From NCBI GenBank assembly GCA_036562685.1, contig DATCJR010000143.1, forward strand, positions 1 to 37,504: a stretch of DNA of 37,504 nucleotides, written 5' to 3'. Position numbers and translations under genes: made by a program. The DNA is from Clostridia bacterium (GTDB lineage Bacteria > Bacillota > Clostridia > Christensenellales > DUVY01). Positions 1 to 37,504 of the stretch are shown here, in pieces (within the stretch, counting starts at the first letter, position 1; every line of letters begins with the position of its first letter). Under the pieces are notes generated by a model, which worked only from the letters and a program-made list of their open reading frames with translations, was not told the DNA's origin and did not search any database.

Positions 1-92
1 TGGCGGAGAGAGAGGGATTTGAACCCTCGCGCCGATAAACTCGACCTACTCCCTTAGCAGGGGAGCCCCTTTGGCCTCTTGGGTATCTCTCC
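1..92 (-). tRNA. tRNA-Ser (anticodon GCU)
   Basis: Read on the minus strand, a 7-bp acceptor stem (GGAGAGA with TCTCTCC) is followed by a G discriminator and an encoded CCA at position 1-3. The anticodon stem CTCCC/GGGAG holds the loop CTGCTAA, giving anticodon GCU, which reads AGC and AGU serine codons. A long variable arm typical of class II tRNAs and a T-loop GGTTCAAATCC are present. The gene begins right at the window edge, so any further tRNA genes downstream of it are out of view. Confidence 0.96.
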
Positions 93-105
93 AAGTCGTT
101 TAAAA

Positions 106-135
106 ATTATAACATAGCATTATATAATCTGTCAA
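106..135 (-). promoter_or_regulatory. Promoter for tRNA-Ser
   Basis: On the minus strand a TTGACA box (135-130) and a TATAAT box (111-106) are separated by 18 nt, placing the start point about 7 nt before the mature tRNA 5' end. It is divergent from the promoter of the TSCPD gene. The DNA between them (136-330) is AT-rich, and I see no gene in it. Confidence 0.7.
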
Positions 136-330
136 TCATAGAACATTTTTTATTTAAACTAATTTTACCAAAACTTAATTAAATATATATTTTGATTTTA
201 ATGCTGTGTGCAAAAACATATAATCAAAAAATCTTTATCTATAAATTATTATGCTTAATTATTTTATACTATCAACATCTTTATAACTATGTATAATTAA
301 TTTCCTGTTTATACATAAAAATTCCTAATA

Positions 331-358
331 TTGACAAATCATTTTTAAGTGTTATAAT
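331..358 (+). promoter_or_regulatory. Sigma-A-type promoter of the TSCPD gene
   Basis: TTGACA at 331-336 and TATAAT at 353-358, spaced 16 nt, lie about 34 nt ahead of the start codon at 392. Confidence 0.7.
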
Positions 359-391
359 GGTTAAAGAATTTATTTAAAACCGGGTGAAAAA

Positions 392-640
392 ATGGAACTT
401 TATAATACCAAAGGAACATGCGCAAGGCAAATTATTTTTGATGTTAAGGATAACAAATTAATTGACCTTAAGTTCGCAGGGGGATGTAGCGGCAACTTAA
501 GAGGCATTACACAATTAGTTATCGGTCAGGATATCGATTATGTTATTGACAAACTTCAAGGGATAGTTTGTCGTAACGGAACATCTTGTCCTGATCAATT
601 GAGCAAAGCGTTAATGGAATATAAACAAAAAAATGATTAA
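392..640 (+). CDS. TSCPD domain-containing protein (TIGR03905-like)
   Basis: An 82-residue protein carrying the family hallmark CRNGTSCPDQL near residues 60-70 and a glycine/cysteine-rich segment FAGGCSGN around residues 28-35. Small stand-alone TSCPD proteins are common in Clostridia. The same domain occurs at the C-terminus of some ribonucleotide reductases, but the biochemical role of the stand-alone form is unknown. The spaced cysteines could bind metal, which is my inference. The gene has its own promoter and terminator, so it appears monocistronic. The ribosome binding site is weak (GGGTGA, 6 nt before ATG). Length matches the family. Confidence 0.9.
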   Translation: MELYNTKGTCARQIIFDVKDNKLIDLKFAGGCSGNLRGITQLVIGQDIDYVIDKLQGIVCRNGTSCPDQLSKALMEYKQKND

Positions 641-654
641 TGATTGATTTTTTT

Positions 655-677
655 AGCGGCGATTGCCGCTTTTTTTA
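655..677 (+). terminator. Rho-independent terminator after the TSCPD gene
   Basis: Stem AGCGGC/GCCGCT with a GATT loop is followed by a run of seven T. Confidence 0.85.
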
Positions 678-759
678 TTTATTAAATTTTCATAAGAAAA
701 GTTAAATTTTAATTAAAAAAGTTTTTACTATACCCAATTGATAGGAGTATTTTAATTTT

Positions 760-784
760 ATTGTTATACTGTTCTTGTAACAAT
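760..784 (+). promoter_or_regulatory. Inverted repeat over the probable -10 of the ABC exporter genes
   Basis: Arms ATTGTTA (760-766) and TAACAAT (778-784) are separated by 11 nt. The -10-like TATACT (765-770) lies inside the repeat, an arrangement expected of a repressor operator. The best -35-like hexamer, TTGATA at 738-743, is too far away (21 nt), so the promoter call is weak. No regulator gene lies next to the exporter. Confidence 0.45.
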
Positions 785-804
785 AACATTAATAGGAGAT
801 ATCT

Positions 805-1500
805 ATGGGTATACTTGAAGTGCATAATCTTAAGAAAATGTATGGCTCATATATGGGCATAGAAGATGTGTCGTTTTCTGTCCCCGAAGGACAAATTTAC
901 GGCTTCATTGGTCCTAACGGTTCGGGGAAATCTACTACAATTCGAATTCTTATGAATTTTATCTTTCCCACATCTGGCAATGCTTATATCTTTGGACAAG
1001 ATGTGACTAAACTTGATGAAGAAATCAAAAAGAATGTTGGATATGTTCCTGCCGAATCGGTTTTTTATAAAGATTATAATCCGTTGGAAATTTTCAGATA
1101 TTCAGCTCAACTTCGCGGATGTTCTATGCAAAGAGTTGGTGAGTTAATTGATTTGTTTGAGCTTGATACAAGAAAAAAAGGCAAGCAGTTGTCTTTTGGA
1201 AATGCAAAAAAAGTTAGCATAATATTGGCAGTAATGCATAGCCCTAAATTGCTTATTATGGATGAACCTACGAGCGGTCTTGATCCTGTGATGCAGCAAA
1301 GATTTTTTGACCTTTTGGAAAGAGAAAAAGCTCGTGGAGCAACAGTGCTTCTTTCTACTCATATTTTGAGCGATGTCCAAAAAGTTTGTGACAATGCTGC
1401 TATTATTAGAAAAGGTAAAATAGTAGATGTTATTGATGTAAAGCAGCTATCTAAAGAAAAAGGCGATTTGCAAGAAACCTTTATGCAATATTATATCTAA
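805..1500 (+). CDS. ABC transporter ATP-binding protein (ABC-2 exporter type)
   Basis: A 231-residue nucleotide-binding subunit that would hydrolyse ATP for the membrane protein encoded next to it. The Walker A motif GPNGSGKST is at residues 36-44, and Walker B plus D-loop read LLIMDEPTSGLDP, followed by the switch histidine in STHIL. The signature motif reads LSFGN instead of the usual LSGGQ, a variant I know from Firmicutes ABC-2 exporters. The length is that of a bare ATPase domain with a short C-terminus. A good ribosome binding site, AGGAG, lies 8-9 nt before ATG. The permease follows 16 nt downstream. The substrate cannot be deduced; relatives handle peptides, antibiotics or bacitracin-like compounds. 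Confidence 0.92.
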   Translation: MGILEVHNLKKMYGSYMGIEDVSFSVPEGQIYGFIGPNGSGKSTTIRILMNFIFPTSGNAYIFGQDVTKLDEEIKKNVGYVPAESVFYKDYNPLEIFRYSAQLRGCSMQRVGELIDLFELDTRKKGKQLSFGNAKKVSIILAVMHSPKLLIMDEPTSGLDPVMQQRFFDLLEREKARGATVLLSTHILSDVQKVCDNAAIIRKGKIVDVIDVKQLSKEKGDLQETFMQYYI

Positions 1501-1516
1501 AGCGAGGATTCAATTT

Positions 1517-2350
1517 ATGCAAAATACAAATCAAAATTATAATAAATATATTAATCCTGCCTTAATTAAGGGAACGATAAAACAAAGCAGAAAATTTTTG
1601 ATTATATTCCTTTCTGTAATATTGGGATTTACTTTTCTTGCGCTTTTATTGTATATGGCAATTAGAAACATAAAAGATCCTGCTATAGGCGTAATTTCAA
1701 ACATGGATATTTTGCAGTATTATATAAGTGACAGTCATTCGGATTCTCTGCTTATGGGATTGATATTTACAGGCATTGTAGCTATGGCTGCATTGTTAAA
1801 AGATGAGAGAAAAAATACTACTGAATTTTTGTTTGCTCATCCAATTTCCCGCAAAAAAATGTTTTTTACCCAAATGATATCCTTTGTGTCCATACTATTT
1901 ATATTTAGCTTTATCATAATGGCAGGATCATTTTTATTCTTGATAATCTTTAACCGTTTCAAGATTGATTTTGATGTTGGACAATATTTTGTTTTCCATG
2001 CAGGATTGTTTTTAACTAACATTTTATATGGATTTTTCATGTACGGTCTAGCAAGCGTAATGAAGGGAAAAAACTACCTAGCGCCTGCAATTTGTATAGG
2101 TGTAGGAATGTATCTGTTATATTATCTATTTATTATTTTAGCTGCCGCTTTACAATCTATCGCACCTTGGGTTCAAAAGTTAGATTGCCTCTTTGTAATC
2201 AATATATTAAAAGTAGATACTTTTTCTGGCGTTACTAAAGGTTACATGACATTTAGATGGCAGCCTATTTTGGTGTGGAGCTTACTAGCTATAGCCCTTA
2301 ATGTTTGGGGATACTTTAGATATCAGAAAAAAGATTTGAATTGTGCGTAA
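1517..2350 (+). CDS. ABC-2 type transporter permease subunit
   Basis: A 277-residue hydrophobic protein with about six predicted membrane helices: near residues 28-50, 75-95, 115-145, 155-180, 190-215 and 250-268. The cytoplasmic stretch DERKNTTEFLFAHPISRKKMF between the second and third helices is typical of ABC-2 permeases, where it couples to the ATPase. It is translationally close to the ATPase gene and ends just before a strong terminator, so the pair forms a two-gene operon. There is no signal peptide and no extracytoplasmic domain large enough to hint at a substrate. The start is preceded by AGCGAGGA. Confidence 0.88.
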   Translation: MQNTNQNYNKYINPALIKGTIKQSRKFLIIFLSVILGFTFLALLLYMAIRNIKDPAIGVISNMDILQYYISDSHSDSLLMGLIFTGIVAMAALLKDERKNTTEFLFAHPISRKKMFFTQMISFVSILFIFSFIIMAGSFLFLIIFNRFKIDFDVGQYFVFHAGLFLTNILYGFFMYGLASVMKGKNYLAPAICIGVGMYLLYYLFIILAAALQSIAPWVQKLDCLFVINILKVDTFSGVTKGYMTFRWQPILVWSLLAIALNVWGYFRYQKKDLNCA

Positions 2351-2371
2351 ACCCTCCCTAAAACTTTTTTC

Positions 2372-2406
2372 AAAAAAGACCTTTAGACTGCTAAAGGTCT
2401 TTTTTA
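2372..2406 (+). terminator. Rho-independent terminator after the ABC exporter operon
   Basis: A long stem AAAAAAGACCTTTAG/CTAAAGGTCTTTTTT with an ACTG loop ends in a T run. It separates the exporter from the ribosomal operon. Confidence 0.93.
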
Positions 2407-2485
2407 ATTGATTGTAAGCTGTTAATTTTTGGCATAATTAAAGAGTTGATAATTTGATTGCCTATTTGATGAATTTTTGATATAT

Positions 2486-2514
2486 TTGACAAGTTGCGCT
2501 GAATATGCTGATAT
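2486..2514 (+). promoter_or_regulatory. Upstream (second) promoter candidate for the S10 operon
   Basis: TTGACA at 2486-2491 and TGATAT at 2509-2514 are 17 nt apart, and a TG dinucleotide at 2506-2507 makes the -10 an extended type. It lies 84 nt upstream of the better promoter. The rest of 2407-2569 is AT-rich with no gene. Confidence 0.45.
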
Positions 2515-2569
2515 TTTAGGGAAGTCAAAAAAATTAGATCAAGTTTTTTTCAAACATATGCTAAATTTG

Positions 2570-2598
2570 TTGACATAAAAAACCTGTTATATTAGAAT
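2570..2598 (+). promoter_or_regulatory. Main promoter of the ribosomal superoperon
   Basis: TTGACA at 2570-2575 and TAGAAT at 2593-2598 with an ideal 17-nt spacer sit in an A/T-rich stretch. Predicted transcription start is near 2605, giving a leader of about 254 nt before rpsJ. Confidence 0.8.
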
Positions 2599-2604
2599 AT
2601 ATAA

Positions 2605-2858
2605 GCGTGCCCTTTCAGGGTATTTTAAGAGATGAAACTGAAGGTTACCGTGTGAAAATTGCTAGCGCATCGGATAACTTCGGTGGATCAAGCCCCAATT
2701 TAATCAGGGGCGGCTTAAGGCGGAATATATTTTGAAAATTTTAAATGCGGCTTTAGTCTTGTAAGCCGCAAAAAAATGGGGAAATATGAAACACACGGCG
2801 TATTGTATAAGGGTGTTACCGCATTAAGTTAAGCAATCGGAGGTTTTTATAAAAAAGT
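2605..2858 (+). promoter_or_regulatory. Structured 5' leader of the S10 operon (candidate r-protein autoregulatory RNA)
   Basis: About 250 nt of untranslated RNA is much more GC- and repeat-structured than the flanking intergenic DNA. Helices I can draw: 2642-2650 with 2671-2680 (one bulged A); GCCCC 2692-2696 with GGGGC 2707-2711; GCGGCTT 2747-2753 with AAGCCGC 2763-2769. Competing pairings: a second GCGGCTT at 2710-2716 can also pair with 2763-2769, and CCGTGTG 2648-2654 is exactly complementary to CACACGG 2792-2798. GTTACCG occurs twice (2644-2650 and 2815-2821). S10-operon leaders are autoregulated by L4 in gamma-proteobacteria; a similar role here is inference. The rpsJ ribosome binding site (GGAGG, 2839-2843) lies just after the structured part. 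Confidence 0.6.
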
Positions 2859-3167
2859 ATGGCAGGACAAAGAATCAGAATTAATCTCAAAGCTTATGAG
2901 CATGACTTAGTAGATCAGTCAGCTGCTAAGATTGTAGATACAGCCAAGAAGACAGGCGGCAAGGTAAGCGGACCTATCCCTCTTCCTACTGAGAAAGAAA
3001 TTATTACAATTTTGCGTGCTCCTCACAAATATAAGGATTCGAGAGAGCAGTTTGAGATAAGAACACACAAGCGTTTGATAGATATTTACAGCCCGTCAGC
3101 CAAGACAGTGGACAGCCTTATGAAGCTGGACTTGCCTGCAGGTGTTGATATCAAGATCAAGCTGTAA
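2859..3167 (+). CDS. rpsJ: 30S ribosomal protein S10
   Basis: A 102-residue protein, full length for S10, starting MAGQRIRIN and containing the conserved stretches GPIPLPT and [13 protein letters not shown]10 sits in the 30S head and, in many bacteria, also partners NusB in transcription antitermination. It is the first gene of the superoperon, read from the long structured leader. The GGAGG site is 15 nt from the ATG, somewhat farther than ideal. Alternative GTG/TTG starts upstream are not needed because the N-terminus matches the family. Confidence 0.98.
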
Positions 3168-3189
3168 GGCTTGCCGGAGGATATTTACG

Positions 3190-3828
3190 ATGAACAAAGC
3201 TATATTAGGTAAAAAATTAGGAATGACACAAATATTTTCCGATGACGGCACGGTTATCCCTGTTACTGTTGTGGAAGCAGGTCCGTGTTATGTTTCGCAA
3301 GTAAAAACAGACGAAAAAGACGGTTATAACGCCGTTCAGTTTGCTTTTTATGATGCAAAGGAAAAAACTGTGACAAAACCCCTTATGGGACATTTGAAAA
3401 AAGCAGGACTAGGCGCAAAGAAATATTTGAAGGAATTCAGACTGTCTGATGTTTCTTCTTACACTTCTGGCAAAGAAGTTAAATGCGACATATTCAAGAC
3501 TGGTGACATAGTTGACGTTAGCGGTGTTACAAGAGGTAGAGGTTTTACAGGCGTAATTCAACGCTGGAACAATCATCGTCTTAAGATGACACACGGTACT
3601 GGCCCTGTTCATAGAGAAGTCGGCTCAATGGGAGCTAACAGCACACCCAGCAGAGTTATGAAAAACAAAAAGATGCCCGGACATTATGGACATGAAAATG
3701 CAACCATCCAAAACTTAGAAGTTGTAAAAGTGGATGCTGAAAAAAATATAATGCTTATTAGAGGTTCGGTTCCCGGACCCAAAGGCGGATTAGTTGCTGT
3801 CCGTCAGGCTGTTAAGTCCGCGAAATAA
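3190..3828 (+). CDS. rplC: 50S ribosomal protein L3
   Basis: A 212-residue L3 beginning [16 protein letters not shown], the standard N-terminus. An upstream in-frame start at 3142 lies inside rpsJ and would add a non-conserved tail, so the ATG at 3190 with CCGGAGG before it was chosen. The central finger [15 protein letters not shown] and the segment [20 protein letters not shown] that approaches the peptidyl-transferase centre are present. The residue corresponding to the glutamine methylated by PrmB in E. coli is alanine, which is usual outside proteobacteria. It lies 22 nt after rpsJ. Confidence 0.98.
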
Positions 3829-3839
3829 GGAGAAGTAGA

Positions 3840-4469
3840 ATGCCTAAAGTTAATGTATATAATCAGAGCGGAGAAATAGTCGGCGCTATGACCTTAAGTG
3901 ATCAAGTGTTTGGCGCAGAATATAACAAACCTTTAATTCATCAAGTAATAGTTGCACAGCTTAATAATCGCAGACAAGGCACAAAGAGTGCTTTGACTCG
4001 CGCTGAAGTAAGAGGCGGTGGCAAGAAGCCTTGGAGACAAAAGAAGACAGGTAGAGCAAGACAAGGCTCTATTCGTGCGCCCCAATGGTATCATGGCGGT
4101 GTTGTATTTGCTCCTAAGCCCAGAGATTTCTCTCAAAAGGTTAACAAGCAATCTAAAGCTTTGGCTTTGGTTTCTGCACTTAGCGCTAAATTGAGAGATG
4201 ACGAATTATTGGTTTTGGACGATCTCAAGCTTGTTTCCGCTAAGACCAAAGAAGTTGCTGATTGCTTGGCTAAGTTAAAGTTGGATAAGAGCGTTCTTTT
4301 GGTTTTGCCTGAGAGCAATGAGGAAATTTTAAGAGCTTCCAGAAACATTCCTCAAGTTACTACCATTGCTTCAGATCTTATCAATGTGTATGATGTAGTT
4401 CGTCATAATAAGCTCGTAGTTTTAAAGGAAGCAGTTAAGAAGATTGAGGAGGCTTACGGAAATGAGTAA
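3840..4469 (+). CDS. rplD: 50S ribosomal protein L4
   Basis: A 209-residue L4 (uL4 family) with the conserved tunnel-lining loop [20 protein letters not shown] at about residues 57-76, followed by [19 protein letters not shown]4 binds domain I of 23S rRNA and its loop reaches the exit-tunnel constriction. In some bacteria it represses its own operon, which makes it the first suspect as ligand of the leader upstream of rpsJ. Its last eight bases overlap the start of rplW. Ribosome binding site AAGGAG. Confidence 0.98.
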
Positions 4470-4755
4470 GGCTTATGATATTATCATAAAACCCGTTATG
4501 TCCGAAAAGAGCTATGACGGTATTCATTCTAAGAAATACACATTCATTGTGGATAAAAGGGCGACAAAAACTGAAATAAAAAACGCCATTGAAGAGATTT
4601 TTAAGGTTGATGTAGAAAGCGTCAACACCATTAATGCCCGTGGCAAACTTAAAAGACAGGGCAGATATGAGGGTATGACTCCCTCTTATAAAAAGGCAAT
4701 CATACAATTGAAAAAGGACTCTAAGTCCATAGAATTGTTTGACAGTCTGGCATAA
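4462..4755 (+). CDS. rplW: 50S ribosomal protein L23
   Basis: A 97-residue L23 starting [17 protein letters not shown]. The reading frame opens earlier (4444), but GAGGAGG at 4446-4452 points to the ATG at 4462, which also gives the conserved N-terminus. L23 lines the polypeptide exit and is the docking site for trigger factor and SRP. Conserved [20 protein letters not shown] and the C-terminal KKAIIQLK are visible. It overlaps rplD by 8 nt, which suggests translational coupling. Confidence 0.97.
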
Positions 4756-4765
4756 GGAGAAAACC

Positions 4766-5593
4766 ATGGCAATTAAGAGATTAAGACCCATTACGCCGGG
4801 TACAAGATTTAAGACTGTTGCAGATTTTTCAGAAATAACCAAAAAGGCTCCTGAAAAGTCATTATTAGTAAGTCTTAACCATTCGGGCGGAAGAAACAAT
4901 CAGGGTAAGATTACTGTAAGACATATTGGTGGCGGTAACAGACGCAAATATCGTGTAATAGATTTTAAGCGTAACAAAGACAATATTCCCGCAAAAGTTG
5001 CGGCTATTGAATATGATCCTAATCGTACAGCATATATCGCATTATTGCATTATGCTGATGGAGAAAAGAGATATATACTTGCTCCTTTAGGATTGCAAGT
5101 GGGAGACACTGTTATATCAGGTGCTCAAGTTGATATAAAAGTCGGCAATGCAATGCCTTTGGAATCAGTTCCTGTAGGTACTATGGTGCATAACATTGAG
5201 CTTCAACCTAATCGCGGCGGACAATTAGTTCGTTCAGCAGGAGATGCTGCTCAATTGATGGCAAAAGAAGGCAAGTATGCAACATTGAGATTGCCCAGTG
5301 GCGAAATGAGAATGGTTTCTATTGCTTGCAGAGCTACAATCGGTCAAGTAGGTAACCTTGATAACGAATTGGTTAGCTTAGGTAAAGCTGGTAGAACACG
5401 TCATTTGGGTGTAAGACCTACAGTACGCGGTGTTGTTATGAACCCTGTTGACCATCCTCACGGTGGTGGTGAAGGTAAGTCTCCCGTTGGTCATCCTAGT
5501 CCTATGACTCCTTGGGGTAAAAAGGCTAGAGGACTCAAAACTAGAAAGAAAAAGAATCGTTCTGACAGATTTATTGTCAAACGCATCAATTAA
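4766..5593 (+). CDS. rplB: 50S ribosomal protein L2
   Basis: A 275-residue L2, full length, starting [14 protein letters not shown] behind AAGGAG. The frame extends upstream to 4739 but that would overlap rplW without homology. L2 is a core 50S protein needed for subunit association and peptidyl transfer. The C-terminal signature [20 protein letters not shown], which holds the histidine long implicated in activity, is intact. The gene lies 10 nt after rplW and 12 nt before rpsS. Confidence 0.98.
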
Positions 5594-5605
5594 AGAGGTT
5601 AGCAT

Positions 5606-5884
5606 ATGAGCAGATCATTGAAAAAAGGACCTTATGTTGAAGCAAAACTTTTGAAGAGGATTCAAGAGCTTAATGCTAAAAACGAAAAGAAAGTTATAAA
5701 AACATGGTCAAGGGCATCAACAATTTATCCTGATTTTGTAGGGCACACTATAGCTGTGCATGATGGAAGAAAGCATGTTCCTGTTTATTGCACAGAAGAT
5801 ATGGTTGGATGCAAATTGGGTGAATTTGCGCCTACTAGAACCTTTAAGGGACATTCGGGCGATAAAAGCACGAATGCTCAATAG
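5606..5884 (+). CDS. rpsS: 30S ribosomal protein S19
   Basis: A 92-residue S19 with the standard start [12 protein letters not shown] and the conserved C-terminal part [11 protein letters not shown]-like (here [15 protein letters not shown]). It forms a complex with S13 in the 30S head near the A-site finger. AGAGG precedes the ATG by 8 nt. Gap to rplV is 8 nt. Confidence 0.98.
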
Positions 5885-5892
5885 GAGAGAAT

Positions 5893-6285
5893 ATGGCTAA
5901 GAGAATAAGAACAAAAGCTGCCGAGAGGCAGAATAATAAAGATACTAGACCTAAAGCATTTGCACGTCATATAAGGATTTCTCCTTATAAAGTAAGACGA
6001 GTAATAGATTTGGTTCGCGGAAAGAGTTATACGGATGCTATTGCAATTTTGAAGAACACTCCTGCAAGTGCATCTGATCCTGTTATCAGAGCTATAAACA
6101 GTGCTGCTGCCAATGCAGAACACAACAACAACCTTGCTAAAAAGGATTTGTATGTTGCTGAAATCTTTGCAGACCAGGGACCTGTTTTAAAGCGTGTTCA
6201 ACCTCGTGCTCGCGGAAGCGCAGATAGAATCTTGAAACGCACAAGCCATATAACAGTTATTTTAGACGTTAGGGAGGCTAAATAA
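5893..6285 (+). CDS. rplV: 50S ribosomal protein L22
   Basis: A 130-residue L22 with the RNA-binding core [20 protein letters not shown] and the C-terminal beta-hairpin around [21 protein letters not shown] that lines the exit tunnel, the region where macrolide-resistance changes arise in other bacteria. The N-terminus (about 20 residues, rich in Lys/Arg) is slightly longer than in E. coli. Its TAA stop shares one base with the ATG of rpsC. Confidence 0.97.
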
Positions 6286-6956
6286 TGGGTCAAAAGGTTA
6301 ATCCTCATGGTCTTAGAGTAGGCGTCATACATGGTTGGGAAACCCAATGGTATGCAGGAAAGAAAGATTTTAACAAATATTTGTTAGAAGACTATAAAAT
6401 ACGTACTCATATAAAGAATAAGTATTACGCAAACGCTATTTCACGTATTACGATTCAGAGATTGACAGGAAGCAAAATAGTTGTCAACATCTACACAGCT
6501 CGTCCCGGTATGCTTATCGGTAATAAGGGTTCTGGTGTAGAACAAATAAAGAAAGAAATTCAAGCTATAGCAGTAGGCAAAGCTATCAATATCAACATCT
6601 TGGAAGTTAAACGTCCTGATCTTGATGCTACTTTGGTAGCAGAGAACATTGCAGCTCAGCTTGAAAAGAGAGCATCTTTTAGAAGAACCATGAAACAAGC
6701 TTTGAGCCGTGCTATGAAAGCAGGTGCTAAGGGTGTTAAAGTAATGGTTGGCGGAAGATTGGATGGTGCAGAAATTGCACGAAGCGAACATTATAACGAG
6801 GGTTCTATACCTTTGCAAACTCTAAGAGCTAACATTGATTACGGTACTGCACAAGCTCATACTACATTCGGCGTAATCGGTGTTAAGGTATGGATTTATA
6901 AAGGTGAAGTTTTGTCACGTTCCCTCAAAGGAGAAGAGCAAAATGTTAATGCCTAA
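6285..6956 (+). CDS. rpsC: 30S ribosomal protein S3
   Basis: A 223-residue S3 starting [15 protein letters not shown]. The KH domain with GKKG-type loop (here [14 protein letters not shown]) is near residues 78-90, and the C-terminal domain [12 protein letters not shown] is typical. S3 lines the mRNA entry tunnel and contributes to helicase activity. It starts on the stop codon of rplV (TAATG) and its end overlaps rplP by 14 nt. Confidence 0.98.
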
Positions 6957-7398
6957 GAGAGTTAAGTGGAGAAGAGTTCATAGAGGACGCATGAAAGGCA
7001 TCGCTACCAAGGGAAACCTTGTAACTTATGGTGATTATGGTTTGGTAGCTTGCGAGCCCGCATGGATTACTTCCAATCAAATAGAAGCTGCACGTATAGT
7101 GTTGTCTAAGAGGATTAAGAAAGGCGGACAGGTTTGGACAAAGATATTCCCTCATAAGCCTGTAACTAAGAAGCCTGCAGAAACTCGTATGGGTAGTGGT
7201 AAAGGTTCCCCTGAGTTCTGGGTAGCAGTAGTTAAGCCCGGCAGAGTCTTGTTTGAAATCGGTGGAATTCCCGATGAAATATCAAAAGAAGCGTTAACCC
7301 AAGCTGCTTACAAAATGCCCATAAAATGCAAAGTAGTTAAAAAAGGCGAAGTAGTCGATATGGATGTAGAAGAAAACAAGGAGGCTAAGAGTTTATGA
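6943..7398 (+). CDS. rplP: 50S ribosomal protein L16
   Basis: A 151-residue L16 starting [15 protein letters not shown]. The frame opens at 6880 inside rpsC, but AAGGAG at 6928-6933 and the conserved N-terminus fix the ATG at 6943. The signature [20 protein letters not shown] is intact. L16 organises the A-site region and joins late in 50S assembly. The C-terminus has about ten extra acidic residues ([14 protein letters not shown]) compared with typical 137-145-residue forms. Confidence 0.97.
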
Positions 7399-7628
7399 AA
7401 GCAAAAGAAGTTCATGAAATGACCAATGACGAACTCACTGCCAAGTTGTCATCTTTGAAAAGCGAATTGTTTTATCTTCGATTTAATCATGCTGTAGGAC
7501 AGTTAAGCAACACCAGTCAGCTTACTGCTGTTAAGCGTGATATAGCACGAGTTAAAACAGTGTTAAGAGAACGCGAATTGAAGGGTTTAAGCGGACCTGT
7601 TTCTGCGCCCGCTAAAAAGAAAGCGTAA
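7395..7628 (+). CDS. rpmC: 50S ribosomal protein L29
   Basis: A 77-residue L29: two helices with the conserved [21 protein letters not shown] and [14 protein letters not shown]. It sits by the tunnel exit next to L23. The last dozen residues ([12 protein letters not shown]) extend past the usual 65-67-residue form. Start and stop of rplP overlap by ATGA, and AAGGAGG at 7378-7384 lies inside rplP. Confidence 0.97.
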
Positions 7629-7644
7629 GGAAAGGATGTAGATT

Positions 7645-7914
7645 ATGGAAGATACAGCAATAAAAAGAAACAACCGCAAGACCAGAGAGGGCAAAGTTGT
7701 AAGCAACAAGATGGACAAAACAGCAGTAGTGGCTGTTGTAACAAAGTTCAAGCACCCTCTATACAAAAAGACAATAAGTAAGACCAAAAAATTTAAGATA
7801 CACGATGAAAATAACCAATGCCAGGTAGGAGATTTTGTAGAAATCTGCGAAACTCGCCATCTCTCAAAAGATAAATGCTGGCGTCTTGTTAGAATCATTG
7901 AAAAGGCCAAGTAA
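7645..7914 (+). CDS. rpsQ: 30S ribosomal protein S17
   Basis: An 89-residue S17 with the OB-fold signature [18 protein letters not shown] and [20 protein letters not shown]. It is a primary 16S rRNA binder at the bottom of the 30S body. Ribosome binding site AAGGAAAGGA precedes the ATG. It lies 16 nt after rpmC and 11 nt before rplN. Confidence 0.97.
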
Positions 7915-7925
7915 GGAGACGCATT

Positions 7926-8294
7926 ATGATACAACCTCAAACTTATCTAAAGGTAGCCGACAACACCGGCGCCAAAGAAATAATGTGTATTCGTGTGCTG
8001 GGTGGATCATTTCGCCGTACGGGAAATATAGGTGATGTTATTATCGCCTCTGTTAAGAGTGCGACCCCCGGCGGCATGGTTAAAAAAGGTGAAGTAGTAC
8101 GGGCTGTTATTGTGCGTACTTGTAAGGGCGTAAGCCGTAAAGATGGTACGCATATCAAATTTGATGACAATGCTGCTGTAATTATTGATGTTCAGCGTCA
8201 GCCCAGAGGTACTCGTATCTTCGGACCCATTGCAAGGGAACTCAGAGAAAAGGACTATATGAAAATTATATCCTTAGCTCCCGAAGTGCTTTAA
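7926..8294 (+). CDS. rplN: 50S ribosomal protein L14
   Basis: A 122-residue L14, exactly family length, starting [18 protein letters not shown] and ending with the standard [26 protein letters not shown]14 forms an intersubunit bridge and is the docking site of the silencing factor RsfS. GGAGACGC precedes the ATG. Confidence 0.98.
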
Positions 8295-8307
8295 GGAGGA
8301 TGAAACT

Positions 8308-8865
8308 GTGCTTCATATAAAAAAAGGCGATAAAGTAAAAATTTTATCAGGCGACGAAAAAGGCAAAACCGGTAAGGTTTTAGAAATAAGACCTAAAGAC
8401 GGCAGTGCCATTGTCGAAGGAATTAATATTGTGTCCCGTCACAAGAAGCCCCGCAGTGCTCAAGAAGCTGGCGGAATTACTAAGAGCGAAGCTCCTATTA
8501 ATCTGTCAAAATTACAGGTAATTTGTCCTGAATGCGGTGCTGCTGCAAGAGTTGGCTTTGTGATTAAAGACGACAAGAAGTCAAGAGTTTGCAAAAAATG
8601 CGGCAAAGCTATTGACAATAAAGAAGTAAAGAAAGAAAAAGAAAAGACTAAGAGCAAGGCTAAGAAAGAGCAAGATGTAGCAACCGAAGCATCAAAAACC
8701 ACTGATGCTGTAGAAACTGTCAAAGAAAAACCTGCTGCAAAGAAGACTGCATCAGCTAAGAAGACTGCAGCAAAAACAACGGAAGCTGAACAAGCTCCTG
8801 CTAAGACAGCAAAAAAGGTTGCCCCTAAAAAAGAAAAGACGGAATCTGAAACCGAAAAAGCATAA
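8308..8865 (+). CDS. rplX: 50S ribosomal protein L24 with long Lys/Ala-rich C-terminal tail
   Basis: 185 residues; the family norm is about 103. Residues 1-103 are an ordinary L24 with KOW motif (KGDKVKILSGDEKGKTGKV) and a zinc ribbon of two CxxC pairs (Cys73/76 and Cys95/98). Residues 104-185 are a low-complexity tail rich in Lys, Ala, Glu and Thr, with repeated AAKKT/AKKTA-like units, with no cysteine and no obvious fold. L24 starts 50S assembly and sits by the tunnel exit, so the tail could project to the cytosol or onto rRNA (inference). The start is GTG at 8308 behind AAGGAGGA; the nearby ATG at 8300 is out of frame. Confidence 0.95.
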   Translation: MLHIKKGDKVKILSGDEKGKTGKVLEIRPKDGSAIVEGINIVSRHKKPRSAQEAGGITKSEAPINLSKLQVICPECGAAARVGFVIKDDKKSRVCKKCGKAIDNKEVKKEKEKTKSKAKKEQDVATEASKTTDAVETVKEKPAAKKTASAKKTAAKTTEAEQAPAKTAKKVAPKKEKTESETEKA

Positions 8866-8884
8866 TTATAGAGGGGGATAGATA

Positions 8885-10138
8885 ATGGCAAATACAGGGC
8901 GTATGACACATAAGTCAAAATCGCCTGTAGACGACCTTAAAAGCCCGAAGGCAGTTATGCTAAACGAAGCTGTTACAAAAGCTCTGGAGGAATTAAGTCA
9001 GATACGGGTGGAACAAAACAAACCGGAAGACGAAAAAGTTTTCCGTGAGCGTGAAGAGGCAGCGAAACAAGCATTAAAACAGGCACTAAGCGCAAAAAAG
9101 GAATTTTTGGCGACAGTGCAAAAGCAAGTAAACGAGTATTATCAAGAGGCTGCGTTACAAGAGTCGGCGCAAAAAAATGAGTTTACTAGCAAAGAACTCA
9201 AAAAGCGCAAAACCGATTTGGAGCTTGTGGAAGCGGCTGTAAGCGATCTAGATGCAAAACTTAGCGAGATTACGAGACTTATTAACAAATCGGGAAGCGG
9301 AACCAAGAAAAAGGCTACAATTCCCAAAAGTCAAATTGAAGAAAGTATAGCTGCTCTCCTTATGGAGGCGACTAAAACAAAATCGAGCAAAAGTGAAAAA
9401 CAATATATAGAGCAAGAGGCTGAAAAAGTGGAAGATAAGAATAAAACAACGACAAAGACCGTTGAAGAAAAAAACACAAAAACTGCAACTAAGGTAAAAG
9501 AAGCAAAGGCTTCTGAAACCAAAGCAAAAGCCCCTAAAGCCGAATCTGTTAAGGCGGCTGCACCTTCTTCTGCTAAAAATGCAGAAAGCGATAACGGCAG
9601 ATATCGTCTTAAAAAGTTATATAAGGATACCGTTGTTGGTATGCTTATAAAACAGTTTGGCTATAAGAACGTTAATCAAGTTCCCAAGTTGGAAAAGATT
9701 GTAGTCAACAGAGGCTTGGGTGATGCGAAGGATGACAGCAAGAAATTTAATGCCGCAGTTGAAGAATTGGCTTTGATTTGCGGACAAAAACCTGCAGTTA
9801 CCAAGGCAAGAAAGTCAATAGCTAACTTTAAGGTAAGAACAGGCATGAATATCGGATGTATGGTTACACTTCGTGGTAACCGTATGTATGAGTTTTTGGA
9901 TAAACTCATTTCTATGGCATTGCCTAGAGTAAGAGATTTTAAAGGGCTTAACGGCAATTCATTCGATGGACGCGGTAACTATACTTTTGGAATTAAGGAA
10001 CAACTTATATTCCCTGAAGTCAAGTATGATACTGTCGAAAAGACAAGAGGATTTGATATTACAATAGTTACTACGGCAAAGACTGATGAGGAGGCTAAGG
10101 CGCTCCTAAAAGGCATGGGAATGCCGTTTAGCAATTAA
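8885..10138 (+). CDS. rplE: 50S ribosomal protein L5 with ~238-residue N-terminal extension
   Basis: 417 residues; L5 normally has about 180. Residues 239-417 are a complete L5 ([67 protein letters not shown]), which binds 5S rRNA in the central protuberance. Residues about 20-135 are strongly helical with long charged heptad-like stretches, suggesting coiled coil, then residues 140-238 are a Lys/Ala/Glu/Thr-rich linker. No in-frame ATG, GTG or TTG lies near the L5 domain, so L5 can be made only as the fusion. The start has GGGGG 7 nt upstream. I do not recognise the extension as a known domain. It directly follows the tail of L24. Confidence 0.95.
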
Positions 10139-10149
10139 GGAGTATAATA

Positions 10150-10335
10150 ATGGCAAAAAAAGCATTGATAAACAAGCAAAAAAGGCCCGCAAAATTCTCT
10201 ACACGCGCATATACACGTTGCAACATATGTGGCAGACCGCATGCGGTTTTGCGTAAGTATGGAATTTGCAGAATTTGCTTTCGCAATCTTGCGTATCGGG
10301 GCGAGATTCCCGGCGTAAGGAAATCAAGCTGGTAA
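10150..10335 (+). CDS. rpsN: 30S ribosomal protein S14, type Z (zinc-binding)
   Basis: The short, 61-residue form of S14 with four zinc ligands Cys24, Cys27, Cys40 and Cys43 (CNICGRP and CRICFRN) and the C-terminal [11 protein letters not shown]. Bacillota often keep a zinc-free paralogue elsewhere for zinc starvation; none is in this window. AAGGAG lies 7-8 nt before the ATG. Confidence 0.97.
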
Positions 10336-10348
10336 GGAGGCGTTAAAG

Positions 10349-10744
10349 ATGGTTACTGACCCTATTGCAGATTTGTTAACAAGGATAAGAAATGCCTTGA
10401 CTGCCAAGCACACCACAGTAGAAGTACCTGCAAGCAAAATTAAAAAGCAGATTGCTGATATTTTGGTTGAAGAAGGCTATGTTAAGAGTGCAGTTCTAAA
10501 AGAAGACGGCGTTAACAGCAAAATAATAATAGAGCTAAAATACGGACCCAAATATGAAAAAGTTTTGACAAACCTTCAGAGAATTTCTAAACCCGGACTT
10601 AGAGTATATTGCGCAAGTGATGAGATTCCCAAGGTTTTAAATGGATTGGGTATAGCAATTCTGTCTACCAGCAAGGGCATTATGACAGACAAAAAAGCAC
10701 GTCAAAACAATGTAGGCGGCGAAGTGCTTGCCTATGTCTGGTAG
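10349..10744 (+). CDS. rpsH: 30S ribosomal protein S8
   Basis: A 131-residue S8 starting [16 protein letters not shown] and ending with the conserved [21 protein letters not shown] and GGEVLAYVW. It binds the central domain of 16S rRNA, and in E. coli represses the spc operon by binding near the rplE start; no matching hairpin was recognised at rplE here. AAGGAGG precedes the ATG. Confidence 0.98.
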
Positions 10745-10754
10745 GAGGTAAGAG

Positions 10755-11297
10755 ATGTCTCGAATTGGAAGAAAGGCTATAACTATTCCCTCAGGTGTTA
10801 ACGTAACAGTTAATGACAATGTAGTAACTGTTAAAGGACCTTTGGGAGAATTAAGCAGAAAAATAGAGTCTAAAGATATTAGCGTCAAGATTGAAGACGG
10901 CCATATACAATTGAGCCGTGCCAATGACGACAAAGAAACAAGAGCTTTGCATGGTTTGTATAGAGCACTTATTAACAATATGGTTATTGGTGTTTGCAAA
11001 GGTTATCAAAAAAAGCTTATTGTAAATGGTGTCGGTTATAAATGTCAAGTTACAGGCAACAAGCTGGTTTTGAACATCGGTTTGTCCCATCCTGTTGAAG
11101 TTGATATTGTAAAAGGCATTAAGGTTGTCTGCGCAACACCTACAGATATTGAAGTTGACGGTATTGACAAAGAACTTGTAGGTCAATTCGCAGCCAATAT
11201 AAAAGCTATAAGGCCTGTTGAACCCTATCACAACTACGGAATTCGTTATGCTGATGAAAAGGTTATAAAGAAAGAAGGCAAGAAGGCTGCTAAGTAA
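10755..11297 (+). CDS. rplF: 50S ribosomal protein L6
   Basis: A 180-residue L6 of two duplicated domains, starting MSRIGRKAITIPSGV, with the C-terminal signature RPVEPYHNYGIRYADE that contacts the sarcin-ricin region. TAGGAGG precedes the ATG. It is followed after 10 nt by rplR. Confidence 0.98.
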   Translation: MSRIGRKAITIPSGVNVTVNDNVVTVKGPLGELSRKIESKDISVKIEDGHIQLSRANDDKETRALHGLYRALINNMVIGVCKGYQKKLIVNGVGYKCQVTGNKLVLNIGLSHPVEVDIVKGIKVVCATPTDIEVDGIDKELVGQFAANIKAIRPVEPYHNYGIRYADEKVIKKEGKKAAK

Positions 11298-11307
11298 GGA
11301 GTAAAAT

Positions 11308-11676
11308 ATGATATCCAAACCCAATAAAAACAAAATAAGGCAAAAGAGACATTTGAGCATTAGGAAGAAGGTATCTGGAGATGCCCAAGCTCCTAGACTC
11401 AATGTTTATCGCAGCATAAATCACATATATGTTCAGCTTATTGATGATACTAAGGGACACACTCTGGCATCTTGTTCAAGCTTGGATAAGGATTTGCAAT
11501 CTGTTTTGGAAGGAAAGACAAAGCAAGAAAAGGCTAGAATTATTGGCCAGGAAATTGCAAAGCGTGCTTTGAAAGCAAACATAGAACATGTAGTTTTTGA
11601 CAGAGGCGGATACCTTTATACAGGAAGAATCAAACAGGTAGCAGACGGCGCAAGAGAAGCCGGGCTGAAGTTTTGA
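11308..11676 (+). CDS. rplR: 50S ribosomal protein L18
   Basis: A 122-residue L18 with a basic N-terminus and conserved [18 protein letters not shown] and [26 protein letters not shown]. It binds 5S rRNA together with L5, so it is the direct partner of the extended L5 encoded upstream. The stop TGA is followed by the AGGAGGAG site of rpsE. Confidence 0.98.
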
Positions 11677-11696
11677 AGGAGGAGTTTAAATTCATA

Positions 11697-12209
11697 ATGG
11701 CAAAGCGTGAAGAAAGACAGCAACAGCCCAAAGATGATTTAAAACGCAAACTCGTAGCCGTTAACCGCGTAACGAAGGTTGTAAAAGGCGGAAGGAACAT
11801 GCGTTTTTCAGCCGTTGTTGTTGTAGGCGATGAAAACGGTTCAGTAGGTGTAGGCACAGGAAAAGCGAGCGAAGTTCCTGAAGCAATAGAAAAAGCAGTT
11901 GCGCATGCAAAGAAGAATATGATAAGTATTCCTTTAAGCGGAACTACTATTCCTCATGAAATAACTGGAACTTTTGGTAAAGGATGTGTTTTGATGCGTC
12001 CCGCACCCGAAGGTACAGGTGTTATAGCTGGCGGTAGCGTAAGAGCCGTAGTTGAACTTGCCGGTATCAAAGATATAACTACCAAATCGTTTGGATCTTC
12101 TAACCCCATTAACTGTGTAAAAGCTACACTTGAAGGTTTAAAGAACTTGCGTTCCCCCGAAAAAGTTGCAGCTTTGCGTGGTAAGGCAGTTGAAGAGATT
12201 TTAAACTAG
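11697..12209 (+). CDS. rpsE: 30S ribosomal protein S5
   Basis: A 170-residue S5 with the double-stranded-RNA-binding domain ([21 protein letters not shown]) and [20 protein letters not shown], the region involved in translational fidelity. The frame opens with a TTG at 11673 overlapping rplR, but AGGAGGAG at 11678-11685 and spacing support the ATG at 11697. Confidence 0.97.
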
Positions 12210-12219
12210 GAGAATTGAT

Positions 12220-12429
12220 ATGGCTAAGAAAAAAACAGAAAGTGCCAAGATTAAAGTGACTTTGATAAAAAGCACTATCGGCAGTCTGGAAAAACATATA
12301 AAAACAGTAGAAGCCTTGGGACTTAAGAAAGTAGGCAGTTCTAAGATCTATAATGACAATCCGGCTTTGAGAGGAATGCTTTTTACAGTAAAGCACCTTG
12401 TTAAAGTCGAAGAGGTAGGAGCGGTTTAA
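12220..12429 (+). CDS. rpmD: 50S ribosomal protein L30
   Basis: A 69-residue L30 with the conserved [28 protein letters not shown] and a C-terminal LVKVEE. The first eight residues (MAKKKTES) are a basic extension over the usual 59-60-residue form. rplO starts one base after its stop codon. Confidence 0.96.
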
Positions 12430-12430
12430 T

Positions 12431-12874
12431 ATGAAGATAAATGATTTAGGTCCTGCAGAAGGCGCACGCCGCAAACAAAAGAGACTTGGAAGAGGTATAG
12501 GCTCAGGCTTGGGCAAAACCGCAGGCAAAGGACATAAAGGTCAAAAAGCTAGAAGCGGTGGCGGAGTTAGACCTGGGTTTGAAGGCGGTCAAATGCCTTT
12601 GGTTAGAAGATTACCTAAGGTCGGCTTTACCAACAACTTCAAAAAGGTGTATAATATTGTCAATGTTGATTCTTTGAATGTTTTCGAGAATGACACTGTT
12701 GTAACTGTAGATTTGTTACTTGAAAAAGGAATCATAAGCAAAGTAGAACCTTATGGTCTCAAAGTTTTGGGTAACGGTGAATTGACAAAAAAACTTATCG
12801 TTAAGGCTGCTAAATTCTCAGCAAAAGCTAAAGAAGTTATTGAAAAGCTAGGCGGTAAGGCAGAGGTGGTATAA
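12431..12874 (+). CDS. rplO: 50S ribosomal protein L15
   Basis: A 147-residue L15 with the glycine-rich basic N-terminus ([18 protein letters not shown]) and the segment [20 protein letters not shown] that threads into 23S rRNA. GTAGGAG lies within the end of rpmD. The stop codon overlaps the secY start by one base. Confidence 0.98.
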
Positions 12875-14190
12875 TGTTTGAGACGCTCAAAAACGCATTT
12901 AAAGTCAAGGAAATAAGAAGAAAGATATTTATTACTTTGTTTTTGCTTCTGGTTTATCGTTTTGGTTGCTGGTTGCCTATTCCTGGTATATCAGGTGACT
13001 ATTACAGCGATAACATCAATGAAGGAATTTCTGATACGATAATGGGACTTATGTCCGCATTAAGTGGTGGAGCTTTAGCAAACGGTGCGTTTTTGGCGTT
13101 GGGTGTAGTGCCTTACATTAATGCTTCCATTATAATACAGCTTTTGGGCGTTGCTATTCCCGCTTTGGAAAGATTATCAAAACAAGGCGAGGAAGGAAGA
13201 AGAAAGCTCAATCAATATACAAGATATTTGACTTTGGTGCTTGCTTTGGCTCAGTCAATCGGCGTTGTAGTTGGTTTGGTTAATCAAGGTTATATAAGCG
13301 AACAGCTTTTTGGTGCTGGCGCTAATCTTGAATGGTTGATAGCTACATTCGTTGTAATAATTATGACAGCTGGTGTATCATTTACAATGTGGCTTGGCGA
13401 AAAAATAACCGAACTTAATATTGGTAACGGTATTTCGTTATTGATATTTGTAGGTATTTTGTCAACTGCAGCACAGAGCATTCAGGCAACTGTTATACGT
13501 ATTTTTGAAGGTGATGACACAGCTATTTGGTATCTTATAGCGTTCTTTGGAATGATCTTGGCAATATTCCTGTTTATAGTGTTTATCGAATGTTCTGAAC
13601 GTCGTATTCCTATTCAGTATGCTAAGCAGATAAAAGGACGCAAGATGTATGGCGGACAGGCAACTCATATACCTATTAAAGTTAATGCGCTTGGTGTTAT
13701 GCCTATAATATTTGCTATGGCTATAGTTACTTTCCCTCAAATAATATTCCAATTGTTTGCACCCGAAAGCAGTGCCTATTACTGGTATAGACAATATATT
13801 GGCGTAGGAACATGGCCTTATGCGCTTGCAACTGGTGTCTTGGTTTTGTTGTTCTCATTCTTCTATGCAAAAATACAATTCAACCCTGAAGACGTCAGCA
13901 GAAACATTCAGCAATATGGTGGATTTATTCCTGGTATCAGACCTGGAAAGCCTACAACAGAATATTTGGCAAAAATCAATAACAGATTAACTTTGGTAGG
14001 TGCTATATTCTTGGCGTTTATCGCAATAGTTCCGTCAGTTATATTTGCTGTGGTTTTTGGAAGCCAGTCACAGTTGATCAACGCATTTAGTGCAACTGGT
14101 ATGTTGATTGTTGTAAGTATTGCGCTTGAATTTGACAAGCAGCTACAAGGTCAATTAATGATGAAGCATTATAAAGGATTCTTGAAATAA
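12874..14190 (+). CDS. secY: Preprotein translocase subunit SecY
   Basis: 438 residues with ten hydrophobic segments, the channel-forming subunit of the Sec translocon in the cytoplasmic membrane, partnering SecE/SecG, SecA and the ribosome. The N-terminal RFGCWLPIPGI, the plug region GLMSALSGGALANGAFLALGVVPYINASIIIQLL, the cytosolic loop FIECSERRIPIQYAKQIKGRKMYGG and QFNPEDVSRNIQQYGGFIPGIRPG are all present. It overlaps rplO by one base and adk by one base, so translation is probably coupled. Confidence 0.98.
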   Translation: MFETLKNAFKVKEIRRKIFITLFLLLVYRFGCWLPIPGISGDYYSDNINEGISDTIMGLMSALSGGALANGAFLALGVVPYINASIIIQLLGVAIPALERLSKQGEEGRRKLNQYTRYLTLVLALAQSIGVVVGLVNQGYISEQLFGAGANLEWLIATFVVIIMTAGVSFTMWLGEKITELNIGNGISLLIFVGILSTAAQSIQATVIRIFEGDDTAIWYLIAFFGMILAIFLFIVFIECSERRIPIQYAKQIKGRKMYGGQATHIPIKVNALGVMPIIFAMAIVTFPQIIFQLFAPESSAYYWYRQYIGVGTWPYALATGVLVLLFSFFYAKIQFNPEDVSRNIQQYGGFIPGIRPGKPTTEYLAKINNRLTLVGAIFLAFIAIVPSVIFAVVFGSQSQLINAFSATGMLIVVSIALEFDKQLQGQLMMKHYKGFLK

Positions 14191-14810
14191 TGAATATAAT
14201 TTTGCTTGGAGCACCTGGTGCTGGTAAAGGTACGCAGGCAGTAAAAATAGCAGAAAAATATAAAATACCGCATATATCCACAGGGGATATTTTGCGTAAG
14301 AACATTAAGGAAGGCACACCTGTAGGACTTAAAGCTAAGTCTTATATTGATAAAGGTGCGCTTGTTCCTGATGAAGTGGTCATTGAAATAGTAAAGGATA
14401 GATTAGAGCAAGACGATTGCAAGAAAGGATATTTGCTAGACGGTTTTCCCAGAACAAAGCCTCAAGCACAGGCATTGGATGAGTTTGCCGTAATTGATAT
14501 CGTTTTGAATCTTGATATAAACTTAGATATTTTGGTAGATAGATTGTCTGGTAGAAGAGTTTGCGCTTCTTGCGGAGCGACATATCATACCAGCACTTAT
14601 TCAGCCGATACTTGTTCTCAATGTGGCGGCAAGATTATTCAAAGAGATGATGATTTGCCTGACACAATAAAAGCAAGGCTAAAGACTTATACTCTTCAAA
14701 CAGAACCTCTAATTTCGTATTATAAAGAGAAGAACTTGCTTGTTGATATAAACGCAAATACGAATATAGAAACGATATTTGAAGATATAGTTAAAGCATT
14801 GGAAAAATAA
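14190..14810 (+). CDS. adk: Adenylate kinase, zinc-containing LID type
   Basis: 206 residues; interconverts ATP plus AMP and two ADP. The P-loop GAPGAGKGT is at residues 7-15, the AMP-binding DGFPRT at 84-89, and the LID holds Cys125, Cys128, Cys142 and Cys145, a four-cysteine zinc site typical of Gram-positive enzymes. The LID loop between the cysteine pairs is a few residues shorter than in Bacillus. Start codon shares a base with the secY stop. Confidence 0.97.
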   Translation: MNIILLGAPGAGKGTQAVKIAEKYKIPHISTGDILRKNIKEGTPVGLKAKSYIDKGALVPDEVVIEIVKDRLEQDDCKKGYLLDGFPRTKPQAQALDEFAVIDIVLNLDINLDILVDRLSGRRVCASCGATYHTSTYSADTCSQCGGKIIQRDDDLPDTIKARLKTYTLQTEPLISYYKEKNLLVDINANTNIETIFEDIVKALEK

Positions 14811-15554
14811 ATGATAACCATTAAAAAGAATGACGAAATAGAGCGAATGCGAAAGGCCTGTGCCATTACGAGAGATGTTCTCAATGTCATAGGCGAAAAT
14901 ATAAAGCCAGGCATCACGACCAAAGAACTTGATATGATAGCTTTTGAATATATTAGAAGTTGTGGTGCGTATCCTTCTTTTTTAGGATATAGAGGTTATC
15001 CTGCGTCAATTTGTGCTTCAATTAATGAAGAAGTTGTGCATGGAATACCGTCTAACAGAGTATTGGAAGAAGGTCAGATCATCAGTATTGATGTCGGAGC
15101 ATATATAGACGGTTATCATGGAGATGCTGCAAGAACTTTTGCAGTAGGAAAAATAAGCGAACAAAATAAAAGACTTATAAAAATAACTGAAGAAAGCTTT
15201 TTTGAAGGCTTGAAGGTTTTAAAAGACGGAATACGTATGGGCGATTTGTCGCACGCTATTCAGAGTTATGTTGAAAAAGCTGGATATTCGGTTGTTAGGG
15301 CTTTGGTTGGTCACGGTATAGGAAAAGAGATGCATGAAGACCCGAGTGTTCCTAACTTTGGAGTTCCTGGCAAGGGCGTAAGACTTTGTAAGAATATGAC
15401 CATAGCAATAGAGCCAATGGTAAATGCAGGCGGATACGAAGTTGAGTTTTGTTCAGATGGCTGGACAGTAAAGACAAAAGACAGAAAGCCATCAGCGCAT
15501 TATGAAAACACAGTGCTTATCACATCGGACGGCGCCGAAATTTTGACTCTATGA
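14811..15554 (+). CDS. map: Methionine aminopeptidase, type I
   Basis: A 247-residue type Ia enzyme that removes the initiator methionine from nascent proteins. Family alignment from memory gives His77 as substrate contact and the five metal ligands Asp94, Asp105, His168, Glu201 and Glu232, all present. There is no N-terminal zinc-finger extension. The ATG follows the adk stop codon directly with only a weak GGA upstream, so translation probably depends on ribosomes leaving adk. Confidence 0.97.
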   Translation: MITIKKNDEIERMRKACAITRDVLNVIGENIKPGITTKELDMIAFEYIRSCGAYPSFLGYRGYPASICASINEEVVHGIPSNRVLEEGQIISIDVGAYIDGYHGDAARTFAVGKISEQNKRLIKITEESFFEGLKVLKDGIRMGDLSHAIQSYVEKAGYSVVRALVGHGIGKEMHEDPSVPNFGVPGKGVRLCKNMTIAIEPMVNAGGYEVEFCSDGWTVKTKDRKPSAHYENTVLITSDGAEILTL

Positions 15555-15561
15555 GGTAGAT

Positions 15562-15852
15562 ATGGAAAAGCCGACTGCGGAACTGGGCAGAGTAGTATGT
15601 TCAAAAGCAGGTAGAGATGCAGGTAAATATTTTATAATTTCTGGGGTTGTGGACGAAGGATATGTGCTAATCGTTGACGGAAAATTTCATAAATTGTCCA
15701 ATCCTAAGAAAAAAAATATAAAACATCTAAAATTTTTGAAAGATACTATAAATGTCTTGACAGAAAAGCTAAAAAAGGGTACAAAGGTGTTTGACTCTGA
15801 AGTTTATAAAGCACTGAAAATATATAATCAAAAAGACAATAAGGAGGAATAG
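15562..15852 (+). CDS. KOW-domain RNA-binding protein (L14e/L6e-like)
   Basis: A 96-residue basic protein. Residues 6-50 fit a KOW/SH3-like fold (LGRVVCSKAGRDAGKYFIISGVVDEGYVLIVDGKFHKL), resembling the eukaryotic L14e/L6e family, and the remainder is Lys-rich. Genes of this kind commonly lie between map and infA in Clostridia; its role on the ribosome or RNA is not established. A weak site, GAGGTA, precedes the ATG. It lies 7 nt after map and 1 nt before infA. Confidence 0.88.
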   Translation: MEKPTAELGRVVCSKAGRDAGKYFIISGVVDEGYVLIVDGKFHKLSNPKKKNIKHLKFLKDTINVLTEKLKKGTKVFDSEVYKALKIYNQKDNKEE

Positions 15853-15853
15853 T

Positions 15854-16075
15854 ATGCCTAGAGATGAAAATATCGAAGCAGAAGGCGTTGTTATAGAAGC
15901 AATGCGTGGTACAATGTTTAAGGTTAAATTGTCCAATGGGCATATTATTACTGCAACATTGTCTGGAAAATTGAGAGTACATTATATACGTGTTATGCCC
16001 GGAGATCATGTAAAGATTGAAATGTCGCCTTACGACATTACAAAAGGACGCATAACCTGGCGCGGCAAAAATTAA
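15854..16075 (+). CDS. infA: Translation initiation factor IF-1
   Basis: A 73-residue single S1/OB-fold protein with [21 protein letters not shown] and [25 protein letters not shown], the expected length and signature. IF-1 occupies the 30S A site during initiation. AAGGAGG lies just inside the upstream gene. The start is preceded by an in-frame stop only one base upstream. Confidence 0.97.
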
Positions 16076-16112
16076 CTTTAAAATATACAAGACTAAAAAA
16101 TTGGAGAAAAAA

Positions 16113-16229
16113 ATGAAAGTTAGACCTTCAGTAAAACCTATGTGTGATAAATGTAAAGTAATTAAGCGTAACGGTAAAGTTATGGTTATTTGCTCTAAGA
16201 CACCCAGTCATAAGCAAAGACAAGGTTAG
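16113..16229 (+). CDS. rpmJ: 50S ribosomal protein L36
   Basis: A 38-residue protein starting [14 protein letters not shown]. The zinc ligands Cys11, Cys14, Cys27 and His33 of the zinc-binding form are present. TGGAG precedes the ATG by 8 nt. It is the smallest gene in the window and sits between infA and rpsM as in most Bacillota. L36 completes 50S assembly near the L6/L16 region. Confidence 0.97.
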
Positions 16230-16237
16230 GAAATAAT

Positions 16238-16276
16238 ACGAAAAAGACTGTTCATCGACAGTCCATTCCTTTTCGT
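16238..16276 (+). promoter_or_regulatory. Two-tier hairpin between rpmJ and rpsM
   Basis: Outer arms ACGAAAA (16238-16244) and TTTTCGT (16270-16276) enclose an inner hairpin GACTGT/ACAGTC with loop TCATCG. There is no T run, so it is not an intrinsic terminator. It fills most of the 89-nt gap, the longest inside the superoperon, and could be an RNA-processing or protein-binding site. A TATAAT at 16287-16292 follows but lacks a convincing -35. Confidence 0.5.
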
Positions 16277-16318
16277 GTGTAAAATATATAATTTTTAAAC
16301 AATAAGGAGAATTTCAAG

Positions 16319-16702
16319 GTGGCAAGAATAGCCGGTGTTGATTTGCCGAGAGAGAAAAGAATTGAAATTGGACTGACCTATATTTATGGAATAGGCAGAC
16401 CTTTGGCAAACGAAATATTGAAAAAAACTAATGTTAACCCTGATATTAGAGTAAAAGATTTGTCAGAAAGTGATATCAGTAAGTTAAGAGAATACATTGA
16501 TAAGAACGTTGTTGTAGAAGGCGATAAGAGAAGAGAAGTTGCAATGAACATCAAGAGATTGCAAGATATCGGATGTTACAGAGGACTTCGTCATCGTAAA
16601 GGTTTGCCTGTAAGAGGACAAAACACAAAGAGAAACGCACGTACACGTAAAGGTAAGAGACGTACAGTTGGTCATGGCAAGAGTGCGGGAGGTAAGAACT
16701 AA
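16319..16702 (+). CDS. rpsM: 30S ribosomal protein S13
   Basis: A 127-residue S13 starting at GTG (16319) with AAGGAG 10 nt upstream. The N-terminus [21 protein letters not shown], the helix-two-turn-helix and the basic tail [28 protein letters not shown] that contacts P-site tRNA are all present. It starts the alpha-operon part of the cluster (S13-S11-S4-alpha-L17). Its stop overlaps rpsK by one base. Confidence 0.97.
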
Positions 16703-17088
16703 TGGCAGTAAAAGCGACAAAAAAGCGCAGAATAACTCGTAATATAGACAAAGGCCAAGCACATATTCAAGCGTCATTTAACAATACTTTGGTTACAATT
16801 ACTGATGAGCAAGGCAATACTTTGACTCAAAGTAGTGCAGGTGCTTTGGGCTTTAAAGGTTCAAGAAAATCTACACCTTTTGCAGCGCAAATGGCTGCCG
16901 AAACAGCAGCTAAGAAAGCTTATGACCAGGGAATTAGAAGTGTAGAAGTTTTTGTTAAAGGCCCTGGAGCAGGCAGAGAATCTGCTGTAAGAGCATTGGC
17001 AACTGCTGGTATTAATGTAACATTGATTAGAGACGTGTCTCCCATTCCTCACAATGGATGCAGACCGCCTAAGCGCAGAAGAATATAG
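16702..17088 (+). CDS. rpsK: 30S ribosomal protein S11
   Basis: A 128-residue S11 with [31 protein letters not shown] and the C-terminal [18 protein letters not shown], family length. It shapes the 30S platform at the mRNA exit. Translation is probably coupled to rpsM through the TAATG overlap. Confidence 0.98.
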
Positions 17089-17100
17089 GAGGTTTGAAAT

Positions 17101-17715
17101 ATGGCTAAATATACAGGTGCTGACTGCCGTAGATGTAGAAGAGAAGGTGTCAAGCTGTTTTTGAAAGGTGAAAGATGTACCTCCAAAAAATGCGCTATTG
17201 ACAGAAGACCTACTGCACCCGGATTCCACGGAGCAGCTAGAAAGAAAGTTAGTGAATACGGCACACAATTAAGAGAAAAGCAAAAAGCAAAAAGATATTA
17301 TGGACTTATGGAAAAGCAGTTTAAGAACTATTACTTCAAAGCTGCTAAATCCAAGGGTATTACCGGTGAAGCAATGTTGTCACTCTTGGAAAGAAGATTG
17401 GACAATGTAGTTTACCGTATGGGTATCGGGTCTTCAAGAGCTCAATCCCGTCAAATAGTTAACCATGGACACATTACTGTCAACGGCAAGAAAGTTGATA
17501 TTCCGTCATATGAAGTTAATGTGGGTGATGTAATAGCTATAAAGCAAACAAGCAAAGAAAAATTTGCACATTTGAAAGAATATAGACCTATTATTCCTAA
17601 GTGGTTGGACTTCTCAACTGACACTTTGGAAGGAAAGGTACTTGCTTTACCTACAAGAGAAGATATTGATCTAAACATTCAGGAGCATTTGATTGTCGAG
17701 CTTTACTCCAGATAA
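17101..17715 (+). CDS. rpsD: 30S ribosomal protein S4, zinc-binding form
   Basis: A 204-residue S4 with four N-terminal cysteines (Cys9, Cys12, Cys26, Cys31) that make the zinc-bound C+ form, and the S4 RNA-binding domain [34 protein letters not shown] near residues 98-130. S4 is a primary 16S rRNA binder and in several bacteria a repressor of its own operon. AGGAGG lies 8 nt before the ATG. rpoA follows after 36 nt. Confidence 0.97.
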
Positions 17716-17751
17716 TTAATTTTGGATTTTTAAAAGGAGAATGTTATTAAT

Positions 17752-18705
17752 ATGATGGAAATAGAAAGACCCAAAATTCAATGCGATGAAAGCGCCGACG
17801 GCAGTTATGCTAAGTTTACCATTGAACCTTTGGAAAGAGGTTTTGGTATAACAATAGGAAACTGCTTAAGAAGAGTGCTGTTAAGCGCATTGCCCGGAGC
17901 AGCTATTAAGGGTGTGAAAATAGCAGGAGTTAAGCACGAATTTAGCACTATAAAAGGTGTAAGAGAAGACGTAGCAGAGATTATTCTTAACTTAAAAGGA
18001 GTTGCCGTAAAGACATCTTCTCAGGACCGCAATTATCAAACTGTTTTGAGATTGTATTCGGCTACACCTGGTGTAATTACAGCTAAGAATATAGAAACTC
18101 ATGCTGATGTTGAAATTCTCAATCCTGATCATTATATTTGCACATTGGATGCAGGTGCTGTTCTTGATATGGAACTTACAATCGGCAGAGGCAGAGGCTA
18201 TGTAAGCGCCAATGAAAATAAGGACCCCAACGCACCTATAGGATATATCCCGATTGATTCTATTTTTACAGCAGTAAAAAAGGTCAATTATGAAGTGGGT
18301 AATACACGTGTAGGACAAAGCATAGATTATGACAAATTGACCATGGAAGTTTATACTAATGGTACAATGTCCGCACGCGAAGTTGTTTCGTTGTCTGCCA
18401 AGATCGTAGAAGATCATATAAAACTGTTTGTAGATTTGTCTGAAAATATCAGCGGTATGGATATTTTGGTTAACCGTGAAAAAGACAAGCAGAAAAAGGT
18501 TCTTGAAATGAGCATAGAAGACATGGATTTGTCTGTACGTTCATTTAACTGCTTGAAGCGCGCCAACATCAATACAGTTGAAGATCTGACAAAAAGAACA
18601 GAAGAAGATATGCTCAAAGTTCGCAATTTAGGCAGAAAGTCTTTGGACGAAGTTATAGGCAAGCTGAGAGAACTCGGTCTTGACTTGAAAAACAGTGATG
18701 AGTAA
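17752..18705 (+). CDS. rpoA: DNA-directed RNA polymerase subunit alpha
   Basis: 317 residues. The N-terminal assembly domain contains FTIEPLERGFGITIGNCLRRVLLSALPGAAI, and the C-terminal domain (SVRSFNCLKRANINTVEDL, KVRNLGRKSLDEV) binds UP elements and activators. Two adjacent ATG codons (17752 and 17755) are possible starts; AAGGAG at 17734-17739 favours the first. Length is standard for the family. Confidence 0.98.
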   Translation: MMEIERPKIQCDESADGSYAKFTIEPLERGFGITIGNCLRRVLLSALPGAAIKGVKIAGVKHEFSTIKGVREDVAEIILNLKGVAVKTSSQDRNYQTVLRLYSATPGVITAKNIETHADVEILNPDHYICTLDAGAVLDMELTIGRGRGYVSANENKDPNAPIGYIPIDSIFTAVKKVNYEVGNTRVGQSIDYDKLTMEVYTNGTMSAREVVSLSAKIVEDHIKLFVDLSENISGMDILVNREKDKQKKVLEMSIEDMDLSVRSFNCLKRANINTVEDLTKRTEEDMLKVRNLGRKSLDEVIGKLRELGLDLKNSDE

Positions 18706-18718
18706 GGAGCTATAAATA

Positions 18719-19222
18719 ATGGGATACAAATTAGGAAAACCTACAGACCAAAGAATGGCATTGCTTCGTAATCAAGTATCGCAACTCTTTTGGTATGGAA
18801 AAATAAAAACAACTTATGCTCGTGCAAAAGCTGTTAGCAAAATGGCAGAAAAGCTTTTGACCGTTGCTATTAACGCAAGCAATGATGTTGTTAAAGTAGA
18901 ATTGGTTAAGACAGATGCTAAGGGTAAAGAATATAAAGTAGAACACTATAATGACGGACCTAGCAAGCTGGCTGCAAGAAGAAAGCTTATGGCAGAGTTA
19001 TATGATTTGCAAGAGCCCAAGAGCGACAGCGAATCTAAGACAGCTTATAAGGCGCGTACAAAGGATATTAAGCATCCTTTGATTGAAAAGATTTTCAATG
19101 AGATCGCACCTAAATATGCTCAAAAAGATGGTGAAGGTCAAAAAGGCGGATATACACGCATTATGAAGTTAGGACCTCGCCGTGGTGACGCTGCTGAAGA
19201 AGCAATAATTGAATTGATTTAA
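18719..19222 (+). CDS. rplQ: 50S ribosomal protein L17 with internal insertion
   Basis: 167 residues, against about 115-130 for most L17. The N-terminal QRMALLRNQVSQLFWYGKIKTTYARAKAV and the C-terminal GGYTRIMKLGPRRGDAAEEAIIEL flank an insertion of roughly 40-50 residues near residues 56-118 (with KVELVKTDAKGKEYKV and NDGPSKLAARRKLMAELYDL). I recall long L17 versions in some Clostridia, so this is probably lineage-typical rather than unique. It is the last gene of the superoperon. AAGGAG precedes the ATG. Confidence 0.95.
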   Translation: MGYKLGKPTDQRMALLRNQVSQLFWYGKIKTTYARAKAVSKMAEKLLTVAINASNDVVKVELVKTDAKGKEYKVEHYNDGPSKLAARRKLMAELYDLQEPKSDSESKTAYKARTKDIKHPLIEKIFNEIAPKYAQKDGEGQKGGYTRIMKLGPRRGDAAEEAIIELI

Positions 19223-19228
19223 ATATTT

Positions 19229-19256
19229 AATCCCCGATAATAATCGGGGATTTTTT
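19229..19256 (+). terminator. Terminator of the ribosomal superoperon
   Basis: A perfect 10-bp stem AATCCCCGAT/ATCGGGGATT with an AATA loop runs into TTTTTT. Confidence 0.95.
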
Positions 19257-19269
19257 GATTCATAAATAC

Positions 19270-19508
19270 TTGACTTATATTTGGTGTAATGTAAGTAAAT
19301 TAATTATTAGCTCTTCTTAGTTAATTAAAATAAACCGATATATATTGATTTAATCCCTATTAGGTGACTAGTAGGGATATTATTTTATGTTCTATATCAA
19401 TATTTAAACAGCTAAATGAGGACTATTTTATGGCGTATGATAATCCTGCCTTGTTGTAAAACATATATAAAACTTGAATTAGGTTAAAATAGAAACTTTA
19501 ATAAATTA
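19270..19508 (+). ncRNA. Candidate small transcript between two terminators
   Basis: No gene of usual size fits in 19257-19593. A TTGACT (19270-19275) with only a poor -10 after it, a perfect-looking 11-bp hairpin closed by a GTGA tetraloop (stem 19353-19363 with 19368-19378, one G-T pair), and a 9-codon ORF MAYDNPALL (19430-19459) behind GAGG are seen, ending at the terminator at 19509-19537. This could be a small RNA, a degenerate gene, or the decayed remains of a transcription unit. The evidence is structure only. Confidence 0.25.
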
Positions 19509-19537
19509 AAAACCCCTTATAAGTTTAGAGGGGTTTT
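19509..19537. terminator. Bidirectional terminator (yitT on minus; 19270-19508 region on plus)
   Basis: Stem AAAACCCCT (19509-19517) with AGGGGTTTT (19529-19537) and an 11-nt loop. On the minus strand it lies 56 nt after the yitT stop codon and runs into TTTTT; on the plus strand it is followed by GATTTTT. Confidence 0.8.
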
Positions 19538-19593
19538 GATTTTTAATACTATTGCACATATTCACATAAGTGCATATATTTAATCAATTGATT

Positions 19594-20481
19594 TTATGAT
19601 GAAGGAAATCCTTTTCCTATTACTTCGTTAGCCTGAGAGATATAAGTAAAAGAGTCAGGAGCATATTTCTTTAGCAATTTGTGCATAGCGGATAATTGTC
19701 TTTTTCTTACCAAGCATATTAATACGCTGTGTTCAAGATTGGTATGCATACCTTTTGCTTTTATACAGGTCACGCCGCGATGGAGCTTTTGCATAATAAT
19801 CTCAGCAAGCTTGTCGGGATCGTCTGTGATAATTTCAAACTTGATTGCAGTTTTAAAACCTTGAAGTATTGACTCACTTATACGCGAGCTTACATACATT
19901 TCTGTAATAGAAAGCATAATAGGATCAAGGCTCGAAAATAAAACAGCTGAAGCCAATACAATTATTGCATCAAAAATAAAAATAAAACGTGATACACTAG
20001 TTGCAGCATACTTTTTATTTACAAAGGTTGCTATAATATCAGTTCCGCCCGAACTTCCTCCCAACTTTAGCATAATAGCTATTCCAGCACCGCCTAAAAC
20101 ACCTCCTGCAAGCGCGGCAAGTATTCTTTCATTAGGCGTGTATTTTAAATTTATTCCAGTCCATTGTTCGAATTTTTCTAACAAAATCAAAATGCCCGAA
20201 ACCAATAAAATGGAAGCTAAGGTTTTTAAGGTAAATTTCCAGTTTAAATATTTACAAGCAAGAATCAGCAAAGGTATATTTAATAACAATAAGGAATATC
20301 CTGAATTAATTTTTCCTTTGGATACAATTTCTATTATTGCAGCTATACCGGTTACACCACCAGAAGCAAATTTATTAGGAACCAAAAAAGAATGAACAGA
20401 AATAGCACGTAGAAAAGCTGAAAAAATAATAAGTACACATAATAAAAGAAAAGAAAAAGTTTTGTGCAGTTTTGTTTTCAT
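19594..20481 (-). CDS. YitT family membrane protein (DUF161 plus DUF2179)
   Basis: 295 residues: about five to six membrane helices in residues 8-200 with the glycine-rich family signatures VPNKFASGGVTGIAAI and GGAGIAIMLKLGGSSGGTDII, then a soluble C-terminal DUF2179 domain (about residues 215-285, FEIITDDPDKLAEIIMQKLHRGVT). YitT proteins are widespread in Bacillota; their function is unproven. It is transcribed against the flanking operons from its own promoter. AAGGA lies 7 nt before the ATG. It separates rplQ from ecfA1, which are often adjacent in relatives. Confidence 0.92.
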   Translation of the reverse strand: MKTKLHKTFSFLLLCVLIIFSAFLRAISVHSFLVPNKFASGGVTGIAAIIEIVSKGKINSGYSLLLLNIPLLILACKYLNWKFTLKTLASILLVSGILILLEKFEQWTGINLKYTPNERILAALAGGVLGGAGIAIMLKLGGSSGGTDIIATFVNKKYAATSVSRFIFIFDAIIVLASAVLFSSLDPIMLSITEMYVSSRISESILQGFKTAIKFEIITDDPDKLAEIIMQKLHRGVTCIKAKGMHTNLEHSVLICLVRKRQLSAMHKLLKKYAPDSFTYISQANEVIGKGFPSS

Positions 20482-20503
20482 AGAGAATCCTTATAGGGAC
20501 ATT

Positions 20504-20532
20504 AATCTATATATATCTTAACCAATTATCAA
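20504..20532 (-). promoter_or_regulatory. Promoter of yitT
   Basis: On the minus strand TTGATA (20532-20527) and TAGATT (20509-20504) are spaced 17 nt, about 22 nt before the start codon. Confidence 0.5.
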
Positions 20533-20698
20533 TAAAACATATATCTTTTATTAATATATCCTTTTATATAAAAAAGTCAAGAATTACCCGTTAAGATTTT
20601 GTAAGTTCAATAAAAGATTTATAATGCAAAATAGTTTTTTTGCTTGACTATAAGTATTAATCATTAGTAATCTTAATATTAACAAAGCGATACTATAA

Positions 20699-20728
20699 TT
20701 GATTAATCAAATAACTTTGTGATATACT
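20699..20728 (+). promoter_or_regulatory. Promoter and small palindrome before ecfA1
   Basis: TTGATT at 20699-20704 and TATACT at 20723-20728 are 18 nt apart. The -35 is part of a perfect 12-bp palindrome TTGATTAATCAA (20699-20710), which could be an operator. Confidence 0.5.
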
Positions 20729-20753
20729 AATTTTTATTTAAGAAGTTAAAGAA

Positions 20754-21587
20754 ATGGCATTAATTGAAGTAAAAAATGTAAAATATGCTTATAATTTCAA
20801 CGCTGATGATGCAATAGTCGCGGTCAACGATGTTTCCTTTAGTATTGAAGAAGGTGAGTTTGTAGCGCTTGTTGGACATAACGGCAGCGGCAAATCTACC
20901 CTTGCCAAAATGCTAAATGGGCTTGTTGAGCCCATGTCTGGTGACGTCATTGTCGACGGAATGAATACAAAAGATGAGTCGTTGTTATATGAAATAAGAA
21001 AGCAGGTAGGAGTAGTATTCCAAAACCCCGATAACCAAATGGTAGCAACTATAATAGAAGACGATGTGGCTTTTGGCCCTGAAAACTTGGGGCTTGAGCC
21101 TAAGGAAATAGAAAAGCGTGTGGATTGGGCATTAAATGCAGTAGGTATGCAGCAATTTAGAAAAGGTATGCCATTTCGTTTAAGCGGCGGTCAAAAACAA
21201 AGAATTGCAATAGCTGGTGTTTTGGCAATAGCACCTAGAGTACTTGTTTTGGATGAATCAACTTCGATGCTAGAGCCTAAAGGCAGAGAAGAAGTTTTGA
21301 ATGTTATAAAAAAACTAAATAAAGAACAAAACATTACTGTAGTTTTAATTACGCATTATATGGATGAAGTTACTGAAGCAGACCGTATTATCGTTCTAAA
21401 TGATGGTAAAATCGCATATGAAGGCGGAAAAGAGATTTTTCAAAGAGAAGAAGAACTAAGAAGCTACGGACTTGATGTCCCAGTGCATATTCATATTGCC
21501 AATGCTTTGAGAAATAATGGAATGAATATAAAAGATGATATTTGGACTCAAAAAGATTTGGAGGATGAACTATGCCGATTATTATAG
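20754..21587 (+). CDS. ecfA1: Energy-coupling factor transporter ATPase EcfA1
   Basis: 277 residues. Walker A GHNGSGKST at 41-49, Q-loop VFQNPDNQMV, signature LSGGQKQR at 143-150 and Walker B VLVLDEST. The D-loop reads MLEP where EcfA1 proteins usually have MLDP. With EcfA2 and EcfT it forms the shared energising module of group II ECF importers for vitamins and metals. The substrate-binding S components are encoded elsewhere. The ribosome binding site is weak (TTAAAGAA). The end overlaps ecfA2 by 16 nt. Confidence 0.95.
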   Translation: MALIEVKNVKYAYNFNADDAIVAVNDVSFSIEEGEFVALVGHNGSGKSTLAKMLNGLVEPMSGDVIVDGMNTKDESLLYEIRKQVGVVFQNPDNQMVATIIEDDVAFGPENLGLEPKEIEKRVDWALNAVGMQQFRKGMPFRLSGGQKQRIAIAGVLAIAPRVLVLDESTSMLEPKGREEVLNVIKKLNKEQNITVVLITHYMDEVTEADRIIVLNDGKIAYEGGKEIFQREEELRSYGLDVPVHIHIANALRNNGMNIKDDIWTQKDLEDELCRLL

Positions 21588-22429
21588 ACAATCTTTCATA
21601 TACATATAGTCCTAATACAGCATTTGCCTATGATGCATTAAAAAACATAAGCCTTACAATAGATGACGGTGAATATGTCGGAATTATCGGACACACAGGA
21701 AGCGGAAAGTCCACATTTGTTTTGCATCTTAATGGACTTATTAAGCTTACTTCAGGTAAGATAGTAATTGACGGAATTGACCTTAGCAAGAAATACGATT
21801 ACAAAAAATTAAGGTCTACTGTGGGCATAGTTTTTCAATATCCTGAATATCAGCTTTTTGACGAAACAGTAGAAAAAGACATCGCTTTTGGACCCAAAAA
21901 TCTTGGGCTTAGCAAAGAAGAAGTAAATTATAGAGTGCGTTCTGCAATGGAAATGGTCGGACTTGATTATCAGAGTATAAAAGACCGTTCGCCTTTTGAG
22001 CTTTCTGGCGGACAAAAGCGCAGAGTGGCATTAGCAGGCGTTATAGCAATGCACCCTAAAATTTTGATATTGGACGAGCCTACAGCAGGACTTGACCCCA
22101 AAGGCAAACAAAATATCCTTAGTTTGGTAAATACAATAAAAAAAGCGTCTAATGCAACAATAATTATGATTAGTCATAACATGGATGAAGTTAACGAAAA
22201 TTGCTCACGCATTGCTGTGCTTAATGATGGACAGTTAAAATATTATTTAAAACCAGATGAACTTACACGATACTGGCAAGAACTTGAAAAAATGGGCTTG
22301 GAATTATCAACTTCTGCTAAGATTGCTCAAAATCTCCGCGATAAAGGGATAGATTTAAGGCAGGGCATTGTAAAGCAAGAAGAACTGATTTCTGAAGTTC
22401 TAAAGCTGTATAAAGGAGACCGAAAGTGA
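21572..22429 (+). CDS. ecfA2: Energy-coupling factor transporter ATPase EcfA2
   Basis: 285 residues. Walker A GHTGSGKST at 40-48, Q-loop VFQYPEYQLFDETVEKDIAFGP (EcfA2-type, YPEYQLF), signature LSGGQKRR, Walker B ILILDEPTAGLDP and switch histidine in ISHNMDE. The second ATPase of the ECF module. GGAGG, located inside ecfA1, precedes the ATG by 7 nt. Overlap with ecfT is four bases. Confidence 0.96.
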   Translation: MPIIIDNLSYTYSPNTAFAYDALKNISLTIDDGEYVGIIGHTGSGKSTFVLHLNGLIKLTSGKIVIDGIDLSKKYDYKKLRSTVGIVFQYPEYQLFDETVEKDIAFGPKNLGLSKEEVNYRVRSAMEMVGLDYQSIKDRSPFELSGGQKRRVALAGVIAMHPKILILDEPTAGLDPKGKQNILSLVNTIKKASNATIIMISHNMDEVNENCSRIAVLNDGQLKYYLKPDELTRYWQELEKMGLELSTSAKIAQNLRDKGIDLRQGIVKQEELISEVLKLYKGDRK

Positions 22430-23328
22430 GAGATATAGCTTTGGGACAATATTATCCATCTGATTCAATAATACATCGCATGGATCCGCGTTCTAAGATA
22501 ATAATATCGGTGATGTATCTTGTCGCTATTTTCTTTATCAATACATATACCGTTTATCTCATTACTTTTTTGTTGCTGTTTTTTGTAATACTTTTGTCGC
22601 GTATTCCAATTAAGCTTGTTTTGAAAAGCATAAAGCCTATGCTTTATTTGATATTGTTTACAACAATAATCAACTTGTTTTTTACTTCAACCAAAGATAG
22701 TACTTTTGTTATTAATTTATATTTAAAAAAATGGGTAGTAAATAATAATATATTTAATGTTAAATGGGGCTTTTTACATATACGCATGACATGGACAGGC
22801 ATAGATAATGCCTTGAAGATGGCTTTTAGACTTATATTATTGGTTATGGGACCTTCACTTTTGACACTCACTACAACCCCTGTAACCTTAACTGACGGCG
22901 TAGAAGCGCTAATGAAGCCTTTAAGAATATTTAGATTTCCTGTTCATGAATTGGCGCTGATTATGAGTATAACTCTTAAATTCATTCCTACCATTATGGA
23001 AGAAACAGATAAAATCATGATGGCACAGCGTGCAAGATGTGCTGATTTTGATAGCGGAAATTTATTTAAAAAAGCTAAGGCAATGTTGCCTGTTTTGATA
23101 CCTTTGTTTGTAAGTTCTTTAAGACGTGCTGAAGAATTGGCGTATGCTATGGACTCACGCTGCTATAGGGGCAGCAAAGGCAGAACCAAAATGAAGGTAC
23201 TCAAGATGTCTTTTAGAGATTATCTAGCATTGTTTTTAATTGCGGCATTTTTGTTTATGATTTTGGCTATAAAATATAATTGGTTTAACATCTGGTTTGG
23301 CATTAATATTTTTAGTTATTTGGTTTGA
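22426..23328 (+). CDS. ecfT: Energy-coupling factor transporter transmembrane protein EcfT
   Basis: 300 residues with several membrane helices (about residues 22-60, 66-82, 120-145 and 260-280) and the cytoplasmic coupling helices. The two Ala-Arg-Gly-type coupling motifs appear as AQRARCADF and AMDSRCYRG; the first normally reads ARG, so Cys replaces Gly here. Start is GTG at 22426, overlapping the ecfA2 stop (GTGA), with AAAGGAG upstream. It provides the membrane scaffold that binds S components. Confidence 0.93.
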   Translation: MRDIALGQYYPSDSIIHRMDPRSKIIISVMYLVAIFFINTYTVYLITFLLLFFVILLSRIPIKLVLKSIKPMLYLILFTTIINLFFTSTKDSTFVINLYLKKWVVNNNIFNVKWGFLHIRMTWTGIDNALKMAFRLILLVMGPSLLTLTTTPVTLTDGVEALMKPLRIFRFPVHELALIMSITLKFIPTIMEETDKIMMAQRARCADFDSGNLFKKAKAMLPVLIPLFVSSLRRAEELAYAMDSRCYRGSKGRTKMKVLKMSFRDYLALFLIAAFLFMILAIKYNWFNIWFGINIFSYLV

Positions 23329-23331
23329 TAA

Positions 23332-24081
23332 ATGAGAGTTCTTTTAACCATAGAATATAGAGGCACCAATTATCACGGCTGGCAGAAGCAAAAAAATCTT
23401 ATCACTATTTCTGAAACTATTGAAAATGCAATTTTTTCTATTACTGGCGAGCAAGTAACGCTACACGGAGCAGGGCGTACAGATGCAGGCGTGCATGCGT
23501 ATAATATGAAAGCGCATTTTGATATACAGCACGGCTTGCCGCCTGAAAAATATGCTTTTGCGCTCAATAATGCATTGCCGTCCGATATTAAGATTAGAAA
23601 AAGCGAACAAGTTAACGATAATTTTCATAGCAGATTTGATGCTGTTAATAAGACATATCTTTATAAGATATATGTAGCTCCATATCCAAGCGGAGTATAT
23701 TATGATACTCATTACTGCATTACCAAGAATTTGGATGTTGAAGCGATGAAAAAAGGCGCACAATATCTATTAGGCACACATGACTTTCGTGCCTTTATGT
23801 CTCAAGGCAGCAATCCATCTTCTACTGTTAGAACGATTTATGAAATAGATATTTTACAAAGAGAAATTGATGATGGATATGGAAAAGAAATAGTAGTAAA
23901 AATCAAAGGCAATTCATTTTTGTATAATATGGTCAGAATAATAGTAGCTCAGCTTATAAGAGTGGGAAGAAAAATTATACCACCTGAAGAAATTGAGGCT
24001 GCTTTAGAATCCAAAAATAGAAGGCGTGCAAGAGAAATTGCGCCGCCTCACGGATTGTATTTATACGAAATTAATTATTAG
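23332..24081 (+). CDS. truA: tRNA pseudouridine(38-40) synthase TruA
   Basis: 249 residues, family length. The catalytic aspartate lies in GAGRTDAGVHA near residue 52, and RFDAVNKTYLYKI and GNSFLYNMVRIIV are family signatures. It isomerises uridines 38-40 in tRNA anticodon arms. It begins 3 nt after ecfT with little room for its own binding site, so it belongs to the ecf operon. Its stop overlaps the stop of the convergent mntP by 3-4 bases, an unusually tight convergent end with no obvious terminator between. Confidence 0.96.
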   Translation: MRVLLTIEYRGTNYHGWQKQKNLITISETIENAIFSITGEQVTLHGAGRTDAGVHAYNMKAHFDIQHGLPPEKYAFALNNALPSDIKIRKSEQVNDNFHSRFDAVNKTYLYKIYVAPYPSGVYYDTHYCITKNLDVEAMKKGAQYLLGTHDFRAFMSQGSNPSSTVRTIYEIDILQREIDDGYGKEIVVKIKGNSFLYNMVRIIVAQLIRVGRKIIPPEEIEAALESKNRRRAREIAPPHGLYLYEINY

Positions 24082-24635
24082 AAAAAGATATGTTCAACTA
24101 AGATTTTTATACCAAGTCCTATTAAAATAATTCCGCCTATAATCAAAGCCTTTTTTTCAAACTTTTTGCCAGCTAAATTTCCTATTTTTGAACCTATAAT
24201 GCACATTATCATAGTGATTAATGCAATTATAAATGCAGACAGATAAATATTGACTTTTTCTATGGTTAAACTCAATCCGACTGCGAATGCATCTATGCTT
24301 GTGGCAACAGCTAAAATTAGAAGAACCTTATTAGAAGAATAATCAAGCGGGTGTTGGGGTTCGTCTTGAATAGAGTCTATTATCATTTTGCCGCCAATAA
24401 AAGCTAGCAGTCCAAAAGCTATCCAATGGGCAAATGCGTTTACAAAATCAATTAAAAATGTACCGAGCAGATATCCCAGCAGAGTCATTCCGCCTTGGAA
24501 AATCGCAAATAATGTAGCACATTTTAAACCAATTTTATTTTTGTTTGAACAATCGCATGCACCGCTTGCAGCAGAAGCAGCAGCGGCATCTATTGACAAA
24601 CTCAAACCAAGAAGCACAACTGTTAAATATTTCAT
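24078..24635 (-). CDS. MntP-type manganese efflux pump (or the related YtaF)
   Basis: 185 residues in about six membrane helices as two repeated halves. Conserved aspartates Asp16 (LSIDAAAAS) and Asp115 (SIDAFAVG) sit in the repeat signature helices. The cysteine pair in SGACDCSNK after the first helix is a lineage feature. MntP exports Mn2+; the sporulation protein YtaF has a similar architecture and cannot be fully excluded. The gene is read from the minus strand behind a leader carrying an intrinsic terminator. Upstream elements AAGG and AGG are weak ribosome binding sites. Confidence 0.85.
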   Translation of the reverse strand: MKYLTVVLLGLSLSIDAAAASAASGACDCSNKNKIGLKCATLFAIFQGGMTLLGYLLGTFLIDFVNAFAHWIAFGLLAFIGGKMIIDSIQDEPQHPLDYSSNKVLLILAVATSIDAFAVGLSLTIEKVNIYLSAFIIALITMIMCIIGSKIGNLAGKKFEKKALIIGGIILIGLGIKILVEHIFF

Positions 24636-24657
24636 TATATAATCCTATACCTTAATT

Positions 24658-24688
24658 AAAAAAGACTTTTGACAACATGTCAAAAGTC
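24658..24688 (-). terminator. Intrinsic terminator in the mntP leader (candidate attenuator)
   Basis: On the minus strand a perfect 11-bp stem (24688-24678 with 24674-24664, loop of 3) is followed by TTTTTT (24663-24658), ending 22 nt before the mntP ATG. Since the gene promoter is predicted upstream of it, mRNA must read through it. The segment 24715-24706 can pair with the 3' arm (24674-24665) over 10 bp with one G-U, a possible antiterminator. Confidence 0.7.
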
Positions 24689-24766
24689 AAAACCTTTAAG
24701 ACAACTGCCAAAAGTATCTTATTTTTTGATATAAACAAGTCTTATATGGTTATTTTTTTCTTCATA

Positions 24767-24796
24767 ATAATAAAGTATTATTTAATCTATTGTCAA
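24767..24796 (-). promoter_or_regulatory. Promoter of mntP
   Basis: On the minus strand TTGACA (24796-24791) and TATTAT (24772-24767) are separated by 18 nt. The transcript would start near 24760 and carry about 125 nt of leader before the ATG. Confidence 0.6.
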
Positions 24797-24885
24797 GCTT
24801 GCAATAGACTTATTTCTTTTAGTTAGGCATGCATAATTTATTTATATTAAAAAATGTTTTGAGATATGATAACTGTGATATTTAC

Positions 24886-24914
24886 TTGACATTAAGTTAA
24901 TTTTTTAATAAAAT
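24886..24914 (+). promoter_or_regulatory. Promoter of rplM-rpsI
   Basis: TTGACA at 24886-24891 and TAAAAT at 24909-24914 with a 17-nt spacer. Confidence 0.8.
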
Positions 24915-24920
24915 ATCTAA

Positions 24921-25059
24921 GCATCTATTAGGTGGATGTGTTTTTTTGTCATTAGCCCCGACAAAAGAATATCCACATGAATAAAATCATAATTAATAAG
25001 ACTGTTTTATAATGGCGTGAAACGTTATAAAAATCAGGACTTATCAAAGGGTAAAAACT
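24921..25059 (+). promoter_or_regulatory. Structured leader of rplM (possible L13-type autoregulatory leader)
   Basis: Two hairpins are clear. The first has outer arms GTGGAT (24932-24937) and ATCCAC (24971-24976) and inner arms TTTTGTC (24944-24950) and GACAAAA (24960-24966). The second has TTTTATAA (25005-25012) and TTATAAAA (25025-25032) capped by CGT/ACG. L13 leaders that regulate rplM-rpsI are known in low-GC Gram-positives; whether this one fits their consensus I cannot verify here. The binding site AAAGGG (25046-25051) lies after the second hairpin. Confidence 0.55.
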
Positions 25060-25497
25060 ATGAAGACTTTTATGGCAAAAACACAAGAAATAGAAAGAAA
25101 ATGGTATGTTGTTGATGCAGATGGTATTCCTTTGGGAAGATTAGCATCTCAAGTTGCTGCTATTTTGCGCGGAAAGAATAAACCCATTTTTACACCACAT
25201 ATTGATACAGGCGATCATGTAATTGTTATTAATTGTGATAAGGTTGTTTTAACAGGCAATAAGCTTGATCAAAAAGAAAAGAAAGCATATTCGGGTTATC
25301 CCGGCGGTCTAAAGACCACAGTATATCGCAAATATTTGGCTGAAAAATCTGATGAAGCAGTGTATGAAGCTGTTCAAGGCATGCTCCCTAAAAACAGTTT
25401 GGGTAGAGCTATGATTAAAAAGCTTCGCACATATAAAGGCGCAGAGCATAATCATCAGGCACAAAAACCCGAAGTTTTAGAATTATTTAAAAGATAG
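25060..25497 (+). CDS. rplM: 50S ribosomal protein L13
   Basis: A 145-residue L13 starting [20 protein letters not shown], the Firmicutes-type N-terminus, with [19 protein letters not shown] and the C-terminal [18 protein letters not shown]13 is an early 50S assembly protein. A later in-frame ATG at 25072 would drop four conserved residues. It is paired with rpsI 15 nt downstream and read from its own promoter and leader, apart from the superoperon. Confidence 0.98.
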
Positions 25498-25512
25498 TAA
25501 GAGGTTATAATT

Positions 25513-25926
25513 ATGGCGAAAATCGCAAGCAAAAAAAAGATACAATATTGGGGAACAGGCCGCAGAAAAAAGGCTATTGCACGTGTTAGACTTGTTCCGG
25601 GCGGAACCGGCAAGATTACAATCAATAAAAGAGATATTGATGAATTTTTTGGTTTGGATACATTAAAGTTAATAGTTCGTCAACCGCTAGAACTTACAAA
25701 ATCAACTGACAAATGGGATATATTTGTTAATGTTCAAGGCGGAGGATTTACTGGTCAAGCAGGTGCTATAAGACACGGTATTTCAAGAGCTTTGGTTGAA
25801 GCTGATGCTGAATACAAGACAGTTTTGAAGCAAGCTGGTTTCTTGACAAGAGACCCTCGTATGAAAGAAAGAAAGAAATACGGTCTCAAGAAAGCACGTC
25901 GCGCACCTCAATTCTCAAAACGTTAA
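25513..25926 (+). CDS. rpsI: 30S ribosomal protein S9
   Basis: A 137-residue S9 with [40 protein letters not shown] and the C-terminal tail RRAPQFSKR whose last residues contact P-site tRNA. The binding site GAGGT is moderate. A strong terminator follows 24 nt after the stop. Confidence 0.98.
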
Positions 25927-25949
25927 TCATCACTATGCAAAAAGATTTT

Positions 25950-25979
25950 ATCCTCTTTCAAAACGAAAGAGGATTTTTT
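25950..25979 (+). terminator. Terminator of rplM-rpsI
   Basis: Stem TCCTCTTTC/GAAAGAGGA with a short A-rich loop is followed by TTTTTT. Confidence 0.93.
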
Positions 25980-25993
25980 ATATTGTTAGATAT

Positions 25994-26025
25994 AAAAAAA
26001 GGTATCCTTTAAAAGGGATACCTTT
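25994..26025 (-). terminator. Terminator of the DUF975 gene
   Basis: On the minus strand a 10-bp stem AAAGGTATCC/GGATACCTTT (positions 26025-26016 with 26007-25998) runs into seven T (26000-25994, partly shared with the stem). Confidence 0.85.
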
Positions 26026-26044
26026 AAATATTTATTAAAAATTT

Positions 26045-26614
26045 TTATTTACGCAATTCTGATTTTATATCATTATAGAAAGCAGCTCTAGTAGCATTCA
26101 TATAAGGCATTACAAATAATGAGACAAAAGGTATTATGCACAAAATTATCCAGCCTATAAAGCTAAGATCAAGTAGGAAAAGTTTGAATTTTTTGCCGCG
26201 CATTAATTGTCTGCTTGCTGTGATGCAATCATTTGCGCTCATATTAGGATTATCAATTGCTATAAATTCTGCCATCGCATAAGAGTAGCTTTTAATTATG
26301 CCAGGAATAAATAATAACATTGTCCACAAAATGGTATAAACAACTTTGAGCAAATGTAAAATAATAGTTCTTAAAAAATCGCCTTTAATAATTGGTTCAA
26401 AAAGTGAGCCATAAGAAGCATCTTCTCTTCGAACAGATCTCAAATAAAATAAGTACATACCAACATTAAAAGGGCCTAAAATAAAGAAACCTATTACTGT
26501 GCTAGTCAAGCCTGAAGTTATAATCATTGCCAATAGATTAAAGAGAATAGCTTTAATCCAATATTGGCTTACTGCATTCCAACCTAAACGGCGATAATCT
26601 TTGCATCTTTTCAT
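26045..26614 (-). CDS. DUF975 family integral membrane protein
   Basis: 189 residues with four to five membrane helices (about residues 22-50, 90-115 and 145-170) and the family signatures RREDASYGSLFEPI, IPGIIKSYSYAMAEFIAIDNP and ASRQLMRGKKFKLFLLDLSFIGW. DUF975 proteins are frequent in Bacillota; function unknown. The frame opens at a TTG (26632), but GGGAGG ends 6 nt before the ATG at 26614, which gives the start MKRCKDYRRLG. Confidence 0.9.
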   Translation of the reverse strand: MKRCKDYRRLGWNAVSQYWIKAILFNLLAMIITSGLTSTVIGFFILGPFNVGMYLFYLRSVRREDASYGSLFEPIIKGDFLRTIILHLLKVVYTILWTMLLFIPGIIKSYSYAMAEFIAIDNPNMSANDCITASRQLMRGKKFKLFLLDLSFIGWIILCIIPFVSLFVMPYMNATRAAFYNDIKSELRK

Positions 26615-26640
26615 GGTTTCCTCCCAATTCAACTAAAATC

Positions 26641-26669
26641 AGCATAGCATTTTTAAATTAAAGAGACAA
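26641..26669 (-). promoter_or_regulatory. Promoter of the DUF975 gene
   Basis: On the minus strand TTGTCT (26669-26664) and TATGCT (26646-26641) are 17 nt apart, 27 nt before the ATG. It is divergent from the EFR1 gene. Confidence 0.5.
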
Positions 26670-26742
26670 TAAATTAAAATTAAAAATTGATTAAAATACT
26701 ATTAATAATCTCTAAACATTTTAATAAATCTTATATAAATGC

Positions 26743-26748
26743 TACAAT
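26743..26748 (+). promoter_or_regulatory. Probable -10 box abutting the EFR1 gene
   Basis: TACAAT lies 10 nt before the ATG at 26759, with TTTAAT at 26720-26725 as a poor -35 (17-nt spacer). If used, the transcript would have almost no 5' leader. Confidence 0.4.
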
Positions 26749-26758
26749 TAATAAAGAT

Positions 26759-27535
26759 ATGAAAACAACTGTTTTTTATTACAGCGGTACGGGAAATTCT
26801 CTTTTTGTTGCAAAAAATCTTGCATTAAGTCTAGAAGGTCAGTGCATAAACATTTCAAAATACCTAAGTTCAAGCATTCAAGCAATAGATTCCGATGTTT
26901 TAGGATTTGTGATTCCGTGTTATGCTTATACTTATCCCAAAATCTTAAACAAGATAATAGAGAAAATTAGTTTTTCTAAAAATCCAAAATATGTTTTTGT
27001 CATAATAACTTATGGTTCGAGCTTTTCTAGGGCAGGCATAAAGTTTATTAAAAAACTGAAAAAGATTGGACTTAAAACAGTTTATTTTAGGGGAATTATA
27101 ATGCCTGAAAATTATATTGCTATTTTTCGTCCTGACCAAAAAAGTGTGATTGACCAAAAATTAACCAATGCTAAGCAAAAAATACAAGAAATCGCAAATG
27201 ATATAAAAAATGAAGTTTATTATATTGAAAAGCATAATAGATTTTTGGATTATATAAAGACTTCAATAATAGGCTCCGTTTTTAATGGCTTTTTGCCTTT
27301 TTCTCATGTTTTTTTCAAAGCTAAAAAATGCTGTTCGTCTTGCGGAATATGCACTAAAGTTTGTCCTACACATAATGTAGTTTTAAAAAAAGGAAAGCCA
27401 AAATGGCATAACCATTGTACACAATGTATGGCGTGTCTTAATTGGTGTCCTCAAAAATGTATCGACTATACGCCATTAACAAAAAGAAGAGAAAGATATA
27501 CTAATCCAGAGATTGATTTTAGGGAATTGATATAA
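26759..27535 (+). CDS. EFR1 family ferredoxin (flavodoxin domain plus two 4Fe-4S clusters)
   Basis: 258 residues. Residues 1-150 form a flavodoxin-like domain with the phosphate-binding loop YYSGTGNSLFVAK near residues 7-19. Residues about 195-240 hold two ferredoxin motifs, CSSCGICTKVCP and CTQCMACLNWCP, for two [4Fe-4S] clusters. It is probably an electron carrier of anaerobes; the partner is unknown. The frame opens at a TTG (26687), but the conserved N-terminus MKTTVFYYSGTGNS begins at 26759. No Shine-Dalgarno sequence precedes that ATG. Confidence 0.9.
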   Translation: MKTTVFYYSGTGNSLFVAKNLALSLEGQCINISKYLSSSIQAIDSDVLGFVIPCYAYTYPKILNKIIEKISFSKNPKYVFVIITYGSSFSRAGIKFIKKLKKIGLKTVYFRGIIMPENYIAIFRPDQKSVIDQKLTNAKQKIQEIANDIKNEVYYIEKHNRFLDYIKTSIIGSVFNGFLPFSHVFFKAKKCCSSCGICTKVCPTHNVVLKKGKPKWHNHCTQCMACLNWCPQKCIDYTPLTKRRERYTNPEIDFRELI

Positions 27536-27572
27536 GAAATATAAATAAGTGTAATAGGTTAGTAATACCTTA

Positions 27573-27595
27573 TTTTTCACAATTTTTGTGAAAAA
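27573..27595. other. AT-rich hairpin downstream of the EFR1 gene
   Basis: A 10-bp stem TTTTTCACAA/TTGTGAAAAA with a TTT loop. It lacks a T run after the stem in either direction, so it is a poor terminator. An adjacent imperfect hairpin AATAAG...CTTATTTTT (about 27544-27577) may end EFR1 transcription. Confidence 0.4.
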
Positions 27596-27646
27596 AAGTG
27601 CGGAAAGAGCTGTTGTTTGGCAATCCATGCAAGATTATATGAAATT

Positions 27647-27668
27647 TGCAAATATGCGCATATTTGCA
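27647..27668. promoter_or_regulatory. Perfect 22-bp palindrome, candidate operator of ftcD
   Basis: Arms TGCAAATATGC and GCATATTTGCA meet without a spacer. The right arm overlaps the -35 box of the ftcD promoter, the classical position of a repressor site. Confidence 0.6.
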
Positions 27669-27692
27669 GATGAATTGTTATAATGCTATAAT
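27664..27692 (+). promoter_or_regulatory. Promoter of ftcD
   Basis: TTGCAG at 27664-27669 and TATAAT at 27687-27692, spacer 17 nt. The start point would be about 27699, only about 3 nt before the ATG. A second TATAAT at 27679-27684 has no matching -35. Confidence 0.6.
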
Positions 27693-27701
27693 TAAAAAAT
27701 A

Positions 27702-28592
27702 ATGAAAAAGATTGTTGAATGTATTCCTAATTTTAGCACTTCAGACCCTCAGATTTTAAAAATACTAAAAGACTGTTTTGAAAAATACGGGGTTTTAATT
27801 GATTATGAGTGCGATGTAGACCATAACCGTTCTGTAATTACTTCGGCTGGCAATCCAAAAAAAGTTGTAAAGGCAATAATAGAGGCAGTAGGAGTAGCTG
27901 TCAAACATATTGACCTTAATCATCATAAAGGCGTTCATCCAAGAATGGGTGCTGCTGATGTCATTCCTTTTGTTCCTGTAAAAAATATGACCATGGATGA
28001 AGCTGTAAAAATATCTAAAAAAGTAGGAAAAACTATTGCGAAAAGATTTGGCGTTCCTATATTTTTATATGCTAATTCTGCAACCGCACCTAATAAAGTG
28101 CAATTATCTGATATAAGACGGGGCGGCTTTGAAAATATGGCTCAAAAAATGCAAGATCCCCAATGGCAGCCTGATTACGGTCAAAACATACCGCATAAAA
28201 CAGCCGGTGTTACGGCTTGCGGAGCAAGGGATTTTTTGGTTGCTTATAATATTAATCTTAATACATCAGATGTTAATATTGCAAAAAGCATTGCGTCAAA
28301 GATAAGAGAATCTAACGGTGGATTAAGGGGCGTAAAAGCATTAGGACTTATGCTAGAAAGCATTAATACCGCGCAGGTTTCTATGAATATAACAGACTGC
28401 GATGCTGTTTCACTTTATCAGGTATTTTCCACTGTAAAAAAGTTAGCAGAAGAACAAGGCGTAAGCATAAAAAATAGTGAGCTAATAGGTTATTTACCTA
28501 TGCACATAATTTCAAAAAGCCTAAAAGAAGCCGTTTTATTCGATGATTTTGACGAAAATCGAGTATTAGAATATAAGCTATGGAATAAATAA
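27702..28592 (+). CDS. ftcD: Glutamate formimidoyltransferase
   Basis: 296 residues, the stand-alone transferase form without the cyclodeaminase domain. It moves the formimino group between N-formimino-glutamate and tetrahydrofolate in histidine or purine breakdown. The N-terminal VECIPNFSTSDP and the active-site region HHKGVHPRMGAADVIPFVP (about residues 74-92) are intact, as is the second subdomain GVTACGARDFLVAYNINL. No other histidine-degradation gene is nearby. The ATG lacks a Shine-Dalgarno sequence. Confidence 0.93.
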   Translation: MKKIVECIPNFSTSDPQILKILKDCFEKYGVLIDYECDVDHNRSVITSAGNPKKVVKAIIEAVGVAVKHIDLNHHKGVHPRMGAADVIPFVPVKNMTMDEAVKISKKVGKTIAKRFGVPIFLYANSATAPNKVQLSDIRRGGFENMAQKMQDPQWQPDYGQNIPHKTAGVTACGARDFLVAYNINLNTSDVNIAKSIASKIRESNGGLRGVKALGLMLESINTAQVSMNITDCDAVSLYQVFSTVKKLAEEQGVSIKNSELIGYLPMHIISKSLKEAVLFDDFDENRVLEYKLWNK

Positions 28593-28713
28593 AAAGAACA
28601 TCTTATCTAAGACTTATTTTAAGCATAAATTTAATCATTTTATTAGTTTTTATTAATAAATTTTTAATAATTGATTGATATACTTAATATATTAATTTTA
28701 ATGGAGGATTTTT

Positions 28714-29052
28714 ATGTTTAAAAAGACGATAGGCAAGCCTTTGGAAAAAGTGCTTGACGTAATAGGCGAAGTCTTGGCCTTTTTGGTTATATTGCTTCTG
28801 GCTTTTTCTTTTATTAACACAGCTTTTGGCTTAACTGACAATGAAATACTTCTTAAAGTTATTGCCATAACCAAAACATATGCCATAATAGGCGTAGTAG
28901 CGATTGTAGGACTTGAATTTGTTATAGACAAGGGGTTGATTCTCACACTTATTTATCTTGCGCTAGTAGCAGTAGTAGTTATCTTCTCATTCTTCCCTGA
29001 AGTGCAAGCACAAATAATGAATCAATTTGCCAAACTAGCGTTAAAAGCATAA
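28714..29052 (+). CDS. Small membrane protein of unknown function
   Basis: 112 residues, not recognised. Three hydrophobic helices are predicted (about residues 17-40, 53-70 and 72-95), with a basic N-terminus MFKKTIGKPLEK, so an N-in topology is likely. It has a strong GGAGG site 9 nt before the ATG and its own terminator, so it is probably expressed as a single gene. There is no signal peptide cleavage motif and no charged residue pattern suggesting a channel or toxin. Confidence 0.75.
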   Translation: MFKKTIGKPLEKVLDVIGEVLAFLVILLLAFSFINTAFGLTDNEILLKVIAITKTYAIIGVVAIVGLEFVIDKGLILTLIYLALVAVVVIFSFFPEVQAQIMNQFAKLALKA

Positions 29053-29065
29053 TACTATTATAAAT

Positions 29066-29095
29066 AAAAAGGCAGTTAAAAAACTGCCTTTTTTT
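29066..29095 (+). terminator. Terminator after the small membrane protein gene
   Basis: A 12-bp stem AAAAAGGCAGTT/AACTGCCTTTTT with an AAAA loop and a continuing T run. Confidence 0.93.
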
Positions 29096-29285
29096 ATGTG
29101 CAAATGTACATATATTAAATTATTTTAAAAACTTTAAACTTTAAAATATTATGTAGGTATGCATATATGTGCATATATACCGATAGGGTAGAGAATAGGG
29201 TTTTATTTTTTACATAATACTTTATTTTAAAACTTTAATTAATATAAAATTCTACTTAACGTTTTTTTGTGTTTATCTCAAATCA
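29096..29285. other. AT-rich intergenic stretch with imperfect palindromes
   Basis: No gene is seen. It contains TATGT...ACATA (29096-29113), a tandem ACTTTAAACTTTAAA near 29131-29145, and an imperfect 26-nt palindrome with arms GGTAT and ATACC at 29156-29181 built around TGCATATATGTGCA. Confidence 0.5.
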
Positions 29286-29314
29286 TTGTAAAATAGAACA
29301 ATGAGTGATATAAT
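29286..29314 (+). promoter_or_regulatory. Promoter of the two-TM protein/ACT/PFL/pepF operon
   Basis: TTGTAA at 29286-29291 and TATAAT at 29309-29314 with a 17-nt spacer; start point about 27 nt before the GTG at 29348. Confidence 0.6.
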
Positions 29315-29347
29315 ATTTCCAATATTTTGTAAAAAGGCAAGGGTTTT

Positions 29348-29869
29348 GTGGCGGTAGTAAAATTATTTAGTAAAGACGAGCTTTTAGAAGCTAAAAAGCT
29401 ACTCAAAATCTATATTACAGCTATCATAGTTAGTTTTGTAATTTTGACAGCCGTTAATGTTTTGATTGTGGTATTTAGACACAATCTTGGAGTATCGCTT
29501 GCAAAAATGCTTAACATCATTTTGACGGCTGTATATTTATGTGTACTTTGGTTTTTCTTTTCATTAAAATTTCGTCTTACTCGACAATATTATAAAACAC
29601 TAAAAAACATTTTCACAGGATTAACAGAAACATATACCGGAAAATTCTTATACTTTGACGACAACATCACACAAAAAGACGGAGTTCAATATTATGTGAT
29701 GATGTTAGAAGAAAAGATGTTTAAGCGCCCTGATATGCCTCAAAGACGTGTTTTGATTAGAAAAGATTTGGAACATCCGCCTTTTTCTCCAGGCGATGTA
29801 ATCAAATATAGATCTCATGCAGGTATATTACTTGAATATGAAATTATCAGTAAAGCTGAGGTAGAATAA
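29348..29869 (+). CDS. Unknown protein with two N-terminal membrane helices
   Basis: 173 residues, not recognised. Helices at about residues 20-43 and 54-72 are joined by a short loop, and the remaining 100 residues are soluble and mostly beta-rich by eye (GKFLYFDDNITQKDGVQYYVMMLEE, then RRVLIRKDLEHPPFSPGDVIKYRSHAG). The soluble part is probably cytoplasmic. Start is GTG with AAGGCAAGGG upstream. Its stop overlaps the ACT-domain gene by one base, so the two are co-translated. Confidence 0.72.
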   Translation: MAVVKLFSKDELLEAKKLLKIYITAIIVSFVILTAVNVLIVVFRHNLGVSLAKMLNIILTAVYLCVLWFFFSLKFRLTRQYYKTLKNIFTGLTETYTGKFLYFDDNITQKDGVQYYVMMLEEKMFKRPDMPQRRVLIRKDLEHPPFSPGDVIKYRSHAGILLEYEIISKAEVE

Positions 29870-30138
29870 TGCGTGCTATTGTTACAGTTATAGGCAAAGA
29901 TAAAGCAGGCATCATAGCCAAGGTAAGTACTTATCTTACCCAAATAGGTGCCAACATAGAAGACATAAGCCAAACACTTTTGCAGGATTATTTTGTTATG
30001 ATTATGTTAGTGGATATAACAAAATGCAATAAGAAAATATCCGATATCCAAAAAGATTTTGACATTATGGGTGTAGAAATCGGAGTTAATGCACGCATTC
30101 AGCACGAAGATATCTTTAATTCGATGCATAAGATATAA
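29869..30138 (+). CDS. ACT domain-containing protein (UPF0237)
   Basis: 89 residues forming one ACT domain: [37 protein letters not shown], with the ligand-loop DKAGI and a second helix after [11 protein letters not shown] domains bind amino acids and regulate partner enzymes. This protein is nearly always encoded next to a PFL-family (UPF0210) gene, as here, so the two probably act together. Start shares a base with the stop of the upstream gene. Confidence 0.93.
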
Positions 30139-30146
30139 GGTTTGAC

Positions 30147-31499
30147 ATGATTAATAATAACGAGATATTGGAAACAATACAAATGATAGACAGTCAGCAT
30201 TTGGATGTTCGTACCATTACTATGGCGATATCCTTATTTGACTGTATCGGAGAGACCCCTAAATCCACAGCCCAAAGAGTATATGACAAGATATGCAAGT
30301 TAGCTTGCAACCTTGTTAAAACAGGCGAAGACATAGCGAGTGATTATGGAATACCTATTGTCAACAAGCGTATTTCTGTAACACCAATAAGTCTGATAGG
30401 TGCTAATTCTTTGGGATATATAGAGATCGCCAAGGCATTAGATCGTGCGGCAAATACTACCGGAGTGGACTTTTTGGGAGGTTATACTGCTCTTGTTCAC
30501 AAAGGCATGACTGATTGGGAAAGATATTTTATAGAAACTATTCCCGAAGCATTGGCTTCTACTCAAAAAGTATGCAGCTCAGTCAATGTCGCAAGCACTA
30601 AGTCTGGCATCAACATGGATGCTGTAAAAATGATGGGCAAAATCATCAAACATACTGCTAGATTAACCAAAGACCATGACAGTATAGGCTGTGCAAAACT
30701 TGTAGTGTTTGCAAACTCAGTTGAGGACAATCCTTTTATGGCAGGCGCATTTAATGGAGTAGGCGAAGGCGATGCCGTTATAAATGTAGGTGTAAGCGGT
30801 CCAGGCGTAGTTAAAGTTGCATTAGAAAAAGTACGTGGACGCGATCTAACAGTGGTAGCCGAAACCATAAAAAAGACCGCATTCAAAATCACAAGAGTAG
30901 GTCAGCTTGTTGCTAAAGAAGCAGCAAAAAGACTTAATGCGCAATTCGGTATTGTGGATTTGTCGCTAGCACCCACACCTCTTGCAGGAGACAGCGTTGC
31001 CCAGATACTTGAAGAGATGGGCTTAGAAAGCGTAGGCGCTCACGGAACTACGGCTTGTCTTGCAATTTTGAATGATGCAGTTAAAAAAGGCGGCATTATG
31101 GCAAGCAGTCATACGGGCGGATTGAGCGGTGCATTTATTCCTGTTAGTGAAGATGCAGGAATGATTGCAGGAGTGGAAAAAGGCTCTTTATCGCTTGAAA
31201 AGTTAGAAGCCATGACATGTGTTTGCAGCGTAGGACTTGATATGATAGCTATACCTGGAGATACCGACGAAAAGATAATTTCAGCAATTATTGCGGACGA
31301 ATGCGCGATCGGTGTAATTAATAATAAAACAACAGCAGTAAGACTTATCCCTGTTGAAGGAAAAACAGTGGGACAAAAAGTTGAATTTGGCGGACTGTTG
31401 GGCAGTGCTCCAATAATGCCTGTTAATAAATTCAGACCTGACAGCTTTATTGACCGTGGTGGCAGAGTACCTGCGCCAGTTCATTCAAATAAAAATTAA
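30147..31499 (+). CDS. PFL family protein (UPF0210, DUF711)
   Basis: 450 residues, full family length, related in fold to pyruvate formate-lyase but lacking the glycyl-radical reaction as far as is known. Signatures: [25 protein letters not shown] at the N-terminus, [42 protein letters not shown], and the C-terminal [10 protein letters not shown]. Structures exist but the enzymatic role is unknown. It lies 8 nt after the ACT gene, and pepF follows after 17 nt. Confidence 0.93.
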
Positions 31500-31516
31500 T
31501 AAGGACGGTTAAAAAA

Positions 31517-33301
31517 ATGGAAAAAATTTTGAAGCGTGAAGAAGTTGATCCCAAGTACAAATGGAAATTGGAAGATATGTATGCCACAGATGATTTGTGG
31601 GAAAGTGAATTTAAGGAATTGCAATCACAATTACCCGAATTTTCTAAATATGTTGGCAAACTCAAAGATGAAGATACAATTTTGAAGCTGTTGAAATTTT
31701 CAGATGAATTCAACGCCACATTAGAAAAACTTTATGTATATGCTTTTTGCAGAAGAGACGAAAATACCGTTAATGACAAATATGTTGGAATGTACAATAA
31801 GATAGCTATGTTTGCTAGTCAAGCATCTACTGAAACCAGCTTTATTAATCCTGAATTATCAGAATTGCCTAAAGAAAAACTAGAAGCAATAGCAGCTAAT
31901 CCTGATTTTTCAGAATATGATTATATGTTTAAGGTATTGATCAAGAGAAAAGAGCATATCCTGAGCCAAAATGAAGAAAAGCTTTTGTCAATGGTAGGCG
32001 ATTTTTCTGGCGATTTCCAAGATATCTTCCAAATGATTGATAACGCTGACTTTGCACCGCCTGAAATTGAAGTTGATGGAAAACCCGTTAAAGTTTCACA
32101 TGGCAATTATGGTGTATTGATGCAAAATACTGACAAAGATGTAAGAAAAAGAGCATATAAGGCATATTATGCTGAATACAAAAAAGTACTTAATACAATA
32201 GGTGCAAACTATTACGCCAATGTAAAAAAAGACGTATTTTATGCAAAGGCAAGAAAATTTAACAGTTATCTAGAACAGGCTGTTGCAGCAGAAGATGTTC
32301 CGGTTGATGTTTATAACGCACTTATTAAAGCTGTTAACGAAAATCTTGATGTATTACACAAATATATCGAATTGAGAAAAAGAGTACTTAATAATCCTGA
32401 ATACAATATGTATGATATGTATGTTCCTCTTGTGGAAAATGCTGACCTTGCTTTGGAATTTGACGAAGCTAAAGAGCTTATAAAAGAAGGTCTAAAACCC
32501 TTAGGAGAGGAATACGCAGCGCTTTTGGATCAGGCATTTAATACAGGCTGGATAGACGTGTATGAGACAGAAAACAAAAGAAGCGGCGGATACTGCATTG
32601 ATGCAACAAAATCACATCCTTTTGTTTTGTTAAACTATACCAAGACGACACGTGAAGTATTTACAGTAGCACACGAACTAGGACATGCAATGCATAGCTA
32701 TTATTCTTCAAAGTATCAGCCTATAGCCAAGGCAAGATATGAGATATTTGTAGCAGAAGTTGCTTCTACAGTTAACGAAATGCTTTTGTTAGAGCATCTA
32801 TTGAAAAAAGAAAAAGACGAATCAATAAAGAAATATCTCTTGTCATACAGACTTGATTCTATAAGAACAACTTTGTTCCGTCAGACTCAGTTTGCTGAAT
32901 TTGAGAAAAAGGCACATGATCTGGTAGAACAAGGCGAACCCTTGACACCTAATCTTTTGAGCTCTATTTATGGTGATATCAATAAGCGTTATTACGGCGA
33001 AGCTGTTACCTATGATGATGAAATTTCAATAGAATGGGCAAGAATTCCTCATTTCTATCGTTCTTTCTATGTATATAAATATGCTACCGGTATAACAGCA
33101 GCTATTGATATTTCACAAAGAATATTATCAGGTGAAAAAGGATTCTTAGAAAAATATATGAATTTCTTGAAGGCTGGCGGTTCAAAATCACCTTACGAGA
33201 TTATGAAAGATTTGGGTATTGACCTTGCTACACCCGCTCCCTACAAGAAAGCTATGGATGTATTTAAGAACACAGTAGAACAATTAGATAAATTGATATG
33301 A
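31517..33301 (+). CDS. pepF: Oligoendopeptidase F (M3B family zinc peptidase)
   Basis: 594 residues, normal length. The zinc-binding motif HELGH (His386, Glu387, His390) in VAHELGHAMHSYYSS and the downstream glutamate in EIFVAEVASTVNEMLL are intact, as is the C-terminal IPHFYRSFYVYKYATG substrate-site segment. It cleaves short peptides (about 7-17 residues) in the cytosol. AAGGA precedes the ATG. Its end overlaps the lipoprotein gene by four bases. Confidence 0.96.
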   Translation: MEKILKREEVDPKYKWKLEDMYATDDLWESEFKELQSQLPEFSKYVGKLKDEDTILKLLKFSDEFNATLEKLYVYAFCRRDENTVNDKYVGMYNKIAMFASQASTETSFINPELSELPKEKLEAIAANPDFSEYDYMFKVLIKRKEHILSQNEEKLLSMVGDFSGDFQDIFQMIDNADFAPPEIEVDGKPVKVSHGNYGVLMQNTDKDVRKRAYKAYYAEYKKVLNTIGANYYANVKKDVFYAKARKFNSYLEQAVAAEDVPVDVYNALIKAVNENLDVLHKYIELRKRVLNNPEYNMYDMYVPLVENADLALEFDEAKELIKEGLKPLGEEYAALLDQAFNTGWIDVYETENKRSGGYCIDATKSHPFVLLNYTKTTREVFTVAHELGHAMHSYYSSKYQPIAKARYEIFVAEVASTVNEMLLLEHLLKKEKDESIKKYLLSYRLDSIRTTLFRQTQFAEFEKKAHDLVEQGEPLTPNLLSSIYGDINKRYYGEAVTYDDEISIEWARIPHFYRSFYVYKYATGITAAIDISQRILSGEKGFLEKYMNFLKAGGSKSPYEIMKDLGIDLATPAPYKKAMDVFKNTVEQLDKLI

Positions 33302-34263
33302 GAAAAATAAAAGTTGTTTTCTTAATAAGTATATTATGTCTTTGTCTGAGCGGCTGCGCTACAGTCGAATATTTCCATTCTGATAATTACGACTATTCAG
33401 TCGCTCAAGGCTACAAGGTATATCTTGAAGAAGACTATCTAAAAGCAAAGGGTTATGAACTAAAAGACATGAAAGAGTTTTTGTTCAAATTCTTTGCGCT
33501 TTATGCTGGGGAAGTGCTTGATCAAGATGATATTGAAGATGATTTGGTCAAGCGCTCTTTTAGCGAGCTAGATATGAGCTGGGAATTGAGCTTTAAAAAA
33601 GAAAACAACAAAGCTGTAGTTTGTTTTTCTCAAATATTTACAGATCAGACGGCTTATAACAACTATTTTGGAAATGATGGTAAAAGCGATGGCGAGTCAT
33701 CTAGAGTGGTAGAAAAGGGCTTTTTCTATTACAGAATAATTGACACTATCCAATCTCCTTTTTTGATTGTTAAACAAAGCTGGAATGATCTTTATGACGA
33801 AGAATTTTATACTGTAAAAAAGGACAACCAAACATATATTGATTTTGCAAGAGTTTTTGTCTTGGGAATCAAAAATAGTGCAGGGGAAGTAGTTTTCAAA
33901 GGATTTAGAGAAGAATTCCCCAATATTCCCCAAGATGATATAAAAGAACTATTATACCGTTTTGTTTTGTCTTATGGTAGAGGTAGAATGGAAGATACAG
34001 CAGACAGAGTGGAACATGGCGTATTGCTGACAAGTTTGATTTGGGAAAGAAATGACGAAACAATTGGCAATGAAATAAAATTGGTAACTCTAAAGCCCAA
34101 CAGCGTAGGTTGGAATATATTAGCGCTTGTATTAACAGCTTTATTTGCGGGAATACTGGTGTTGGTGGCTTTTTTTGTAAAGAAGAACCGTCCTAAAATA
34201 ACACCTGTTCAACCCGTTCCTCCTAAGGTTCCCCCGTCTGTTTTCGGAGATGAATACCGATAA
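33298..34263 (+). CDS. Putative lipoprotein with C-terminal membrane helix
   Basis: 321 residues, family not recognised. A lipoprotein signal peptide with lipobox LSGC (lipidated Cys20) is followed by an extracellular domain of about 250 residues, then a membrane helix (about residues 275-297) and a short Pro-rich cytosolic tail starting KKNRP. Proteins with a DUF3153-type domain share this layout, but I cannot confirm that homology. It overlaps pepF by ATGA, so it is the last gene of that operon. Confidence 0.8.
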   Translation: MRKIKVVFLISILCLCLSGCATVEYFHSDNYDYSVAQGYKVYLEEDYLKAKGYELKDMKEFLFKFFALYAGEVLDQDDIEDDLVKRSFSELDMSWELSFKKENNKAVVCFSQIFTDQTAYNNYFGNDGKSDGESSRVVEKGFFYYRIIDTIQSPFLIVKQSWNDLYDEEFYTVKKDNQTYIDFARVFVLGIKNSAGEVVFKGFREEFPNIPQDDIKELLYRFVLSYGRGRMEDTADRVEHGVLLTSLIWERNDETIGNEIKLVTLKPNSVGWNILALVLTALFAGILVLVAFFVKKNRPKITPVQPVPPKVPPSVFGDEYR

Positions 34264-34304
34264 TACTTTTTTATTGCCTCAAACATTAAAATATTAAAAA
34301 ACAA

Positions 34305-34327
34305 TCGGGGGCATTTTTTGCCCCCGA
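34305..34327 (+). terminator. GC-rich hairpin after the lipoprotein gene
   Basis: A perfect 9-bp stem TCGGGGGCA/TGCCCCCGA with a TTTTT loop. The downstream tail is only AATTTTA, so termination on the plus strand may be incomplete; on the minus strand a better TTGTTTTTT follows. Confidence 0.65.
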
Positions 34328-34349
34328 AATTTTAAATAAAGGATTTTTA

Positions 34350-34375
34350 AAGCTTAACGATTTTTCGTTAAGCTT
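34350..34375 (+). promoter_or_regulatory. Perfect 11-bp hairpin in front of typA
   Basis: Arms AAGCTTAACGA and TCGTTAAGCTT with a TTTT loop end 18 nt before the typA ATG and just before its binding site AAAAGGA. It has no T run, so a role in mRNA stability or translation is more likely than termination. No good promoter was found between this hairpin and the lipoprotein gene. Confidence 0.55.
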
Positions 34376-34393
34376 AATTGTGCAAAAAGGAAT

Positions 34394-36208
34394 ATGACTA
34401 ATAATCACATAAGAAATGTAGCTATAATTGCTCATGTTGACCATGGTAAAACAACATTGGTTGACCAAATGCTCCGTCAAGGCGGAATGTTTAGACAAAA
34501 TCAAAATGTTCAGGAAAGAGTTATGGACTCTAACGCCATTGAGCGTGAGAGAGGAATAACAATTCTTGCAAAAAACACTTCAGTAAAATACGGCAATTAT
34601 AAAATAAATGTCATCGATACCCCGGGACACGCGGATTTTGGCGGAGAAGTTGAAAGAGTACTAAAAATGGTTAACGGCGTATTATTGATAGTTGATGCAG
34701 CTGAAGGTCCTATGCCTCAGACTAGATTTGTGTTGCAAAAGGCTTTGGAACTTAATCATCGCGTTATAATTTGCATTAACAAAATTGACCGTCCTGATTC
34801 CAGACTTAATGAAGTGCAAGATGAGATACTAGAGTTGTTGCTAGAACTTGATGCAAGCGGTGAACAGCTAAACAGCCCTGTTTTGTTTTGTTCAGGCAGA
34901 GACGGTACAGCGTCGCTTTCGGCAAATGAGCCTGGAAAAAATCTTATTCCGCTTTTTGAAACGATCATTAGGTATATTCCTGCTCCTGAAGGTGATGCAG
35001 AAGGCCCGTTACAAATGCTTGTATCTGCATTGGATTATAGCGATTATGTAGGAAGCATAGGAATTGGCAGAATAGAACGCGGTACTATTTATGTCAACCA
35101 GCCGGTCGTTATAACTGATTATCATAATTTGCGTCCCGTAAGAAAAGCCAAGGTAAGCAACATATACCAATTTGAAGGACTTCAAAGAGTGGTAGTTGAA
35201 AAGGCTTCTGTGGGAGATATTGTGTGCGTAAGCGGTATGGAAGGCGTCACAATAGGCGATACAATATGCGACATCAACGCACCTGAGCCTATACCTTTTG
35301 TAAAAATAAGCGAGCCTAGTGTGGAAATGACTTTTGCTGTCAATGACAGTCCTTTTGCAGGTAAAGAAGGAAAGTATGTAACCAGCAGGCACTTAAGAGA
35401 AAGACTGTATAAAGAAACTATAAAAGATGTCAGCTTAAGAGTATCAGATACCGATACAGCAGAAGCATTTAAGGTATGCGGAAGAGGAGAAATGCATCTT
35501 TCCATTTTGATAGAGACAATGAGACGTGAAGGCTATGAGTTCCAAGTAAGCATGCCTAAAGTTTTGTTTAAAGAAATAGATGGTCAGCGTTATGAGCCGG
35601 TCGATACTCTTGTTGTCGATGTTCCTGCTGAAAGTGTAGGCGTCGTCATGGAAAAAATGGGCATAAGAAAAGGCGAGCTTGTGCACATGAATCCACAAGG
35701 CAACCGCATGCGTATGGAATTTACTATTCCGTCAAGAGGTCTATTTGGATACAAGTCTGAGTTTTTAACAGATACCAAAGGCGAAGGCATTTTAAGTTCT
35801 GTCTTTAAAGGCTATGAACCGTATAAGGGCGAAATCGTAAGACGTCAAGTGGGCGCATTGATTGCATGGGAAACAGGCGAAGCTGTTCCTTATGGGCTGT
35901 TTAATGCTCAAGAAAGAGGACAGTTGTTTATTGGACCTGGTACTCCTGTATATATGGGTATGGTTGTGGGCGCCAATCCAAAAAATGAGGATTTGGTTGT
36001 TAATGTTTGCAAGAAAAAACAGCTTACCAATATGCGTGCAGCAGGCAGCGATGAAGCGTTGAGATTGACTCCGCCCAAGATTTTGTCATTGGAAGAAGCC
36101 CTAGAATTTTTGGGCGATGATGAGTATTTGGAAGTGACGCCAAAAAATTTTCGTATTAGAAAGAAAATTTTGGACACTGGACTTCGTGCAAAAGCCAATA
36201 AGAAATAG
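34394..36208 (+). CDS. typA: Translational GTPase TypA/BipA
   Basis: 604 residues, full length. G1 AHVDHGKTT (about residues 14-22), G2 region ERERGITI, G3 [11 protein letters not shown] and G4 NKIDR are intact, followed by domains II, III and V and the family-specific C-terminal domain ([23 protein letters not shown] and [35 protein letters not shown]). TypA binds ribosomes and supports 50S assembly and stress growth. The AAAAAGGA site is 3-10 nt before the ATG. dnaB follows 44 nt downstream. Confidence 0.97.
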
Positions 36209-36215
36209 CATTTAT

Positions 36216-36238
36216 TATGTTATAATGGATATAACATA
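36216..36238. promoter_or_regulatory. Inverted repeat before dnaB
   Basis: Arms TATGTTATA and TATAACATA are separated by ATGGA. The repeat contains a TATAAT (36221-36226) but no convincing -35. It fills most of the typA-dnaB gap and ends 3 nt before the CGGAGGGG site, so it could be an operator, or an RNA hairpin near the ribosome binding site. Confidence 0.5.
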
Positions 36239-36252
36239 TTTCGGAGGGGATA

Positions 36253-37504
36253 ATGGCAGACCAAAACAAAACGACCGCGAAAAAACGGAGCGTTTTGCAA
36301 TCTACGCATAGAATGCCGCACAACTTAGACGCCGAACAAGCTGTTCTTGGTTGTATGCTCATAGATAATAATGCGGCGATATACATAATTCAGGAACTTG
36401 ATAAAAACAGTTTTTATTCGGAAGCACATCAGATTATTTTTGAAGCAATGGACAGCGTGCTTTCTCGACCTGATATAAATAATACGCTTGATGTCATAAC
36501 ATTGACAGACGAACTTGAAAAAAGAGGTCAGTTGCAAAGCGCAGGAGGTATTCAATATATTACTTCCTTGGCTTCCATTGTTCCTACTTCTGCCAATTAC
36601 AAAAAACATACTGAAATTGTTAAGTCCAAGGCAATGCTAAGACGCATCATAGAGACTTGTTCTTATGCTGTAGAACAAGCCTATGAAAATGAAGATGCGG
36701 AAATGGTTTTGTCTAATGCTGAAAATTCATTATATGACATAAGCAAAGAACAAGAACGAAACGAACTAGTCAATGTAAAAGAACTTAGCGTTACTGTGTT
36801 GCAAAAACTTGACGACCTAAAAGACCCTGCCAACAGATTAGGCATACCTACTGGATTTATAGGACTTGATAATGTACTTAATGGGCTTCATCCTTCAGAC
36901 CTTATTCTTATAGCAGCTCGTCCTGGTATTGGTAAAACAGCGCTTGCAATGAACATTATGTCCAATATCGCGCTAAATGTGGGAAGAAAAGTTACCGAAG
37001 GACAAAAGCCAAAATTACATTGCGCTGTGTTTTCTTTGGAAATGTCAAGAGAACAGCTTATGCAAAGATTGATTTGTTCGGTAGCTGGAGTATCTATGAC
37101 GCATGCCGCTAAGGGTACCCTGACAGCGGAGGAATGGAAAAAGATATTTGCAGCAACCAAGCTTTTGGATAATTGCGAATTATACATAGACGACACTTCA
37201 TATATTCGTCCTCAGGAAATTTTGAACAAATGCCTTAGAATGCGAAAAGAAAAAGGGCTTGATGTTGTAATGATTGACTATTTGCAGCTTATCACCCCTA
37301 ACAAAGAACGCGCTGATTCGCGCGCCCAAGAAGTTGCAGATATCACTAGATTTCTAAAAATTACAGCAAAAGAACTAAACGTTCCTATTCTGCTACTAAG
37401 TCAGTTGTCAAGAAAAAGCGAAGAAAGAAAAGGCGAACCTCAATTGTCAGACCTTCGTGAATCTGGCGCTATCGAACAGGATGCCGATATAGTAATGTTT
37501 ATAC
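36253..37504 (+). CDS. dnaB: Replicative DNA helicase DnaB (5' part, cut by window end)
   Basis: The frame is open for 417 codons to the window end; full-length proteins have about 440-470 residues, so only the C-terminus is missing. The N-terminal domain starts RMPHNLDAEQAVLGCML. The RecA-like domain has Walker A ARPGIGKTA (residues 222-230), SLEMSREQLMQRL, Walker B VVMIDYLQLI (about 338-347) and SQLSRKSEERKGEPQLSDLRESGAIEQDADIV. It unwinds DNA at the replication fork as a hexamer (called DnaC in Bacillus). CGGAGGGG lies 4-5 nt before ATG. Confidence 0.96.
   Translation, partial: MADQNKTTAKKRSVLQSTHRMPHNLDAEQAVLGCMLIDNNAAIYIIQELDKNSFYSEAHQIIFEAMDSVLSRPDINNTLDVITLTDELEKRGQLQSAGGIQYITSLASIVPTSANYKKHTEIVKSKAMLRRIIETCSYAVEQAYENEDAEMVLSNAENSLYDISKEQERNELVNVKELSVTVLQKLDDLKDPANRLGIPTGFIGLDNVLNGLHPSDLILIAARPGIGKTALAMNIMSNIALNVGRKVTEGQKPKLHCAVFSLEMSREQLMQRLICSVAGVSMTHAAKGTLTAEEWKKIFAATKLLDNCELYIDDTSYIRPQEILNKCLRMRKEKGLDVVMIDYLQLITPNKERADSRAQEVADITRFLKITAKELNVPILLLSQLSRKSEERKGEPQLSDLRESGAIEQDADIVMFI

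Follow-up and report, generated by a model that had tools for sequence, protein, structure and literature searches.

Conserved promoter and terminator in front of mntP in a Clostridia genus, with no recognisable manganese riboswitch in the leader

The mntP locus and its conservation in the genus

The window (the whole stretch of DNA analysed, 37,504 nucleotides from a Clostridia bacterium of the order Christensenellales) carries mntP in antisense orientation between two plus-strand genes, truA, which ends at 24081, and rplM, which starts at 25060. The gene and the features in front of it are as follows.

24078..24635, minus strand: mntP (Mntp family, 185 aa; Pfam PF02659, E 3.2e-44)
24767..24796, minus strand: sigma-A-type promoter of mntP, TTGACA-N18-TATTAT, 11 of 12 consensus matches
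24689..24760, minus strand: leader from the predicted transcription start to the terminator, no sequence conserved in the genus
24706..24715, minus strand: possible antiterminator arm ACTTTTGGCA, window species only, a 10-bp complement of the terminator 3' arm
24664..24688, minus strand: intrinsic terminator stem-loop, 11 bp, loop of 3, kept in both congeneric genomes
24658..24663, minus strand: terminator U-tract, TTTTTT in the sequence

The terminator, GACTTTTGACATGTTGTCAAAAGTC followed by TTTTTT, forms 11 Watson-Crick pairs around a loop of 3, and its T6 run ends 22 nt upstream of the mntP ATG (24635). Dinucleotide shuffling of the intergenic region between mntP and rplM (424 bp) produced an equally perfect stem with at least 6 T in the next 8 bases in 1 of 2000 cases. 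The perfect 11-bp hairpin with TTTTTT reported in a preliminary description of this DNA was thus confirmed, as was its position downstream of the predicted promoter (TTGACA-18-TATTAT, 24796-24767, minus strand). Because rplM is divergent from mntP, the terminator can act only on the mntP transcript, and no other minus-strand gene can own it.

We compared the window's own genome (G000) with two congeneric genomes having mntP, G001 (contig CALAYY010000088.1) and G002 (DUVY01000118.1). MntP is 83% identical to the window protein in G001 and 71% in G002, and the neighbouring reading frames are arranged alike in all three genomes. Two contig scans for further mntP orthologues returned only the same two congeners and distant Neomarinimicrobiota. 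The promoter is kept in both congeners (GCTTGACA and TATTAT or TATGAT), and so is the terminator, directly before the mntP ATG. The inner half of the hairpin and its loop vary between species; all three retain a U-tract behind the stem. In G002 one pair of the stem is changed on both sides, from A-U to G-C, which with three sequences is not significant. With a G+C-containing stem conserved in three species (11 bp in the window) and a U-tract (T6), the element is an intrinsic terminator.

Other features were noted at these loci. mntP overlaps the stop codon of truA by 4 bp (window 23332-25497). No terminator was detected on the plus strand between truA and rplM; truA transcripts may therefore read antisense across mntP into rplM. 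The rplM-rpsI leader (window 24886-25020, plus strand), with GCATCTATTAGG...TTAGCCCCGACAAAA, shows good conservation among the three species and gave no Rfam match; it is perhaps a ribosomal-protein leader. G001 (L002) has an additional terminator-like hairpin, AACACTAAAGATTCTTTAGTGTT followed by TTTAAATT, which precedes the conserved one and lies 81 nt upstream of the mntP start codon.

A competing pairing in the window species

Upstream of the terminator, ACTTTTGGCA (24715-24706) can pair with the terminator 3' arm TGTCAAAAGT (24674-24665) over 10 bp, including one G-U. This pairing, already described from the sequence, is real: when the upstream leader of the window species was shuffled, a helix of at least 10 bp arose in only 4 of 1000 cases, and the duplex energy was equalled in 2 of 1000. 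The near-direct repeats pointed out earlier, each followed by GTTGTC, are both present as well (ACTTTTGGCA-GTTGTC and ACTTTTGACAT-GTTGTC). Folding of the full leader gave −24.5 kcal/mol with the antiterminator and −23.7 kcal/mol with the terminator, the antiterminator being slightly better by less than 1 kcal/mol. For an RNA ending in the U-tract, 98% was in the terminator form at equilibrium in the window species, and the prediction for each of the three species is a share of about 98% or higher.

The full pairing was found in G000 alone, so that a mutually exclusive antiterminator is not conserved across the three species. In G001 the counterpart is absent, the longest helix being 5 bp (963 of 1000 shuffles were as long), and G002 has only a 6-bp helix (280 of 1000). 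A different, weak upstream pairing exists in G002, matched by duplex energy in 25 of 1000 shuffles. Between promoter and terminator, pairwise identities of the leaders were 40, 32 and 29%, versus 38, 31 and 31% for shuffled leaders. A conserved RNA sensor is therefore not visible, since the leader is at shuffled-level identity and the antiterminator is not kept in the congeners. In contrast, a true manganese aptamer present in the same three genomes is 77–81% identical; selection on an aptamer would thus have been noticeable. The suggestion of the preliminary description that a different sensor may act through the antiterminator is thus possible but unsupported by the comparison. Leader-peptide attenuation was considered and set aside: by inspection, no conserved small ORF was seen in the three leaders.

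Search for a manganese aptamer

The mntP leader gave no match to RF00080 (yybP-ykoY) at the Rfam gathering threshold or at a relaxed one, nor to any other Rfam family. Taken by itself, the lack of an RF00080 match says little about absence in this order, because the model misses riboswitches throughout it: its cut-off of 45 bits was passed in 0 of 61 genomes. Many mntP leaders of the order nevertheless hold GGGAGTAG...TCAACA...GAGAC elements, some of them with sub-threshold RF00080 matches. Manganese riboswitches of the yybP-ykoY type falling below the Rfam cut-off were seen at L013, L014, L015, L028, L046, L052 and other loci, and an update of the family for Clostridia seems needed.

A covariance model, R1, was built from 17 aligned related elements, none of them from the window's genus. 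The outer helices of these 17 elements covary: at 9 of 10 predicted pairs, both partners are replaced in one or more sequences. R1 matched at E ≤ 1 in 38 of the 61 genomes, some of which supplied training sequences; the weakest matches may have arisen by chance. In each of the three genomes of the genus, an R1 element scoring 34–40 bits lies before a gene for a P-type ATPase, recognised from the protein sequence itself (DKTGTLT motif) and not by family search; in the window genome it is at G000:C15:1117-1222 (L075 1117-1222). At the mntP leaders, with filters off in the window, R1 scored no more than 2.8 bits for G000 and G001; the G002 leader reached 5.9 bits. The blocks GGGAGT, CAACA and AGAC, invariant in the 17 relatives, are absent from the window's mntP leader except for GAC, and the conserved loop sequences GGGAGUA and UCAACA do not occur there. 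Because R1 finds elements elsewhere in the same genomes, the absence of an aptamer at mntP is a genuine result rather than a shortcoming of the search. The earlier remark that the leader has no yybP-ykoY motif therefore holds, there being no RF00080 match and a best R1 score of 2.8 bits with filters off. A mntP-like gene at L055 (G060) is also without a manganese riboswitch; a hairpin, AAATGGTATGCAAAGCATATCATTT then TTTTTGGA, stands 36 nt before its ATG, the hairpin and T-run being located at about the transcription start of the gene.

The terminator itself has a likeness to those of the riboswitches. In L. lactis, the 3' strand of P1.1 is common to the manganese riboswitch and the terminator (PMC11087558). 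Such sharing is the rule in this order too, where the P1.1 3' strand of the aptamer (GAC...) usually serves as the 5' arm of the terminator: of 20 elements checked with a simple script, 15 have a GAC-initial 3' strand that takes part in a hairpin located downstream and ending in a T-rich tail, and three of the 20 are P-type ATPase elements without such a terminator. The mntP terminator starts with GACTTTTG in G000 and G001, and with AGGCTTTTG in G002. Among 222 terminator-like hairpins from 20 sampled contigs (193 kb) of the window genome, three begin with GAC, and only that of mntP with GACTTT; GACTTTT...AAAAGTCTTTT is unique in 1.8 Mb. As the terminators of G000 and G001 begin like the strand shared by aptamer and terminator in relatives (GAC...), the sequences suggest, with moderate strength, that the mntP terminator may be the remnant of a manganese riboswitch. 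In a tree of MntP, genes with and without the riboswitch are interspersed, and the branch of the genus is long and placed beside mostly non-riboswitch genes. The count of changes on this tree omits 24 ungrouped rows, and the "one change" obtained for the riboswitch group means little. The tree leaves a riboswitch origin of the terminator neither supported nor rejected.

Interpretation and comparison with known systems

We propose an attenuator that has no conserved sensor: an intrinsic terminator close to the promoter would stop transcription by default and so limit mntP output; we give this reading an even chance of being right. RNA polymerase would start at about 24760, at a good sigma-A promoter, and make about 97 nt. 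Most transcripts would stop at the 11-bp hairpin and U-tract, and the partial read-through would yield a low, roughly constant level of exporter, independent of Mn2+. In the window species the upstream alternative pairing may raise read-through, without being a conserved switch. In many relatives, the terminator at this position is the output half of a yybP-ykoY manganese riboswitch, the aptamer half of which is missing here. A brake on mntP is plausible because excess MntP is toxic in E. coli: without the mntP 5'-UTR the protein is overexpressed, and it is its quantity, not its function, that does the harm (PMC11647493).

Several points speak against this brake. A strong terminator relieved by nothing would waste most initiation, and the MntP tree leaves a riboswitch origin unproven. 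The antiterminator beats chance in the window species (4 of 1000 shuffles) and another, weak pairing exists in G002 (25 of 1000), so that fast-evolving regulation is conceivable. It may be that the aptamer was swapped for a fast-evolving or trans-acting antitermination control that responds to Mn2+ or some other signal in an undescribed way, while the terminator was kept; we find this rather improbable. A regulated attenuator relieved in trans is likewise unlikely, if a little less so; here a processive antitermination factor, a small RNA or an RNA-binding protein would recognise the hairpin or act on the polymerase. Such relief would not need a conserved leader, and terminator and promoter are indeed conserved where the leader is not. 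Attenuators relieved in trans typically have a default-off leader behind a strong promoter. However, no candidate factor was found, the leader has no conserved binding sequence, and the inner half and loop of the hairpin differ between species.

A switch in cis, in which ACTTTTGGCA would pair with the 3' arm upon a change in a metal, a metabolite or leader translation, through an undescribed sensor, would account for a pairing better than chance and for two folds of nearly equal energy. It is hard to reconcile with the absence of the pairing in G001, its 6 bp in G002, a leader at shuffled-level identity, and the lack of any Rfam family or conserved ORF in the three leaders, and we consider it doubtful. 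The palindrome could also be mainly a DNA element, in which TTGACA within the stem and TTTAAT behind it would make an internal promoter, the -35 of which overlaps an operator, TTTGACA-N3-TGTCAAA. TTGACA-N17-TTTAAT is found in G000 and G002 with 11 of 12 matches, although the crucial second base of the -10 is a T, and it is not present in G001. TTTGACANNNTGTCAAA has a single perfect copy in each of G000 and G002, at mntP in either case, and none is listed in G001; thus there is no regulon. The U-tract kept after the stem in all three species also argues against a DNA element, which we hold to be equally doubtful, and the operator reading was dropped, as neither G000 nor G002 has a further perfect copy of the palindrome. 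Finally, a degenerate or unusual yybP-ykoY riboswitch still sensing Mn2+ in the leader would fit a terminator starting like those of manganese riboswitches in relatives, and mntP is a typical target. Yet the invariant GGGAGT, CAACA and AGAC blocks are missing except for GAC, and R1 gives at most 2.8 bits, versus 34–40 bits at the P-type ATPase riboswitches of the same genus, which makes this reading highly improbable.

If the sensor-less attenuator is the right explanation, mntP would be a natural example of a riboswitch target gene with the terminator half and without the sensor, contrasting with the manganese aptamer at the P-type ATPase gene of the same genome.

Manganese exporters under MntR control include mntP in E. 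coli, and mneP and mneS in B. subtilis. The three genomes resemble these systems in having a manganese exporter gene and, each of them, a regulator of the DtxR/MntR family. They differ in that no conserved operator is seen upstream of the mntP promoter in the genus, comparison of the three genomes revealing no conserved block upstream of the -35 that could be an MntR box; no Nramp gene was found in them for a comparison of regulons. With attenuators based on alternative folds, mntP shares a promoter, a short leader and an intrinsic terminator, to which the window species adds a competing pairing; this pairing and the leader are not conserved, and no leader peptide or protein-binding site was recognised. 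Compared with the yybP-ykoY riboswitch (RF00080), the mntP leader lacks the aptamer, the conserved loops, a covarying P1.1 and a match to the model, but it has in common the mntP target, the position, the intrinsic terminator before the start codon, and the GAC with which that terminator starts.
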